DNA from: Leptolyngbya sp. SIOISBB
GTDB lineage: Bacteria; Cyanobacteriota; Cyanobacteriia; Phormidesmidales; Phormidesmidaceae
Assembly (NCBI GenBank): GCA_010671905.1
Contig: JAAHII010000001.1
Coordinates: 5,952,001-6,016,000 of the forward strand
Direction of reading: 5' to 3'
Length of the DNA stretch: 64,000 nucleotides
Positions 1-64,000 of this stretch are shown in pieces (positions within the stretch are counted from its first letter, which is position 1; every line of letters starts with the position of its first letter). The notes under the pieces were generated by a model, which ran no database searches, had not been told where the DNA came from, and saw only the letters and a program-made list of their open reading frames with translations. The position numbers and the translations under genes were made by a program.

Positions 1-504
1 AAAGCCTTTTTTGAAGCGAATTTGGCTTTGGTAAAACAGCCTGATCCAGCTTTTAGCTTTTATAACAAGTCTGCACCAATCTATACGCGAGCCCGGTACC
101 TACCACCGACGAAGCAACTGGAATGTATGGTGACTGAGTCCATGATTAGTGATGGCTGCATCCTCAAGAGCTGTCGGATTGCCCACTCAGTCATCGGTAT
201 TCGAACGCGGATCGAGTCTGGTTGTGTGATCAAGAATAGTTTGCTGATGGGAGCTGATTATTACCAATCTGATTTTGAGCGAGAGAGCCAATGCGATCGC
301 ACCCCCATCTCTTTGGGTATCGGTGCGAATAGCGAAATTGAGAACGCGATCATCGATAAAAATGCTCACATTGGCTGCAATGTCAAAATTCTGAATAAGG
401 ACAACGTGCAAGAAGCTGATCGCGAAGGTGATGGCTTTTATATCCGCAATGGCATTGTGGTGGTGTTGAAAGATGCCACGATACCAGATGGCACCGTTAT
501 CTAA
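1..504 (+). CDS. glgC: Glucose-1-phosphate adenylyltransferase, C-terminal part
   Basis: The open frame runs from base 1 with no start, so the 5' end lies outside the window; 167 residues remain. ADP-glucose pyrophosphorylase makes ADP-glucose from glucose-1-phosphate and ATP for glycogen synthesis in the cytosol. The visible part is the left-handed beta-helix domain with hexapeptide-like repeats ([26 protein letters not shown]) and the typical carboxy end IPDGTVI. The segment with MGADYYQ and the later [13 protein letters not shown] are characteristic of plant and cyanobacterial GlgC. The catalytic N-terminal domain is not in view. Identification is by remembered family sequence. Confidence 0.93.
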
Positions 505-994
505 TGAGCTTGAGTTGGAAAGTAGCAAGCAGCATGATGCAGGGCTGTGGGCGTTGCTGAATCGCAGGATGAATCCGGTGTTCGAAACCGCGGGCAAGAT
601 GCCCGCTCTCCGCTATTGAGGGTGAGTCAACTCGGGTTGTGCTTCTGGTCAGCGATTCAATTCATACCCAAAATCAGCAACGCCCGATTGCATTTGGTGA
701 CAGCTCAGCTGATGGGTCAGTCGATCAATCATATGGACTTAACTTGAGTCACCCGTTGTATTTTGGCTGAATTCCCTCAATTGTTTGCTGTTGCGAGAGC
801 AAACGGTCACATTTTTGAAAATATAAAACAATCAATCTTAGTTTAGAAAAATCACCTGAATTCCCTAACCAAACCTTAAACTTATCTGCACAAATCTTTT
901 TTCCTAGATATCCCCCTTTATGGTCGGCAGTAGGTTTTTCGCCTGATTGAGCCTAAAACCCCCTGATTTGACAGAAGCGTTTGAGGAGCAAAGC
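505..994. other. Intergenic region after glgC
   Basis: No convincing gene is seen. A small hairpin with 7-base arms GTTTGCT/AGCAAAC lies at 783-804, without a T tract. The stretch 810-900 is A/T rich and probably holds the promoter of the downstream lipoprotein gene, but no clear -35/-10 pair was found. Confidence 0.5.
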
Positions 995-2635
995 ATGAGC
1001 CCCCAATTTCAACCAAGGCGAGCCCGTAAGTGGGTCGCTGGCTTAGCGATACTTGGTTTAGCGATCGCCGGTTGTGGTGGCGAGGAAGCGGCCACTACTG
1101 ATACGGGTGAAGAAGCCACCACCGAAGCAGCGGCAGGCACCCCCACCGAAGGCGGTTCCGTAGTCTGGGCTCGCTATGGCGACGCGGATTCTCTCGATCC
1201 CCATCGCACCACTACAACGTTGTCTTGGCAGGTATTTGACCAGATTTACGACACCTTGCTGGCCTTTAACGATGACGGTGAAGTCGTCGGCAACCTCGCT
1301 AAAGAATGGACGGTGAGCGACGACGGTTTAGAAGCCACTTTCGTGCTGAATGAAGGCATTGTCTGCCACGATGGCACTCCCTTTGATGCGAACGATGTGA
1401 AATACACTGCAGAACGCGCCATCGATGCCGAAAATCCCAGCGTCACGAGTGGGGCTTGGGGGCCGATCGCGTCGGTCGAGGCGGTGGATGATCTGACAGT
1501 GAAATTTACCTTTGAACAACCCTTCGGGGCCTTCATTGCGTTCATGGCGGATCCATTCTCCAGCCAGATTTGTGACAGTGCCGAGGATTTGGGTGAAGAC
1601 TTTGGCGTCAGTGCCACTGTGGGCACGGGTCCCTGGAAGCTGGTGAGCTGGACCAAGGGCGACGAAATTGTCTTAGAGAAAAACCCTGATTATCAGAATT
1701 TTGGGCGGCCCATCGAAAACTCAGGGGCACCCTACCTAGATGAACTGATTGTTAAGCAGATTCCTGAGCCCCAAACTCGCCTAGCCGGTTTGCAAACGGG
1801 TGAAATCCAGATCATCGCTGAGCCCCCCTTAGAAGAATTGGATGCCATTCGCTCAGATGATTCGCTGGAACTCTACGTCGCGGAACAAACTGGACAGAAT
1901 GTATTCTTCGAGTTCACCATTTCGCGTCCCCCGTTTGACGACATTCGGGCTCGCCAGGCTGTCGCCTATGCCATCGACCCCGATGCGGCGATCGACATCG
2001 TGTTTGGCGATGTGGTGAAGCGTGAGAAATGTACGGTGGCACGGGGCGTCCTCGGCAATGATCAAGAATTCTGTGCGGAACACGGCTATGAATACGATCC
2101 GGCGAAGGCTCAGGAACTGTTGGATGAACTCGGTTACAGTCCGGACAATCCGTTGACGGTCACGATGATGACCTGGGTCGGCGGCAACCGCGAAAAGATG
2201 GTGCAGGTTTTCCAAAATCAACTGGCCCAAGTGGGCATCGAAACCGAAATCGAAACCATGGATATCGGCACGATGAATGCTCGGGTGAAGCAGGAAAACG
2301 AAACCGATAGTGGTCAGAGCACTTTCGACATGATGGGATGGGCGTGGTACGACCCCGATATTCTGCATCAGCTCTGGCACTCGCCGGGGGCTTACAGCGG
2401 GTATCAAACGCCGGAGCTGGACACGCTGTTAGACGAAACGCGGACAACGGTTGATCCAGAAGCGCGGCTTGCCGCTGTACAAGATGCCCAGCAGTATCTG
2501 TTGGAAAATGCGGTACACGTGCCCCTCTACACGCCCGGTTGGCTGTGGATTTACACCACGAGATCGGAAGTTGATGGGTTCAAGATTGGGCCGTTTAATC
2601 GTCCGTTGTTTAATGACATCAAGTTGGTGCAGTAA
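995..2635 (+). CDS. Peptide/nickel-type ABC transporter substrate-binding lipoprotein (SBP_bac_5)
   Basis: 546-residue extracytoplasmic binding protein of the DppA/OppA family, which captures oligopeptides, or in some members nickel or sugars, for the importer encoded downstream. Residues 8-26 form a lipoprotein signal, with RRAR-K followed by a hydrophobic run ending AIAGC; Cys27 would be lipidated. An acidic Thr-rich linker follows (about 30-55), then the family-5 fold with the typical opening DADSLDPHRTT and the later GTGPWKLVSW. An in-frame TTG at 947 would add 16 residues, but ATG 995 has a GAGGAG Shine-Dalgarno 6 bases upstream and puts the signal peptide in the normal place. First gene of the importer cluster. 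The true substrate cannot be read from sequence. Confidence 0.9.
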   Translation: MSPQFQPRRARKWVAGLAILGLAIAGCGGEEAATTDTGEEATTEAAAGTPTEGGSVVWARYGDADSLDPHRTTTTLSWQVFDQIYDTLLAFNDDGEVVGNLAKEWTVSDDGLEATFVLNEGIVCHDGTPFDANDVKYTAERAIDAENPSVTSGAWGPIASVEAVDDLTVKFTFEQPFGAFIAFMADPFSSQICDSAEDLGEDFGVSATVGTGPWKLVSWTKGDEIVLEKNPDYQNFGRPIENSGAPYLDELIVKQIPEPQTRLAGLQTGEIQIIAEPPLEELDAIRSDDSLELYVAEQTGQNVFFEFTISRPPFDDIRARQAVAYAIDPDAAIDIVFGDVVKREKCTVARGVLGNDQEFCAEHGYEYDPAKAQELLDELGYSPDNPLTVTMMTWVGGNREKMVQVFQNQLAQVGIETEIETMDIGTMNARVKQENETDSGQSTFDMMGWAWYDPDILHQLWHSPGAYSGYQTPELDTLLDETRTTVDPEARLAAVQDAQQYLLENAVHVPLYTPGWLWIYTTRSEVDGFKIGPFNRPLFNDIKLVQ

Positions 2636-2648
2636 CGCCGCATGATGC

Positions 2649-2691
2649 GTAACGCGATCGCGGCTGCATTGATTCCGTGCGATCGCGTTAC
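2649..2691. terminator. HIP1-based perfect hairpin after the binding-protein gene
   Basis: Arms GTAACGCGATCGC (2649-2661) and GCGATCGCGTTAC (2679-2691) are perfect inverse complements around a 17-base loop. The hairpin lies 14 bases after the stop of the binding-protein gene. It could attenuate or stabilise the first transcript relative to the permease genes. There is no T tract, so simple intrinsic termination is uncertain. Confidence 0.5.
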
Positions 2692-2693
2692 GG

Positions 2694-2767
2694 GTAGGGG
2701 CGAGGCATTTTGGAAATGACGTTCTGGGATAATCCAAAACGTGGAAAACAAAATGCCTCGCCCCTAC
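2694..2767. repeat. Inverted-repeat element with 19-bp perfect arms
   Basis: Arms GTAGGGGCGAGGCATTTTG (2694-2712) and its exact complement (2749-2767) enclose about 36 bases. This is the format of small palindromic or MITE-like elements common in cyanobacterial spacers. A related element is at 20186-20251, also built on a GGCATT core. It separates the binding-protein gene from the permeases. Confidence 0.7.
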
Positions 2768-2894
2768 TACGACGATCGGTGAGAAATTGCCCCATCCATG
2801 AATTGTTCATCATGAACGTTTAATGGTGCGTAAATTGCGTTGAATGACCGCAACAGCGACCGCCTGGGCCGTTAATAACTGTTAAGCCCGCCCC

Positions 2895-3818
2895 ATGACC
2901 CGATACATCCTCAAGCGCATTCTGAGCGGCATTTTCACCATTTGGGTGACGACCGTCGCCGTGACGCTATTGATTCACCTTGTACCTGGCGACCCGGTGC
3001 AAATTATGTTTGCCCAGTCGCAGTCCACTACTCCCGAACAAATTGAGCAAATTCGCTCGCAACTCGGCCTCGATCGCCCCATTTACGAGCAGTACTTTAT
3101 GTACATGGGGCGCATCCTGCAAGGAGATTTTGGCACGACGATTCGCGGCAATCAGCCCGTCTTAGAACTGCTGCTCGTGCGCTTACCGAACACCTTAATG
3201 CTGGCCCTCAGTGCGCTGGCGATCACGATGGTCGTGGGCGTCACCGCTGGCTTCTTTGCTGCTTACAAGCGAGGCACCTGGTTTGATACGGCCTTGATGA
3301 CCGGGGCGATCGTCGGCATTTCGATTCCCAGTTTTTGGCTGGGGCTGATGCTGATGTATGTCTTCTCCATTCGCCTGGGATGGCTCCCAGTTGCGGGCAC
3401 CGACTTCAAAAATTTGATCTTGCCAGCGGTGACCTTGGGGCTGGCAAATGCGGCCTCGGTGTCGCGGCTCACGCGATCGTCCATGTTGGATGTGCTGTCG
3501 CAAGACTACATGCGTACCGCTCGCGCCAAGGGACTGGCGGAAACGTTAGTGCTCTCCCGCCATGCCTTACGCAATGGCCTGATCAATGTGGTGAATATGT
3601 TGGGCTTGCAGTTTACCTACATGATGGGGGGCGCGATCGTGGTGGAAAACGTCTTCGCTTGGAACGGCATTGGCCGCTTAGCGATTCAGTCGATCTTTCA
3701 GCGCGATTATCCCACCATTCAAGGGTTTATCTTAATTTTTGCCACCGTCGTCGTGGTGGTATCCATCATCCTCGATCTGCTCTACGCCTGGATTGACCCC
3801 CGTATTACCTACAGCTAA
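2895..3818 (+). CDS. ABC transporter permease, DppB/GsiC type
   Basis: 307-residue inner-membrane permease of a peptide-type importer. It begins MTRYILKRIL with a first membrane segment at about 9-30, then a periplasmic loop with LVPGDPVQIMF and the conserved QLGLDRPIYEQY segment. Five further hydrophobic segments follow. The EAA coupling loop is visible in DYMRTARAKGLAE. The length matches the DppB family. The stop codon TAA shares its last base with the ATG of the next gene (TAATG), so the two permeases are translationally coupled. It pairs with the DppC-type permease to form the channel. Confidence 0.93.
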   Translation: MTRYILKRILSGIFTIWVTTVAVTLLIHLVPGDPVQIMFAQSQSTTPEQIEQIRSQLGLDRPIYEQYFMYMGRILQGDFGTTIRGNQPVLELLLVRLPNTLMLALSALAITMVVGVTAGFFAAYKRGTWFDTALMTGAIVGISIPSFWLGLMLMYVFSIRLGWLPVAGTDFKNLILPAVTLGLANAASVSRLTRSSMLDVLSQDYMRTARAKGLAETLVLSRHALRNGLINVVNMLGLQFTYMMGGAIVVENVFAWNGIGRLAIQSIFQRDYPTIQGFILIFATVVVVVSIILDLLYAWIDPRITYS

Positions 3819-4708
3819 TGACTCAGCCGGTTACCGCCGTCTCCGAATCCAGCCTGCTTGCGGCCAGGGTCAAAGACTTTGGTCAGTTTCTCCAGCGCTT
3901 ACTGCGGAGTCCGAGTGCCAAGATTGGTGCATCCATTTGTCTGGTGTTAGTGGTGACAGCCATTTTTGCGCCTGTTATTGCCCCCCATGACCCAACGGAA
4001 CTCGGCGTCGGCCCAGTGCTGCAACCCCCTAATTGGGACTATTGGTTTGGCACCGATGAGTTTGGCCGCGATTTATTTAGCCGCATCGTTTATGGTTCGC
4101 GATTAACGCTGTATGTCGGGCTCATCGCCGTGGGTATTTCCATGACGGTGGGAGTCTTGGTGGGATTGATTGCCGGATACATCGGCGGCTGGATCGAGGC
4201 CGCGCTGATGCGAGCCGTCGATGTGCTGTTTTCTTTCACGGAAACACTGATTGCGCTGGCCGCAGTGGCGGTGCTTGGCCCGAGCCTGACGAACGCCATG
4301 ATTGCCGTGGGCATTAGTTCAATTCCTTTTTACGCCCGCATTACCTACGGTGCCGTTCTCGTCGAGAAAAATAAGGAATATTTCAAAGCGGCGCAAGCGG
4401 TGGGAGCGCAGCATGTGCGGTTGCTTTTCCGCCATATTCTGCCGAATATTTTGTCGCCGATTATTGTGGTGGCCACAGTGGGGGTCTCGGTGGCGGTGCT
4501 GTCGGCCTCGGCGCTGTCTTTCCTGGGTTTGGGTGCTCAACCCCCTTCGCCCGAATGGGGCGCGATGCTGGCGGCGGGGCGTGATTACTTTAAACGGGCT
4601 CCGTGGATTACGACCTTTCCTGGCTTGGCGATCGCCATTACCGTCCTGGGCTTCAACCTGCTCGGCGACGCCCTACGGGAAGCCTTAGATCCACAACAAC
4701 GGACATGA
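3818..4708 (+). CDS. ABC transporter permease, DppC type
   Basis: 296-residue second permease of the importer. It has the cytoplasmic N-terminus of this type (about 1-35), a first membrane helix at about 38-58, then the HDPTELG and GTDEFGRDLFSRI segments that identify DppC/OppC proteins. The EAA loop is represented by EYFKAAQAVGAQ. It starts on the last base of the upstream permease stop. A C-rich tandem repeat separates it from the ATPase genes. Confidence 0.93.
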   Translation: MTQPVTAVSESSLLAARVKDFGQFLQRLLRSPSAKIGASICLVLVVTAIFAPVIAPHDPTELGVGPVLQPPNWDYWFGTDEFGRDLFSRIVYGSRLTLYVGLIAVGISMTVGVLVGLIAGYIGGWIEAALMRAVDVLFSFTETLIALAAVAVLGPSLTNAMIAVGISSIPFYARITYGAVLVEKNKEYFKAAQAVGAQHVRLLFRHILPNILSPIIVVATVGVSVAVLSASALSFLGLGAQPPSPEWGAMLAAGRDYFKRAPWITTFPGLAIAITVLGFNLLGDALREALDPQQRT

Positions 4709-4796
4709 CGAGGGGGAGTTTGTCTCAGGGATCTCTGACTGCCAATATCTGTGCGGTAACTCGCCCCTACAGCCCCACCGACCGACCAATCCTCAA

Positions 4797-4935
4797 CCCT
4801 CACACCCATCCCCCCTCATACCCTCATACCCTCACACCCATCCCCCCTCATACCCTCATACCCTCACACCCATCCCCCCTCATACCCTCATACCCAAGCA
4901 CCCTCATACCCTCACACCCATCCACCCTCCAAACC
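4797..4935 (+). repeat. C-rich tandem repeat between permease and ATPase genes
   Basis: About four copies of an approximately 32-bp unit alternate CCCTCACACCCATCCC with CCCTCATACCCTCATA; the last copy is interrupted by AAGCA. The repeat runs right up to the ATG of the ATPase gene at 4937 and leaves no purine-rich ribosome-binding site. Similar looser C-rich tracts precede 6060 and 20298. Confidence 0.8.
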
Positions 4936-4936
4936 C

Positions 4937-5944
4937 ATGCCTCTACTTGATGTCAAAAACCTCCGAACTCGCTTCTACACAAGCGAGGGTGTGGTTCAGG
5001 CGGTAAATGACGTGTCCTTTCAGGTGCATGATCAGGAGACAGTGGGGATTGTCGGAGAATCCGGCTCCGGCAAGAGCATGACCATGTTGTCGGTGATGCG
5101 CTTGATTCCCCAGCCCTCTGGCAAAATCACGCATGGCGAAGTGGTGTTTGAGGGGCAAGACTTGCTGCAGTTGAGCCTGCGCGACATTCGCAAGCTGCGG
5201 GGCAATCGGATTTCCATGATCTTCCAAGATCCGATGACGTCGCTGAATCCGGTCTTAACGGTGGAAAAGCAGCTTACGGAAGCCATTCGAGTGCATCTGA
5301 ATCTGGATAAGGCGGCAGCCCGCGATCGCGCGATCGAACTTCTCGAACATGTCGGCATTCCGGCAGCCCGCGATCGCCTGCGCAACTATCCCCACCAGTT
5401 TTCCGGTGGCATGCGCCAGCGGGTCATGATTGCCATGGGCCTGGCCTGTAACCCGAAACTCTTGATTGCCGATGAGCCCACCACCGCCTTGGATGTGACC
5501 ATTCAGGCGCAAATTGTGGAACTGGTGAAGCGCCTGAAAGCCGAACTCAACATGGCCGTCATCTGGATTACCCATGACCTGTCGCTACTGGCGAGCTTGG
5601 CCGATCGCATTCTGGTTATGTATGCCGGACAAATTGTGGAATCAGCTCCCCTCGATCAGCTGTATGCCAATCCTCGTCATCCGTATACCCTGGGTTTATT
5701 GCAAAGCATTCCCCGGTTAGATGAAGCCCAAAAAGCTGAACTCAAACCCGTCGAGGGCATGCCCCCTGACCTCACCGACTATCCCCAGGGCTGTCCCTTT
5801 GCGGCCCGGTGTCCCTATGTGATCGATCGCTGCCACGCCGAAGATCCCACCCTAGAGGCGGTCGGCGATAACCATGCGGTGGCCTGCTGGGTACAACCCA
5901 ACGGGGCTGAGGTGCTGACAAAAGCACGGGCGATCGCCCATTGA
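4937..5944 (+). CDS. Peptide ABC transporter ATP-binding protein, DppD/OppD type
   Basis: 335-residue cytoplasmic ATPase that energises the importer. Walker A is GESGSGKS (41-48), the signature FSGGMRQR begins near 155, Walker B is [12 protein letters not shown] and the switch histidine is in WITHDLS. The C-terminal oligopeptide-transporter extension with the Cys-containing [14 protein letters not shown] motif (iron-sulfur type in this family) is present. The gene begins directly after the C-rich tandem repeat. It is the partner of the DppF-type ATPase at 6060. Confidence 0.93.
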
Positions 5945-6059
5945 ATTTCCTCGGTTATAGGGTGTTGCTTCACGAACGCACCTGATACCCCAGACTCCAC
6001 CAACCTCTCACACCCTACTACTCTCACACCCTGCCACCCTCATACCCTCCCCCTCATCC

Positions 6060-7064
6060 ATGACCACGATCGACGCCTTGCCCACGACCCAAACGCTTCT
6101 ACGCATCCAAGACCTCAAAGTCCATTTTCCCGTGATGGCCGGGCTCATCTTGCAGCGACAAACGGGAAGCGTGCAGGCCGTTGACGGGCTGAATTTTGAG
6201 GTTCGTCAGGGTGAGACATTAGGACTCGTGGGCGAATCCGGCTGCGGCAAGAGCACCACGGGCAAAGCTATTCTGCAACTAGAGCGGCCCACGGCAGGGC
6301 AGATCTATTTTGCAGGGACGGAATTAACTCAACTGCGGGGCGAAGATCTCCGTCGCCAGCGACGAGAGATGCAAATGATCTTTCAAGATCCCTATGCCTC
6401 GCTGAATCCCCGCATGACAGTGGGCAGTATCGTGGGTGAACCGCTAGAAGTTCACGGGCTCGCGACGGGGAAAGCAAAGCGCGATCGCGTGGCGGAACTG
6501 CTTCACATCGTCGGCCTTAATCCTAAGTTCATCACCCGCTATCCTCACGAGTTTTCGGGTGGGCAGCGCCAGCGCATTGTAATTGCCCGTGCCCTGGCCG
6601 TGAACCCTAAGTTCATCGTGGCAGATGAACCCATCGCCGCCCTGGATGTCTCAATTCAGGCGCAGGTCGTGAACCTGATGCAAAAGCTGCAGGATGAGCT
6701 GGGCTTGACCTATCTCTTTATTGCCCATGATCTGAGTGTGGTGCGGCATATCAGCGATCGCGTCGCCGTGATGTATCTGGGCAAAATCGTGGAACTGGCG
6801 GATCGCGTCGCCCTTTACGAAAACGCCCTGCATCCCTATACCCAAGCGCTGCTCTCGGCGGTGCCCATTCCCGACCCCGCGATCGAAGCCCAGCGCGAAC
6901 GCATCATCCTCGAAGGCGATGTCCCCAGTCCCACCAATCCCCCCCAGGGCTGCCGCTTCCATACGCGCTGCCCCTATGTGATGGACGAATGCCGTCACGC
7001 ACCCGAACCCGAGTTCAAAGATGCTGGCAACGGTCACTATGTCGCTTGTCACCTCGTGCATTAA
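6060..7064 (+). CDS. Peptide ABC transporter ATP-binding protein, DppF/OppF type
   Basis: 334-residue second ATPase of the importer. Walker A is GESGCGKS (58-65), the signature FSGGQRQR is near 166, Walker B reads [12 protein letters not shown] and the switch is IAHDLS. The N-terminal insert [13 protein letters not shown] between the first strands is typical of the F-type subunit. The Cys-rich C-terminal motif [15 protein letters not shown] is present. A 115-bp pyrimidine-rich spacer separates it from the D-type gene. It closes a lipoprotein, permease, permease, ATPase, ATPase gene order. Confidence 0.93.
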
Positions 7065-7070
7065 ATCCTG

Positions 7071-7200
7071 GTATGGCAGCCGCAGTTTGATCAGGCCATC
7101 CCAGATGACTGAAATCATGATCTGATGAACTTTTTAACTCCGTAGGGCTGGCCCTTCCCGAAGGGTATTCCGAACTCTACATTTCGAATTCCGAACTCTA
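7071..7200 (+). repeat. Dispersed repeat family 1, copy A (diverged)
   Basis: The stretch GCAGCCGCAGTTTGATCAGG and the following CCAGATGACTGAAAT match the left half of four other copies (10669, 18055, 36281, 51001). The right half is rearranged, with repeated CCGAACTCTAC motifs and an extra GGCCCTTCCCGAAGGG palindrome. It lies in the spacer between convergent genes, and the right boundary is uncertain. Confidence 0.6.
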
Positions 7201-7220
7201 CTTTTGTCCGCCAGTCATGA

Positions 7221-7589
7221 CTATTCAGGCGACTGATCCAAAATGCTTCTGACTTTCTGCAAAAGATCTCTCATGCGAAAGGGCTTCTGTACAACCTCGG
7301 CCCCGAATGTTCTGAGCAGCTGCAAATCTTGGTGCCCGAGCGAGCGAGCGGTGATGACGAGTACTGGTAAGGACGAATCGCAGGCTCGCAATCTTTGCAG
7401 CACTTCTAAGCCATCGTTGTTCGGCAGGCCCAAATCTAAAATCAGTAGGTCAAAGGCTTCTTGAGTGGCCTGCGTTAGTACGGTACTGCCATCTTCAGTT
7501 ACCTCGGTGTCAAATCCAGAACGTTGCAGTCCCTTTTTCAAAAAAGCCACAATTTTGGGTTCATCTTCGGCAATCAAGATAGTGGGCAT
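7221..7589 (-). CDS. Receiver-only response regulator
   Basis: 122-residue stand-alone receiver domain, starting MPTILIAEDEPK; an upstream in-frame start at 7628 would only add unconserved residues. Acidic pocket Glu8/Asp9, phosphoacceptor Asp52 in LILDLGLP, Thr80 and Lys102 (QKPF) are all present, so phosphorylation is plausible. There is no output domain. It lies downstream of and in the same direction as the kinase/regulator pair, with 256 bp between. Its first 20 residues closely resemble those of the regulator at 7846-8520, suggesting a duplicated receiver. It may act as a phosphate sink or a CheY-like diffusible regulator of the same kinase. Confidence 0.85.
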   Translation of the reverse strand: MPTILIAEDEPKIVAFLKKGLQRSGFDTEVTEDGSTVLTQATQEAFDLLILDLGLPNNDGLEVLQRLRACDSSLPVLVITARSLGHQDLQLLRTFGAEVVQKPFRMRDLLQKVRSILDQSPE

Positions 7590-7845
7590 CGACTCTAGCG
7601 CTAAACAATGTCCAGCTTTTGGCAACAAGGACTCCAGGGCTCGGTGATGATTTCTCTAATGTCGAGTGGCAAATCTAGCGCTCTGAGTTGTGAGGCAAAG
7701 AGGGGTGGCAGCAAGATCGGTAACGGTGACTTAGAGCGGGAGCAACACAAGCACGATGTGGCAGGTGATCGAAATCACGACGAGACCCTGTATCGAGTGA
7801 ACCTTCTCTTGATGAAAGGCAAATGGCCCGAAGATGAGAATCTTC

Positions 7846-8520
7846 TTATGGGCGCAGGCGATAGCCCATGCTGCGTACCGTTTCGATGACGCCATCCCCG
7901 AGCTTCTTACGGAGATAACCCACATAAACATCCACGACGTTTGAACCAGGGGCATAATCGTAGCCCCACACGTGATCAAGCAACTGCTCGCGACTCATAA
8001 CTTGATTGGGGTGGCGAAAAAAGGTTTCTGCCAGGGTGAACTCTCGGGCCGATAGATCAATGTTCTCACCCTCGATCTGGAGACAGCGGGTCCGCAGGTC
8101 GAGGAGAATATTGCCCACTTGTAAGATCGTGTCGGTGCTGTGGCCGTTGCGAGGTGCCGTGGCGGTTCTGAGACGAGCGCGCAGGCGGACTAGCAGTTCC
8201 TCAAAGCGGAACGGCTTGGTCATATAGTCGTCGGCCCCTAACTCAAAGCCTTCGACTTTGTCTTGGAGGTCATCACGGGCCGTGAGGATGATAATGGGCA
8301 CATTGCAACCTTGACCTCTCAAGTCGGCTAAGAGACTGAGACCGTCTTGGCCCGGAATGCCTAGATCGAGAACGATCAGGCCAACTTGACCATCCAGGGC
8401 GATCGCGGCAGCATCGTCACTATTGTCGGCGATGGTCGTGGTGAAACCATTGGAACGTAGGCCCTTTTCGATAAATGAGGCAATCCGTGATTCATCCTCA
8501 ACGATGAGAACATGTGTCAT
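7846..8520 (-). CDS. OmpR-family response regulator
   Basis: 224-residue DNA-binding response regulator. The receiver spans 1-118, with Glu8/Asp9, phosphoacceptor Asp52 in IVLDLGIPG, Thr80-type TARDD and Lys in MTKPFRF. A winged-helix trans_reg_C domain follows, with LSAREFTLAETFFRHPNQVMSREQ and the end VVDVYVGYLRKKLGD. The start overlaps the stop of the kinase gene by four bases (ATGA), so the two are translationally coupled. Its target promoters cannot be told from the window; the divergent polysaccharide locus and the importer are candidates by position only. Confidence 0.95.
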   Translation of the reverse strand: MTHVLIVEDESRIASFIEKGLRSNGFTTTIADNSDDAAAIALDGQVGLIVLDLGIPGQDGLSLLADLRGQGCNVPIIILTARDDLQDKVEGFELGADDYMTKPFRFEELLVRLRARLRTATAPRNGHSTDTILQVGNILLDLRTRCLQIEGENIDLSAREFTLAETFFRHPNQVMSREQLLDHVWGYDYAPGSNVVDVYVGYLRKKLGDGVIETVRSMGYRLRP

Positions 8521-10004
8521 GCAGGTTTCTCCAAAAGCGGCTCAAAGGGCAAAATCACGCTGAAAGTTGAACCGACTCCCAGCTGACTCGTAAGTTCCAC
8601 GTGACCGCCATGGGCTTCCGCGATCGCTTTCACAATGGCGAGCCCCAACCCGGCCCCTTCGGAGCGCCGACGAGTATGGCTGGCCCGCGCAAAACGATCA
8701 AAAATGTGAGCTTGATCAGCGGCAGAAATGCCCGACCCAGTATCCCGTACCCAAAATCGGAGCTTCTGATTTAATCGTTCGACACCAATTTCAATCAGGG
8801 CATCCGGCTGCGTGTGCTGCGCCGCATTTTGAGCCAGATTGATGAGCGCTCCGGTTAGGCGCAGCCGATCCGCCACGAGAGTTCCCTGCTCCAGGTTTTG
8901 CAGTTGCCAAGTCCGCTCAGCTAAGGTGCCCACTTTAGCGAACAGGGCTTCCATAAAGGTGGGCACGTCGATCATCTCAAGCTGTAAAAAATCAGGGCGC
9001 TCAGACTTTGCCAGCAGCAGCAAATCACTGACAAATCGCCCCATGCGCTCCAGTTCATCCATCACCAGGGCGATCGTCTCAGCTTGCTCCTCAGGGTCGT
9101 CGTCCATAATTTCTAAATGGCCCTGAATGATGGTCAACGGGGTCCGGAGTTCATGACTAGCGTCGTTGATAAAGCGCTGCTGGGTCTCAAAGGCATGTTG
9201 CACTCGATCCATCATGGCGTTAAAGGTCTTGGCCAATTCGGCGAGTTCGCCTGACCCTTGGACTTCTAATCGTTGGGAAAGGGTTTTTTCGTTAATTTCC
9301 TTGGCGGCGGTGGATAACTGCTGCACAGGTTTTAGCAGTTGACGGCTACCTAACCAGGCTAAGACAAAGGCAATGACGACAACGCCAGACGCCACTTTGA
9401 AGAAAACCCAGACCCCGACTAACGCTTCACTCTGTTCTCCCGCTGAGAGGTGAACGGCGACAAAGGTGCCGCGCGACGCGTCCGCGTCCCTGATCAAGGT
9501 CGTTTTATACAAAATTCGACCAATCTCAGGGGCATTGGTGGCAACTGAATCCTCTACTGCCGTGTCGTAGGTCAAGATCGCTTGCATTAGGTCAGAATCG
9601 ATTTGCAAAATTTCTGGTAACGCTCGGGGGTTAGACCGATAAATGTCGCCATCGAGCAGCACGATGTGAAAGTTGTCGTCTTCTGGAATTTTGCTAGCGA
9701 AATAATCGTCGATGAACCTGGTGAGGGCAGGTTGATCGCTTGGAGATTGGGCCTCCCAATCATCATAAGCAGCCTGAAATGCCGCCCGTTCTGCGCGTAA
9801 ATCCGAACGCACTCGGGCGTCGATCTCTGAGAACAAGAAATAGCGAAATAGAGGAATGGAGACAGCGATCGCGCTGAGTAAGGTCGCCGCATACAGGAGT
9901 AAGATGCGCGTCCGAGTTTCGTCGAGGAGCCGCCGTAGCCAGGTTTTGGGCAAAGGTAAAACTGGCAAAGTTGGCGGCGGGGAGGTGGTAATGGGAAGTT
10001 TCAC
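8517..10004 (-). CDS. Membrane sensor histidine kinase (HAMP-HisKA-HATPase)
   Basis: 495-residue sensor kinase. A Pro-rich N-terminus precedes TM1 (about 34-58). A periplasmic sensor of about 140 residues is followed by TM2 (about 197-219) and a HAMP linker (218-270). The HisKA box DASHELRTPL carries phosphorylatable His284. The HATPase domain shows the N box (NLAQNAAQHT), G1 (RDTGSGIS) and G2 (GAGLGLAIVKA). First gene of a minus-strand operon with the OmpR-type regulator. The ligand is unknown; the periplasmic region matches no sensor fold I can name. Confidence 0.94.
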   Translation of the reverse strand: MKLPITTSPPPTLPVLPLPKTWLRRLLDETRTRILLLYAATLLSAIAVSIPLFRYFLFSEIDARVRSDLRAERAAFQAAYDDWEAQSPSDQPALTRFIDDYFASKIPEDDNFHIVLLDGDIYRSNPRALPEILQIDSDLMQAILTYDTAVEDSVATNAPEIGRILYKTTLIRDADASRGTFVAVHLSAGEQSEALVGVWVFFKVASGVVVIAFVLAWLGSRQLLKPVQQLSTAAKEINEKTLSQRLEVQGSGELAELAKTFNAMMDRVQHAFETQQRFINDASHELRTPLTIIQGHLEIMDDDPEEQAETIALVMDELERMGRFVSDLLLLAKSERPDFLQLEMIDVPTFMEALFAKVGTLAERTWQLQNLEQGTLVADRLRLTGALINLAQNAAQHTQPDALIEIGVERLNQKLRFWVRDTGSGISAADQAHIFDRFARASHTRRRSEGAGLGLAIVKAIAEAHGGHVELTSQLGVGSTFSVILPFEPLLEKPA

Positions 10005-10168
10005 GTTGATATCGTGATGAGGGCGAAAGCAATGAGATCTTTCTGGGTAATTGATTGATTTAGTCCTTAAAAGTTCCTAACCGATAATGGCAGGGTAGGC
10101 AACCGGAGAGCATTCCAGTTTTAGAACTGTCTCAGCTACCTGGTTGAGGCTCCCTTGCGGGGCAATGC

Positions 10169-10226
10169 GAGGGGTTGTAATTCCTTTGCTGAAAGGATTT
10201 GATCGCGACCGGATGACAGACCCTAG
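10169..10226 (+). repeat. Dispersed repeat family 2, copy 1
   Basis: It shares the core TTCCTTTGCTGAAAGG and GCGACCGGATGACAG, in the same order and spacing, with 17908-17966. The ends form an imperfect hairpin with right arm GACAGACCCTAG; the left arm is diverged in this copy. Function unknown. Confidence 0.75.
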
Positions 10227-10668
10227 AAGCTGCCAAGGGGCCGGACAGCATTCATATTTGCCAGGTATCATTCATATTTATTTATCAAACTTTTTAAATC
10301 GGCTGACCCGGAAACGTGCTGAAAGCGTCATGAGGGTGGTCGTTAAGCTTAGATAAAACCGATGTGAAGCTGTTTAAGCCAGTCCTACAGGCGTTTATTA
10401 ACCGATCGAACCCGATTACTAACGTACAGAGCATTCACCTCGATGATCGGTAAGTCCCGATACGTTATTCACCGTGAGGTCTGCACAGCGATCGCTGCGA
10501 TATTCAAAATGGCTTTGGTCATGATCTAATGGCTTCATGAGTTTTCGGGGCTGCCGCATCATTGGGTGTCGCGATGAATGAGGACATCCCAGTTCTGCAT
10601 GAGGACGTTTAATCCGGTTGCTCTCACCCGAAGTCTCTGCCCCAAAATTGGCGCCGGGACTTGAAGAT

Positions 10669-10775
10669 CTATCGCAAGCTGCAGTTTGATCAGGTCGCCC
10701 TGGATGGTTGAAACCACTTTTTGGCAAGCATTTCAATTCCGCACTCCGACCGCCGCCTTCCGCCTGCTGCTATAG
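10669..10775 (+). repeat. Dispersed repeat family 1, copy B
   Basis: About 107 bp running from CTATCGCAAGCTGCAG through TTTGATCAGG and TTTCAATTCCG to CTGCTGCTATAG. The ends are near-inverse (TATCGC/GCTATA), like the other family 1 copies, which suggests a short non-coding mobile or foldback element. Confidence 0.75.
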
Positions 10776-11283
10776 CACCCCTTGCCCAATTTCTTAGAGA
10801 AGAAGCTGGGGGATGTCGTGCTTTGCTCTTCATGCCGGGTGGGCGATCTGGCGATTTACGCTGACTTAAGAGTCTTCTCATTCATTGCTCATGAACATTC
10901 ATGAGGTGGGTCTCATAAACGCCTCAGGCTGGCTTTACGTAAATCCTCGACAGTAAAAATAACCAAGACAGCTAAGACTCCTGTGAAAGCCCGTGCCCCT
11001 GTCGGGATTTCCCTTAGTTGACTCCGATCGCTGGCGTTGGAACTGATCTGCAAGGGTCGCAATCCTGCTATCGCCGCCGCTGTAAGACCGCTCTCCTGAA
11101 GACTTTTGAATGATCTTTACAATTGTCAATATAGAAGATAAAGATTTTCTAAGGTCATCTCAGGACAGCAGTTTTAGACTGCGACTAACGACGAGTCTGC
11201 TTGCTAAATCCGATGAATCCGACTTTTTAGTCAATCGATTCTTCGCTCTCGCTTTCCTCACATTTCTACTTAGGGACCTCACC

Positions 11284-12492
11284 ATGAAGTTAATGGTTTA
11301 CTCCCATGATGCTTTTGGGCTCGGCAACATTCGCCGCATGGTCGCCATTTGCGACTACCTGCTCAAAGCCATCCCCAATATTTCGATTTTGGTGGTGTCG
11401 GGCTCCCCCGCCTTGCACCAGCTACGTTTGCCCGTCGGGTTGGACTACATCAAGCTCCCCTGCTTGGGGCGCGATCAAAACGGCACTATGCGGGTCAAAT
11501 TTTTGAATGCTGAGTTCGATGATACCCTCCGGCTTCGGGGCGAACTCATCCGTACAGCGACGGCAAACTTTCAGCCCGATGTTTTACTTGTTGACAAGAA
11601 ACCCAATGGGCTTTGGGGTGAACTGCAGCCCACGTTGGACTATTTGCAGGACCAATCAGTCCCGACTCGACTGGTGTTGCTGCTACGCGATATTTTAGAC
11701 AGTCCGGCGGCGACGATCGCCCAATGGCAGCGCGATCGCTATTACACCCTGGCCGAAACCCTATACGACCAGATTTGGATTGTCGGTACCCCCGATATCT
11801 TTGATGCGCCGACGGCTTATCAGTTTTCCCCCTTACTCAAATCGAAAACCCGGTTTATGGGCTATATCCGTCGAGGGGCAGGCTTGCAAGCTCCTGCAGA
11901 TCTGCGCCGCACCCTGGGCCTGCGACCGACGGAACGGCTAGTGTTGGTCACCCCCGGCGGCGGGGCCGATGGCTTTCAGTTGGTCGACACTTACTTGCAA
12001 AGTCTGCATGAACAGAGTCCCGAACAGCGGACGGTCAGCTTGGTGATTGGGGGACCAGAAATGTCGGCGGCGGATAAGCATCAGCTGCTGCCCCGGATTG
12101 CCTCTCATGATGACTGCCACTGGCTCGAATTCACCCATGATCTGGCGAGCTATATGACCGCTGCTGATGTCGTGGTCTCGATGGGCGGCTACAACACTAT
12201 TGGCGAAATTGTCTCCCTCAAGCGCCGAGCCGTGGTCGTGCCTCGTATTCACCCCGTTGAAGAACAGTGGATTCGGTCCCAGCGGATGGCGGAGTTAGGC
12301 TTGTTCACTGCAATTCACCCGGATGAATTAACGCCAGCGCGGCTGAGCCAAGCGCTCCATCAAGAACTGCAGACAGAGTCGTCATCGCCGGAATACGGTC
12401 TCGACTTGAATGCCTCGCCCCGCATTACCGCAGCGTTGCTAGGGCTGTTAAAGGAAGCGCGACCCGAGGCCAAGCCTGAGCTGGTAGCTTGA
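11284..12492 (+). CDS. Predicted GT-B glycosyltransferase (COG4671-like), first copy
   Basis: 402 residues, start at ATG 11284 with AGGGA upstream; longer starts lack support. The N-terminus MVYSHDAFGLGNIRR resembles the MurG-type loop His-x(3)-Gly-x-Gly. The C-terminal domain has VTPGGGADG and the sugar-nucleotide motif SMGGYNTIGE (near 299), with PRIHPVEEQWIRS after it. This fits the family of predicted glycosyltransferases often found in cyanobacterial exopolysaccharide clusters. The protein at 13855-15030 belongs to the same family. It probably transfers a sugar at the cytoplasmic membrane face; donor and acceptor are unknown. Confidence 0.8.
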   Translation: MKLMVYSHDAFGLGNIRRMVAICDYLLKAIPNISILVVSGSPALHQLRLPVGLDYIKLPCLGRDQNGTMRVKFLNAEFDDTLRLRGELIRTATANFQPDVLLVDKKPNGLWGELQPTLDYLQDQSVPTRLVLLLRDILDSPAATIAQWQRDRYYTLAETLYDQIWIVGTPDIFDAPTAYQFSPLLKSKTRFMGYIRRGAGLQAPADLRRTLGLRPTERLVLVTPGGGADGFQLVDTYLQSLHEQSPEQRTVSLVIGGPEMSAADKHQLLPRIASHDDCHWLEFTHDLASYMTAADVVVSMGGYNTIGEIVSLKRRAVVVPRIHPVEEQWIRSQRMAELGLFTAIHPDELTPARLSQALHQELQTESSSPEYGLDLNASPRITAALLGLLKEARPEAKPELVA

Positions 12493-12550
12493 CCGTTGGG
12501 TCAGATAGGCAACTACAAATCGTCAAGCAGGCTATCTATCGCCAAAGATT

Positions 12551-13854
12551 ATGCATACACAAAAACCCGTTGTGGGCTACTTGCTCAAAACCTTTCCCAA
12601 GCTCTCAGAAACCTTCATCTTGAATGAAATGCTGGAGCTTGAACGCCAGGGCGTCAACCTCCATGTGTTCTCGCTGCGACGGCCTCAAGACCACACCCAC
12701 CACCCTGCAGTGAGCCAGCTCCAGGCCCCGGTGACCTACATTCCCTCGCTGTTGCCCGAGTGGCAACGGGAAGAAGAAACGGCCTTGTTAGACTGCTTGG
12801 CCACTTGGGGGCATCGCGACTTTACGACTTTGATGAATACCCTGCAGTTCTATTGCGATCGCCCCGAAGATCGACGACTCAACGAATTCTTGCAGGGATG
12901 CTACTTGGCTCGCGAGCTAGAACAGTTGGGGATTGGTCATCTGCATGTGCATTTTGCGAATATCCCAGCGGCGACAGCCGAAATCGTCAAACAGATGAGC
13001 GGCATCCCGTTTAGCATGACGGCCCATGCCAAAGATATCTACCTCACGGAGGTTAGTGCCCTCAATCGCCGCTTGCAGACAGCAGAGTTTACCCTGACCT
13101 GCACTGACTACAACCGGCAATATCTGACTCAGATTGCCGGTGCCGAATGTCCCATCCATCTCGCTTACCACGGCATTGATCTGGCGCGATTTACACCGCC
13201 GACCAAAGAACTATCTCCGGCGGCTCCGGGGCCGCTACAGATGCTTTCTGTGGGTCGCTTTTGTGAGAAAAAAGGCTTTCCCTACTTGCTCATGGCCTGC
13301 CACCAGCTACAGGAGCAGGGGATTGATTTTCGTTGTCGCATCGTGGGGTATGGCCCGCTTCAAGCGGCTTTAGAAAATCAAATTGAGGAGCTGGGCTTGG
13401 GCGATCGCGTCACGCTGGTCGGCAAGCTGACCCAAACCGAAGTAATTGCCGAATATCGCCGAGCCGATGTGTTTGTGTTGCCCTGTCAGGTGACTGAAGA
13501 CGGCGATCGCGATGGCATCCCGAATGTGCTGCTAGAGGCCATGGCCATGGGACTGCCGGTGGTTTCCACGGCGATCTCTGGGATTACGGAACTGGTGGAA
13601 TGGGGGAAAAACGGTCTGCTCGTGGCCGAAAAAGATCCTCCCACCTTGGCTGCCGCCTTGGCCCAGTTGGCGGATGATCGCGCGTTGGGCCGCCGTTTAG
13701 GGCTCGCGGGCAGGCGCACCGTTCACCAAAATTTCACCCTGGAGCAAAACGTCGGCCAGGTCAAAGATTATTTGCTCCAGGCGCTACTGACTCAGTCTCC
13801 CCGCTATCCGATCGCGCCGACTACCCTCTCACCCGTTTTGGAGGCCTTGATTTA

Positions 13855-13855
<1 letters not shown>
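12551..13855 (+). CDS. Glycosyltransferase family 4 (group 1)
   Basis: 434-residue GT-B glycosyltransferase, opening VGYLLKTFPKLSETFILNE, a signature of colanic-acid-type GT4 enzymes. His in MTAHAKDIY, the nucleotide-binding loop SVGRFCEKKGFPYLL and the EX7E-type retaining motif (ED..DGIPNVLLEAMAMGLP) are visible. Its TAA stop shares its last base with the next ATG at 13855 (TAATG), so the two genes are co-translated. Acts in the cytosol on nucleotide-sugar donors for surface polysaccharide. Confidence 0.92.
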
Positions 13856-15030
<1,175 letters not shown>

Positions 15031-15136
15031 CCCTCGCCATGCTTGACAACTGCCCTGGTAGACCTCACGCAACGGCTTCCTAAACCGGATTGATCGGCGT
15101 CAGTTCTGCCCTATTTACCCTAATCCCCCGAGAATC

Positions 15137-16336
15137 ATGACTAAACCTCGCATTTGTATTACAACCCTCGAATTTCCCCCCGATGTGGGCGGCGTGGGCG
15201 AGTCAGTTTATCGCATTGCTCACATGCTCAAAGAGATTGGCTACGACGTTCACGTGGCGGTCTTCCATTCCAAACAGCGAAAAGACGATACCCTGCGGCG
15301 ATCGCAGTGCCTCTCCCGTGAGCAAGAGGAGATCTGGGTGCATCGTCTGAGCCCGGCCATTCGCTCAGAACAGCCCATTGTGCAAGATTTTCTCAGCGAA
15401 ATTTACTTCCTGCTGGAGCAGCTCCATGAGCGCTTTCACTTTGACCTGTTTCACGGCTTTTTTGTGAATGAAACGGGATTTTTAACCACGCTGTTGGCGC
15501 AATCAGTGGGCGTGCCGGTGATCAATAGTGTGCGGGGTAGCGACTTACACAAGCACGTGTTTAGCCCCAAGCAGCATGGTCAAATGGTGTGGACGCTAGA
15601 AAATTCTAACTGGGTCACCTGCGTCAGCCGTGCCCTGAAGCGCCGCGCCTGTGTTCTGGTACCAGCACTGCAGCAGCGGTCATCCGCTTTCTGGAATTCG
15701 ATTCAGCCTCTAAGCTTCAACAACCTACCGACCCCGCCTCAGCAACACCAGTTGCAGGGTACCGTCATTGGTTCTGTCGGACGGTTCCGCGACAAAAAAG
15801 GCCTGGAGTTTTTGCTCGATGCTTGTGCGGAGCTGGCCGAGCACCTGCCCTTGACCCTGTTGTTGGTGGGTGACTATGCCGATCGCGAGCGCGCCTATTG
15901 GGAGCAGCAAGTGCAGGCTAGCCCCATTCGAGATCGCATTGTGGTAACGGGGTTGATTGATCGTCAAGCAGCCTTGGCCTACCTACCCTATATCGATATC
16001 TTTGCCATCCCGTCGCTGCATGACGGTTGCCCCAACGCCCTGCTGGAGGCCATGCTCGCGGGTCGGGCCGTAGTGGGGACGAACGTTGATGCCATTGGCG
16101 AAATCTTGCGTGATCGCGAGAATGCTCTGGTGGTGCCGCCTGGCGATGGGGCCGCCCTGACCAATGCCCTGCTGCAACTGGCGCGATCGCCCCAACTCCG
16201 TCACCAACTTGGCCAACAGGCCTGTGAGACGGTCATGACTCAGCTGGCGCCGGTGGTCGAGCAAGCGAACTGGGCCAAAGTTTATGACCGAGTTTTGAGC
16301 GTATCAACCGATAAGGTCGTGGCGCTATCGGCGTAG
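15137..16336 (+). CDS. Glycosyltransferase family 4 (group 1)
   Basis: 399 residues. The N-terminal motif EFPPDVGGVGESVYRIAHML is the donor-domain glycine loop of GT4 enzymes. NSVRGSDLHKHVF, GSVGRFRDKKGLEFLL and the C-terminal HDGCPNALLEAMLAGR (EX7E region) follow. It stands 106 bp after the second COG4671-like gene. Likely another sugar-adding step of the same surface polysaccharide. Confidence 0.92.
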   Translation: MTKPRICITTLEFPPDVGGVGESVYRIAHMLKEIGYDVHVAVFHSKQRKDDTLRRSQCLSREQEEIWVHRLSPAIRSEQPIVQDFLSEIYFLLEQLHERFHFDLFHGFFVNETGFLTTLLAQSVGVPVINSVRGSDLHKHVFSPKQHGQMVWTLENSNWVTCVSRALKRRACVLVPALQQRSSAFWNSIQPLSFNNLPTPPQQHQLQGTVIGSVGRFRDKKGLEFLLDACAELAEHLPLTLLLVGDYADRERAYWEQQVQASPIRDRIVVTGLIDRQAALAYLPYIDIFAIPSLHDGCPNALLEAMLAGRAVVGTNVDAIGEILRDRENALVVPPGDGAALTNALLQLARSPQLRHQLGQQACETVMTQLAPVVEQANWAKVYDRVLSVSTDKVVALSA

Positions 16337-16417
16337 CGATCGCGGGCTCACCACTCAACTCTGAAAGCAGGCTCAACAGGCTCATGGCATAAAGACCATA
16401 GCGGATTTCGGCATCCC

Positions 16418-16645
16418 CTGCGGGAAGAGCAAAGCTCTATGGAATTTGGAATTCGGAGTTCGGAATTCTCTGCGGGAAGAGCAAAGCTTTACGGAATTAA
16501 TAAAGCTGACTGAATCGGCATTTCTGACATTAGGCCAGATGCCGCCACCCTCCGGACACCTAGCCCCCCTTGCTCCTATTACTCTCCGATTCTCTAAACT
16601 CCGACTCCATATCCTGCCCCCTAGCCCCCTAGCCCCCTAGCCCCC
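16418..16645 (+). repeat. Direct repeats and short tandem repeat in spacer
   Basis: Two near-identical 29-bp direct repeats (16418-16446 and 16470-16498), each CTGCGGGAAGAGCAAAGCT followed by GGAATT, flank a short palindromic GGAATTCGG stretch. Further on, three copies of the 9-base unit CCCCCTAGC lie at 16617-16645. No gene is seen between 16337 and 16788. Confidence 0.75.
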
Positions 16646-16788
16646 ATCACTCTCCGAACCGATCTGTAGCGCTACCTCAAAGTAACGCTATAACTAACGC
16701 CCCTCGCCGCGCTTGACCGCCCTGAAAAATTCCACCCCTGGCAATTTGTCCGTTTCGTCCGACTGCATCTTTCTCCTGGAGTTAATCT

Positions 16789-17838
16789 ATGCAACCTAAC
16801 GTCACGATCATTGTTTCACCCCGTGAGCGGTTTAGTCATACTCAAGTAGCCCTCGAAAGCCTGTACTCTCAAACCCAAAGACCGTTTCAACTGATTTATG
16901 TGGATGGCGGGTCACCGCGTTCGGTCCGCGACTATCTACGGCAAAAGTCTGAAGAATGGGGCTTTGAACTCATTCGTACCGAAGACTTTTTGTCCCCCAA
17001 CCAGGCCCGCAATTTGGGGCTCGCTCAGGCCAACACGGAATATGTGGTTTTCATCGACAACGATGTCGAAGTGGCCCCCCATTGGCTAGATCATTTGGTC
17101 ACCTGTGCCAACGACACTCAAGCCACGGTCGTGTGTCCCCTTACCTGCATCGGCAAACCCCTCGGCGAAACCATTCACCTAGCGGGGGGCGAGGCTCGGA
17201 TCGTCCTGCAGGTCAAAGGTGAAGAGCGGCAGCGGCGAGTTCATGAAAAGCACTACTTTGTGAATCGCCCGGTGGCTGAAGTCGAAGAGCAGTTGCAACG
17301 TCGGCAATGTGAGTTTGCCGAGTTTCACTGTATGTTGGTGCGGCGCTCGCTCTTTGACCGCATTGGTCCCCTGGACGAAAATCTGATCAGTACTCGGGAA
17401 CACATTGACTTTTGCCTAACAGTGGCTCAGGCGGGAGGGACGGTCTATTGCGAACCGGCCTCAGTTGTTACCTACGTGCCCGAAGTGCTCTCCCGCTGGT
17501 CCGACTTGGCGTTCTTTATGCTGCGGTGGAGTGACGAATGGGAAGTCCGCAGTCTCAAATACTTCCGCAAAAAGTGGGATTTGCCCAAAAAAGACAAGTA
17601 CTTCAAAAAGCGCTACCGCCGTCTCGGCTACCGTCGCCATCAGGCCTTTGTCAAACCCTGGGTCAAGCGGCTGCTATTTGGTCAAGCGCCCCCAACCGTC
17701 TTAAAGCCGCTTTTAGCGCTGGAACATCGCCTGAACAGATGGGTCACTGATCGTTATTATCGCCAGCATCCTGAGCGCCAAACGCTACCGAAGCGGCCGG
17801 TCGTCTCGACTCCCGTTCAGTCTCAGCACGTTGCTTAG
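16789..17838 (+). CDS. Glycosyltransferase family 2
   Basis: 349 residues, GT-A fold. It starts NVTIIVSPRERF, with the nucleotide-binding Asp39 in YVDGGS and the metal-binding DXD (Asp90-Asn-Asp92) in VVFIDNDVEV. The acceptor-side ED-type motif is represented by STREHIDFCL. The C-terminal third is basic (KKRYRRLGYRRH), which may anchor it to the membrane surface. A clean CTGGAG ribosome-binding site precedes the ATG. Member of the polysaccharide locus. Confidence 0.9.
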   Translation: MQPNVTIIVSPRERFSHTQVALESLYSQTQRPFQLIYVDGGSPRSVRDYLRQKSEEWGFELIRTEDFLSPNQARNLGLAQANTEYVVFIDNDVEVAPHWLDHLVTCANDTQATVVCPLTCIGKPLGETIHLAGGEARIVLQVKGEERQRRVHEKHYFVNRPVAEVEEQLQRRQCEFAEFHCMLVRRSLFDRIGPLDENLISTREHIDFCLTVAQAGGTVYCEPASVVTYVPEVLSRWSDLAFFMLRWSDEWEVRSLKYFRKKWDLPKKDKYFKKRYRRLGYRRHQAFVKPWVKRLLFGQAPPTVLKPLLALEHRLNRWVTDRYYRQHPERQTLPKRPVVSTPVQSQHVA

Positions 17839-17910
17839 GGCGCGTCATCAATTAATCCCAGAAGCCTTTGGGGTAAAGCATTGCCGCGCCCGCCTTCACG
17901 CCATCGGCTA
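17838..17910 (+). repeat. Dispersed repeat family 3, copy 1
   Basis: It begins on the last base of the glycosyltransferase stop codon and reads GGGCGCGTCATC, ATTAATCCCAG, GCCGCGCCCGCC to CGGCTAG. A second copy at 24972-25046 also begins on the last base of a TAG stop. It leads directly into a family 2 element. Confidence 0.75.
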
Positions 17911-17966
17911 GGGGCTGTCGTTCCTTTGCTGAAAGGGTTTGGCCGCGACCGGATGACAGTCCCTAG
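17908..17966 (+). repeat. Dispersed repeat family 2, copy 2, foldback
   Basis: Ends CTAGGGGCTGTC (17908-17919) and GACAGTCCCTAG (17955-17966) are inverse complements at 11 of 12 positions. The interior matches 10169-10226. Could fold into a hairpin in RNA or DNA. Confidence 0.75.
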
Positions 17967-18054
17967 CCAGAAAGTTCAGAGCGCCCCGGTGTCGTCATCT
18001 TCCTAAGCTAGGTAACCGGGGCAGCTGTTCCCAATTCGAAGGGCGAAATTTTGC

Positions 18055-18150
18055 CCTATCGCAAGCCGCAGTTAGCTTAGGCCATTGCAGATCGCTGAAA
18101 CTCTGATTCAGCAAAGACTTTACTTCTGAACTCTGCATGCTGCACTCGGC
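18055..18150 (+). repeat. Dispersed repeat family 1, copy C
   Basis: It starts CCTATCGCAAGCCGCAG and contains CAGATCGCTGAAACTC as in copy E, but its right part is diverged. It lies in the 441-bp gap before the ABC exporter; the rest of that gap (18151-18279) shows no gene. Confidence 0.65.
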
Positions 18151-18279
18151 GATACCCCATGCCGGACTCTTGGCTAACCGTTTTCAGCATCGTCGTTAGC
18201 CATCCGTCTCCCCTTCCTCTACGTCTATGACCGGGCACTTCTCCCCTCTATCGCGTCAAACCTGACTTTAACTGTCACT

Positions 18280-20124
18280 ATGCCTAAGCCAAAAACCCCA
18301 TCACTCGGGGCCGCCTTACCCAGCATCATCGCTATCCTGAAGCACTTTTGGCCGTACTTGCGATCGCAACAGCGGCTCTTGTGGACGGCTTTTTTGGCCC
18401 TATTAGCAGAAACCGCGATGCGGCTGCTAGAACCCTGGCCGCTCAAGCTGATGTTTGACCGCGTGATTTTGCCCGGTTTTCAGGTTGAGTCCTCGGGAAT
18501 TCAGGATCTAGGCGGCCTGTCGCCCCTAGTGGCGCTGACGGTGTTATCCGTAGCGCTGGTGGCGGCAGCGACCCTGCGAGGCATGTTTGCCTACGTCAGT
18601 GCCGTCAACATGGCGGTGGCCGCGACCCACGTCATGACTGACATCCGCAGTACGTTGTATAGCCACATTCAGCGATTGTCGCTGTCATTTCACAATCAAG
18701 CTAAAAGCGGTGACCTGATTACCCGCGTCACCTACGACATCGAGCGCTTGCGAGAAGTGACGGTAGTGGCGGCTCTGCCCCTGCTGACGAACGTCCTAAC
18801 GCTGCTGGGAATGGTGGGGGTCATGTTCTGGTTGAACTGGGAGTTGGCCGTGATTGCGATCGCGGTGCTGCCGTTGTTTCTCATTACCACCCGGCATATG
18901 AGCAACAAGATTCAAACGGTGGCGCGGCGGCAGCGCAAACGTGAGGGAGCCATGGCGGCCTCGGCAGCGGAGGCGATCGGGGCCATGCAGGTGGTGCAGG
19001 CGCTATCTCTAGAGTCGATGCTGGAGAAATCGTTTGCCAAGCAAAACCAAAAGAGTCTGAAAGAAAGCGCTGAAGCGCAGCGACTACGGGCCGGACAAGA
19101 GCGACTAGTGGAAGTACTGGTGGCGATCGCGACGGCTCTCGTACTCTGGCGCGGGGTGCAGCTCACGCTGCAAGGGACCGTGACACCGGGGGATTTGCTG
19201 GTGTTTATCACCTACCTTAAGGTGGCCTTTAAACCGATGCGACAGCTAGCGAAATATACCGGTCAAATTGCCAAAGCCACGGCCTCTGGCGAACGCATCA
19301 TTCACCTGATGCAAATCGAACCGGATGTGCAGGATTTGCGCGGGGCGATCGCGGCACCCGCCTTTCGGGGCGAGGTCCGCTGCGAAGGCGTGACCTTTGC
19401 CTATCGACCAGAACAGGGTATTTTGCGAAACCTGAGTTTCACCGTCGCTGCAGGACAGCAAGTCGCGATCGTGGGCCCGTCTGGCAGCGGCAAGTCGACT
19501 TTGGTGAGCTTGCTATTGCGTTTGTATGACCCCATTGAGGGCCGCGTCCTGATTGACGGTCACGACCTGCGGGAATATACCCTGGCGTCCCTAAGACCCC
19601 AAATCAGCATCGTTCTGCAGGACAGCGTTTTGTTTGCCGCCAGTGTGCGCGACAACATCGCCTACGGCAATCCCCATGCGACCGACACGGACATCATCGC
19701 CGCGGCCCAGCTAGCCAATGCCCACGAATTCATTGAGGCGCTGCCCGATGGTTATGACACCCAACTCGGCGAACGGGGCGCAACTCTCTCGGGGGGGCAA
19801 CGGCAACGCCTCGCGATCGCCCGCGCCGCCATTCGTGACGCGGCGATCGTCATCCTTGATGAGCCCACCAGCGGCCTCGACAACGCTAGTGAACAGGTAG
19901 TCACAGAAGCCCTCCATCGACTCACGGATAACCGCACTACCTTCTGGATTTCCCATGATCTCTGCGCCACTCAAAGCGCTGATCAGATTTTGTACATCGA
20001 ACAAGGCCAACTCTGGGAAAGCGGGACCCATACCGACCTGATGCAGCTTGAGGGCCGCTACGCTCACCTTTACCGGCTCCAAAATCAGCCGTCTTCTGGG
20101 TGGGCGATCGCGAGCAACAGCTAA
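18280..20124 (+). CDS. ABC exporter half-transporter (MsbA-like fused permease/ATPase)
   Basis: 614 residues. Six membrane helices span about 20-320, with the coupling-helix sequence LSLSFHNQAKSGDLITRVTYDIERLR. The ATPase domain has Walker A GPSGSGKS (398-405), Q loop ISIVLQDSV, signature LSGGQRQR (about 503), Walker B AIVILDEPTSGLD and a switch His in WISHDL. Functions as a homodimer exporting a lipid-linked or hydrophobic substrate. Its place between glycosyltransferases and a sugar epimerase suggests polysaccharide or glycolipid export; this is inference. Confidence 0.92.
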   Translation: MPKPKTPSLGAALPSIIAILKHFWPYLRSQQRLLWTAFLALLAETAMRLLEPWPLKLMFDRVILPGFQVESSGIQDLGGLSPLVALTVLSVALVAAATLRGMFAYVSAVNMAVAATHVMTDIRSTLYSHIQRLSLSFHNQAKSGDLITRVTYDIERLREVTVVAALPLLTNVLTLLGMVGVMFWLNWELAVIAIAVLPLFLITTRHMSNKIQTVARRQRKREGAMAASAAEAIGAMQVVQALSLESMLEKSFAKQNQKSLKESAEAQRLRAGQERLVEVLVAIATALVLWRGVQLTLQGTVTPGDLLVFITYLKVAFKPMRQLAKYTGQIAKATASGERIIHLMQIEPDVQDLRGAIAAPAFRGEVRCEGVTFAYRPEQGILRNLSFTVAAGQQVAIVGPSGSGKSTLVSLLLRLYDPIEGRVLIDGHDLREYTLASLRPQISIVLQDSVLFAASVRDNIAYGNPHATDTDIIAAAQLANAHEFIEALPDGYDTQLGERGATLSGGQRQRLAIARAAIRDAAIVILDEPTSGLDNASEQVVTEALHRLTDNRTTFWISHDLCATQSADQILYIEQGQLWESGTHTDLMQLEGRYAHLYRLQNQPSSGWAIASNS

Positions 20125-20185
20125 GCCACTGATGTCTTTGGCGGTGCTAACACGCCCTACCGGCCTGACTCCCTACCCCCCATAT

Positions 20186-20251
20186 GGACAAGGCATTCTC
20201 GTAGCAAACATTTGAGACAGACCCAAGAGTTATTTCGAGAATGCCTTGTCC
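20186..20251. repeat. Inverted-repeat element with 16-bp perfect arms
   Basis: Arms GGACAAGGCATTCTCG (20186-20201) and its exact complement (20236-20251) are separated by 34 bases. It resembles the element at 2694-2767. The right arm contains an ATG (20241) in frame with the downstream phosphatase, but this is not the likely start. Confidence 0.7.
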
Positions 20252-20297
20252 CTACACCCAACCCTATTTCTCTGCTCTCTTATCTCCCCCATCCCCC

Positions 20298-21500
20298 ATG
20301 ATTGCTCAACTCAAACCCTTCCCCCGCCAACCGGTCCTCCCCGGTTATGATCTGCCCCCAGTGCCCCAAACTGGAACCCGCGTCATTCTCCTGCGCCACG
20401 GTCGCAGCACCCTCAACGATGCCGGTTGCTATCAGGGCAGCACCGACACCAGTTACCTCACCCCAGCCGGTACAGCCGCCTCTAAAGTCGTCGGTCGCTA
20501 TCTGGCCTATTGCCCCATCGATGCGGTATACGCGAGTCCGCTCAAGCGAGTGCAGCAAACGGTGGCGACCCTGATGCCTCAGCTCAAAGTGCCGCTCCTA
20601 AGGGATGTGATGACGACGCCATTGCTGAAAGAGATTCATCTGCCCGCTTGGGAAGGACGGCGCTACGCTGACGTGCGATCGCACGATGCTGACCGTTATC
20701 ACTGTTGGCAAGCGCAACCCGAACAATTGCAAATGACTGCAGCTGGTGCGGCCAATAATGTCCCCTTCTATCCGGTGCGAGATGTTTACCAGCGGGCGCA
20801 GCAATTTTGGGAAACGACGCTGCCCCAGCATCTTGGAGAAACCATGTTAGTGGTGGGCCATGGCGGTAGTAACCAAGCTCTGATTAATACGGCGCTGGGC
20901 CTATCCCCACACCACCACCACGCCCTCCAGCAAACCCACAGCGGGTTGACGGTGCTTGACTTCGCCAGCCCAGCAGATCGGGCGGCCAAGTTGCACGTTT
21001 TGAACACAACAGTGAGCGATCGCCTGCCCAAGCTCAAAGCCGGTAAACAGGGACTGCGGCTATTGCTGCTCCCCTGCCATCCCAACGCCCCGAAGCAGCC
21101 GGAAATCGCGGCCTTTCTCAAAGGAGAAACCATCGACGCGGCCATTGTCGAAGAGTCAGCGGCTGCTTCCCGATCGCGCGAAACGCTACAAACTGCTGAT
21201 GCGGCACTGCCGCACAATCCTGCGACGGTGATGCTGTCTGTACAGCAGATGCAGCTGAGTCAGCAGTGGCCAGCGGCGATTCGGCGATCGCTCACCACCT
21301 ACGATCACGAGCACCTCACAACCTTACTTGTCGTCGCTCCTACAGAGTCGCTGCAGGCCGGATTCCAATCGCTGCTGGGACTGCCTGAGACAGCGGCCAC
21401 ACCCCAACTGCGAGCCCATAGCCTCAGCGTCATTCACTATGCCAAAACCCAGCCCCAGCCAATTCTTCAGGGGTTAAATTTGGTCCCGCTGCAGCCGTAA
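20298..21500 (+). CDS. Histidine phosphatase with a degenerate second phosphatase domain
   Basis: 400 residues from ATG 20298; an upstream ATG at 20241 sits in an inverted repeat and would add unconserved residues. The first half is a complete histidine phosphatase: RHG motif Arg33-His34-Gly35, SPLKRVQQT, Glu in HLPAWEGR and GHG with His188. The second half (about 250-400) repeats the same pattern in decayed form: IDAAIVEESAAASRSRETLQT mirrors IDAVYASPLKRVQQTVAT, and LLVVAPTESLQAGFQSLLGL mirrors MLVVGHGGSNQALINTALGL. Both catalytic histidines are missing there. The substrate is unknown; its place in the polysaccharide locus suggests a phosphosugar. Confidence 0.85.
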   Translation: MIAQLKPFPRQPVLPGYDLPPVPQTGTRVILLRHGRSTLNDAGCYQGSTDTSYLTPAGTAASKVVGRYLAYCPIDAVYASPLKRVQQTVATLMPQLKVPLLRDVMTTPLLKEIHLPAWEGRRYADVRSHDADRYHCWQAQPEQLQMTAAGAANNVPFYPVRDVYQRAQQFWETTLPQHLGETMLVVGHGGSNQALINTALGLSPHHHHALQQTHSGLTVLDFASPADRAAKLHVLNTTVSDRLPKLKAGKQGLRLLLLPCHPNAPKQPEIAAFLKGETIDAAIVEESAAASRSRETLQTADAALPHNPATVMLSVQQMQLSQQWPAAIRRSLTTYDHEHLTTLLVVAPTESLQAGFQSLLGLPETAATPQLRAHSLSVIHYAKTQPQPILQGLNLVPLQP

Positions 21501-21549
21501 GCATCTCCACCATTCCCGCACAGTTAATCACTCACCCAAGGATTTCACT

Positions 21550-22554
21550 ATGACTACAGTGCTCGTAACAGGGGCCGCTGGCTTCATCGGTTTTCATGTG
21601 AGCCAAGCCCTTTTATCTCAAGGCCACACCGTGATTGGGGTCGACAATCTGAATGATTACTACGATGTGCGCCTCAAACAGGCGCGGTTGAGTCAGCTCA
21701 TAGGGCATTGTCGGTTTAGCTTCTACCGGCTTGATTTAGCCGATCGCGATCGCACAGAACATCTATTCGCCACCGAGAATATCCAGCGGGTGATTCACCT
21801 TGCCGCCCAACCAGGAGTCCGCTATTCCATCGACAATCCCCATGCCTATGTGGATAGTAACCTCGTCGCGTTTATGAACATCTTGGAAGGGTGTCGCCAG
21901 GCCCCGATCGAGCACTTGGTCTACGCCTCCTCAAGTTCTGTGTATGGCACAAACCAAGAGCTACCGTTTTCGACAGAGCAGAGTGTCGACCACCCCGTCA
22001 GTCTGTATGCCGCCACGAAAAAAGCCAATGAGCTGATGGCCCATACCTACAGCCATTTGTACGGCATTCCCACGACAGGACTGCGCTTTTTCACGGTGTA
22101 TGGTCCTTGGGGCCGCCCCGATATGGCGATGTTTAAATTCACCCGAGCGATCGTCGAGGGCCGCCCGATTCAGATCTACAACTATGGCCGCATGCAGCGC
22201 GATTTCACTTATATCGATGACATTGTGGATGGGGTGTTGCGGGTGCTGACGCACCTTCCCAATCATGAGAAGGCCGCCCCGTATCAGATTTACAACATCG
22301 GTAACAATCGCTCGGTTTCCCTGATGCGGTTTGTCGAAGTGCTGGAGTCCGCTCTGGAGATTGAGGCGCAAAAAGAATTTCTGCCCATGCAGCCTGGTGA
22401 TGTGTCTGCCACTTACGCTGATATTTCTGACCTTTCAGCAGCGGTCGGCTTTTATCCCCGTACGCCGATTGAGGTTGGTATCCCTCAATTTGTTGATTGG
22501 TACCTCAGCTACTACAACTGCCAGATACGTCCGAAGGTCTATCCCGCAGCGTGA
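21550..22554 (+). CDS. NAD-dependent sugar epimerase, UDP-glucuronate 4-epimerase type
   Basis: 334-residue extended SDR enzyme. Nucleotide loop TGAAGFIG (7-14), YASSSSVYG with the catalytic Ser/Thr, and the Tyr153-x3-Lys157 couple (YAATK) are present. VDNLNDYYDVRLKQARL and FFTVYGPWGRPDMAMFKF are typical of UDP-glucuronate 4-epimerases, which make UDP-galacturonate. A clean AAGGA site precedes the ATG. It supplies a sugar nucleotide for the glycosyltransferases upstream. Exact substrate not proven. Confidence 0.9.
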   Translation: MTTVLVTGAAGFIGFHVSQALLSQGHTVIGVDNLNDYYDVRLKQARLSQLIGHCRFSFYRLDLADRDRTEHLFATENIQRVIHLAAQPGVRYSIDNPHAYVDSNLVAFMNILEGCRQAPIEHLVYASSSSVYGTNQELPFSTEQSVDHPVSLYAATKKANELMAHTYSHLYGIPTTGLRFFTVYGPWGRPDMAMFKFTRAIVEGRPIQIYNYGRMQRDFTYIDDIVDGVLRVLTHLPNHEKAAPYQIYNIGNNRSVSLMRFVEVLESALEIEAQKEFLPMQPGDVSATYADISDLSAAVGFYPRTPIEVGIPQFVDWYLSYYNCQIRPKVYPAA

Positions 22555-22653
22555 AGGCGATTGTCGGGGCAGGTTGATCCACATCAATGCACAGCAGAAC
22601 TCGTTGTCGGGATAGTCACAAGAGGTGTATTGGGCCTCGCTGACGAACCGACA

Positions 22654-23037
22654 TTAAGCCCCTAGGTCACCGAAGTATTCGCGAAAGCCTACAACCTGGC
22701 CGCCTTGGATCTCAAAAGCGATCGCATTATGTCCTTGGTAAGGCTTGCCGCCATAGAGTCCTTCGGCCTCAAACTCAAAGATCACAGAAGTGTCATTGCT
22801 GAGGACGTATTGGGGTGCCGAAAACGTGAGGCGATCGCCTGCCGCTTCGTGATCTCGGCATTTGGCAATCATCTGTTGTCGTCCTGCTGGACCGCTAAAC
22901 TTGCCCCGATGCGACCCCATCGGAAACCAGAACATCATCTCCTCGGCCAACATGGCAATGTACGGATCAAAATTGCCGCTAGTCCAACCTTGAGCAAACA
23001 GGTCAAAGGCTTTACGAGCCGTTGTTATATCTGTCAT
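22654..23037 (-). CDS. NTF2-like (SnoaL-type) small protein
   Basis: 127 residues, cone-shaped NTF2-like fold: N-terminal helix ITTARKAFDLFAQGWTSGNFDPYIAMLAEEMMFWFPMGSHRG, then strands ending FEIQGGQVVGFREYFGD. Such proteins bind or isomerise small ligands; the pocket residues do not show which. It lies downstream of the aldo/keto reductase on the same strand, with 106 bp between, and may be co-transcribed. Confidence 0.85.
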   Translation of the reverse strand: MTDITTARKAFDLFAQGWTSGNFDPYIAMLAEEMMFWFPMGSHRGKFSGPAGRQQMIAKCRDHEAAGDRLTFSAPQYVLSNDTSVIFEFEAEGLYGGKPYQGHNAIAFEIQGGQVVGFREYFGDLGA

Positions 23038-23143
23038 GGCAGCGATTTTTTAACCGTGACTACTCAACCGTACAATCGTAAACCGATTCGTTTGCGTAGT
23101 TTCCGCGATCGCGATCGGTCGACCCATGCATGAGGCCGGTTCC

Positions 23144-23989
23144 TCACTGCGAAACAACTGGCAAACGACTCGCATCAGCTGCCAGCAATTCCCAAGTCGC
23201 CCAATTCTCTTCTAGATGGGTAATCGAGGTGGTGCCAGGAATCACGACAATATTGGGCGAGCGACGTAACAGCCAGGCCAGCGCTGACTGTGCCGGTAAG
23301 GCGGCCCCTTGTTTCATTGGATGGGCACCCAAAGGTCCGTAGGGAATAAAGGCGATGCCGTGCTCAGCGGTATAGTCCACTAGCGCATCTTGCCCCCGCT
23401 CTTCTTGGTTAAACCGGTTTTGGATAGAGGCAATCGGGGCGATCGCTAAGGCTCGGTCTAACTGTGAACGATCCACATTGGAAAGGCCAATCAAGCGAAT
23501 CTTGCCAGCGGTTTGGGCTTCCTTTAGGGCCGCGATCGACTCTTCAATCGGCGTCTGAGGATCGACTCGATGCAGTTGAAACAGATCGATGCGATCGACT
23601 CTTAGATTCACTAGCGCTTCGTCAATTTGCTTTTTCAAAGTTGCCGGAGAGCCATCCACTTGAATGTTGCCAGGAGCGGGCTTATCGATTCCCCCTTTAG
23701 TGGCAATCACGATTTGAGCAGCGTAGGGATGCAGCGCTTCGCCCAATAATTTATCGGTCCATTCCGGTCCATAAGAACGCGCGGAGTCAAACAGATTTAC
23801 CCCCAGTTCCGCTGCTCGCCGCACCAGCGTGATCCCTTGTTCCCAATCGGCATAGGGGCCAAAGTTGCCGGGTTGTCCAGTCAGTCTCATAGCCCCATAG
23901 CCCAGACGATTAATCTCGATTTCGCCACCCAGTTGAAAGGTCTGATTAATAGAGTTCATCATGGTTGCCAGCTCTGTGTGTAACGTCAT
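23144..23989 (-). CDS. Aldo/keto reductase
   Basis: 281 residues, TIM-barrel NADPH-dependent reductase. The catalytic tetrad is visible: Asp in LFDSARSYG, Tyr in the same motif, Lys in VIATKGG and His in FQLHRVDP. QTFQLGGEIEINRLGYGAMRLTG is the standard opening, so an internal start at 23962 or 23959 is possible. It is divergent from a LysR regulator with only about 70 bp between them, the usual arrangement for a LysR target. Confidence 0.92.
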   Translation of the reverse strand: MTLHTELATMMNSINQTFQLGGEIEINRLGYGAMRLTGQPGNFGPYADWEQGITLVRRAAELGVNLFDSARSYGPEWTDKLLGEALHPYAAQIVIATKGGIDKPAPGNIQVDGSPATLKKQIDEALVNLRVDRIDLFQLHRVDPQTPIEESIAALKEAQTAGKIRLIGLSNVDRSQLDRALAIAPIASIQNRFNQEERGQDALVDYTAEHGIAFIPYGPLGAHPMKQGAALPAQSALAWLLRRSPNIVVIPGTTSITHLEENWATWELLAADASRLPVVSQ

Positions 23990-24060
23990 GAATTAATCTT
24001 GGCAGAGCTGCCTGATATTTGGTAGACGAGTAATAAAAATAGCTGTTATTCTTCTTGCGT

Positions 24061-24972
24061 ATGAGTAAACCGTTAGACCGTCTCGCCTTACTTGAAACCT
24101 TTGTGCGCATTGCTGATGCCGGTAGCATCAGTGCGGCAGCGCGTGATTTAGGGCTCTCACAACCTTCAGTCAGTCGTCAGTTGGCGGAACTAGAAGCTCG
24201 ATTTAGCGCGCAGCTGATGCGGCGGACGACGCATTCGCTTGCGTTGACGGCGGCTGGGGCTGAGCTGCTGGTCGATGCTCGGCGGTTGCTGGATGACTGG
24301 GAAGTCTTAGAAGAAAAGCACATAGAGTCTGGCGAGGCGCTACGCGGCCAGCTCAAAATCATTGCCCCGATCGCCCTCGGTCAGCTGCACTTAGTCGATG
24401 TCGCCCTGCAGTTTCAGCAGCAACATCCCCTCATTTCGCTGTCTTGGCAACTCCAGGACGACCTGATTCGCTTCGCTGAGGTGGGCTGCGACTGCTGGAT
24501 CAAGATTGGTGCAGTCCCCGATAAGTCACTACTGGTGGAACCCTTAGGCCAGGTTGAACGCCTCGTTGTGGCCTCGCCCCAATTACTGCAGACGGCTCGC
24601 CCCCCCAAGACCCCCACAGCATTAGCAAAACTACCCTGTGTCGCGCTTGCCCCATTTGAAGGTGGACAGATTCCCCTGACCCATCAAACCGGCAAGACCG
24701 TCGTGGTCTCCCCAGCGGTGAAAATGGTCACGAACAATATCTTTGCCCTGCGGCAGGCGACATTGGCGGGTGTTGGCATATCGGTGCTGCCGCGTTGGTT
24801 CATCACCAAAGAGCTAGCCGATCAGCAACTCATCGATCTGTTGCCTCATTGGCGGGCACCAACCCTCACGATTCATGTGGCCTCACTAGCCGATCGCCAC
24901 CAACCGCGCCGATTACGCAGCTTTCTTGAGGTCATCAAAGTGGCAGTTCCGCAAATTCCAGGCATTTTCTAG
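24061..24972 (+). CDS. LysR-family transcriptional regulator
   Basis: 303 residues from ATG 24061 (a TTG two codons upstream is less likely). The N-terminal helix-turn-helix reads DAGSISAAARDLGLSQPSVSRQLAELE, followed by a substrate-binding-like effector domain. It probably controls the divergent aldo/keto reductase. The 71-bp shared spacer holds GGCAG-AG-CTGCC at 24001-24012 and an AATAA/TTATT pair at about 24031-24050, either of which could be part of an operator; neither is a clear T-N11-A box. The effector is unknown. Confidence 0.92.
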   Translation: MSKPLDRLALLETFVRIADAGSISAAARDLGLSQPSVSRQLAELEARFSAQLMRRTTHSLALTAAGAELLVDARRLLDDWEVLEEKHIESGEALRGQLKIIAPIALGQLHLVDVALQFQQQHPLISLSWQLQDDLIRFAEVGCDCWIKIGAVPDKSLLVEPLGQVERLVVASPQLLQTARPPKTPTALAKLPCVALAPFEGGQIPLTHQTGKTVVVSPAVKMVTNNIFALRQATLAGVGISVLPRWFITKELADQQLIDLLPHWRAPTLTIHVASLADRHQPRRLRSFLEVIKVAVPQIPGIF

Positions 24973-25046
24973 GGCGCATCATCCATTAATCTCGGCAGTC
25001 TTTTGGGGGCAAGCATGACCGCGCCCGCATCCACTCGACGGGCTAG
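24972..25046 (+). repeat. Dispersed repeat family 3, copy 2
   Basis: GGGCGCATCATC, ATTAATCTCGG, GACCGCGCCCGC and GGGCTAG follow in the order seen at 17838-17910. Both copies begin exactly on the last base of a TAG stop codon of a plus-strand gene. Confidence 0.75.
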
Positions 25047-25119
25047 TAACGACCTCGGCTCATTGAGGACAGCCCACTGGTCATTGCTCACGATGTTTGC
25101 CCTGGCCGTAGCTGACACA

Positions 25120-25146
25120 TTGTGGCCATCCTCTAGTCGGTATAAT
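25120..25146 (+). promoter_or_regulatory. Possible sigma70-type promoter of the pirin gene
   Basis: A perfect TATAAT is at 25141-25146, about 60 bases before the pirin start. The -35 is poor: TTGTGG at 25120-25125 gives a 15-base spacer. Inference from sequence only. Confidence 0.4.
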
Positions 25147-25207
25147 GAGCGCGACATAAACCTTTTGCCTGCTTGCATTTGTCAACAGCGCACGACACAG
25201 CTTGGCT

Positions 25208-25903
25208 ATGAAAACTGATTTGCTGCACGATCGCAATCACCGGGGCCGGACTCAACTCGGTTGGCTCAATAGCTATCACACCTTTTCCTTTGGCGGGTTT
25301 CAAGACCCGAATCGCATGGGCTTTCGGTCATTGCGAGTCATTAATGAAGATCGCGTGGTGCCAGGGGCGGGCTTTCCCACCCATAGCCACCAAGATATGG
25401 AAATCTTGACCTATGTTTTAGAGGGCGCTCTAGAGCACCAAGACAATCTGGGCAATGGCGCGGTGATTCGTCCGGGTGAAGCGCAGATCATGAGCGCTGG
25501 CACGGGTATCACCCATAGCGAATTCAACGCCTCGGGCGACAACCCGGTTCACTTCTTACAGATTTGGATCTTGCCCAATATCCAGCACCTTCCCCCTCGC
25601 TATGAGCAGCGTGAGTTTCCCCTAGCAGAGAGACAAGGGCAGCTGAGACTGATTGCCGCAAAGGATGGCCGAGCAGGCGCAGTCAAAGTTTTTCAGGATG
25701 TGGATCTGTACACGGCCGTTTTAGAACCCGAGCATCAGATGCGCTATGACCTTGCGGTGAATCGTTACGGCTGGCTGCAGGTGGCACGGGGGATCATCCG
25801 GCTCAATGGTGAAGAGTTGCGTGAGGGGGGATGGCTTGCAGTTGGGGGGCGATCGCTCACTCGACATTGCCACCGATATTGGCGGCGAGATTTTACTCTT
25901 TGA
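25208..25903 (+). CDS. Pirin family protein with frameshifted C-terminus
   Basis: 231 residues from ATG 25208. Cupin-fold pirin with the metal-site motif FPTHSHQDMEILTYVLEGALEHQDN and MSAGTGITHSEFN. The first 200 residues are intact. The end RSLTRHCHRYWRRDFTL is not pirin-like. Removing one G from either the G6 run at 25825-25830 or the one at 25844-25849 restores DRSLDIATDIGGEILLFDLA with a stop at 25911-25913; removing it from the first run also restores the family GDG motif. So one extra G breaks an otherwise normal gene. Pirins are quercetinase-like or redox-sensing proteins; the role here is unknown. Confidence 0.88.
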   Translation: MKTDLLHDRNHRGRTQLGWLNSYHTFSFGGFQDPNRMGFRSLRVINEDRVVPGAGFPTHSHQDMEILTYVLEGALEHQDNLGNGAVIRPGEAQIMSAGTGITHSEFNASGDNPVHFLQIWILPNIQHLPPRYEQREFPLAERQGQLRLIAAKDGRAGAVKVFQDVDLYTAVLEPEHQMRYDLAVNRYGWLQVARGIIRLNGEELREGGWLAVGGRSLTRHCHRYWRRDFTL

Positions 25904-25999
25904 TTTAGCCTAAGTGCCCACCAACTCAATCAGAGCCAGGGATACCGTTCCTACTGCTCACTTTTGCCCATTTTCTCACTAACTTAACTGGCGCAACTT

Positions 26000-26599
26000 A
26001 TGACCGCTTCCAATGCTTATCCTTCTATCAAAATCGTCAAGGAGCGCAACGATGACAACCAGCCGGTGACTGCTGTCATCTCCCAGCGCATTTCCGGTCG
26101 GCACCAGGCCGCATACGAACGCTGGATGCAAGGCATTTCTGAGGCTGCCCGGCAATTTCCGGGTCATATGGGCATCACCGTTATTCGTCCCGAAGCGGGC
26201 ATCTGCGTTGAGTTTGTGATTATTCTCAAGTTTGACTGCTACACCAACCTCAAGCGGTGGCTGGACTCAGAGGAGCGCCAGCAATGGTTAGACAAAGCCA
26301 AGCCCTTCATGGCAACTCAGGATCAGGTGCAGATTCTCACCGGCTTTGAGACTTGGTTTACGCTACCGGTCAGGGCGGTACAGGGCACACCAGCTCGCTA
26401 CAAAATGGCCATCTTGACGACCTTTGCCGTATTTGTCGCGGTGAACCTGTTCAATCCCATATTGCTGCCGCTCTTGACTCAGTTTTTGCCTCAGTTACTA
26501 GCGTCTTTAGTGGCAACCTATGTGGTGGTTTTAGTGCTGACCTACGGCGTCATGCCGCGATTGACCAAGCTTTTCCGGCGCTGGCTCTATCCGTCATAA
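26000..26599 (+). CDS. Antibiotic-biosynthesis-monooxygenase-like domain with membrane tail
   Basis: 199 residues. The N-terminal ABM/ferredoxin-like fold (about 20-115) has ISQRISGRHQAAYERWMQGISEAARQFPGHMG and LKRWLDSEERQQWLDKA. Two membrane helices follow (about 132-155 and 165-188), ending in a basic tail. This ABM plus two-helix architecture occurs widely in bacteria without a settled function. No operon partner is obvious. Confidence 0.85.
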   Translation: MTASNAYPSIKIVKERNDDNQPVTAVISQRISGRHQAAYERWMQGISEAARQFPGHMGITVIRPEAGICVEFVIILKFDCYTNLKRWLDSEERQQWLDKAKPFMATQDQVQILTGFETWFTLPVRAVQGTPARYKMAILTTFAVFVAVNLFNPILLPLLTQFLPQLLASLVATYVVVLVLTYGVMPRLTKLFRRWLYPS

Positions 26600-26697
26600 A
26601 GACGAGCTTCTGCAACCCAGTTCAGGCTTAATGGGATACATCTCACATACCATTGAGCGCTGTACCTGGAAAGTGGTGTCGTGCCAGAAAAAAGCTG

Positions 26698-27159
26698 ATG
26701 ATAATTAGAAATTACCAAGACAGCGATTTTGCAACCGTTATTCGCCTCTGGTGGGATTCCTGGCACTCGTCCTCTGGCTACCAGCATCCCAAAGCCATTA
26801 CCGACTGGCAACGACGATGGCACCAGCTATTGCCAACGCATAAAGTCGTTGTTGTCGAGCAGCAAAGCCAACTCGTTGCTTTTGCTGCTTTGGATGCTCA
26901 ACATTGTGTGCTCGCTCAGCTATTTGTCGCTCCGAATTGGAAGCATCAAGGCATTGGAACACGGTTGATGCAATGGGTAAGTTTGCAATGTCCACAGGGC
27001 TTTACGCTGAGGACAGCAGCCACCAATCAGGAGTCTAGAGTTTTTTATGAAAATCTTGGCCTTGTAGAGGTAGGTTGTGACATTAACGAATTTAATGGTC
27101 GAGAGGAAGTGCAGTATGCGACCCACTCAAGTTTCACTGGATGGGCGCATGAACAATAG
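26698..27159 (+). CDS. GNAT acetyltransferase
   Basis: 153 residues from ATG 26698, the start that gives the usual MIIRNYQDSDFATVIRLWWDSW opening; a frame extension upstream is not family-like. The acetyl-CoA motif A is LFVAPNWKHQGIGTRLMQWV (Q-x-x-G-I-G-T form), and motif B is SRVFYENLGLVEVG. The acceptor is unknown. Codon use has few HIP1 octamers compared with flanking core genes. Confidence 0.88.
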   Translation: MIIRNYQDSDFATVIRLWWDSWHSSSGYQHPKAITDWQRRWHQLLPTHKVVVVEQQSQLVAFAALDAQHCVLAQLFVAPNWKHQGIGTRLMQWVSLQCPQGFTLRTAATNQESRVFYENLGLVEVGCDINEFNGREEVQYATHSSFTGWAHEQ

Positions 27160-27258
27160 CGTCAGTGATTTTCGATTGGTTAACTTCTAAGCTTGGCGGG
27201 CCAGCATGCAAAAAAATCATCTTTGTTTTAGATATCTATTCTTACCAAATCGATTTTT

Positions 27259-27633
27259 ATGGGGCATGTAAATAATGCTGTTTATATCCAGTGGATGGAA
27301 ATTGGCAGAACTAAATTGCTGGCAGCAGTTGGGATGCCGACTCATGAAATCTTCAAGCAAGATGTTGCACCAATTTTAGTACAAACTAACATCACCTATA
27401 AATCTCCTTTGTACCTGAGCGATCGCGTTCACATAGAGATGTGGCTGTCGGAACTGCGAAATGCCTCTGCTATCATTCATTTCCAATTTTTCAATGGCCA
27501 GAGAACCCTTGCTGCTGAAGGTATTCAAAAAGGCCTCTTTGTGAACACAAAAACTATGCGGCCAAAGCGCTTGACCTCAGAAGAAAGGGCATCATTTTTA
27601 CCGTATTTAGATCTGGCTAGCGCTGCATCGTAG
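27259..27633 (+). CDS. Hotdog-fold acyl-CoA thioesterase, N-terminus damaged
   Basis: 124 residues starting directly at MGHVNNAVYIQWMEIGR, the central motif of 4HBT-type thioesterases. Family members carry about 15 residues before it, ending in an S-D-T-D box that supplies the catalytic Asp. Here the upstream DNA reads F-R-Y...R-F in another frame (from ATG 27206) and then breaks off near 27255, and no Asp is encoded in either frame. A small deletion with loss of frame is the simplest reading. Likely non-functional or altered. Confidence 0.75.
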   Translation: MGHVNNAVYIQWMEIGRTKLLAAVGMPTHEIFKQDVAPILVQTNITYKSPLYLSDRVHIEMWLSELRNASAIIHFQFFNGQRTLAAEGIQKGLFVNTKTMRPKRLTSEERASFLPYLDLASAAS

Positions 27634-27744
27634 AATCACTGACGGCAGCTGATTTGAAGCGTTAGGCAACTGTTAGATTTCTAGAAGATATCTCGCAGAG
27701 TATGTAGAGATTAGGTTGACTAAATAATCATTAGGCATCCAAAT

Positions 27745-28437
27745 ATGGAACCTAAAATCCTGACTGATAATCAGAAAAATATTTTGTCAGTTTTGCGATC
27801 GTCCGGTGTGGTTATTGAGTACTTACTCGCCACTAGAACCGCAACGGATGATGATGACTACTTAGCCCATCGCAGTACAGCCCTGCTCACCTTGAGCAAG
27901 ATGAAAAAAGATATTGATGATTATTTTTGTCGGCTTTTGCAAGACGAAGACTATCAGGACCGCAGCCGTGATGACTTCTTTGAAGTCTCAATAGAACCTG
28001 AAAAAATGTCTGGTCAACAGATCTCGATTAATGACTTTCTGGGCAGCTACTACTCTTTAACACGACGTAAAGCAGCCATCCGCGGCAGAACGCGAAACTT
28101 TCTAAACAGTTATTTTTGGGCAGGGCAGGAAGAAATTAAAGACAATATCGTCGATGTGCATAGCGAATTCGAGTCTCTAAAGCGCGGCTATGCTTACGCA
28201 TTTTTTGAGCCACCCTATTTTCTGAAAGGTACAGCACTAGAAAAAGAACATCTTTTCCATGAGGTGGAACGACTATTTTTGCAACGGTTTGATACCAGTG
28301 CGATCATTTGGCAATGGTCTGATGGTTGTTCAAACTTTTTTGATGCGGGTAGAGAATGGTGGGGAACCTATTTCTACACGTATTCGTTGCCAGGCGACAA
28401 TGCCATCGTGGGTATCGTCGCGTCTGCAACAGATTGA
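27745..28437 (+). CDS. Hypothetical protein, unrecognised
   Basis: 230 residues, no family recognised. It is acidic and rich in aromatic residues: helical N-terminal half (NILSVLRSSGVVIEYLLATRT, DDDDYLAHRSTALLTLSKMKKDID), then FLGSYYSLTRRKAAIRGRTRNFLNSYFWAG, and a C-terminus with WQWSDGCSNFFDAGREWWGTYFYTY. No signal peptide or membrane segment. It stands before the HipA-like kinase on the same strand, with 200 bp between; a functional link is possible but unproven. Confidence 0.7.
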   Translation: MEPKILTDNQKNILSVLRSSGVVIEYLLATRTATDDDDYLAHRSTALLTLSKMKKDIDDYFCRLLQDEDYQDRSRDDFFEVSIEPEKMSGQQISINDFLGSYYSLTRRKAAIRGRTRNFLNSYFWAGQEEIKDNIVDVHSEFESLKRGYAYAFFEPPYFLKGTALEKEHLFHEVERLFLQRFDTSAIIWQWSDGCSNFFDAGREWWGTYFYTYSLPGDNAIVGIVASATD

Positions 28438-28636
28438 CATCGAACAACGCTGTGCAGCTAATTCACTTGCGGAACTGGCCATGAAGGAGCTGTGAACTGG
28501 TCAATTCTGCTGGGATTTTAATGACGATACTGTTGGTCCTTAATGATCCTGAGACAACTGTTTCATCTTGAACAGTACCGATAATCCTAATATTGCCAGT
28601 GTTATTGTTCAGGGAGTAAAGGTCCATTCGCTGATT

Positions 28637-29437
28637 ATGAACGGGGCGCTCCCAACCTATCAAGCCTTACGGGTGATCTCCGCTAAGACGGGTGGAAGTT
28701 CGCGTCCTATTATCGTTGAAACGGATGCGGGCTATTTTTTTACAAAATTAAGAGGGGCTGCACAGGGCACATCATCATTGGTGGCAGAGATCATTGTGGC
28801 CAGGCTGGCTGAGGCTTTGGGATTATGGGTGCCGGCGCAAGCGCTGATTGTTATCGATGCGGGCATACCTAGTGAAAACCGTGAAGATGAATTTCTAGAT
28901 CTACTCGCTGCCAGCGGTGGCATCAATTTAGGATTTCAATATCTGCATGGAGCAAGGGATATCCGTCCCCAAGACATGGTAGCGATTGATGAGGATTTGG
29001 CCTGCCAAGTGCTCTGGCTTGATAGCTGGGTGATGAATGTCGATCGCACCGTCAAGAATCCTAATCTGATGTTGAGTCAAGGTCAGCTCTGGTTGGTTGA
29101 TCATGGTGCGGCGCTGCCCTTTCAGTACAGTTGGTCTACGGTCGTAGAAGAGTCGCCCCGCATGGCAAAGTATGCGATGCATCGACATATCTTTTGGGAC
29201 AAGGCACGTAATTTAGAGCTGTGGGATGACAAACTGGCTGCAAGCTTATCCGCTCAAGTGCTTCAGGATGCAGTGAATAAGATTCCGACTTGCTTTTTAC
29301 AGCCGCTCCTAAATTCAGGATCCTCTACCCAAAGGATTGAGCGACGCAGGCAAGCCTATGCTGCATTTTTGTGGAAGCGATTGAAGTTTCCTCGACCATT
29401 CATGGATCTGTGGCGGACTAACAACGGCAATTGCTAG
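28637..29437 (+). CDS. HipA-family kinase-like protein
   Basis: 266 residues from ATG 28637, chosen because related proteins begin just before the LPTYQALR-type segment; a TTG at 28568 would add 23 residues. The kinase-like region shows LWLDSWVMNVDRTVKNPNLM (catalytic Asp and Asn loop, N-V-D-R) and LWLVDHGAALPF (DFG-like Asp). The N-terminal SSRPIIVETDAGYFFTKLRG matches the nucleotide-binding lobe with its Lys. Relatives are often paired with a DUF3037 protein, which is absent here. A degenerate araC fragment begins 38 bp after the stop. Confidence 0.8.
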   Translation: MNGALPTYQALRVISAKTGGSSRPIIVETDAGYFFTKLRGAAQGTSSLVAEIIVARLAEALGLWVPAQALIVIDAGIPSENREDEFLDLLAASGGINLGFQYLHGARDIRPQDMVAIDEDLACQVLWLDSWVMNVDRTVKNPNLMLSQGQLWLVDHGAALPFQYSWSTVVEESPRMAKYAMHRHIFWDKARNLELWDDKLAASLSAQVLQDAVNKIPTCFLQPLLNSGSSTQRIERRRQAYAAFLWKRLKFPRPFMDLWRTNNGNC

Positions 29438-29474
29438 CGGTAGATGATAATTAACGTGATCTTGCAGTCCTCAA

Positions 29475-29655
29475 TTTTGACGATATTTCTCAGGTGTCAT
29501 GCGATCGCTACTCGCCAGTGCTGACTGACATGACTCTAGCTATTAAACCCATACTGAAAAGTGATTTCAGCGATTTCGGCGATCGCCAGCTCTGTCCCCT
29601 TCAACAGCTGCCTGATCTGCATCAATGCGCTATTTTGCTTAACCAAGCAGGCAAA
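29475..29655 (-). pseudogene. Degenerate araC 3'-end relic 1
   Basis: On the plus strand it reads TTTTGACGATAT, GTGTCATGC, CTGAC...GACTCTAGCTATTAAACCC, GCGATCGCC and CCCCTTCAACAGCTGCCTGAT. These line up in order with the 3' end of the intact araC gene (47098-47350). About 180 bp, with several indels, so no HTH frame survives. The most decayed of the four relics. Confidence 0.7.
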
Positions 29656-29735
29656 GTTTTCCAGTCTGATTGGGCTTGAATACTATATAGTTATGCAGCA
29701 TTGGATAGACGCTTCCAGCAGGATCTAGAATCACG

Positions 29736-30272
29736 ATGGCTTTCAGAGGTCACACACAGAATGACTCACAGGCTATTGTGTCGCTCTTTACGTCTGTGTT
29801 CGCACAGTCTGAAGGAGAAGCTGAAGGGACGTTGATTGGCCAGTTGGCCCAAGATCTGCTTGAGAAGACAGATGAGCATGATCTGTACTGCTTTATCGCA
29901 GTACAGAGTAACCAAATAATGGGCTCCATCTTTTTCAGTCGGTTAGATTTTGAGAACGGCATAGAGGCGTTCATCCTAGCGCCGGTGGCTGTACATAGTG
30001 ACCATCAAGGGCAAGGCATCGGTCAGGCTTTGATCAACCATGGCCTAAGTGCACTCAAGAGTAGGGGCGTAAGTGTTGTGCTGACCTATGGAGACCCAGG
30101 ATTCTACCAGAAGGTCGGTTTCCGCAGCATTGCACACGCAGTCATAAAAGCCCCCTTCGCACTTTCTCAACCAGAAGGCTGGCTTGGTCAATCTCTATTG
30201 GATGATTCTATTGAGACATTGTCTGGCCAGTGTGCGTGTGTTGCAGCCTTGAGTGAACCCAAATACTGGTAG
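29736..30272 (+). CDS. GNAT acetyltransferase (YhbS-like)
   Basis: 178 residues. Motif A is LAPVAVHSDHQGQGIGQALINHGL, followed by VVLTYGDPGFYQKVGFR, which is typical of the COG3153/YhbS group. Start ATG 29736. The acceptor is unknown. It lies between araC relic 1 and the MarR gene. Confidence 0.9.
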   Translation: MAFRGHTQNDSQAIVSLFTSVFAQSEGEAEGTLIGQLAQDLLEKTDEHDLYCFIAVQSNQIMGSIFFSRLDFENGIEAFILAPVAVHSDHQGQGIGQALINHGLSALKSRGVSVVLTYGDPGFYQKVGFRSIAHAVIKAPFALSQPEGWLGQSLLDDSIETLSGQCACVAALSEPKYW

Positions 30273-30451
30273 TACGTCCATCGTGGGGAAGAGACATCAC
30301 CCTTCGTGGCAGCGGGCAGTCACAAGTCGTTCATCGTACACAAAGTTATTTTCCGCTGCTGCATTCACCGTGCTCTTTCAACACCGACTAGCCTGCTCAA
30401 CCCGTCATTGAGACCGTGAAATTGAAGTTAGCGGATGAATCATCAGCCTAG

Positions 30452-30473
30452 AATAGTTAATGCGTTAACTATT
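30452..30473. promoter_or_regulatory. Candidate MarR operator 1
   Basis: Perfect inverted repeat: AATAGTTAA (30452-30460) and TTAACTATT (30465-30473) around TGCG, 27 bases before the marR-like start. The same structure recurs at 31000-31021 before the next gene. Confidence 0.7.
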
Positions 30474-30499
30474 GAACTGAGAAATCAATCTGCATCGCC

Positions 30500-30967
30500 A
30501 TGCCTGATTCGTCTTCAAAGGCTGAATTTCTCCAGCAATGGCATCATGCCCTTGCCCCTTACAACATTGGATACAAGGTCAAACTCGTATCCCAATTGAT
30601 GTATCGAGATTTCCTAGAGCGGCTAGAGCCCTATGGACTAACGCCATTCCACTACCTCGTTCTCTGTTGTTTGTGGGAAGAGGATGGACTGTCAACCTCT
30701 GGCATTGCCGACAAACTTAAACAGCTGGGGGCAACCCTAACCGGAGTTGTTGATCGGATGGAAAAGCGCGCCCTGGTCTACCGAGAGCGTGATCCTGACG
30801 ATCGCCGGGTGATTCGCATCTGGCTCACTGAGGAAGGCAAGCAGTTAATGAAGACGCTGCCAGCCATTGGTGCGGAGACCATTGAGCGGGCCACCACAGA
30901 CATGTCGCAGGCTGATCGAGAAGTTTTTTCAACGCTCTTGGAGCAAATTGTCCGCAATATGACCTGA
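30500..30967 (+). CDS. MarR-family transcriptional regulator
   Basis: 155 residues. The winged helix reads LTPFHYLVLCCLWEEDGLSTSGIADKLKQLGATLTGVVDRMEKRALVYRERDPDDRRVIRIWLTEEGKQL, with the family wing D-x-D-x-R-x-x-R-I. The N- and C-terminal helices form the dimer domain. An inverted repeat sits just upstream and a near-copy of it lies between this gene and the membrane-protein gene at 31126, so it probably represses both. The ligand is unknown. Confidence 0.93.
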   Translation: MPDSSSKAEFLQQWHHALAPYNIGYKVKLVSQLMYRDFLERLEPYGLTPFHYLVLCCLWEEDGLSTSGIADKLKQLGATLTGVVDRMEKRALVYRERDPDDRRVIRIWLTEEGKQLMKTLPAIGAETIERATTDMSQADREVFSTLLEQIVRNMT

Positions 30968-30999
30968 GCATTTCAACGTTCAAAGTGAGAGCCACGACA

Positions 31000-31021
31000 A
31001 ATACTTAATATATTGACTATT
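31000..31021. promoter_or_regulatory. Candidate MarR operator 2
   Basis: AATACTTAA (31000-31008), TATA, TTGACTATT (31013-31021): identical layout to 30452-30473 with only two arm mismatches and a different 4-base spacer. It lies about 105 bp before the membrane-protein gene. Confidence 0.65.
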
Positions 31022-31125
31022 CATGTATTGGCCATTAGTGTATTGATTAAATCCGGATCCTGCCTTCCTCTCGGGCAGGATTGGAACTTGCGTGATTTAA
31101 AGGAAACCTATTTTCGGAGTTGAAA

Positions 31126-31656
31126 ATGCCAAAGATAAGTATTCAGCAGAAAAACTGGTTGCTGACCGCCCATATCGGCTTTGCAGCGCTTTGGAGTGGG
31201 GCTGTCTTGAGTATGTTTCTCTTGTCGCTGCGCAATACGCAAGCTTCCAATGCGGAGGCGCTTTATGCGCTTAACTCGGCGATTAATCTACTGGATGATT
31301 GCATCGTGATTCCTGCGGCAATTGGCTCAGTGCTGACGGCAACGCTACTCTGCTTCACCACTAACTATGGGTTCACAAAGTTCTACTGGGTGATCTCAAA
31401 GTGGTTTTTGACAACTGGACTCGTGACATTTGGTACGTTTTGGTTATTTCCTTGGGGCAATCGAGCAGAAGCGATCGCTGCACAAGAAGGGTTGCAAGCG
31501 CTCACGAATTCTGTCTATTTGTTTGACGCCAAAGGCGTTTTGGTCGGTACTTTAGTCCAGGTGTTTTTGCTTGTCGTCATCATTGGCATCTCGGTGCTCA
31601 AGCCTTGGGGCAGGAGAGCCAGTACCTTGAAAAAACAAACTAATACCAGTGATTAG
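31126..31656 (+). CDS. Integral membrane protein (DUF2269-like), likely MarR-controlled
   Basis: 176 residues from ATG 31126, preceded by CGGAGT. Four predicted membrane helices: LLTAHIGFAALWSGAVLSMFLL, CIVIPAAIGSVLTATLLCF, WFLTTGLVTFGTFWLF and LVGTLVQVFLLVVIIGISVL. The layout resembles DUF2269 or YndJ-type small membrane proteins; this is a weak recognition. The adjacent MarR gene and shared operator sequence suggest it is the regulated effector of the pair. Confidence 0.75.
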   Translation: MPKISIQQKNWLLTAHIGFAALWSGAVLSMFLLSLRNTQASNAEALYALNSAINLLDDCIVIPAAIGSVLTATLLCFTTNYGFTKFYWVISKWFLTTGLVTFGTFWLFPWGNRAEAIAAQEGLQALTNSVYLFDAKGVLVGTLVQVFLLVVIIGISVLKPWGRRASTLKKQTNTSD

Positions 31657-31773
31657 ACCCTATTGATCGTGCTGTAATTCGCTCTGAGTAGACTGTCTAC
31701 ACATGATGAATCGCGGCTCTGCTTAGAATTAACGGTAAGCATCGCTGATTTATCCGTGAGGGATGACCTTTTT

Positions 31774-32815
31774 ATGAGGCTACTCATTATTGGTGGAACC
31801 CGGTTTCTCGGGCGGCATTTAGTCGAGGTGGCGATCGCTCATCAACATGAGGTCACCCTGTTTAATCGAGGGCATCATTCATCAATGGCATGCCCCAATG
31901 TGGAAATGATCCGGGGCGATCGCCATGCCGATTTGGATTTACTTCAAGGTCGCCAATGGGATGCGGTCATCGATACCTGCGGTTATCTTCCCCGTGCGGT
32001 CAAAGCCTCTGCAGAGGCGCTGGCAGATGCGATCGAGCACTACATGTTGATTTCCAGTATGTCTGCTTATGCGGATCTCAGTGTTGCCGGTATCGATGAA
32101 ACCGCCCCATTGGAGCGGCTCACTGCAGCGCAATTGCAGACAGCCAACGCGATCGATACCTCGGGTCAAGTTTCTGCCATGACCTACGGCGAGCTATATG
32201 GCGGGTTAAAAGCGTTGTGTGAGCAGACCGTTGAGGACGCGATGCCTGGCCGATCAATCATTCTGCGCCCAGGATTAATTGTCGGGGCCGGGGACTATAG
32301 CGATCGCTTTACCTATTGGGTCGTGCGGGTTGCTCGGGGAGGGGGAGGTGTTAGCGCCAGGGCAGCCCCAGCGATATCTCCAGCTCATCGATGTTCGGGA
32401 TCTCGCGGCATGGGCTATCACTTGCATAGAAGCCAGGACAACAGGTGTTTTCAACGTGAGTGGAAGGCCTGGTCAGTTGACGATGACGTCTTTGTTGGAA
32501 CAATGTCGAGCAGTCAGCCACAGTGATGCCTGCCTGACCTGGGTAAGCGATGAATTTCTGCTGCAAGAACAAATCGCGCCCTGGAGCGAAATCCCTCTCT
32601 GGATACCCGAAGCAATGCGCGAATTAAAGGGTTTTATGTTCTTAGACTGTCGTAAGGCATTGACTGCGGGACTGCAGCTTCGCCCAGTGGGGCAAACCAT
32701 TCAGGATGTTTTAAGTTGGTACAAAACTCATCGCCCTCAAGAAAACCTGAAAGCAGGGCTTGATTTTGATAAAGAACGACATTTGCTGGATGAATGGCAC
32801 GAAATTCAGAAGTAG
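31774..32815 (+). pseudogene. NAD-dependent epimerase-like protein, frameshifted
   Basis: The frame from ATG 31774 encodes an atypical short-chain reductase/epimerase: nucleotide loop GGTRFLGRHLV, RGDRHADLDLLQGRQWDAVIDTCGY, SSMSAY and YGGLKALCE. After RVARG the frame is lost in a G5 run at 32341-32345. Deleting one G joins it to EVLAPGQPQRYLQLIDVRDLAAW and the remainder to a stop at 32815, giving a complete protein of about 346 residues. So a single extra G separates two otherwise intact halves. Real decay or a homopolymer error are both possible. Confidence 0.85.
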
Positions 32816-32838
32816 GAACGAATCTAGGTATCATCAAT

Positions 32839-33023
32839 TTTTACGATAGTTGTTGGGGCTATATCAGGGACTTCTCGAAAGTCCTTGCTGAAGTGGCTTT
32901 GGCTATGAATGCACACCGTAGGGCAATGGCCGCGATCGCCCCTTGTCTCCCCTTGAACAGAGGGCTGAAGTGAAATTGACTAATCTCCGCGCCTTCAGTT
33001 AGTTCTGCGAATTTGGTTGATGG
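32839..33023 (-). pseudogene. Degenerate araC 3'-end relic 2
   Basis: The plus strand shows TTTTTACGATAGT, CTTCTCGAAAGTCCTTGCTG, AAGTGGCTTTGGCTATGAA, AGGGCAATGGCCGCGATCGC, then a deletion and AACAGAGGGCTGAAGTGAAA and GACTAATCTCCGC. Each block matches the 3' part of the intact gene at 47093-48016 in the same order. About 90 bp of the middle is missing. Confidence 0.8.
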
Positions 33024-33380
33024 TGCATTTTTGAATCCTTTTAAGGCATTCAGTGAAGAGGTGACTATACTAAGGTCATCTATCTAACTGATCCATCCGT
33101 GAGGCGTGGGTCGATGTTGTTTCATTAGTTCCTGTAAGTAGCAGAGCCTAATCAAACCTTAAAACCTATCGCTGATTTCGACTCCGCTCAATCAGCTGGA
33201 TCATCGCTTGGATAAGACATCGAGGGGGGAACGGAGTCGTAAGTCTTTCAGACTAGCTGTGCCTACGCAACGCGTCTCCGTGAGGAGAAAACCCGTCTAC
33301 ACAATAATTGCGCTTACCTACTTGGTTGGATAATGGGACCGCACGATTAGCTAAGGTCTATTCAGTAAGGAAATAGCAAA
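33024..33380. other. Intergenic region
   Basis: No gene is seen. At 33178 the motif TTCGACTCCGCTCA and, about 45 bases on, CGGAGTCG form a loose inverted repeat; a related motif occurs at 52111-52188. Confidence 0.4.
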
Positions 33381-33977
33381 ATGAGTCATCCGATACAGTG
33401 TAAATGTGGGTGTCTTAAGGGTAGTGTCGCTGATGTCAAAACCGCTAATCGGGTTGTTTGTTATTGCCGAGACTGTCAAGCATTCGCTCACTTTTTGGGA
33501 AATAGTGGTGACATCCTCGATCGTCATGGCGGAACAGACATTGTTCAAACGCTCCCCAAAAATATCTCTTTCACTCAAGGGACTGAAGTTTTAGCCTGTA
33601 TGCGACTGACTGAAACTGGCTTGCTACGTTGGTATACCACTTGTTGCAAAACGCCAATCGGCAATACGTTACCCAGCCATAAAATGTCTTTCGTTGGTCT
33701 TGTCCATAACTGTTTAGAATCGTCCGAAATCACCCTGAATGATTCCTTTGGATCAGCCCGCATCTATGTTCATACAAAGTATGCCAAGGGGGAGTCAAAA
33801 CCAAAGTCAGCAGGGTTGATGGCAACGGTTATCCGCAATCTGGCTAGGGTTTTGAGGGCACGAATTGATGGCACCTATAAACAGACGCCTTTCTTTTGGG
33901 TGGACTCAGGAGTTCCCATCGTTAGCCCAAAAATCCTGAGTCATCAAGAATACCAAGATGTTATGGATGTCATCTAA
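33381..33977 (+). CDS. DUF6151/GFA-like zinc-binding protein
   Basis: 198 residues. Cysteines are arranged as in glutathione-dependent formaldehyde-activating-like proteins: CKCGCLKG near the N-terminus, CYCRDCQAF, and a later CC-KTPIGN. They would bind structural zinc. The sequence SHPIQCKCG...RVVCYCRDCQAFAHFLG fits the DUF6151 family. Biochemical role unknown. Confidence 0.8.
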   Translation: MSHPIQCKCGCLKGSVADVKTANRVVCYCRDCQAFAHFLGNSGDILDRHGGTDIVQTLPKNISFTQGTEVLACMRLTETGLLRWYTTCCKTPIGNTLPSHKMSFVGLVHNCLESSEITLNDSFGSARIYVHTKYAKGESKPKSAGLMATVIRNLARVLRARIDGTYKQTPFFWVDSGVPIVSPKILSHQEYQDVMDVI

Positions 33978-34161
33978 CAAAGTCCTGTACCGAAACGACC
34001 TTTGATACCACCATGATCGCACTGGAGCCGCCGCCTGGAAACTGTCGAGAAGTGCCCGTCGACTTTGGCATAAACGATAGAGTGTTTAAGCGTGCCTAAA
34101 GATTAGAGCCTCCCCGAATCACGGGCGTAATAATGGGCTCAGCAGTGAGGGAGTCTTAAGC

Positions 34162-35073
34162 ATGCGGGAGCGATTCGAGCAGCGATCGCCAAAGGGAAGG
34201 ATTAATAAGTGGTGGCTGATGGGAGCGATCGCCACTCCGGTCTTTCTCGGAATGGTGGGGTGGTTGTGGCTACTTCCTGAGCGCCGTCTTCAAATAGATG
34301 AGGGTCGCCGATCCCTCAACGAAAGCGCCCCCCTGGTTCACCCCCATCGTGCAGCCTCGATCAGTGATCTGGGCACGATAGCAGCGGTTGCTGCTGGAGT
34401 CTTCTTATTATTCAAGTTCCGCATGGCCAAAAGCAATGCCGAGACCCGAGACCTCAGCGGTGCCGACTTTTGCGGGGCTGACCTTAACGGTGCTGACTTT
34501 TGTGGGGCTGATCTCAACCGTGCTGACCTCAACGGAGCTAACCTCAGTGACGCCAACCTTAGTGGTGCCGACCTCAGTGGTGCCAACCTTAACGGAGCTG
34601 AGCTGAGCGGTGCCAACCTCAGCGGTGCCAACCTCAGCGGTGCCAACCTCATCAGTGCCAACCTGAATGGGGCTGACCTCAACAAGGCTGGGCTCAGATA
34701 TGCCAACCTCAGCGGTGCCAACCTCAGGTATGCCAACCTCAGTGGAGCTGACTTCAACTGTGCCAACCTCAGTGGGGCTGACCTCAACTGTGCCTTAATC
34801 ATCGATGCCAACCTCAGCGATGCCAACCTCAGTGGGGCCTTGCTATTTTTTATTAATTCACGAGAAGCTCTCAATCTTGAGCCGTTTCAACTAAAGGCTC
34901 AACCTTCGCCTTTTTTATGTAATGTTGCTCTGCCGGCTTATGCCCAACAACCCCGTGTGAATCCCAATCGCGACTGCGATCGCATTCCTCAACTCTTGAG
35001 TGCCCGCTATGATATTTCACTCGAAGAGGCACAAGGGATCGTCGATGAAGCGCGACAACATCGCTGGGACTAG
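34162..35073 (+). CDS. Membrane-anchored pentapeptide-repeat protein
   Basis: 303 residues. A basic N-terminus leads into a membrane helix (about 18-39), then a second hydrophobic segment (about 70-86). About 26 pentapeptide repeats of the A(D/N)LSG type run from 97 to 227, forming a right-handed quadrilateral beta-helix. A C-terminal tail ends DRIPQLLSARYDISLEEAQGIVDEARQHRWD, which looks like a small helical domain. The DNA is a 15-base quasi-tandem repeat, and the long minus-strand frame over it is a mirror artefact. Common in cyanobacteria; function usually unknown. Confidence 0.9.
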   Translation: MRERFEQRSPKGRINKWWLMGAIATPVFLGMVGWLWLLPERRLQIDEGRRSLNESAPLVHPHRAASISDLGTIAAVAAGVFLLFKFRMAKSNAETRDLSGADFCGADLNGADFCGADLNRADLNGANLSDANLSGADLSGANLNGAELSGANLSGANLSGANLISANLNGADLNKAGLRYANLSGANLRYANLSGADFNCANLSGADLNCALIIDANLSDANLSGALLFFINSREALNLEPFQLKAQPSPFLCNVALPAYAQQPRVNPNRDCDRIPQLLSARYDISLEEAQGIVDEARQHRWD

Positions 35074-35103
35074 CCAATTGAGAGGAACCAGAGTTAGTCA
35101 TTG

Positions 35104-35235
35104 ATGCGATTCTTCAAGCTGAAGTGACTTTGGCTATTGAACTCGCACTACAAGGCAATTTCTGCGATCGCCCCCATCCTCTTCAACAACTGCTGGATCT
35201 GCTCGATGCTGTTGCACCTAGCCAAGTAAGCTCGT
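35104..35235 (-). pseudogene. Degenerate araC 3'-end relic 3
   Basis: TCAAGCTGAAGTGACTTTGG, CTATTGAACTCGCACTACAA, GGCAATTTCTGCGATCGCCC and CTTCAACAACTGCTGGATCT run in the same order as the intact araC 3' end (about 47140-47240). AGCCAAGTAAGCTCG near 35220-35234 then matches the position where the other relics also end. It begins 31 bp after the pentapeptide gene. Confidence 0.8.
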
Positions 35236-35300
35236 TTTTTCGTCTGAGTTACCAGGCAAATCATGGATGACGCCCTTATCAGGGGGAGTACCGGTCAAAA

Positions 35301-35475
35301 GTGATGGATAACACCCTCCATTCCCAGAATTAACTATCAGATCTGCTGTTTAACACTCCAAAATCATGGAGTTAGACAGTAAAGTTGCGATATGAGCTCT
35401 TCAGGATTGAGGTTTATTCATCAGATCTGCTACGTGACTGCAGGAAAATGAGGCATTATCCCGCAGATCTGACTT
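35301..35475 (+). repeat. Dispersed repeat family 4, copy 1
   Basis: About 175 bp sharing GATGGATAACACCCTCCATT, CCCAGAATTAACTATCAGAT, CATGGAGTTAGACAGT and repeated CAGATCTG palindromes with 41483-41680. It lies upstream of the NUDIX gene; the other copy lies upstream of the first cassette gene at 41715. Confidence 0.8.
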
Positions 35476-35571
35476 TGGATATATAGCTAAGCATCTGTTC
35501 GTGTGCATTTAACGGACATGACATGGCTTTGATTCATCTTTCCGTCTCATATCTGAAATAGAGGGAGTCAA

Positions 35572-36192
35572 ATGGAAGACCTTTGGTTGGCGTGGGCCAA
35601 ACGATTGCAAAGCATTGCATCAAACGGATTGCTCTTTTCGTCAGATGAGTACGACCGTGAGCGCTATCGTGAAGTCGCGGATATCGCCAATCGAATGCTA
35701 TCTACACTCGGAAGCGTACCAGTTGGGCGAATTGAAGCATTAGTGTCCGATTTTGCGAGTGGTTACGCAACTCCCAAAGTCGATGTTCGTGGTGCTGTGA
35801 TTTGCGATGACCGAATATTGTTGGTCCGTGAGGCAACTGATCGATTGTGGACGCTCCCTGGTGGATTTGCGGAAGTAGGCTGTTCTCCCGCCGAAAATGT
35901 CGAGAAGGAAATTTGGGAAGAAGCGTCGATTCGGGCCAAAGCTAAGTCCGTTTATTGCATTAAACATAAGGCTAAGCACAACTACGATCCAGACATTCGC
36001 GACTTCTACAAGATTTTCTTCATCTGCGAGGGGCTCGAAGGTGATCCGGAGCCAGGAGCCGAAACCACAGACGCAGGATTCTTCAGCTTAGAGGCGTTGC
36101 CACCACTATCGACAGATCGGGTACTTGAGAGCGATCTGCTGGCAGCGTTCCGATTCAAGAGGGACCCACAGCCAATCATGGAATTTGACTAA
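35572..36192 (+). CDS. NUDIX hydrolase with N-terminal helical domain
   Basis: 206 residues. The N-terminal region (about 1-60, WLAWAKRLQSIASNGLLFSSDEYDRERYREVADIANRML) matches the Nudix_hydro_N domain seen in ADP-ribose pyrophosphatase-like enzymes. The Nudix box is GGFAEVGCSPAENVEKEIWEEASI; the usual Arg-Glu is Lys-Glu, while the metal-binding EE pair is kept. Hydrolyses a nucleoside diphosphate linked to another group; the substrate is not evident. No HIP1 octamer inside, and it is flanked by repeats, suggesting acquisition. Confidence 0.92.
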   Translation: MEDLWLAWAKRLQSIASNGLLFSSDEYDRERYREVADIANRMLSTLGSVPVGRIEALVSDFASGYATPKVDVRGAVICDDRILLVREATDRLWTLPGGFAEVGCSPAENVEKEIWEEASIRAKAKSVYCIKHKAKHNYDPDIRDFYKIFFICEGLEGDPEPGAETTDAGFFSLEALPPLSTDRVLESDLLAAFRFKRDPQPIMEFD

Positions 36193-36280
36193 TGGAATAG
36201 GTGGGTTGTGGAATCGGCTTGAGGCCTTGTCACCGCTATGCTCAACTAGGTCGTTGTCTTGGCAGATCTAATTTTTGCGG

Positions 36281-36385
36281 TATAGCAAGCCGCAGTTTAA
36301 TCAGGTCACCCTAAATTACTAAAACCGCTATCTGACAGGCATTTCAGTTCCGTATTCCGACTTCAGCATTCCGCATTCTGCCATA
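36281..36385 (+). repeat. Dispersed repeat family 1, copy D
   Basis: It starts TATAGCAAGCCGCAGTTTAA and ends CGCATTCTGCCATA, with the internal CAGGCATTTCAGTTCCG. It directly abuts araC relic 4. Confidence 0.8.
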
Positions 36386-36387
36386 AT

Positions 36388-36620
36388 TGCTGGGTGTCAT
36401 GCCGATCGCGTCTCGAAAGTGTTTTGTAAAATGACTCCGGTGATTGAATCCACGCTGTAAAAGGCAATGTCTGCGATCGCCCCTTTCTTTCCCTTCAACA
36501 ACTGCTTGGCCTGTTGGCGTGTTGAATCAGATATTGATGGGGCTTCGTATCCATTGACTGTTAGTACAAGTGGCTGAGGGGATATTGACTGATACTTGCT
36601 ACCTCAAACAAGTCAGCTCA
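36388..36620 (-). pseudogene. Degenerate araC 3'-end relic 4
   Basis: The longest relic, about 233 bp. TGCTGGGTGTCATGCCGAT, CGTCTCGAAAGTGTTTTG, GCAATGTCTGCGATCGCCCC, CTTCAACAACTGCTTGGCC, CGTATCCATTGACTGTTAG and GACTGATACTTGCTACCTC all match the intact araC 3' end in order, ending at CAAGTCAGCTCATTTGA. On the minus strand it would encode the C-terminal HTH of an AraC protein but has stops. The gap 36621-36912 shows no gene. Confidence 0.85.
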
Positions 36621-36912
36621 TTTGAGTGATTCCACTTTCTTAGTATCTGTGCTCTCTAGAGCGTAGCTTTATGTTTCAAACAGCTTCTTTATTTTGGATT
36701 CAGGTGGAGAAAAATTTACCGAAATACCCGTATAGAAGTGCCATGTGGAACAATTCTCTCTAAAACTATTCTTGCTAATAAGTAATTAACTCCGTAACTC
36801 GAAGGCGCTTGGAAAAGTCATTATTGTAACAATTGACTGACCATTCCGAGAAGAAAGAAGATTAAGCTGTAGAGAATTGAGGCTTTCTATCTATTTTAGG
36901 GGATAAGGTCAG

Positions 36913-37551
36913 ATGATATGTTTGACTTTAGCGGATGCTGCTTACTCTGAGCTTGCTCTACTAAAAATCGCCAAAATTTGGCGACATTACTCCATCAAAG
37001 CTCTAGCGATTCTGGGCTTGAGTGCTGTACTAGGGCTTGGCATACAGTCCCCGGCTATCTCTAGTGAACGAGCAATCTTTGGCGAAATGCCTACTAGGAT
37101 TGAGGATTATTTTGGTCAATATTGGACTCGTTTAACCCTGACGAATTCTGAAGGCGATCGCACCGTCACTTATACCTACAGTCCCGGAGCGATGCGTTCT
37201 TTTTTCGACAATGCAGAAGACTTAAGACTGTCAGTTAGGTTTATTAACGACGAAGCGGTTGCTGTTAGGGTTCATCAAAATGGTGCGGGGTTCAATATTC
37301 CCGCTGATAAACTCCCCTCTGCAGATAATTCAACGAGCGTTTTTGATGATGTATTCGCGTATATTTTTGGGTATCAACCACCGATCATGTCTCGCTTGGA
37401 TCGACAATCACTTGAGCCAAATTTCCTGCAAGGAACATTACATTCAGTCACCTACTGCATGAGCGAGGAAATCGCCATGACTTATGAATGGATCAGCACC
37501 CAAGATTACATTTGGTTCATTACTTTTGAGCAGGAGCCTGATTGTATTTAA
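36913..37551 (+). CDS. Hypothetical exported protein
   Basis: 212 residues; no family recognised. The N-terminus carries a hydrophobic segment (about 30-47, IKALAILGLSAVLGLGIQS) followed by a possible cleavage site PAISS, so it is probably periplasmic or anchored. The mature part is acidic with aromatic clusters (EDYFGQYWTRLTLTNSEGDRTVTYTYSPGAMRSFF) and two cysteines (SVTYCMSEE, EPDCI), possibly a disulfide. It stands alone before the convergent cyclase genes. Confidence 0.7.
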   Translation: MICLTLADAAYSELALLKIAKIWRHYSIKALAILGLSAVLGLGIQSPAISSERAIFGEMPTRIEDYFGQYWTRLTLTNSEGDRTVTYTYSPGAMRSFFDNAEDLRLSVRFINDEAVAVRVHQNGAGFNIPADKLPSADNSTSVFDDVFAYIFGYQPPIMSRLDRQSLEPNFLQGTLHSVTYCMSEEIAMTYEWISTQDYIWFITFEQEPDCI

Positions 37552-37623
37552 ATGACAGATAAGAAGGCATGGCAATTTGCCCACTGGTTTGACATGCGTG
37601 TTTAGCACTAGAGTCAGTAACAC

Positions 37624-39345
37624 TCAGGTTTTGTGGGATATCACGTCTTGGGAGAGCGGATCAATCATCGCTTGCACTTGCGCTAAGTAATAAGCCGAAG
37701 GGCCATCGGTTGGGACGAGTTCCAAGCAGGCAAGAAACTTAGTTTTGGCTTCTGACCAGCGGCGATCGCGATAGGCGGCGATCGCTATTTGGAAGCGATC
37801 GCGGAGTTTGAGTTGGACATCATCGGTGTCACCCGTGACCCCTAATAGCTCATAGATCGGTTCCGATGGGTCTTGGGTCGTGAAATCCAGAGTATCGATT
37901 TCGCGCGTTTCAAAAGCGTCACCAGCCAGGTCGCGGGTCTTAGCCGTAAGCAAAATGCGGGTGCCGTAGCGCTTGTTCATTTCCTCTAATTGTTCAGCTT
38001 GATGCACTGCTGCACCCATGACTGTATAGGACTTAGACTGCTCAGAGCCGATATTGCCCGCCACAACTTCCCCACTGGCTAGGCCAACCCGAATATTAAT
38101 GTCAGGTAATCCCTTACGAATGCCTAGCAGTTCTGGTAGCTCTCGGCGTAATTTTGTGAGCTGATCAAATTGTTCCAGAGCCGCGTAGCAGGCGAGTTTG
38201 GCATGGGCGCTAGGGTCTACAAATGGTGGCCCCCAGAAGGCACTAACGGCATCGCCAAGAAACTGATTCACCACACCGCGATGGGCTTGAATGGGGGCAG
38301 AGGCCAGGGTCAGGTACTGATTAGTCAACGTCACGAGTCCGCTCGGGGTGAGTAATTCGCTAATGCCGCTAAATCCCGCAATATCAGAGAAAAATAGCGT
38401 CATCATTTGACGCTGGCCACCTTGGGGTTGCGTCTGCTGGGTCAGCAGCGTTTCCACAATGCGCGGATCGACATATTGACCAAAGGTGGCTTTGAGCCGT
38501 TCTTTTTCCTTCAAATCGCGCACCATGAGGTTGAAGGAGTCGGTTAATTTACCCACTTCATCGCCCGAGTAGACGGGCAACTCAACGTCTAAATCGCCGT
38601 GTTCGACGGCCTGAGTTTGAGTGACTAGGCGGCGCACCGGACGCACTAACCCCGTCGTGACGACTGAGGCGAAGGCCATGCCTACGACGCTAGCGATTCC
38701 GGCTAACCACCAACTCAGCGTCAGGGTACTCCGTTCGTGGGCTGCGACTTGCTGAGCCGCCGCCTCAATAAATTCGGTCACTTCAAATAAAATGGCTTGC
38801 AAACGGGCGTCAAAGTCATCTTCAAAAACCACTAGTTGCTCACTCAGAAGTTGGGCGGTTTCAGTATCACCGGCTTCGTACAGCGCCAGAATTTGGAGTC
38901 CATATTCGTGGAGTTTTTGGTGATCTTCTTCGAGCACGGTGAGGAGGGGACGAATCCGCGCAATTTCCAGCAAATTTTCGACCCGATAAGCATTCTCCGC
39001 AGCGGCATCGGCTAGAGTCATGGCTTGGGCGATGTCTTCATCGACCAGTTCACCGCGCGATTCGAAGGCCGCTATCTCTTGGCTAATGCGGGAGGCATCA
39101 ACGGGATCGATTTCGTAATAGCGCAGCACCCGCTCGAAATGAATTTCCTGCTCTAGAACATGAATATTGATTTCGGCGAGATTTTCGGTAATGGGGGTGA
39201 GGTATTCAGCAATGTCGGTGAGTTCTTGATTGACCTGGCGAATGCGGACATAGCTGAGATAGGTCACCCCTAGCAGCAAGACCAACATGCTGCTGGCAAC
39301 ACCGAAGATTTTGGTGCCGATGGATAGTGAAAGGCGAGGTTTCAT
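37624..39345 (-). CDS. Membrane class III nucleotide cyclase lacking transition-state residues (C1-like)
   Basis: 573 residues from ATG 39345; the longer frame from 39417 would overlap the upstream gene. TM1 about 13-33, a periplasmic helical sensor (35-208), TM2 about 209-230, HAMP (231-285), cyclase domain (312-480) and a TPR-like C-terminus. Both metal aspartates are present: Asp321 in FFSDIAGF and Asp365 in FLGDAVSAFWG. The substrate Lys is replaced by Gln361, and in the YTVMGAAVHQAEQL segment the conserved Asp, Asn and Arg are Ala445, His448 and Gln452. Alone it should not make cAMP. Its paralogue immediately upstream has the complementary set, which suggests a heterodimer. Confidence 0.93.
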   Translation of the reverse strand: MKPRLSLSIGTKIFGVASSMLVLLLGVTYLSYVRIRQVNQELTDIAEYLTPITENLAEINIHVLEQEIHFERVLRYYEIDPVDASRISQEIAAFESRGELVDEDIAQAMTLADAAAENAYRVENLLEIARIRPLLTVLEEDHQKLHEYGLQILALYEAGDTETAQLLSEQLVVFEDDFDARLQAILFEVTEFIEAAAQQVAAHERSTLTLSWWLAGIASVVGMAFASVVTTGLVRPVRRLVTQTQAVEHGDLDVELPVYSGDEVGKLTDSFNLMVRDLKEKERLKATFGQYVDPRIVETLLTQQTQPQGGQRQMMTLFFSDIAGFSGISELLTPSGLVTLTNQYLTLASAPIQAHRGVVNQFLGDAVSAFWGPPFVDPSAHAKLACYAALEQFDQLTKLRRELPELLGIRKGLPDINIRVGLASGEVVAGNIGSEQSKSYTVMGAAVHQAEQLEEMNKRYGTRILLTAKTRDLAGDAFETREIDTLDFTTQDPSEPIYELLGVTGDTDDVQLKLRDRFQIAIAAYRDRRWSEAKTKFLACLELVPTDGPSAYYLAQVQAMIDPLSQDVISHKT

Positions 39346-39383
39346 GGTGGTTGGGGATGATGACAAACGGCTATCCAATAGAT

Positions 39384-41144
39384 CTATTTTTGGGTCAGTT
39401 GCCAGACGCCGTCCCAATCGTCAGCGGGCGGATTGGCGGCCAGGGTGGTGAGGCGGTCGAGGTAGAGGAGCGCGGGGCGATCTCCTGGTTTGCTCGCTAA
39501 GCAGGCCTCAAAGTGCTGTCGGGCCGTGACCCAATCTCGCTGCCGATAGGCGGCTAACCCTTGTTCAAAGGCGGCAACAGCGGCTTGTTCGGTTTCAGCC
39601 AGGGTGTCTAAAGGTCCCAGCAGTTCATAGATGCGGACAGGCTCGGCTTTGCCGACTACCTGAATTAAATCCAGCTCGCGGGTCGCCATCGTCGGTGCAA
39701 TTTGCTGCTGGGTGGCTTGGCTGAGCAAAATGGGGACCCCGTATTGCTTGCTCGCTCCTTTGAGCCGTGATGCTGTATTCACGGTGTCGCCCATGACGGT
39801 ATACGATTTGGTCGTCTCCGAACCCATGTTGCCCACCACTAACGCGCCCGTGGACAGGCCAATATGGAGCTGCAGGTTAGTGACATCGGCCGTGGGGGCG
39901 ATCGCGGTAATTTGCTGTCGCACAGTCTCCATGACTTGCATCTGCGCCAGGGCCGCTTGGCAGGCGAGGTTGGCGTGAGTATCGGCTGCGGTAAAAGGCG
40001 GCCCCCAGAAGCCCATAATCAGGGTGCCAATAAACTTGTCGATGACGCCTGTATGACTAGAAATGGCGGCTGACATCACCGTTAAATAGTCATTGATGCA
40101 GCGAATTTGTGCGTCGGGGTCAAGGGTCGCCAACACCATTTCTAACCCATCGACATCGGCAAAAAATACCGTCATCACTTGGCGATCGCCCACCGGTTGG
40201 GCTGTTTCCTCTTCTAACAAATTGTGGACAATACGCGGATCGATATATTTGCCAAACGTTTCTTCAAGCCGGGCTTTGAGTCGCAGTTCGTTAACCATGC
40301 CGTTAAATGCCTGAGCCAGTCGGCCAACTTCATCGCGGCTGGAGGTATCAAATTCAGTGTCGAGGTTGCCCGCTTGTACGGCGGCAATGCCCCGGGCGAG
40401 CGATCGCACCGGACGCACCAATCCCCTCGTGACGAGGATGGCGTAGATCAACCCAAAGACCGTGGCAACGGCAGCCACAGTTAAGCTGAGACTTTGCACA
40501 GTTTGTTGATGCTGTTGCCCCGCTTGGGCGGAACTGACCGTAAACGCTTCTAATTCTAGAAAAATAGTATTAATCGCCTCGTTGAAGTCGGTTTCTTCGG
40601 CAATGAGTTGGTCTTCTAGCTGTCGAGCGGCAGTGAGATCACCGGCTTCCAGGAGGGCAAACAGGTCTACCGCATGGTCATGTAACTGCTGGTGTTCGAT
40701 TTCGATCTCTTCTAAGAGCGGTTCAATATACTCCCACTCAGCCTGATGACGCGATTGCCCCGATTCCTTCAGAGCAGTTTGAGACAGAACAATCGCCGCC
40801 GCAATTTCTGCATCGACGAGCTCACCCCGTGATTCAAAGGCGATGAGTTCTTGGGCAATGCGCTCAGTATTGAGAGGCTCAATTTCGTACAGCTTTTGCA
40901 CTCGCTCAAAGTGCAACTCTTGCTCTAGCGCATGAACATCAACGGCGGCCACGCGATCGGTAATGGGAATCACGTATTCTGCCAAGGCGGTCACTTCTTC
41001 ATTAACCTGCCGCAGGCGATCAGTGAAAACATACACCACCAGAATGAGCAGTCCGAGCAAACTGGTGGCAATGCCAAAAATTTTGATGCCGATAGAAATC
41101 CCCTGAGCGCGAGCTGCTGATGAATTAGACGTACCAACAGTCAT
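39384..41144 (-). CDS. Membrane class III nucleotide cyclase lacking second metal Asp (C2-like)
   Basis: 586 residues with the same layout: TM1 about 21-40, periplasmic helical sensor, TM2 about 218-239, HAMP, cyclase domain (320-490) and a C-terminal TPR-like part (FEQGLAAYRQRDWVTARQHFEACL). Metal site 1 is Asp330 (FFADVDGL), but the second Asp is Thr374 (KFIGTLIMGFWG). Lys370, Thr449 (class IIIb substrate residue), Asp453, Asn456 and Arg460 (YTVMGDTVNTASRL) are intact. It lies 38 bp upstream of the other cyclase and in the same direction. A homodimer would lack a metal ligand; a heterodimer with the neighbour would have one complete site. Confidence 0.93.
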   Translation of the reverse strand: MTVGTSNSSAARAQGISIGIKIFGIATSLLGLLILVVYVFTDRLRQVNEEVTALAEYVIPITDRVAAVDVHALEQELHFERVQKLYEIEPLNTERIAQELIAFESRGELVDAEIAAAIVLSQTALKESGQSRHQAEWEYIEPLLEEIEIEHQQLHDHAVDLFALLEAGDLTAARQLEDQLIAEETDFNEAINTIFLELEAFTVSSAQAGQQHQQTVQSLSLTVAAVATVFGLIYAILVTRGLVRPVRSLARGIAAVQAGNLDTEFDTSSRDEVGRLAQAFNGMVNELRLKARLEETFGKYIDPRIVHNLLEEETAQPVGDRQVMTVFFADVDGLEMVLATLDPDAQIRCINDYLTVMSAAISSHTGVIDKFIGTLIMGFWGPPFTAADTHANLACQAALAQMQVMETVRQQITAIAPTADVTNLQLHIGLSTGALVVGNMGSETTKSYTVMGDTVNTASRLKGASKQYGVPILLSQATQQQIAPTMATRELDLIQVVGKAEPVRIYELLGPLDTLAETEQAAVAAFEQGLAAYRQRDWVTARQHFEACLASKPGDRPALLYLDRLTTLAANPPADDWDGVWQLTQK

Positions 41145-41244
41145 AGAGCCAGCCAGGTTAAGGTCTTGGCTAGTTTGCCCAGCCGTGAATCAGCCCCATC
41201 GAACCGAAACATTTCATCAAATGTCTAATCCCCATCGTCCATGA

Positions 41245-41457
41245 GGCTGGCGTTAGCCAGGGTGGTTGCCCAGGGGCGCATATTTATCGTCCTGGTGCTG
41301 TCCGTTTGGGGCCTGCCCAGCTGAGTCAGCACCGCATTTTCCATGAATTCCATCACTTGCGTCTAAAAGTATTCTGGCAGGTGATATGGGTCAGCATCGG
41401 TTTCAGCACCCTGTTTATTGTCGGCGTGTCGATCGCCTTCCTCCTCTTTCCCCAACA
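41245..41457 (+). pseudogene. Internally deleted fragment of a MATE efflux gene
   Basis: It aligns with the intact MATE gene at 50084-50232 and then jumps to 50461-50525. Shared words include CATCACTTGCGTCT versus CATCGCTTGCGTCT, TTCTGGCAGGTGATATGGGTC and CGGCGTGTCGATCGCCTT. The jump falls at the 6-base word TGGGTC, present at both 50227 and 50455 of the intact gene, so 228 bp (76 codons) were lost. An open frame of about 60 codons survives, but the protein is only a fragment. Confidence 0.88.
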
Positions 41458-41462
41458 TACAA

Positions 41463-41496
41463 GGGTGTTATCCATCACTTTTGATGGATAACACCC
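41463..41496. repeat. Perfect 14-bp-arm hairpin at the left edge of the cassette region
   Basis: GGGTGTTATCCATC (41463-41476) pairs exactly with GATGGATAACACCC (41483-41496) around ACTTTT. It begins five bases after the MATE fragment ends and overlaps the start of repeat family 4. Confidence 0.8.
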
Positions 41497-41680
41497 TCCA
41501 TTCCCAGAATTAACTATCAGATCTGCTATCTAACACCCCGCAATCATGGAGTTAGACAGTTATGGAGTTAGACAGTTAAAGTTGCGGTATAACCCCTGTA
41601 GAGTCAGGTATTATCCGTCTGATCTGCGATCTAACCGCAGGTAAATAGGGGATTATCCAGCAGATCTGATGCTGAATATT
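41483..41680 (+). repeat. Dispersed repeat family 4, copy 2
   Basis: Second copy of the element at 35301-35475. It contains a 16-base tandem duplication (TGGAGTTAGACAGTTA twice, about 41546-41578) absent from copy 1, and three CAGATCTG-like palindromes. It precedes the cassette gene at 41715. Confidence 0.8.
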
Positions 41681-41714
41681 ACAGTTATGCAGCAAGACGG
41701 AATCCACCCACACT

Positions 41715-42488
41715 ATGAATGGTAAATCGCTCTACGCTGGGACCGACTACTTTCAAACATTCCCAAACCCACAAGATGTCTTCATTCGCGACGTCGAGGA
41801 GCATTCGAAGTACCTTCTGCCCGTCGCGACGTTCTCCCTAAGCCACATATCACCGAAGTGGAGCGGCAAGGTCCATTTCATCCTTCCAATCGAACCAGTT
41901 GGTGGATACGGATTTCTCGGCACAAACTCTGGCCGCTACCACAACTATCTTTGTCGCCCAGATTGGATCGGCTACAAGTATCACGGCGACAAGTGCGAGC
42001 TGGCGTCTGACTTCCGATTCTTTCATAGGGCTTTCTACGAGAAACACCCCCCAAACACTGACCTGCAGAAGAATGAAGCTAGCGAACTGCCCGGACACTA
42101 CAAGCAGACCCTTGATCGTTTCGCCATACGGAAACAACACTTCGAAGAACACGGTTGGTTATGCTCTGATCCGTTGGATTGGGATCCGTTAGACGACGAT
42201 TCCGATGACGATCCGGAAGAATGGCGTAGTCCATTTGTCAGCGATCTCGGCGGTACGAGCTTCGACAGCAATTGGTCCAATTCCGGAAGCTTCCCGGTTT
42301 CCAGATATCCCGACAAACTCGACGGTGACGATTGGGACCGCGTTCTCCCAAACACTGAGGATGGCAGAGATTTCACGTTCATCGGTGCAGTTGATATGTG
42401 GAACTTCATCGGCGATTCAAACGGCACGCTATTGTTGTTCTTTGATCCGGACAAACACATTGCGCTTACCACAATTGACTGGTCGTAG
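41715..42488 (+). CDS. Hypothetical protein in cassette-like island
   Basis: 257 residues, unrecognised. Aromatic and acidic, no signal peptide; it includes VHFILPIEPVGGYGFLGTNSGRYHNYLCRP, a run DPLDDDSDDDPEEW and the end LLLFFDPDKHIALTTIDWS. No HIP1 octamer and codon use unlike the flanking genes. An attC-like palindrome follows 19 bases after the stop, the normal cassette layout of gene then attC. Such orphan genes are typical of chromosomal integron cassettes. Confidence 0.75.
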   Translation: MNGKSLYAGTDYFQTFPNPQDVFIRDVEEHSKYLLPVATFSLSHISPKWSGKVHFILPIEPVGGYGFLGTNSGRYHNYLCRPDWIGYKYHGDKCELASDFRFFHRAFYEKHPPNTDLQKNEASELPGHYKQTLDRFAIRKQHFEEHGWLCSDPLDWDPLDDDSDDDPEEWRSPFVSDLGGTSFDSNWSNSGSFPVSRYPDKLDGDDWDRVLPNTEDGRDFTFIGAVDMWNFIGDSNGTLLLFFDPDKHIALTTIDWS

Positions 42489-42507
42489 CCTGAACACTCA
42501 CACGACT

Positions 42508-42597
42508 GCATAACAATCAATTGGACCGGAGCCGGCGTCCACGTCGGCTCCGTACTCCACCCTCAACCTCGGCGGCCCGGTGAATTGGGTCGTTTGC
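42508..42597 (+). repeat. attC-like site 1
   Basis: The left end GCATAACAATCAATTGGACC pairs imperfectly with the complement of the right end CCGGTGAATTGGGTCGTTTGC, as R''-L'' and L'-R' do in attC sites. An inner hairpin GGAGCCG/CGGCTCC (42528-42551) lies between. The right core is CGTTTGC rather than the usual GTTRRRY, so recombination competence is uncertain. Confidence 0.6.
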
Positions 42598-42618
42598 ATA
42601 TACTGAGTCCTGATTCAG

Positions 42619-43014
42619 ATGAGGTCCTGTGTTGATATCTGGAACTTGTTACACGACGGTAGCATTGTCGCTTTCAGTGGAGAGTGTCCCGGCGACATTT
42701 CTGTGAAGGTCGAAGTAGAGTATCTATGTGATGTACTAGCCACCGGGTCTAAGTTTCTCTGGGTAAACCTTCACAGTTGTAGCGACGTGGAATTCACCCC
42801 CTTCGAGAACTCAGAACTTGTCAAAGATCTCACTCAATTGGGGGATTGTGACCTCGAGATCCTGAGCGCGAAAGATGGAGAGAACCACATCTCGCTCTGC
42901 TGTAGTGATGGCATACTGCTCCTAAACTACGTGGATGCCACTTGTGAGCTAGAAAACGGTGGTTCAGTTACCTTCACCACTCTTTCTCAGGCATGCAAAA
43001 AAATATTGGAATGA
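42619..43014 (+). CDS. Hypothetical protein in cassette-like island
   Basis: 131 residues, unrecognised. Soluble, acidic, with eight cysteines (RSCVDIW, GECPG, YLCDVL, HSCSDV, GDCDLE, LCCSDG and others). Secondary structure looks beta-rich. It lies between attC-like site 1 and a half site at 43041. No promoter or ribosome-binding site stands out. Confidence 0.65.
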   Translation: MRSCVDIWNLLHDGSIVAFSGECPGDISVKVEVEYLCDVLATGSKFLWVNLHSCSDVEFTPFENSELVKDLTQLGDCDLEILSAKDGENHISLCCSDGILLLNYVDATCELENGGSVTFTTLSQACKKILE

Positions 43015-43040
43015 CTGGGAGCAGCGTAGCAGGGACGACT

Positions 43041-43073
43041 CATAACAAGCCACAAATCATTTACTGTAAATGA
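43041..43073 (+). repeat. Half attC-like site
   Basis: CATAACAAGCCACAAATC has the left R''-L'' form, but no matching right half occurs before the next gene. TCATTTAC/GTAAATGA (43057-43073) forms a small palindrome over the next start codon. Possibly a truncated attC. Confidence 0.4.
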
Positions 43074-43318
43074 CTGAAGATTCTGACAAAATTACTGTTG
43101 AACAGGCCTACTCAGCAGCATATGAGTACTTGCTGCGTAGATGGGAGCATATGCCCGAGCGACTGATAGCCGACGAACTCAGCGACATGAGTTTATTAGA
43201 TGACGGAGGCAGTGCCGACCCAGCTTGCAAGAGGGAGTTTGTCGAAGCTCTCCGCGCGGTTCTTGATGCTGAGGCGGAATCGGGGCGATACACTAGAGCC
43301 GATCAACAGCTCGCTTGA
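43070..43318 (+). CDS. Small hypothetical protein in cassette-like island
   Basis: 82 residues, acidic, predicted mostly helical: ITVEQAYSAAYEYLLRRWEHMPERLIADELSDMSLLDDGGSADPACKREFVEALRAVLDAEAES. No family recognised. The nearest attC-like site begins four bases after its stop, the tight spacing typical of integron cassette genes. Confidence 0.7.
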   Translation: MTEDSDKITVEQAYSAAYEYLLRRWEHMPERLIADELSDMSLLDDGGSADPACKREFVEALRAVLDAEAESGRYTRADQQLA

Positions 43319-43321
43319 AAT

Positions 43322-43403
43322 ACATAACAAGTCGATGCAGCGGACTAATAATACAGAAATTCCCTTTTAGCCATTTACCAGCCGCTGATCTCAATCGTTA
43401 GGT
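43322..43403 (+). repeat. attC-like site 2
   Basis: The left end ACATAACAAGTCGATGCAGCGG and the right end CAGCCGCTGATCTCAATC-GTTAGGT pair imperfectly through TAAC and CAGCGG. The right core GTTAGGT (43397-43403) fits the GTTRRRY consensus exactly. About 82 bp. The best attC candidate in the window together with 46997-47084. Confidence 0.72.
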
Positions 43404-43901
43404 GGCAGACTGACCTCAGAAGTGAGTATGAGCGAATTGACATTTCTGCCCAACGAAAAAGTCTTGGGCCAGCGGAAACTTCGGCACTCGACAGGCTTCT
43501 GTCGCGCCCGGAAACTGCATCGTTGCGAATCAGTGTCTCATCGTCTGTTCGTTCAAGAAGCCACGAGATGACATCAAGGTGGCTATAGCCGGGGGCGCTG
43601 CGAAGTTAATAAGCCCGGGTGCTGAACTTGCGATACATGCGATCAACATTTCTCAAGCGGGGTAAGGCCGAAAAAGCCGCTCTACCCAGTTTTTGACCAG
43701 CCCCTCAGTGAGCTCTCCACGAGCACAACATATGCGATCGATCGCACATGTCTGCAATTCTCTGCAATATACTCGTTGTTCACACCAAACTCTGCAATCT
43801 AGCCGATGCGTATTCAGCATTCATCGACGCGGATCGTCAACTACTTGCCTGGCTTCGCAGAATCGACACCTAAGTAGTCGGCACAATGTCAACTTGGATC
43901 G
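43404..43901. other. Possible cassette with no clear gene
   Basis: 498 bp between GTTAGGT (ends 43403) and GTTAGAT (43901-43907). Two short frames exist: ATG 43428 to 43571 (47 residues, basic and Cys-containing) and ATG 43748 to 43873 (41 residues, ending AYSAFIDADRQLLAWLRRIDT). Neither is recognised and neither has strong coding signs. Confidence 0.4.
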
Positions 43902-44904
43902 TTAGATCTGCAAAATTAACTTGCCGAAATTTCCGCCACTAAACAACTTTTGAAATGCGGTGGGAAATGCCTCCAATCCTTCAACTATATGTTCCTTAGT
44001 TGTGATGTGTCCTTGCGAATACCACATCAAAAGGTCTTTAGTGGCCAACTCAAACTCATTGGCATAATCTGCGAACAGTATTCCTTCGATACGGGCACGC
44101 TTTGCTAACAACATCAGGTAATTTTTAAGACCTGAGATAGGTTCAACTGAATTGTATTGTGAGATTGCTCCACACATTACAATCCTTGCTCCGACCCGGA
44201 TTTGGGTAAGCATCAAGTCCAACATTTCTCCACCCACGTTATCGAAGTAAATATCCACGCCATTGGGACAAAACTCCTGCAGTTTGGCTTGTACATCATC
44301 AGATTTATAATCGATGGCTCCATCAAACCCAATTTTTTTGAGGTATTCGCATTTCTGGACCCCACCAGCAATACCAATCGCTCGAGCCCCCCTTTATCAC
44401 GGCAAGCTGACCGACAACCGAGCCGACAGCACCAGCCGCTGCAGAAACAACAACAGTTTCTCCTGGTTTGGGTTGCCCCGACCTGAGCAACCCGAAATAG
44501 GCTGCCATTCCAGTTGTACCGAGAAGATTGAGAAACATGGGAAGAGGCCCAAGTGATGGGTCGACTTTTATCAAGCCTTCGACGTTCGAAATCAGATAAT
44601 CTTGGACGCCTCCCTGACCGTATACAAAATCCCCAGGTACATAATCGGGGTGATTCGATTTCAGTACTTGTCCGACGAAAAATGCAGGCATTACAGTCCC
44701 AATCGGCAGCGTTGCAGACTGTGACGTTCCTTCGTTCAAAATGCTCCTAAACCCAGGATCCAACGCAACGTATTTCACCTGAATTAGCAGCTGTTCATCT
44801 CCAGGATCATTGAGTGGCTTGGTAATCAAATCCCAATCGCTACTGACTGGAAGGCCAACTGGTCTCGATGCCAACGTGAATTGGCGGCTGATTGTTTGAT
44901 TCAT
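43902..44904 (-). pseudogene. NADP-dependent MDR oxidoreductase (COG2130-like), frameshifted
   Basis: The frame from ATG 44904 (MNQTISRQFTLASRPVG) encodes the N-terminal GroES-like domain and the start of the Rossmann domain (AAAGAVGSVVGQLAVIKGG), then breaks. Removing one base from the C6 run at 44387-44392 (G6 on the coding strand) continues it as ARAIGIAGGVQKCEYLKKIG...DGAIDYKSDD and joins the frame VDIYFDNVGGEMLDLML to the stop at 43902. The repaired protein is a complete medium-chain reductase of about 333 residues, of the kind acting on enones or quinones. Downstream of the alpha/beta hydrolase. Confidence 0.88.
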
Positions 44905-44993
44905 AATCGCTTGTTTGGTGTCTTGAAATATAAACTCTAAAGTCCATTTTTGAACTGTTTCTCCGGGCGAATCTAGGCGGAGAGTTATCAGAT

Positions 44994-45848
44994 TCAATCG
45001 GACAAAAATCTCAATGCTTCGCTGACGAATTCCTCATGATACTGAAACACGCCTGCGTGTCCGGCATCTTTATAAAGCACAAGCTTGGCATCTGGGAGCC
45101 CCAAGTAAAGATGCGCAGAATTGATACTTGGTACCATGATGTCGTCCTCGCCGTTGGCAACAAGCACGGGCTGCTCGATTCGTTGCCAGTCGAGCTCACT
45201 TCTTTTGCCGAAACGACTTATTGCAGCAAGTTGCGATCGGAAAGATTTGAATGATATTGGTTTTACTCGATCGTGCTTTCGCCGCTTCAATCGTGCCAAA
45301 AACTCTGTGGCCTTCTGCAGACCATTTTTTGTCTTTGTAAAAAACAAATAGCGTCGAATGTCCTTCCGAGTCATCATGCTTCTGAGTTGGTTTCGATAAG
45401 CTTGCCCGGGAATCCGCGTAATGCCGATGCCCCCTCCGGGTCCCGTCCCTGCGAGTATCAACTTGCGAGCTAAGTTTGGCTCCTTCAATACAACGTCTTG
45501 TGCTACTGCTCCACCTAACGAAAAACCGAAAAGATCTACTTTGGAGTGGCCAAGCGCTTTGATGAATGCAATCGCATCATCAGCCATTTCCCCAACCGAA
45601 CGAGGTGTCGCACCTTGCGAGCCCCCAATTCCTCGATTGTCAAAGGTAATGACCCTATGTTTCGCGGCAATACCGTCAACTACCGCTGGATCCCAATCAT
45701 CCAGAACACCAGCAAGGTGATTGAAGAGGACTATCGGAACATTCGATTCTTCGCCAGTCACTCTATATGCGAAGCGATCGCCGCATGGTACAGACACGAA
45801 CTGCGTCTCGACATCTACGCAAGATTTTGAATATGGATTAGTTCTCAT
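44994..45848 (-). CDS. Alpha/beta hydrolase
   Basis: 284 residues. The nucleophile elbow is GFSLGG (Ser); the oxyanion region is LFNHLAGVLDDWDP, DNRGIGGSQG precedes it, and the C-terminal His is in DAGHAGVFQ. Resembles the VOC/haloperoxidase-type or 3-oxoadipate lactonase-like hydrolases. It begins 13 bases downstream of a 28-bp palindrome that is probably the TetR operator, so it and the following oxidoreductase likely form an inducible pair. Confidence 0.9.
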   Translation of the reverse strand: MRTNPYSKSCVDVETQFVSVPCGDRFAYRVTGEESNVPIVLFNHLAGVLDDWDPAVVDGIAAKHRVITFDNRGIGGSQGATPRSVGEMADDAIAFIKALGHSKVDLFGFSLGGAVAQDVVLKEPNLARKLILAGTGPGGGIGITRIPGQAYRNQLRSMMTRKDIRRYLFFTKTKNGLQKATEFLARLKRRKHDRVKPISFKSFRSQLAAISRFGKRSELDWQRIEQPVLVANGEDDIMVPSINSAHLYLGLPDAKLVLYKDAGHAGVFQYHEEFVSEALRFLSD

Positions 45849-45860
45849 TACTGCTGTCTC

Positions 45861-45888
45861 TTATTCTGTACCTGCAGGTACAGAATAA
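45861..45888. promoter_or_regulatory. Perfect 28-bp palindrome, candidate TetR operator
   Basis: Left half TTATTCTGTACCTG is followed immediately by its exact reverse complement. It sits between the tetR stop and the hydrolase start. CTGTACCTGCAGGTACAG-type palindromes are typical of TetR-family operators controlling oxidoreductase genes. Confidence 0.8.
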
Positions 45889-45902
45889 GTCAAAAAATCT
45901 AA

Positions 45903-46475
45903 TTAGTCGAGAATCTGGAGCGAAACCGAGACTACCTCTTCAAGTCCCTTCCGTGAAGCCCCTGCTTTCCCAACGGCTCCCAATCCTGCGAAACAAGTAA
46001 TTAAGTAACGAGCAATCGCCAATGGATCCCTATTCGAGCTGATTTCACCGCTTAATTGCCCTTCTCGGATTCGATCACAATAAATTTTCTCACTTCGCTT
46101 CATTGCATTCTTGATGATCCGGTCCACCTCTTCGTCATGTGGACTTAATTCGCTCGCTGAGTTGTAAATCAAGCAACCAGTCTTTTCATTGCAAGCGGAA
46201 TCCATCACTTGCTTACTAATCTTTATCAACCCTTGCCTAATGTTGGGATTTGCTAAAAATTCCCGCAACTGAGATTCAATTTGTGCTGAATAGTAGCGCA
46301 AACATCGCAAAAACAGCTCCCGCTTGCTTCCAAATGTCGAATAGAAACTTCCTTTGCTAATTTGCATTGCGGTCAATAGGTCATTGGGTGTCGTGGCACG
46401 AAACCCTTTTCTCCAAAAAACAATCATTGCCTTTTGAAGGACTTCTTCTTCGTCAAATTCTTTCGGTCTTACCAT
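45903..46475 (-). CDS. TetR-family transcriptional regulator
   Basis: 190 residues. The HTH region is EEVLQKAMIVFWRKGFRATTPNDLLTAMQISKGSFYSTFGSKRELFLRCL, of the YxAF type (with Cys in NEKTGCLIYNSASEL). First gene of the minus-strand group tetR, hydrolase, oxidoreductase. It probably represses the latter two from the 28-bp palindrome; the inducer could be an electrophile or quinone, as for similar regulators. This is inference from family and position. Confidence 0.92.
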   Translation of the reverse strand: MVRPKEFDEEEVLQKAMIVFWRKGFRATTPNDLLTAMQISKGSFYSTFGSKRELFLRCLRYYSAQIESQLREFLANPNIRQGLIKISKQVMDSACNEKTGCLIYNSASELSPHDEEVDRIIKNAMKRSEKIYCDRIREGQLSGEISSNRDPLAIARYLITCFAGLGAVGKAGASRKGLEEVVSVSLQILD

Positions 46476-46996
46476 TTTTTACCGCATGCTACGCAAAGTA
46501 TAGTAGATATAGATCGCGAGGTTCATAACCAACTTTGGATTCAACGGAGGTGCCTCGTTCGTACGATTTCTCTAGTTGTCATTTGGGGATTTGCCTAGTT
46601 GCTCAAAGGCCAGAACGAGCGGCCTGACAGAGCGACTCACTACACGATCTCGCTGGCGCGGGTTACCCGTTTACAGGTGAGAAGAGTTTCGCCCTTATTG
46701 ACAAATCTAGTGCTTGTTGGCTACCGCGCAGGATTTGCACCGTGTGAATTTGGCAACCACCCAACGTATAATTCGCTCGGACATAACACTGGGTGGGTTG
46801 ACCCATTCAAGCTCAGTGCATCTCGGCTCGTGGATCAACTCATGAATTCCGTCCAAAGCTGAACCATCAGAAAGGCAGCAAACCAACAACCTTTTTGCAT
46901 TGCACTCAGTCGTGTGCGGCAAACCAGGGTTCGTTCATTACTTTGTCGGGTGCGCTATCGGCAGCACGCGGTTGAATCTCATCTCGCGAAAAGCCA
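46476..46996. other. Spacer with no recognised gene
   Basis: Overlapping frames on both strands (46599-46862 plus, 46707-46922 minus) are not recognised; both encode Cys/His-poor sequences without typical starts. CATAACACTGGG at about 46782 looks like the left part of an attC but has no clear right partner. Base composition resembles the cassette region rather than the core genes. Confidence 0.4.
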
Positions 46997-47084
46997 CATA
47001 ACAGTCACATGCACCGGAGTGATGGTCCGGGCGCATTCTGTATTTAACGTCGCTGGCCGTCCCCCGGTGATGTTGGGCGTTATC
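46997..47084 (+). repeat. attC-like site 3, adjacent to the araC 3' end
   Basis: The left end CATAACAGTCACATGCACCGG and the right end CCCCCGGTGATGTTGGGCGTTAT are near inverse complements (ATAAC, CA-CAT-CACCGG-G), with an inner region of about 45 bases. The terminal GTTATC resembles the core of attC sites from planctomycete and marine integrons. It ends nine bases before the araC stop. Confidence 0.72.
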
Positions 47085-47092
47085 TTTCAAAT

Positions 47093-48016
47093 CTAACTTT
47101 TGCGATAGTCCCTGGGCGTCATGCCAGTGGTATCTCGAAAGTGCTTGCTGAAGTGGCTCTGGCTATTGAAACCGCACTGCAGGGCAATTTCCGCGATCGC
47201 CCCTTTCGTTCCTTTCAACAACTGCTTGGCTTGTTCGATGCGTTGCTGAGTCAGGTATTGGTGCGGCGTCATACCCATCGACTGTTTGAACAGGCGGCTG
47301 AAATGAAACTGACTGATACCCGCTACTTCGGCCAGGTCAGCTAACTTGATGGATTGGTTGAGGTGAGCATGGATGTAGTCGGCAATTTGCATAATCTTGC
47401 GATCGCCCAACCCACCTTCGTAATCCGCCACCCGAGGTTTGATTGCGGAATAGTCTCGCAAGAGATTGACCGCCAACACATTCGCCAGAGATTCGACATA
47501 AAGCTGCCCCACCCAGCCGTCGCCCTTATGGAGTTCGGCCCGTAGCAGTCGCAAAACTTGCTCTAGCTGTGGATCACGGATGCGAAACTCGTTTCTCAGG
47601 CTCAAGCGAGCTGGGTCAAGTTCCGCTGCTGACTCGGCCACAGTCTGCAAAAACTGCGTCGGAATTTGCACATGAAAATAGTGATCCTCGCCTTCTGTGC
47701 GGTAAGAGGCGGGAATATTGGCTGGGGTGATGGAAATATCCCCCTTGGCGTACAGTCCCGTGTAGCGGAGATCGCCCACCACTTGATGAATGCGATGAGG
47801 GCGCGGGGCTAAGCACAGCGCAATAGAATGGCCTTCCCAGGGTTCCAGAATGTCGGTGCCGCCGGGGTGCTGCTGAAATTCTTCGGCCAACAGTGGTTGC
47901 CAGCCCAGGGATTCACTCGACGCGATGGGGGTCAGCGTTGAGTGTTGTTTGGGGATGCTGGTTTTCCGAGATGCCCGTGTCATCGAAGTTTTTGCCCGTT
48001 TCAAAATTGACCGCAA
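47093..48016 (-). CDS. AraC-family transcriptional regulator (intact copy)
   Basis: 307 residues; ATG 47983 is an alternative start. The N-terminal half is a variable sensor domain (CLAPRPHRIHQVVGDLRYTGLYAKGDISITPANIP). The C-terminal double helix-turn-helix is complete: IKLADLAEVAGISQFHFSRLFKQSMGMTPHQYLTQQRIEQAKQLL and AIAEIALQCGFNSQSHFSKHFRDTTGMTPRDYRKS. The last ~250 bp of this gene recur in decayed form at four places (29475, 32839, 35104, 36388), all on the same strand. Its regulatory target is unknown. Confidence 0.93.
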   Translation of the reverse strand: MRSILKRAKTSMTRASRKTSIPKQHSTLTPIASSESLGWQPLLAEEFQQHPGGTDILEPWEGHSIALCLAPRPHRIHQVVGDLRYTGLYAKGDISITPANIPASYRTEGEDHYFHVQIPTQFLQTVAESAAELDPARLSLRNEFRIRDPQLEQVLRLLRAELHKGDGWVGQLYVESLANVLAVNLLRDYSAIKPRVADYEGGLGDRKIMQIADYIHAHLNQSIKLADLAEVAGISQFHFSRLFKQSMGMTPHQYLTQQRIEQAKQLLKGTKGAIAEIALQCGFNSQSHFSKHFRDTTGMTPRDYRKS

Positions 48017-48209
48017 GATTCCGACAATTTCGCAAGCTTCAGATATTTCGCCGCTTTAGATTCCCTTAAGTTGTCATTGTAGCCAATGCGGTTACATACC
48101 GTAACAAGACCAAGGCTTTGACGCAGAAGCGGGTGATGAGGTGAGCGCGATCGCCAATTCCAATCCTTCGATCATATCCACCTTGCCTGAAAAATTAACG
48201 AGGAAACAG

Positions 48210-48497
48210 ATGAAAGCTTCAAATATGACGTCCTCTGATTCATTACCAGTAATCAGAGGTTTATCTTGCTATCAAAACCGTCACTTTGAAACAACAAAAA
48301 TAATCCAATCTGAAAATAATCAAAGCCAGGAATCCTTTGTTAGTTGGCTATTTCTTGTCGGCTCTCTAATGTTTGTTTTAGATGCCGTATTGGAGAATCT
48401 TAAAGGAGTCTCATTCTCATCGATTTTGCATATTTCTGCCAGTATTTTGTTCACCATTGGTTCTATACTTTTTATCCCTAGTACGGCAAAAAGTTAG
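48210..48497 (+). CDS. YrhK-like small membrane protein
   Basis: 95 residues from ATG 48210, which has a strong GAGGA ribosome-binding site 6 bases upstream; the longer GTG frame from 48141 is less likely. The C-terminal half carries two membrane helices (SWLFLVGSLMFVLDAVLEN and ILHISASILFTIGSILFI) of the YrhK-domain form. Low HIP1 density. Function unknown. Confidence 0.7.
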   Translation: MKASNMTSSDSLPVIRGLSCYQNRHFETTKIIQSENNQSQESFVSWLFLVGSLMFVLDAVLENLKGVSFSSILHISASILFTIGSILFIPSTAKS

Positions 48498-48509
48498 AAG
48501 AGATGAAGC

Positions 48510-48873
48510 GTGCAATCGTCAAGTCATTCTCAACAACTATTCTGTACAACCTGTGGATTCAACATGATTGGTTTTCACCCAAAACACTGTCGCTTTTGTG
48601 GGACGACACCTGATGCTTTTATCCGTGTTGAAGAGGGTTCAGCAACACACGGAGTTAAGGGAACTGTGGTGATGGAACAGGCCAGTCAGTTGAAATCCTT
48701 TCCACAGTTGGGATATGAATACGTAGCTAAGAAAATCGATACAGGTGATGTCATTGTTGGGATCGACTGCCTGTTTTCCTTGGCTGTTAGTTTCGTCCCC
48801 ATGCATTACAGGTTGCTTTATTCACCATAACTTCTGGGGAGTGTCGAACTTATAACGCAAACAGTTTGGTACT
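48510..48873 (+). pseudogene. Decayed rubredoxin-like/MBL-fold protein
   Basis: From GTG 48510 the frame encodes a zinc-ribbon (CTTCGFNMIGFHPKHCRFCG), then KSFPQLGYEYVAKKIDTGDVIVGIDC, as in cyanobacterial metallo-beta-lactamase-like proteins with an N-terminal rubredoxin domain. After IDC the frame goes wrong and stops at 48830. A different frame then reads FIHHNFWGVSNL (48812-48847), which matches the expected next motif, followed by another stop. At least one frameshift and loss of most of the catalytic domain. Confidence 0.65.
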
Positions 48874-49494
48874 TAAAGATGGAATCACTAAAAGGGGATG
48901 GCTCATCCCAAAAGTCGATTTTTGACATTCGATCGCTGCTTGGCAACAGATTTTCAACTACTGGGGATTAAGCGATCGTGATTGGTGGACATTCCCCAGA
49001 ATTAACTCTGTACTGCTTGGAAGATATTTGATTGATCGGTGATTGCCTTAGCTATATGGACAAGCGCTCTGTTGGGAACCCAGATGGCAACAAAATAAAG
49101 ACGATCTCAGCGGTTCAAAAGATATCACAGATACTCGAAGAAAGGATCCTCAATACTGTTTTTGACGTAAGTAAAACTTGGGAATGTCGAATCTGGAAAA
49201 CAAAGTTTGATGAACTTGTTTGCCAGGGTGAGTAAGGCCGTAAAACAATGATTTCTCCACAAATTGATCATTTTGAAGATGACAATATTTTCAAAATGGT
49301 CATTGAGCCATGCTCTATAAAAGATTGGCTACCTTTCTAGCAACAGATTAATGGATATGTGTAAGCCCTGCTTAGAAAAAAGCCAGCATTAGAGCTTATT
49401 TCTTGCCAAGACCTCTTGCTCCAAGTGACTCGAAAGCTGCGATTTAGCAGCATTTTCTAAAACTGAAAACCATCATAATCAAAGGTTAATCATC
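48874..49494. other. Degenerate region upstream of the MATE gene
   Basis: No supported gene. A 67-codon frame from TTG 49032 to 49235 is unrecognised and has no ribosome-binding site. The region is A/T rich and probably contains the decayed tail of the metallo-beta-lactamase-like gene and the MATE promoter. Confidence 0.4.
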
Positions 49495-50901
49495 ATGTTG
49501 AATCTGACGGCGCGATCGCCCTGGCGGTCTGAGGTTCGTGAATTTCTCAGCCTGGCAGTGCCGCTCGCGAGTGCGCAGCTTGCCCAGGCGGCCACCGGTT
49601 TTGTTGATACGGTGATGATGGGCAGAATGGGATCCGATGTCTTAGCTGCCGGTGGCTTGGCCGCCATCATCTTTCTCTCCGTGATGACGACCGCGACCGG
49701 TATGGTCATGGGTGTCAGCCCCCTGATTGCCGAAGCCTTTGGGGCCGGACAACAGACCCGCATCCAACACCTGGCCCGTCAGGGGTTGTGGCTGGCTGTG
49801 CTAGTGGCGATTCCCGTGATGATTGTCATGGGGCACCTCGATCGCTTCATGCTTCAAGCCGGACAGGCCGCAGCCACGGTGAGGTTAGCCGACACCTATC
49901 TCGACATCATTCTGTGGGGCATGATTCCAGTGATCGGGTTTGCGTCCCTGCGAGCCACCGTCTCGGCGTTATCGCTGGCTCGTCCCGTAATGACCATTAT
50001 GGTTGTCGGCACGGCCTTCAATATTGTCGGCAACTACAGTTTGGGATTCGGCAAATTCGGGCTGCCGCAAATGGGGTTAGCGGGGCTGGCGCTGGCCAGT
50101 GTGATTGCTCAATGGGGCATGTTTATCGCCCTAGCACTGTACGTTGGGGTGCATCCCCAGCTGAGTCAATACCACATTTTTCAAGGGTTCCATCGCTTGC
50201 GTCTCAAGGTGCTCTGGCAGGTGATTTGGGTCGGTGTACCCATCGGCATCTTTTCGGGATTGGAAACGGGCTTCTTCATGGTGATCATGTTTTGGGTCGG
50301 CACTTTGGGGACAGACGCGCTGGCGGCTCACCAAATTGTGTTCCAAACCATTGCCATTGTGTTTATGGTGCCGTTGGGCATTTCTTACGCTACGACGGTG
50401 CGCGTGGGTCAGTGGTTAGGACGGCGGGATGTTAAGGGCATTCAGCAAGCGGCCTGGGTCAGTATCGGCCTCAGCACCCTGTTTGTTGTCGGCGTGTCGA
50501 TCGCCTTTCTCCTTTTTCCCCAACAGGTAATTAGCATCTATTTAGATGTGCAAAATCCTGACAATGCGGCAGTGATTGCCTTAGCCCTGCCCCTACTCAT
50601 CATCGCGGCGATCGCTCAAGTCCTCGACGGTTTTCAGAAGGCAATCTACGGCTCTTTGCAAGGTCTGCAAGATACGCAAGTGCCCATGTTCCTCAATGTG
50701 CTGGGCTATTGGGGCGTCGGGTTATCGGTTGGTTATGTCCTCGGCTTTCAGTTCGGGCTGGGTAGCAAAGGGCTGTGGATTGGGCAGTCGGTGGCGATCG
50801 CGGTGGTGGCAGGTTTGTTTGTCTGGCGACTCCGGCGGTTGATCGCTCAACGAAAGGGGCATCAATCGCTGCTGGCAATTCCGCATTCAGCGTGTGATTA
50901 A
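49495..50901 (+). CDS. MATE-family multidrug efflux pump
   Basis: 468 residues with about 12 membrane helices in two six-helix halves. It opens REFLSLAVPLASAQLAQAATGFVDTVMMGRMGSDVLAAGGLA, the standard NorM-type start, and shows the matching second-half motif VGVPIGIFSGLETGFFMVIMFWVGTLGTDALAAHQI. Exports cationic drugs or metabolites by Na+ or H+ antiport. An internally deleted copy of its middle part is at 41245-41457. Confidence 0.93.
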   Translation: MLNLTARSPWRSEVREFLSLAVPLASAQLAQAATGFVDTVMMGRMGSDVLAAGGLAAIIFLSVMTTATGMVMGVSPLIAEAFGAGQQTRIQHLARQGLWLAVLVAIPVMIVMGHLDRFMLQAGQAAATVRLADTYLDIILWGMIPVIGFASLRATVSALSLARPVMTIMVVGTAFNIVGNYSLGFGKFGLPQMGLAGLALASVIAQWGMFIALALYVGVHPQLSQYHIFQGFHRLRLKVLWQVIWVGVPIGIFSGLETGFFMVIMFWVGTLGTDALAAHQIVFQTIAIVFMVPLGISYATTVRVGQWLGRRDVKGIQQAAWVSIGLSTLFVVGVSIAFLLFPQQVISIYLDVQNPDNAAVIALALPLLIIAAIAQVLDGFQKAIYGSLQGLQDTQVPMFLNVLGYWGVGLSVGYVLGFQFGLGSKGLWIGQSVAIAVVAGLFVWRLRRLIAQRKGHQSLLAIPHSACD

Positions 50902-51000
50902 AGCCCATGGCTGATACCAGGCGGTAACTCTATCTGGCTATCCGATTCCACTGCTCCTCTGAGTTTCTCCAGCGGCATCGGCAGCCCAACCCGATAAAGA

Positions 51001-51105
51001 TATAGCGATCCGTAGTTTGGTTAGATTACTCCAGATCGCTGTAATCGGCGTCTGATAAACCTTTCAATTCCGAATTCCGACCTCAGCATTCCGAATTCTG
51101 CTATA
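51001..51105 (+). repeat. Dispersed repeat family 1, copy E
   Basis: 105 bp from TATAGCGATCCGTAG to CCGAATTCTGCTATA; TATAGC and GCTATA are exact inverse ends. The interior has CCAGATCGCTGTAATC and TTTCAATTCCGAATTCCG. The best preserved termini of the family. Confidence 0.8.
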
Positions 51106-51172
51106 TCGGCAACCAGAATATGAGAAGCGGCGATAGGGGCAGGGATCCTGTTTTGTGGATGGAAAGGAGGAT

Positions 51173-51697
51173 TTATCCGCCTAGCATTCTCTGCATCGCA
51201 ACAATTTCGTCAGGTTTGGGATACCGCGTTTTGCGCGAAGGATTTGGAGCAATCCGCAATAATGATCGAATTAAAGCGTGCTGGTCGTAGTGCAAAATTC
51301 CTAGCAGATCAAGGACCTTGCGCAAATTCGTCGCTGCCCCACTAATCAGGGATTTTTGGCAGATCCGAGGCAGCAGGTCAGCGGCTCCCTGAGAAAGCGC
51401 CCATTTACGTTCAGCGGCCAGGATATGAGCCTGCATGCCATTGACCAACAAAATCTCAACATCCAGGTCCTGTTTCTGAGACCACCGGCACAGATGGAGA
51501 GGCTGAAGATGATGTAAGCGAGTGTCTACAATCAGTAAATCTGGCAGCGTCTGCTGCTGGTGCAACGTCTTGAGGGTGTGAGGTAGCAATACATCAGGAG
51601 ATTCCCAAATCACGGAGAGATGTTGCGATCGCAAAATAGTTGACCAAATCTGGCCCTGTAATCCATTCGGAAACACAATGACGACAAACTTTTCCAT
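51173..51697 (-). CDS. Degenerate receiver-like protein
   Basis: 174 residues. The fold pattern is that of a response-regulator receiver: MEKFVVIVFPNG strand, LPDLLIVDTRLHHLQP with Asp58 at the phosphoacceptor position, and VEILLVNGMQ. The acidic pair at the end of the first strand is replaced by Pro-Asn, and no KP motif is visible, so normal Mg2+-dependent phosphorylation is unlikely. A C-terminal helical region of about 60 residues has no known output fold. GGGGAG precedes the start. Recognition is moderate. Confidence 0.6.
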   Translation of the reverse strand: MEKFVVIVFPNGLQGQIWSTILRSQHLSVIWESPDVLLPHTLKTLHQQQTLPDLLIVDTRLHHLQPLHLCRWSQKQDLDVEILLVNGMQAHILAAERKWALSQGAADLLPRICQKSLISGAATNLRKVLDLLGILHYDQHALIRSLLRIAPNPSRKTRYPKPDEIVAMQRMLGG

Positions 51698-52229
51698 GCA
51701 GTTGCTCCCCTGTAGCCATGGCAGAAATTCTTTTATTCAGGAACTCGTTTCCAAGTTAAGTCACGATCATCCCTTTGCCATCTGAGATCACCGCATCAAT
51801 CAAGAAACTTTTTCGGTTTGGCCGAATCTATCCCTTTTACTTTAATGTGCACTGTGATGACAGCCAGTTTCACTAAATCCCTACGGTGCTGGCTAATCGA
51901 TGTCCCCAAACAGCTAAATCTGATGGCAACCCATGGTATTGACTTCTCTCAGTTAAGCCTTCTGTGGTTCAGAGTCGCGGCCTGATTAGTCTCGTCACTA
52001 GATGCTGTAACTGTTGTCGATCACGACGCTGAGTCTCAAATAACCTAGACCTTCAAGACTTTCAGCCTGGTTTGGCGTCATGCGCTTTAGCGAGCCGTGG
52101 TAAGCGTCCTCTGAGCGGAGTCGTTGGCTTTGCCGCCCCAAATGGGCTAGGGACGCTTTTGCTGGTTTGTAGCTTCGACTCCGCTCAGCTAGCGATGTGT
52201 GTGGGACGGTTACCGAGCAGTGTTGTCGT
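51698..52229. other. Intergenic region with inverted repeat
   Basis: No gene is seen. CTGAGCGGAGTCG (52111-52123) and CGACTCCGCTCAG (52176-52188) are exact inverse complements; AAGCGTCC (52102) and GGACGCTT (52151) form a second, interlocking pair. The motif TTCGACTCCGCTCA also occurs near 33178. Confidence 0.5.
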
Positions 52230-55040
52230 CTACTTGCGAGGTGACCGCAATTTTCTGACTAACTTTTCTGCTTCGACCCAGACAAACATCAAGCTACTAA
52301 ACCCAAAACAAATGAGTAATTCGGTCGGATTGAGTACTTGAGTTCCGAAAAAATTGCGGAGGGGTTCGACATAGATCAGCATCAGCTGTAATACAGTTGT
52401 AATCACCACTGCCGCTAAGACAAAAGGGTTGGAAACAGGAGACATTTCATAGGTCATTTGGGTGTCCGATCGCACTGCGATCGCGTGTCCCATTTGAGCG
52501 ATACACAAGGTGGTGAAGACCATCGTTTTCCAACGCTCAGGGTCCCCTGGAATATCAGGATTTTGTGCCGCAAAATAGGCCCAGTACATTAATGAAATTG
52601 AAATGACGCTAAATACCACGCCGATGCGCAACATATAGACTCCCAGGCCCCGAGCAAAGATACTCTCTTTCGGATCATGGGGGGGACGCTGCATGACATC
52701 GGGTTCAGCCGGTTCCACAGCCAGGGCCAACGCCGGGAAGCCGTCAGTGACCAAATTCATCCATAAAATCTGCAGCGGCGTGAGGGGCACATCCAAAATC
52801 GGGAGCAGAATCGGCGATGCCGCAATCGTCAGCACTTCGCCAATGTTCGACCCCAAGATATATTTCACAAAGCGGCGGATATTGTTATAAACAACGCGCC
52901 CTTCTTCTCCCGCCGCGACAATCGTCGCAAAGTTATCGTCTAGCAGCACCATGTCACTGGCTTCTTTGCTGACGTCGGTGCCCGTGATGCCCATAGCAAT
53001 CCCGATATCCGCTTGTTTGAGCGCCGGTGCGTCGTTGACCCCATCGCCCGTCATCGCAACAATGTGATGCTTAGCTTGCAACGCTTGCACAATGCGGAGC
53101 TTATGTTCTGGCGAGACGCGAGCGTAAACCTGCACGTTCTCGACCGCTTGTTGCAAAGTGGGTTGATCCATGACTTCGAGCGCTTTGCCCGTCAACACCT
53201 CAGCGCTTGCAGCCGCAATGCCCATGTCAGACGCGATCGCTTGAGCGGTCAATTGATGGTCTCCCGTAATCATCATGGGCCGAATGCCCGCTTGCTGACA
53301 GAGGCGCACCGCTTCTTTCGCTTCGGGGCGGGGCGCATCCATCATGCCCACTAGCCCCAGCCAGACCATATCTTGCTCGACGGTTTCATCACTGGCAGCG
53401 GCTCCAGGATTAGTCTGGAGTCGCTTACTCGCTAAGCCCAACACCCGTAATCCTTGGGCTGCCATGACTTCATTTTGGCGCAGTATCTGCGCCCGAGTCG
53501 GGTCGTCCAAGGGCACAGGACCTTGCTGCTGCTGCCGGAACTGACAGCGCTCTAATAGCAGTTCAGGGGACCCTTTGGCCAGTAGCCAATACGGCGCATT
53601 GGCCAGGTAATCAGGCATCTTATGGACTTGGGCGGGCGATCTCACGACGACACTCATGCGCTTGCGTTCTGACGAAAAAGCCCATTCGGCGACACGTTCG
53701 AACTGCTGGAGCGACTGTTGCTGATTAAGGCCTCCCTTGCCAGCTAAGACCACCAACGAACCCTCGGTCGGGTCGCCCAAAATCGCCCACTCGCTCTGCT
53801 CCTTTTGCAAAATCGCGTCGTTACACAGGAGACCACAGAATAATAGGTGAGCCAGTTCTGGTTGATCGAGGGGGGCGACCACACTCAAATCATTACTGGT
53901 AAATGCGCCTTCAGGCGCATAGCCATCGCCAGTAATTTTGTAGCGTTGAGAGCTTGTCTGGACGGCTTGCACCACCATTTTGTTTTGAGTTAACGTCCCC
54001 GTTTTGTCTGAGCAAATGGTGGTAACGGAGCCCAGGGTTTCAACCGCCGGTAAGCGCCGGATCAAAGCATTGCGGCGAACCATCCGCTGAGTGCCGATCG
54101 CCAAGGTTACCGTGATAACTGCGGGTAGACCTTCGGGAACTACCGCCACGGCCATGCTGAGGGAGACTTCCAGGAGGTCTTCAAACGCGCCCCACCCAGC
54201 TTGCAGAACGCCCCCAACCACCACCAACGCGACTAAAATCATCGATCCAGTCACCAAGGTGTTGCCCAACTGATCCATGCGGACTTGTAGGGGGGTGGGT
54301 TCACTTTCCACCGCTTGCAGCATCGCCGCGATGCGCCCCAGCTCTGTCTGCATGCCCGTTTGGGTGATCAGCACTTTCCCCCGGCCATAGACCACTTCAG
54401 TCCCCTGAAAGACCAGGTTAGTGCGATCGCCTAAGCTGGCATCTGCCGCCAAAACCTCATCAGCTTGTTTGTCGACGGCATGGGCTTCACCCGTCAGAGC
54501 CGACTCCCGCACTTGTAGATTGGACGACTCCAACAGACGACCATCAGCGGCAATCTGCATGCCCGCCTCTAGCAGCAAAATGTCGCCTGGCACCAAATCC
54601 TGAGACGGCACTTCTAAGGGTTTGCCCGCCCGCAAGACCCGCACTACCGGAGCCGCCATCTGTTTGAGCGCGGCGAGGGCCTTTTCCGCCCGACTTTCTT
54701 GAAAGTAGCCCAACACCCCATTCAAAATGACGATCGCAAAAATGGCGATCGCATCCTTAGGGACTTCATTGTCTCGAATGGCGATGATGCCAGAAATAAT
54801 CGCCACCGCGATCAGCATCAGCAACATGATGTTGGTGAACTGATCCAGTAAGATGCGCCAACTACTCCGCCCTTTGGTTTCTTCTAAAACGTTTGGGCCA
54901 ACCTGTTCCCGGCGACTCATTACGGCGGCGGGCGAGAGCCCCGCAGTGCAATCGCTATCCAGCAGAGAGAGCGCCTTTTGTGGCGGTAGGGTATGCCAGC
55001 CTCCCTCAGGAGGGGTTTGAAGCCAACCTGTCATAGTCAA
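52230..55040 (-). CDS. Cation-transporting P-type ATPase, Ca2+ (P2A/PacL) type
   Basis: 936 residues, the full P2-type layout: actuator TGEA motif (ALTGEAHAV), PEGLP in TM4 ([17 protein letters not shown]), phosphorylated Asp345 in [28 protein letters not shown] and the TM6 sequence [16 protein letters not shown] with the N-x-x-T-D calcium ligands. It pumps Ca2+ (possibly Na+ or Mn2+) out of the cytosol. Stand-alone gene. The C-terminus ends with a short basic tail. Confidence 0.94.
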
Positions 55041-55163
55041 AGCGTCTAGAAAACCCTACTGGACAACGCCTCTCATGTTAAAGGCCCGATCAAAGGCGAA
55101 ATCAGAATCTATCGTTAGAATTCGTGCTTCGTAGAGATTCGTATTGTTTGAGCGACGGCCTGT

Positions 55164-56024
55164 CTAACCTGGGATCGGTGCTCGGCGTAAAAACGGCACT
55201 AGCACTTCCGAAACTTTGTCGGCCCAGTCTTCTTGAGCATAGTGACCCACTTCATCCAACTTGGACAGTTCACCTAAGGCCAGCATATCGACCCATGATT
55301 CCGCCCGGGCCACCGGTACCCAAGGATCAGCCGTCCCCCAAATTAGCTGAGTCATGTGTGGCCATTGAGGTAACTTGTCCGCAATCTCTTGAGCCATTGC
55401 CGCCAGCTTAAAACTGCGCAGGGTAAATAAGAGCGATCGCCCCGCCGATGACGTGGTCAAAAAGGGCTTACGGTAGATGTCTAAATCGGTGTCATCGATT
55501 TGGTAGGGACCGCCACCTTCCAACGTGCGATCGACTAAAAGGGGATCTTGGGTCATCATTTCCCCCGCTAGGGGCCATGTCATGCGGCGAACGGCTCCAG
55601 GGAGTTTGACCTCTGGCGCTAGTGGGGCGTTGATGATCACGAGTCGCTCGACTCGCTCCGGCTGGCGTAGGGCAAACAGTATCCCATACATTCCCATAAA
55701 TCCCTGGGCCACGAGGTGCACTTTTTCAATCTCGAGCGCGGTCAAAAAGTTGCCTAACTCGGTCACAAAGGCGTCGGCAGTGTAGGCAAAGTCACGCTTT
55801 TCGGGAAAGCAGGAAAAGCCGTGGCCGATCCAATCGGGGGCGATCGCCCGAAACCCCTGCTCCGTCAACTTCGGCATAACATCACGCCAGCTATAGCTCT
55901 GGGACACTAATCCATGCAGCAACAGCACTGGGAGGCGATCGCTACCTTCTTGAGTCGGTTGTTCATCGCGATAAAACCAATCCAGTTTGCCGACCGGAAT
56001 TTTGTAGCCTTCGGTTAATGCCAT
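55164..56024 (-). CDS. Alpha/beta hydrolase (haloalkane-dehalogenase-like)
   Basis: 286 residues from ATG 56024. HGLVSQSYSWRDVMPKL gives the oxyanion loop, APDWIGHGFS follows, and the nucleophile position reads LVAQGFMGMYG, where the usual Ser/Asp elbow G-x-S/D-x-G is replaced by Q-G-F-M-G. The later His is in LDEVGHYAQEDWADKV. Close relatives in cyanobacteria are annotated as alpha/beta fold hydrolases. Because the elbow residue is unusual, catalytic activity is uncertain. Confidence 0.85.
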   Translation of the reverse strand: MALTEGYKIPVGKLDWFYRDEQPTQEGSDRLPVLLLHGLVSQSYSWRDVMPKLTEQGFRAIAPDWIGHGFSCFPEKRDFAYTADAFVTELGNFLTALEIEKVHLVAQGFMGMYGILFALRQPERVERLVIINAPLAPEVKLPGAVRRMTWPLAGEMMTQDPLLVDRTLEGGGPYQIDDTDLDIYRKPFLTTSSAGRSLLFTLRSFKLAAMAQEIADKLPQWPHMTQLIWGTADPWVPVARAESWVDMLALGELSKLDEVGHYAQEDWADKVSEVLVPFLRRAPIPG

Positions 56025-56165
56025 AGCGCCCACCTTGTCTGAACCGTTTGAGGTGTCGCTAAGCTTACGGCGTCAAGCGGGGCGATCGCAACTCAATATC
56101 ATCTCGTCACAAGTCATCAATTGTTATGGTCTTTATAGACGATCAAGCGATCGCAATACTAAACC

Positions 56166-56828
56166 ATGAAAAAACTCATTGACCTTAGCCATACTGTAGA
56201 GAACGGTATGATCACTTACCGAGGTCTACCGGCACCGATCATCTGCGATTATCTCAGCCGGGAGGCATCAAGAAGTCATTACGCTGAAGGCACAACCTTT
56301 CACATCGGCAAAATTGAAATGGTGGCCAATACTGGTACCTATATCGATTCGCCCTTTCATCGTTACGCAGAAGGAAAAGATCTCTCTCAGCTAGCACTAG
56401 AGTCGATCGCTGATTTAGAAGGCGTTCTGTTTCAAGTGGACGCAGCGTCTCGTAGTATTGGCCCTGAGGTCTTTCAGGGCTCTGATGTGCAAGGCAAAGC
56501 AGTACTGGTCAACACCGATTGGTCTCGCCATTGGGGAACCGATCACTACTTCGAAGGGCATCCGTTTCTCACGGCAAAAGCCGCACAATGGCTAAAGGAT
56601 GCTGGAGCGAAGTTGGTGGGGATCGATTCGCTCAATATTGACGATACATCTACAGGCAAACGCCCGGTCCATTCGATCTTATTAGGTGCCGATATCCCGA
56701 TTGTGGAGCATATGTGCCACCTAGAGCAGCTCTCAAATTCGACTTTTAGATTTCATGCGGTGCCTGTAAAAGTGAAGCAGTTCGGCACTTTTCCGGTGCG
56801 CGCTTACGCCGTAACTGAGACACAATGA
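56166..56828 (+). CDS. Cyclase-family metal-dependent hydrolase (kynurenine formamidase-like)
   Basis: 220 residues. Family motif: MVANTGTYIDSPFHRYAEGKDLSQL, a variant of H-x-G-T-H-x-D-x-P-x-H in which the first His is Asn and the second is Tyr. DLSHTVENGMITYRGLPAP is the usual N-terminus. SRHWGTDHYFEGHPFLTAKAAQWL and GIDSLNIDD are also typical. It hydrolyses a cyclic or formamide substrate; the altered metal-binding residues make the activity uncertain. Confidence 0.88.
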   Translation: MKKLIDLSHTVENGMITYRGLPAPIICDYLSREASRSHYAEGTTFHIGKIEMVANTGTYIDSPFHRYAEGKDLSQLALESIADLEGVLFQVDAASRSIGPEVFQGSDVQGKAVLVNTDWSRHWGTDHYFEGHPFLTAKAAQWLKDAGAKLVGIDSLNIDDTSTGKRPVHSILLGADIPIVEHMCHLEQLSNSTFRFHAVPVKVKQFGTFPVRAYAVTETQ

Positions 56829-56935
56829 TCGTTTCAACCACAGTAACTTTCTTGCGGAAAGGCTTAAGCTAGCAGGCTAAACGGAACCAAAAGATCCGTG
56901 AGATCTCTGTCCAAAAGGTTTTCTCAAATATGGTA

Positions 56936-56983
56936 GAGCTCTGTACTTCCTGAAGTTTCGTGGCTTCAGGAAGTACAGAGCTC
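56936..56983. terminator. Perfect 20-bp-arm hairpin between convergent genes
   Basis: GAGCTCTGTACTTCCTGAAG (56936-56955) and its exact complement (56964-56983) surround an 8-base loop. It lies between the ends of the convergent genes at 56828 and 57001 and could terminate both. It lacks a T run; it may instead be a foldback element. Confidence 0.65.
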
Positions 56984-57000
56984 ACAACGGATATTGCTGT

Positions 57001-57201
57001 CTAGTCAATCAAGTTGATTTTGCCCGCTCGGACATAATCCAAAAGCCGATTGATATGGAAGCGATCGCTGGCTGGCATACTCGGATCAGAAAGTATCGCT
57101 GAGGTCAGCCGCAAATGTTCGCGACGACTTAGTTGTTGAGCCTTAACCGCATGTTTAACAAGAGTCTGAATCCCCGATTGTTCATTGGTGGCAGCAACCA
57201 T
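57001..57201 (-). CDS. Small conserved cyanobacterial protein
   Basis: 66 residues, mostly helical: IQTLVKHAVKAQQLSRREHLRLTSAILSDPSMPASDRFHINRLLDYVRAGKINLID. The pattern LSRREHLRLTSAILSD...R-x-I-N-R-L-LD-x-V-R-x-G-x-I is shared by small proteins found across cyanobacteria. Function unknown. The 350-bp gap 57202-57551 downstream on the plus strand shows no gene. Confidence 0.75.
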   Translation of the reverse strand: MVAATNEQSGIQTLVKHAVKAQQLSRREHLRLTSAILSDPSMPASDRFHINRLLDYVRAGKINLID

Positions 57202-57551
57202 AATTGACTCATCCTTGTGCTAAACGTGACATCTAAGGCAGGAAACTTCGAAAAGCAGTTCGAGCTAGCAAATGAATATGACTGGTTGACTAGCGCCTAG
57301 GAAATACCCACGCAGGGCTATCAAAATCTCAGTCCGTCAAGCATCTATCAGACTCGTCTTGCTATTCACCCCAAGGTAAACCTTGAACCAGGAACCTGTG
57401 ATCGGGAGAGACACTGATTACACTAAGACTTCACAAGAACTTCTCAGCGCTTTTACAGAACTCACTCTGGCATAACGCTTAAAGCTTCAAAAAATAGCCC
57501 AATCGATCCCCCTTAAACTGAAAAGGACGTCGCGACCATTCCTGCTGAACG

Positions 57552-58325
57552 ATGGAAATCTTTCGCTTACCGGCCCTTTCCGACAACTACATATTTTTGC
57601 TCTACGATTCCGTCAGTCAGACCACTGCGGTTGTGGACCCGGCCCAACCTGAACCCGTGCTCCAGCAGTTGACAAAGCTTGGAGCATCCCTAACGGCAAT
57701 TTTGAATACTCATCACCATGCTGATCATGTAGGGGGCAATCGGCGTTTGCAACAACAGTTTCCCCAGGCTGTCGTCTACGGTGGCGCTGAGGACAACGGT
57801 CGCATTCCTGGGCAGCAGGTCTTCCTGACGGAAGGTGATACGGTCACATTTGCTCAGCGGATTGCTCAGGTCTATTTTGTACCAGGACATACAAGAGCGC
57901 ATATTGCCTATTATTTTCCACCGATTGAGGCCGGTGATTGGGGCGAGTTATTTTGCGGCGACACGCTCTTTGCCGGGGGATGTGGGCGATTGTTTGAAGG
58001 CACCCCCCAGCAAATGGTGCATTCCTTATCGAAATTGCGATCGCTACCCGACACGACTCGCATTTGGTGCGCCCACGAATACACACTGAACAATCTGAAG
58101 TTTGCCCTAACGGTTGATGCCGACAATATTGACCTGCAACAGCGCTGGGCTCAGGTCCAGGCAGCTCGTCAGCGGGACGAAGCCACCGTACCTTCAACGT
58201 TAGGCCTCGAAAAACGCACGAATCCTTTTCTCCGTTGGGATCAACCAGCGCTCCAGGCAGCGGCTAATATCGCTGATCCGGCGAGAACATTTGCGCGTAT
58301 TCGCGGCATGAAAGATCAGTTTTAA
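57552..58325 (+). CDS. gloB: Hydroxyacylglutathione hydrolase (glyoxalase II)
   Basis: 257 residues, metallo-beta-lactamase fold. The metal motif [11 protein letters not shown] has His54, His56, Asp58 and His59. Further ligands are His in VPGHTRAHI, Asp in [17 protein letters not shown] and His in [14 protein letters not shown]. It hydrolyses S-lactoylglutathione to lactate and glutathione in methylglyoxal detoxification. The C-terminal substrate-binding helices ([15 protein letters not shown]) are present, so it is full length. Confidence 0.95.
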
Positions 58326-58342
58326 CGCCTTGGCTGAGGCCT

Positions 58343-58777
58343 TTATGCGGTGAACTCTGCGCCCTGAAAAAGCAGAGTTGGCAACCAGCTGAGGCCCAGA
58401 CCGATCAGTGATAGCAAGACTAAGGTAATAAAAGACCAGCGATCACCCATGCTGTTGATGAGGCAATCTACCCTGACCAACAAGGCTGCCGCAATGAGCA
58501 CGACCAGATAAGCAAAGGTTCGCAATTGCGTGACGGCAACCACCGCCAGAGAGGCCAGTGCCAGCACCATAATGGAATAGCCCACGTCGGTCTTAAAGCC
58601 TTTGAGCAAAAAATCGCGAACCGGCTGCCACAAGAAGGTCAACACCCCGGCCTGAACGACCACAAAGGCTAATGCCGTGTACCACATGAGTTGGTTAGAG
58701 TCATTGTTATGCAATAACTGTCCGTAGGTGGCGTAAGACAGCACTAACAATCCCCAAGACAGCCAGTGGCTTTTCAT
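58343..58777 (-). CDS. Conserved cyanobacterial membrane protein
   Basis: 144 residues with about four membrane helices (WGLLVLSYATYGQLL, WYTALAFVVVQAGVLTFLW, IMVLALASLAVVAVTQLRTFAYLVVLIAAALLVRV, FITLVLLSLIGLGLSWLP). No functional motif. It is convergent with gloB, 17 bp apart. The MGDRWSFITLVLLSLIGLGLSWLPTLLF end is familiar from cyanobacterial hypothetical proteins. Confidence 0.8.
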   Translation of the reverse strand: MKSHWLSWGLLVLSYATYGQLLHNNDSNQLMWYTALAFVVVQAGVLTFLWQPVRDFLLKGFKTDVGYSIMVLALASLAVVAVTQLRTFAYLVVLIAAALLVRVDCLINSMGDRWSFITLVLLSLIGLGLSWLPTLLFQGAEFTA

Positions 58778-58840
58778 CAGTGTGAGTTCCGACCTGCTTT
58801 CATCAACGCTACCAGGGGTGGGCTCGATCGCTCGGAGTTT

Positions 58841-59245
58841 TTATAGATTTGTCGAAATTGCTTCCACCGGACAAGTGGGAATGCACTGTTCACAAACAAT
58901 GCATCGCGATCGCGCAAAGGTGAGGCGAAAGGAGTCTGGGTCAAGGCTCAGGGCACCGGTCGGGCAGACACCGGTACATAGACCACAATGCACACAGGTC
59001 TCTTCATCAATCAGGATTTCGCGGCTGGCTTGAGAAATGCTAATGTCGTTTTCCTGCAGCCAAGAGATCGCGTCCTCTAGCTGGTCAATATCACCGGATA
59101 GTTCTACCACCAGCTTACCAATTTGATTCGGCGCTACCTGAGCGCGAATGATATTGGCTGCCACATTAAAGTCTTTAGCCAAGCGGTAAGTAATGGGCTG
59201 ATGCACCGTTTTTTTCGGAAACGTTAGGGTAACCCGCTTTTTCAT
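58841..59245 (-). CDS. NIL-domain ferredoxin
   Basis: 134 residues. The N-terminal NIL domain (about 1-75, RVTLTFPKKTVHQPITYRLAKDFNVAANIIRAQV) is the ligand-binding module also found in methionine-transport ATPases. The C-terminal 2x[4Fe-4S] ferredoxin has CVHCGLCTGVCPTGAL and CIVCEQCIPTCPVEA. Conserved in cyanobacteria and plants' ancestors, perhaps in methionine or sulfur metabolism. Divergent from the thioredoxin gene. Confidence 0.93.
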   Translation of the reverse strand: MKKRVTLTFPKKTVHQPITYRLAKDFNVAANIIRAQVAPNQIGKLVVELSGDIDQLEDAISWLQENDISISQASREILIDEETCVHCGLCTGVCPTGALSLDPDSFRLTFARSRCIVCEQCIPTCPVEAISTNL

Positions 59246-59319
59246 AACGAAGGCTCGGTGGGTGTCCGCTATCTTAAAAGATAGAGAGTTTACATCGATA
59301 TCACCACACTGGATGGCAC

Positions 59320-59934
59320 ATGGATCAGTCTACGAAATCGTCAACTTCCCCCAATGAGTCTGCTGCACCCAGCCTGATGACCAAGGTCCGTAATCTGCTG
59401 GTTGTGAGTGTGGCAGTGGCTCTATCCGTTTTGGTCGTCATGGGAGTGCGCACACAAACCCCTGCGGCTTCGTTAGAAACTTTAGCGGCTGAATCGACAC
59501 CGTTAGAGGTGGCTTTGACTAATGAAAAACCTTCCTTGATGGAGTTTTATGCCAATTGGTGTACCTCTTGTCAGGCCATGGCTGGGGATATCGCCAACCT
59601 GCGGACAACCTACGGGGATGATGTGAATTTCGTCATGCTCAACGTCGACAACAACAAATGGCTACCGGAAATGCTGCATTACCGGGTCGATGGTATTCCT
59701 CATTTTGTGTATTTGAACGACCAAGGCGAGCCCGTAACCGCAGCCATTGGCGAACAGCCGAAGGCGGTGATTGCCAGTAATCTAGATGCACTCGTGGGGG
59801 GGGAAACGCTGCCCTATCAGCAGGGGATTGGACAAACCTCCAATCTCGATGCACCGTCCTCTCGGAGTGCCGTAATCACGAATGCCAACCGCAGTGATGA
59901 TCCTCGCAGTCATGGGGCGCAAGCTTCAAATTGA
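59320..59934 (+). CDS. Membrane-anchored thioredoxin, TxlA/HCF164-like
   Basis: 204 residues. An N-terminal membrane helix (about 27-42, NLLVVSVAVALSVLVVMG) anchors a thioredoxin domain with the active site WCTSC (Cys81 and Cys84) in FYANWCTSCQAM. The cis-Pro region is YRVDGIPHFVYLN. HCF164 in plants and TxlA in cyanobacteria transfer reducing power across thylakoid membranes and are needed for cytochrome b6f assembly. The C-terminal tail is low-complexity. Confidence 0.9.
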   Translation: MDQSTKSSTSPNESAAPSLMTKVRNLLVVSVAVALSVLVVMGVRTQTPAASLETLAAESTPLEVALTNEKPSLMEFYANWCTSCQAMAGDIANLRTTYGDDVNFVMLNVDNNKWLPEMLHYRVDGIPHFVYLNDQGEPVTAAIGEQPKAVIASNLDALVGGETLPYQQGIGQTSNLDAPSSRSAVITNANRSDDPRSHGAQASN

Positions 59935-59999
59935 TAGCCAGACTGCAACGCTTCAAGTCACGAATCCAGTCGGTGTTATGCACCGAATTCAGGTTGCTT

Positions 60000-60638
60000 T
60001 CAGAGCAATACCGTCTCTAACGTTGCGATCGCGGTTTCTAAATCGTCATTCACCACCTGTAGGTCAAACTCATTCGCAGCGTCAAGCTCGATCCGAGAAC
60101 GGGCCAGGCGGCGATTAATGGCGGCTTCATCATCTTGACCGCGATCGCGAATGCGGCGTTCCAGTTCTTCAGGCGACGGGGGAATAATGAAAATCTTGAA
60201 GGCTTCTGGAAAGGATTTCGCAACTTGGCGCGCCCCATTCAGCTCAATTTCGAGAATCACTTGATGACCGTGCTCGATCTGGAATGCCACGGGTTGACGC
60301 GGGGTGCCGTAGTAATTACCCGCAAATTCGGCCCATTCCAACAGATCGCCAGACGCAATCATTTGCTCAAACTGCTCTCGGGTTACAAAGTAGTAGTCTT
60401 TGCCATGCTCTTCACCGTCTCGGGGGGCACGAGTGGTTGCTGATGTCGACAGATACAGGTCGGGATGGCGTTGCCGCAAATGACGCAGTAATGTGCCTTT
60501 CCCCACGCCACTGGGTCCACTCAGTACGACTAACCGACCAGTTGTCGTTATGGACGGATGAATGACACCCTTCGGGGTTTTGTTTTCAGAGGCGGGGTTC
60601 GAAAACAGCGAAGCATCAGGGGTGAGGGTTTGAGCCAT
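60000..60638 (-). CDS. gmk: Guanylate kinase
   Basis: 212 residues. A 33-residue N-terminal extension precedes the P-loop GPSGVGKG (41-48). The GMP-binding segment [22 protein letters not shown] and lid [18 protein letters not shown] and the RRLARSRIE Arg cluster are present. Phosphorylates GMP to GDP. The small remA-like gene that often precedes gmk was not found upstream. Confidence 0.96.
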
Positions 60639-61200
60639 GGGAATTAAGGGAATCGCTGCGAAACGGACAAGAGAAATACAAGATACTTAAAAACTAGCCA
60701 ATACTCAAGCAAGGGTTGTGAACTGACTAAGCAACAAATGTAAATTCAAACCAAAGCAGCTAAGGCACTGATACGGCGTGGGAACCGCTGCTCATCAACA
60801 TTAAGAACTTGTTTGCTACAGGATAACAGGCATCTAAGGGTTGGCGCCGCTTAGGACTTGATCAATTAAGCTTGTCTGCGTGTCGCAGTCTGTCTAGGTG
60901 TCGCCAAAGGCTTTTCTCCTAACACCCTCGGGTCGGAATCATGCTGGGGCAGCTGAGGGGCAGTCGTGATTTGTCCGGCGAGAATTTTATGTCAGCTCGT
61001 TAGTTGACGGGGGCGATCGCGAATGGGCAAAGCGGGATGGGAAAGTTTTCCACTTTTTTGTGACAAAACGGCTGTTCTTCTCCCAGGCTTATCGAGCAAA
61101 CAAACTAATATGCCGCCGCGATTGCCCAAATCACGGCGGTTCTTTCCTGAATCACTCGTAGACAATTGGGAGATTTAAACTAAAGTGCTATTGCAATTAC
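60639..61200. other. Divergent spacer with one hairpin
   Basis: No gene is seen. At 61113-61139 CCGCCGCGATT and AATCACGGCGG pair at 10 of 11 positions around a 5-base loop, followed on the plus strand by TTCTTTCC, so it is terminator-like; no upstream plus-strand gene explains it. Both flanking genes start away from this region, so it holds their promoters. Confidence 0.5.
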
Positions 61201-63297
61201 ATGGTGGTCACCACAGTTCCTGTGCTTCCTCTGAATTCTCAAGTTTTGCCTGGCCATAACCAGGAAACCTATCAACGGTTGCAGACCGCTGTGCAGGCGA
61301 TTCCACCGCACCAAATTTGGGTGGCAACGTGTGATGATTTGCCCTTGCAGCGGCAGTTGGCGGCGACCCTGGAAGAAAGTCTGCAATCCCGAGGGAAAAC
61401 GGTAGACACGCAACGGCTGTTGGATATTGAGCAGCCCAACCTAGTGCAGCAAATCCAAAGCTGGCTGTCGCAATTCCCTACCGAACGCCCACCGTTATTA
61501 CAAATTCTGGGCATTGAGCAACTCACACACTGTGGTTCCGATACTCAGTATCGGTTTTTGCGATCGCTCCACCAACTCTGGCCCCTCTGGCCGCAATTCG
61601 ATGTCAGCATCCTGCTGTGGATGCCGCGCCCCTGGCTGAAGCAAATCCGGCGTGAAGTGCCCAATCTGGGTCGCTCGGTATTTGAGTTTATGGGGGAGCC
61701 GACCCCGATCACCACGATTCCTCATCAGCCCAATTTTCAAGTCGCTTTTTCCACCGTGCGGGAGTGGCAGTTTTTGGGACAGGTTGCTCCCACCCGTTTA
61801 TCCGAAGATGACCTGGAGATCAGGCCACCCTCTCCCCCTGTCGTTGCTGAGTCAGCAGCCGTCGATCACCATCCGGGAGACGAGGTGGCGGAGTCGGAAG
61901 TGCCGACCTTTTCTGAAGCCCTGTGGCACCAGCTACAAGATGACTTGAGTGACTTTGAATCAGCACCAACGAATGCTGACTCAGCCATTCTGGATAATGC
62001 CAGCGCCGGGCCAGTCAAGCGTCCACAGCCCCCAGAATCGCCAAGCGAGGATGTTGGCGATGGGCGATCGCGGCAGGCCAGTCATCAAACTGCCGCTGAG
62101 CCACTGCCAGCCGCCGCATGGCCGCAGGTTGACACCGACTTGCTAGCCGATTGGGCGATCGCCTTTGAACTGCGGGATCGGGTACAGTCAGGCGACCAGA
62201 GTGCCAGTACCTTAGAAACGGCGATTCAAGCTTACGAATCACTGCAGCCCGAGCAGCTCACCACCCCACAGCGTACGGAGGTTTTGAACGATTTAGGCAG
62301 TCTTTATTGGCTATGGGCTCAACAAGCAACTGCGATTGATCCGTATTTTCAGCGGTTGATGCAGAGTCGCGAAATCTATGAAGCGGCGTTGTCACCCATC
62401 AGTCCTCAGACAGGGGCAGGCGTACTCAACCGTCTCCACAGCAATTTGGGTAGTGTCTACAGCTTGTTGGCAGCTTATCAAGACCCTATACACTATTTAA
62501 GCCAGGCAGTGCGCGCGTTTCATCGAGCTTTGCAATATGCGCCGGTCGAGACGATGCCCGATGAGTACGCCCTGTTGCAGACCCATTTGGGGACGGCTTA
62601 CTGGAGTTTGTCGCAACAGAGTCAAGAGCCGACGCATCTGCATCGAGCGATCGCGGCGTATCAAGAAGCGTTACAGCAATCCCAGCCACAGCATGCCCCA
62701 AAGCTCTATGCCCAACTGCAAAATAACCTCGGGATTGCGCTCTGGAGCTTGGCTCGTCATGAGCGGCCTGTATTCTTGCTGGAACAAGCCATTGGGGCTT
62801 ATCGAACCGCGTTAGCCTATCGCACGTTAGAGGGCGACCCAACAGGCTATGCTGCAACTCAAAATAATTTAGGTACCGCCTACTGGGACTTAGGGGGCCA
62901 TTGCGAAGAGCGCTTGCCTGCCCAGCAACAGACCTGGCGGCAGGCCATTATTGCCTATGAGTCAGCGATATCGGCAGTTGGGTCCGTCCAGCAGGAACCG
63001 CTCAGTTTTGATGTGTGGGCAGCTCACCATAGTGTCGGAGTCGTCTACGATCAGCTAGCGATTACCCTAGCCCCTCAGGCAACAGTGCAACAGCCCTTGT
63101 TAACCAGAGCCACGATGCATTACACAGAAGCGTTGATGGGTTGGCAAGCGATGGAATCAGCCTCTACCGACACTGCCTTGCAAGCCCTGATACGGAACTT
63201 GCAGCTACAAGCCAGATTTTTGGGAATTGAAATGCAGCAGCGATCGCTCAGTCAGATACCCGCAGATTGGTTACCAGATATTTGGCGCAAGCTTTAG
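61201..63297 (+). CDS. Large TPR protein with N-terminal NTPase-like region lacking a P-loop
   Basis: 698 residues. The N-terminal ~170 residues (LLQILGIEQLTHCGSDTQYRFLRSLHQLWPLWPQFDVSILLWMPRPWLKQIRREVPNLGRSVFEFMGE) resemble the later half of AAA-type NTPase domains, but no Walker A is present. A low-complexity acidic linker (about 200-305) follows. At least six tetratricopeptide repeats run from about 320 to 680 (GSVYSLLAAYQDPIHYLSQAVRAFHRAL; HLGTAYWSLSQQSQEPTHLHRAIAAYQEAL; NLGTAYWDLGG). TPRs mediate protein binding. Related multidomain proteins occur in cyanobacteria; the role is unknown. Confidence 0.85.
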   Translation: MVVTTVPVLPLNSQVLPGHNQETYQRLQTAVQAIPPHQIWVATCDDLPLQRQLAATLEESLQSRGKTVDTQRLLDIEQPNLVQQIQSWLSQFPTERPPLLQILGIEQLTHCGSDTQYRFLRSLHQLWPLWPQFDVSILLWMPRPWLKQIRREVPNLGRSVFEFMGEPTPITTIPHQPNFQVAFSTVREWQFLGQVAPTRLSEDDLEIRPPSPPVVAESAAVDHHPGDEVAESEVPTFSEALWHQLQDDLSDFESAPTNADSAILDNASAGPVKRPQPPESPSEDVGDGRSRQASHQTAAEPLPAAAWPQVDTDLLADWAIAFELRDRVQSGDQSASTLETAIQAYESLQPEQLTTPQRTEVLNDLGSLYWLWAQQATAIDPYFQRLMQSREIYEAALSPISPQTGAGVLNRLHSNLGSVYSLLAAYQDPIHYLSQAVRAFHRALQYAPVETMPDEYALLQTHLGTAYWSLSQQSQEPTHLHRAIAAYQEALQQSQPQHAPKLYAQLQNNLGIALWSLARHERPVFLLEQAIGAYRTALAYRTLEGDPTGYAATQNNLGTAYWDLGGHCEERLPAQQQTWRQAIIAYESAISAVGSVQQEPLSFDVWAAHHSVGVVYDQLAITLAPQATVQQPLLTRATMHYTEALMGWQAMESASTDTALQALIRNLQLQARFLGIEMQQRSLSQIPADWLPDIWRKL

Positions 63298-63316
63298 GCC
63301 CCCTCCTGCGACAAAT

Positions 63317-63631
63317 CTAGTTCCATTGTTCGGTCTCTGCGGCCCAGGTACTCATGGCTCGTAATTCGTCCGGAATCTGAGCCTCTGGGGGAAATTCGAG
63401 CAGCGTCTCGCGATCGCCCAAATACCCTGCCATGGCAAAAGACATCAACATCCGGCATAGGGCAATCCAAACGGATTGTTCAAATTCCCAGGATTGATCA
63501 AAGCGCGCGGTATCCGCGATTGACTTGAGCGCCCAAAAATAGCTGTTGCGGACAACTGAGCCTTGCTTCTTATACGCCGGCACGTCATCCTTGTGAATTA
63601 ACAAAACTGATGAATCAAGATAGCAGCGCAT
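63317..63631 (-). CDS. Hypothetical cyanobacterial protein
   Basis: 104 residues: SSVLLIHKDDVPAYKKQGSVVRNSYFWALKSIADTARFDQSWEFEQSVWIALCRMLMSFAMAGYLGDRETLLEFPPEAQIPDELRAM. Predicted helical, no signal or clear membrane segment. The sequence looks like a conserved cyanobacterial protein, but I cannot assign a family. It is convergent with the TPR gene. Confidence 0.65.
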   Translation of the reverse strand: MRCYLDSSVLLIHKDDVPAYKKQGSVVRNSYFWALKSIADTARFDQSWEFEQSVWIALCRMLMSFAMAGYLGDRETLLEFPPEAQIPDELRAMSTWAAETEQWN

Positions 63632-63769
63632 AATCTCCCAACTTTTTAACCCAATCTCCGGCAGTGCTCAGACTGCTAGCCCTCATCCCCTAGAGGGGCT
63701 AAGGTTTTGATACCTTAAGCAATGGGTTACTCGTAACTCTAAGCCATTTCCTCACCTCCTCATAACTCT

Positions 63770-64000
63770 ATGACAGCCGCCGTTTGCATTCAAAATTTGC
63801 ACAAGGTTTACAACAGCCTCCATGTCGTGAACGATCTGTCACTGACCATTCAACCGGGCGAAAGTTTTGGGTTGCTAGGGCCTAACGGGGCGGGCAAATC
63901 GACCACCATTCGGATGCTGACAACGCTGACACAACCGTCGGACGGGCACTTAGTGGTGGCGGGACATGATGTTCAGCGCGACCCGACCGATGTGCGTCGG
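63770..64000 (+). CDS. ABC transporter ATP-binding protein, N-terminal part
   Basis: 77 residues before the window ends. ATG 63770 opens TAAVCIQNLHKVYNSLHVVNDLSLTIQPGESFGLLGPNGAGKSTTIRML, with Walker A GPNGAGKS and an N-terminal A-loop Tyr. The pattern fits the DrrA/CcmA-type ATPases that drive small-molecule or polysaccharide exporters. The rest lies outside the window. Confidence 0.93.
   Translation, partial: MTAAVCIQNLHKVYNSLHVVNDLSLTIQPGESFGLLGPNGAGKSTTIRMLTTLTQPSDGHLVVAGHDVQRDPTDVRR

Follow-up and report, generated by a model that had tools for sequence, protein, structure and literature searches.

Background

Eukaryotes are known to have class III cyclases that are heterodimers, in which one site is live and the other dead. 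In the mammalian transmembrane adenylyl cyclase, the metal-binding aspartates come from C1 and the substrate-specifying and transition-state residues from C2, with one pseudo-active site (PMC4174876). This division of labour, on which the initial annotation of the present locus relied, is borne out in print (PMC4174876; PMC3591389). In human soluble guanylyl cyclase (sGC), the nucleotide- and metal-binding residues are divided between two homologous gene products, with the phosphate-binding Arg on alpha and the Asn, Arg and Lys on beta; the homodimers show no significant activity, and the pseudosymmetric site is devoid of key residues (PMC3591389). A third case is that of chytrid RGC1/2 and NeoR, two rhodopsin sensor-cyclases that are functional only as a heterodimer, which joins different sensors (PMC8815786). 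CyaC, CyaB and Cya2 are homodimeric, their sites being formed by two copies of one fully equipped chain.

Here, we describe two neighbouring genes, A and B, in a window of 64,000 nucleotides (the whole stretch of DNA that was analysed) from the cyanobacterium Leptolyngbya sp. SIOISBB. Like human sGC, the pair consists of two homologous gene products between which the residues are divided, but it is bacterial and sits in the membrane; helical/HAMP sensors take the place of the haem-NO sensor of sGC, and the pocket is of the ATP type (Lys/Thr) rather than the guanosine type. As in the mammalian transmembrane enzyme, there is a C1-like chain, A, and a C2-like chain, B; unlike that enzyme, which is one polypeptide with 12 TM helices, the pair comes from two genes, and two TM helices are predicted in each product. 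RGC1/2–NeoR differs in being fungal and light-driven. The closest solved folds are those of CyaC (Spirulina), CyaB (Pseudomonas aeruginosa) and Cya2, yet CyaB carries D, K, D, N and R all on one chain, as seen in our alignment. The initial annotation considered a heterodimeric cyclase to be unusual for bacteria; we found no description of a bacterial two-gene heterodimeric class III cyclase in the literature searched.

Architecture of the two proteins

The genes and their domains are as follows.

37624..39345, minus strand: gene A, C1-like subunit of 573 aa (TM, helical sensor, TM, HAMP, class III cyclase domain, helical TPR-like tail)
39384..41144, minus strand: gene B, C2-like subunit of 586 aa (same order of elements)
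38731..39234, minus strand: helical sensor region of A, presumably extracytoplasmic, approximately residues 38–205 (limits approximate, set by eye from model helices and sub-threshold TarH and 4HB_MCP_1 matches)
40503..41009, minus strand: helical sensor region of B, presumably extracytoplasmic, approximately residues 46–214 (limits approximate, set by eye from model helices and sequence)
38509..38649, minus strand: HAMP domain of A, residues 233–279 (Pfam)
40281..40436, minus strand: HAMP domain of B, residues 237–288 (Pfam)
37903..38409, minus strand: cyclase domain of A, residues 313–481 (alignment, Pfam, structure comparison)
39642..40178, minus strand: cyclase domain of B, residues 323–501 (alignment, Pfam, Foldseek)

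B lies upstream of A, with 38 bp between the B stop codon and the A ATG. The initial annotation had placed two cyclases sharing one architecture at these coordinates, and both claims held; for the TPR-like tail, the Pfam match is below the cut-off (TPR_2, E 0.034 in A and 0.0048 in B). HAMP and Guanylate_cyc both exceed the curated Pfam cut-off in A and in B, and sub-threshold matches to TarH and 4HB_MCP_1 were obtained for A only. The AlphaFold single-chain models of the two proteins show a long helix, a helical region, a second long helix, the HAMP region, the cyclase domain and a tail that is helical in both (mean pLDDT of 80.9 for A versus 79.8 for B). The relative placing of the domains is uncertain, since the pTM is only 0.49 and 0.48, respectively. 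The class III fold is recovered in the model of A, with a best Z of 25.0 against CyaB and 21.2 against mammalian 1azs_A (with Foldseek matches as well), and in that of B, with a Foldseek TMt of 0.87 against CyaB. A and B are thus class III nucleotidyl cyclases both by domain and by modelled fold. B ends with the residues WDGVWQLTQK, and 11 of the 12 compared tails of cyanobacterial cyclases from the same genomes likewise hold the WDG motif, which is absent from the tail of A. Over the catalytic part and tail, identity among the 34 compared cyclases reaches at most 34% with A and 37% with B.

NCBIfam returned only matches far below the cut-off, nearly all near the HAMP region, Rfam gave no match at gathering score within the window, and a promoter and terminator scan did no better than shuffles. 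Inspection by eye of the flanking ORFs in the window, in PCC 7375/Adonisia and in the Latescibacterota MAG revealed no conserved partner gene. Flanking ORFs common to PCC 7375 and Adonisia were the sole sharing noticed among the compared loci.

Division of the active-site residues

The active-site positions are listed below, with their conservation in the readable homologues (13 of A, 12 of B).

38383..38385, minus strand: A Asp321, first metal Asp (kept in 13/13 A, in one case on the first of two contigs)
38251..38253, minus strand: A Asp365, second metal Asp (kept in 13/13 A, in one case on the second of two contigs)
38089..38091, minus strand: A Arg419, C1-type phosphate-binding Arg position (Arg in 13/13 A; role from PMC3591389)
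38263..38265, minus strand: A Gln361 at the substrate Lys position (Lys lost in 9/13 A)
37990..38013, minus strand: A Ala445 to Gln452, where the transition-state motif is destroyed (13/13 A have lost the Asn, 12/13 the Arg)
40155..40157, minus strand: B Asp330, first metal Asp position (Asp in 10/12 B, Gln in 2/12)
40023..40025, minus strand: B Thr374 at the second metal Asp position (Thr in 12/12 B)
40035..40037, minus strand: B Lys370, substrate-selecting Lys (12/12 B)
39798..39800, minus strand: B Thr449, adenine-selecting Thr position (12/12 B)
39777..39779, minus strand: B Asn456, transition-state Asn (12/12 B)
39765..39767, minus strand: B Arg460, transition-state Arg (12/12 B)
39648..39650, minus strand: B Lys499, C2-type phosphate Lys position (12/12 B; lost or unaligned in 10/13 A)

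At the Asp, Asn and Arg positions of the motif, B has Asp453, Asn456 and Arg460, and A has Ala445, His448 and Gln452. The phosphate positions are also split: Arg419 of A corresponds to His427 of B, and Lys499 of B has no counterpart in A. A retains the adenine-selecting Thr as well (Thr441). Neither A nor B alone carries the full complement of residues for metal, substrate and transition state that would define a homodimeric type; the losses are complementary across the two chains, giving one complete composite site on paper, as expected for the heterodimeric type. This is shown for the sequences, and there are no activity data. The Lys/Thr substrate pair on B, at positions where Lys and Thr/Asp occupy an adenylyl-type pocket, points to an adenylyl rather than a guanylyl cyclase, the product being inferred from sequence alone.

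All of the residues singled out in the initial annotation were confirmed (Asp321, Gln361, Asp365, Ala445, His448 and Gln452 in A; Lys370, Thr374, Thr449, Asp453, Asn456 and Arg460 in B), and in the alignment that it proposed as a check the missing residues are not found elsewhere in either protein, which favours its reading. One point had to be corrected: the Asp that it counted in the transition-state motif (Asp453 in B, Ala445 in A) is not a general catalytic residue, because P. aeruginosa CyaB has an Arg there in the alignment; Asp occupies this position in 33 of the 34 compared relatives.

Conservation of the split

The pair is present in 14 genomes, 13 of them cyanobacterial and one a Latescibacterota MAG. 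The counts of 13 A and 12 B rows omit G651 and the truncated A row of SIO3F2 (Spirulina). Every readable A keeps both metal Asps and has lost the Asn, and 12/13 have lost the Arg, which persists only in the A of G643; every readable B has lost the second metal Asp and kept the Lys, Thr, Asn, Arg and phosphate Lys. A also retains the Thr (13/13), sometimes the Lys (4/13) and, at the phosphate Lys position, a Lys or Arg (3/13). The Asn column of A varies between H, R, Q, A and E, and its Arg column between Q, K, H, T, Y and D plus one R, both being invariant in B; the first metal Asp column is D or Q in B versus invariant in A. Further losses limited to certain lineages (first metal Asp to Gln in B, Lys to Gln or Cys in A) fall on the dead site. 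The split persists in the compared rows at 41–65% identity to the A and B of the window.

The compared cyclases, among them the WDG-tail cyclases of the same genomes, differ from the pair in this respect: both metal Asps, the Lys, the Asn and the Arg are intact in 34/34. Of 48 listed loci, 46 remained without the window's own (L016 and L020); five gave no blastp match at 1e-3 (L007, L017, L019, L021 and L022) and 41 gave an ORF, from which seven weak matches were omitted (L001–L006 and L018), with L023 and L024 unused. The figure covers the cyclases close to B, not all of them, and matches without a locus fall outside the count. We calculated, for six positions (the two metal Asps versus Lys, Asn, Arg and phosphate Lys), the chance of strictly complementary loss given the number lost. 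It is 0.022 for the window pair and 0.004–0.067 over the seven pairs computed; these values are not to be multiplied, because the pairs share ancestry. Given these values and the intact comparison cyclases, the complementarity exceeds chance. The argument from Arg419 is weak, since this position is a Gly in 32/34 comparison rows.

Distribution and phylogeny

Co-occurrence of the two genes in other genomes was the second check proposed in the initial annotation, and it too favours its reading: wherever either clade was found, the partner or a trace of it is present (14/14 genomes, traces counted). G651 holds fragmentary copies of both genes. In MAG.088, the trace of B is a 28-residue tail at a contig end, assigned by its place and a WTGVW motif that other cyclases have as well. 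In G628 and G670 the two genes are not adjacent and both are retained, so an operon is not required.

The distribution is patchy, with the pair in 4/63 genomes of the window's family, 7/388 of its class, 6/388 of the order of SIO3F2, 2/6 and 1/6 in two further sets and 1/64 in Latescibacterota. Both 388-genome scans were strict (three candidates scored per genome, limits of 1e-80 and 1e-110) and may therefore have overlooked copies that are distant, fragmentary or single.

A and B are sister clades. Support in the larger set is 99/96 for A, 89/78 for B and 100/99 for A+B, the B value being obtained with the long-branched G643 included; in the smaller set it is 96/91, 100/97 and 100/100, respectively. 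The sensor half alone gives the same A/B split (100/99), and the A and B trees recover mostly the same genome groups. A+B forms one clade against the cyanobacterial cyclases used; no eukaryotic sequence was included.

A putative obligate heterodimer

Complementary catalytic residues, sister clades and joint retention are shown. We propose that A and B probably assemble, as one subunit each, into a class III adenylyl cyclase that is an obligate heterodimer, dimerization and activity being inferred, as only single chains were modelled. The two catalytic domains would pair head-to-tail. At the live interface site, A would provide the two metal Asps and the phosphate Arg, and B the Lys/Thr pair for the choice of ATP, the Asn/Arg pair for the transition state and the phosphate Lys, yielding ATP-specific cAMP formation. 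The second interface site, without a full metal site and transition-state residues, would be dead and possibly regulatory, and A:A and B:B dimers would likewise be dead. With a helical sensor and HAMP domain in each subunit, the output would hang on an A:B pair able to read two inputs. The arrangement of one live and one dead site put forward in the initial annotation is thus supported at the sequence level, whereas dimerization, activity and the cAMP product remain inferences.

Some observations speak against such a heterodimer. The first metal Asp of B (10/12) and the Thr of A (13/13) are retained, although a dead site should not need them, and Thr374 of B is fixed rather than drifting. Some A proteins keep the Lys (4/13), a Lys or Arg at the phosphate Lys position (3/13) or, in G643, the Arg. 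Direct evidence of dimerization or activity is lacking.

Alternative explanations

Both proteins could be pseudo-cyclases, receptors without catalytic activity whose signal passes through protein contacts, perhaps with one or more of the other cyclases that the genome encodes. Each is defective alone, and 22 other cyclase-family matches in the genome, some two per protein, offer possible partners. However, this gives no reason for the metal Asps being kept in 13/13 A, for the Lys, Thr, Asn, Arg and phosphate Lys being kept in 12/12 B, or for the co-occurrence, and we regard it as very improbable.

It also seems highly unlikely that the two genes are a simple tandem paralogue pair whose products each form a homodimer, weakly active or changed in activity, B working with a single metal Asp and A with noncanonical transition-state residues. 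The first metal Asp in 10/12 B and the Lys in 4/13 A favour this view, and replaced substrate-selecting residues are tolerated by some class III cyclases. Yet all 12 readable B proteins have lost the second metal Asp and all 13 readable A proteins the Asn, sGC homodimers with a similar split have no significant activity (PMC3591389), and the co-retention of A and B is left unexplained.

A might instead be a shared C1 subunit, the regulatory partner of several cyclases besides B. The many cyclases of the genome and the separation of A from B in G628 and G670 are compatible with this, but no A was found without B or a trace of B in the genomes searched, and the two trees form mostly the same genome groups; there is little to recommend it.

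Finally, ordinary decay of redundant tandem copies, with complementarity arising by chance, can draw on the fragmentary copies in G651 and the single-pair values of 0.004–0.067, but it is practically ruled out by full-length open frames, by live-site residues that are invariant at 41–65% identity and across two phyla, and by lineage-specific extra losses that hit the dead site, and we rejected it on this conservation.

Implications

If the heterodimer is real, two separate membrane sensors must probably pair before cAMP is made, and the pair is a compact two-input cAMP switch. Lineages differ in how much of the presumed dead site they have lost (the Lys persists in 4/13 A and the Arg in one, and 2/12 B lack the first metal Asp), and a bacterial pair in the two-gene state would allow a direct test of how a symmetric enzyme becomes an obligate heterodimer. 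We lean, with reserve, towards a bolder reading, namely that prokaryotes invented the C1/C2 split independently. In this reading, the receptor cyclase is encoded by two genes and works only when its two different extracytoplasmic sensors pair, which puts cAMP under a coincidence or ratio gate; the dead site would be free to act as an allosteric pocket (compare the forskolin site), and the system would be old enough to span two phyla and, in some lineages, to have had its genes separated.

Two doubtful readings

In SIO3F2, one contig reads an Ala at the second metal Asp of A. We do not count it as a true exception, as the overlapping contig reads Asp. The end of the first contig overlaps the other one over 191 bp, with identity at 179 positions, and the 12 mismatches cluster in the last third, close to the very end without reaching it; the Ala is presumably an error or a strain mixture at the contig end. 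SIO3F2 is counted by the Asp of the second contig; were the Ala real, the second Asp of A would stand at 12/13.

We also considered whether the Latescibacterota contig is a cyanobacterial contamination, and rejected this on the matches of its flanking protein within the phylum. Another genome of the phylum encodes a protein with 82% identity to the flanking protein, and 47 of the 64 genomes hold a match to it at E 1e-60; the contig looks genuine because the flanking protein is common within the phylum.

Architecture of the two cyclases

The 8.3 Mb cyanobacterial genome carrying the window has two cyclase genes that lie head to tail on the minus strand, separated by a gap of 38 bp:

39384–41144, minus strand: gene B, the upstream open reading frame, a C2-like cyclase of 586 residues
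37624–39345, minus strand: gene A, the downstream open reading frame, a C1-like cyclase of 573 residues

The two proteins share 41% identity, and HAMP and Guanylate_cyc both score above the Pfam cut-off in each of them. The AlphaFold single-chain models of A and B (mean pLDDT 80.9 and 79.8, pTM 0.49 and 0.48, respectively) display the same order: two long helices on either side of a helical region, then the HAMP region, then an alpha/beta cyclase domain, with a helical tail at the end. The cyclase domains match CyaB, CyaC, Cya2 and OaPAC, and A also matches the mammalian structure 1azs_A (Z 21.2, r.m.s.d. 2.7, 181 residues). Both cyclase domains model as the class III fold.

Complementary active-site residues

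The initial annotation had proposed that A keeps the metal aspartates and B the remaining catalytic residues. These assignments held in alignments of A and B to solved enzymes and to one another. A possesses both metal aspartates (D321 and D365) and carries Gln361, Ala445, His448 and Gln452 at the positions of the Lys, Asp, Asn and Arg of B. In B, K370, T449, D453, N456 and R460 are all present, the first metal aspartate is retained (D330) and the second is replaced by Thr374. The mammalian residue numbers are K1065, N1025 and R1029 (PMC3591389). In soluble guanylate cyclase (sGC), the gamma-phosphate is expected to be stabilized by R574 of the alpha subunit and by R552 and K593 of the beta subunit (PMC3591389). 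The phosphate-binding positions are also split: the C1-type Arg, R484 in mammalian numbering, is R419 in A and H427 in B, and the C2-type Lys is K499 in B and is absent from A.

This partition recurs in the homologues (13 A and 12 B sequences; the G651 genome was excluded and the A of Spirulina sp. SIO3F2 was pieced together from two contigs). All 13 A proteins retain both metal aspartates, the phosphate Arg and the substrate-selecting Thr; all have lost the transition-state Asn, and 12 of them the Arg, which the G643 genome retains. The substrate-selecting Lys is lost in 9/13, and the phosphate Lys is lost or unaligned in 10/13. All 12 B proteins retain Lys, Thr, Asn, Arg and the phosphate Lys and have Thr at the second metal position; the first is Asp in ten and Gln in two, and the phosphate Arg is lost in 11. 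The 34 cyclases used for comparison, drawn from the window genome and from its family, have both metal aspartates, Lys, Asn and Arg without exception, with the Thr position kept in 30 and Gly at the phosphate Arg position in 32. Over six positions, in 7/7 computed pairs, which share kinship, every loss in A is of C2 type and every loss in B of C1 type. The residues of A and B are complementary, and the two genes are co-retained.

Distribution of the pair

A-type proteins occur in four of the 63 genomes of the window's family, the window genome included. Further scans (a contig scan and sets of 388 genomes of the class, 6, 6, 64 and 388) brought the total to 14 genomes with the pair, which is patchy and missing from the majority of the genomes searched:

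Window genome; Leptolyngbya sp. PCC 7375; Adonisia turfae CCMR0081; Leptolyngbyaceae MAG.088
Two uncultured Pseudanabaenaceae bins; Spirulina sp. SIO3F2; one Latescibacterota MAG
G132, G628, G643, G651, G670 and G701, all recovered by searching either the class of the window or the order to which SIO3F2 belongs

Where the genes are adjacent (12 genomes), the order is B–A in ten and A–B in two, the Latescibacterota MAG and G643. About 0.8 kb separates them in G701, and in G651 both are fragmentary, side by side. The MAG.088 contig stops within the gene upstream of A, leaving 28 residues that end in WTGVWKLAKK directly upstream of A; this is probably the tail of B, with the caveat that other cyclases also bear such tails. 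Separate contigs carry A and B in G628 and G670, with different neighbouring genes; both are present and the split is retained, and a separation of some kilobases is not ruled out for G628. In G670 (locus L123, 252–4890, minus strand), A lies apart from B, 59 bp downstream of dnaJ-like and dnaK-like genes (named by eye) on the same strand. The reversed pair of the Latescibacterota MAG (locus L071) is flanked on its contig by a gene that is typical of this phylum; transfer between phyla is possible.

History of the two copies

In trees of the catalytic part, all A proteins form one clade and all B proteins another, and A and B together form one clade versus the comparison cyclases (support with 17 A/B rows: A 96/91, B 100/97, A+B 100/100; with 25 rows: 99/96, 89/78 and 100/99). 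A tree of the sensor half, without catalytic columns or outside rows, gives the identical division (100/99). Three groups are common to both clades: the window genome with PCC 7375, Adonisia and the two Pseudanabaenaceae bins; G132 with SIO3F2; and G628, G670 and G701, whose internal order is unlike between the clades. Deep A branches are unresolved. The simplest reading is a single duplication followed by joint inheritance of A and B. The tails of B end in WDGVW(Q/R)LTxK in 8/8 tails compared, and WDG is found in 11/12 comparison-cyclase tails; only remnants of it are seen in A, in G132, the Latescibacterota MAG and SIO3F2. A therefore appears to be the more changed copy.

A putative heterodimeric cyclase

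We infer that the catalytic domains of A and B would pair head to tail. The complete site would combine the two metal aspartates and Arg of A with the Lys/Thr, Asn, Arg and Lys of B; the second A:B site would be dead, and A:A and B:B homodimers inactive. The Lys/Thr pair would predict ATP as the substrate. Because A and B each have their own sensor and HAMP (41% identity between A and B), two inputs may meet in one output; the sensor ligands are unidentified. This model leaves unexplained why most genomes keep D330 of B, why A keeps its Thr and why the replaced Asp of B is always Thr. Heterodimeric class III cyclases with one live site are already known from eukaryotes. The literature searched, which mostly did not extend to subscription papers, gave no bacterial example of a cyclase whose complementary sites are divided between two genes, and the bacterial, membrane-sensor, two-gene form appears to be new.

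Other loci

On contig C1 of the window genome, at about 3,999,600–4,001,200 (locus L065, 2608–4188, minus strand), a single 526-residue protein has two cyclase-domain matches. By eye and unaligned, the first domain has Asp-type metal motifs and lacks the Asn/Arg motif; in the second, Asn occupies the place expected for the first metal Asp. It may be a one-chain C1–C2 cyclase of the soluble adenylyl cyclase type, in the same genome as A and B. Another two-domain cyclase like it, at about 6,809,000–6,810,600 of C1 (locus L066, 3065–4632, minus strand), is split over two open reading frames in different frames, 2 bp apart; a frameshift, a sequencing error or two chains could each be the cause. 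Finally, the window encodes at 34162–35073 (plus strand) a protein that has consecutive pentapeptide repeats and, as judged by eye, a hydrophobic stretch at its N terminus.
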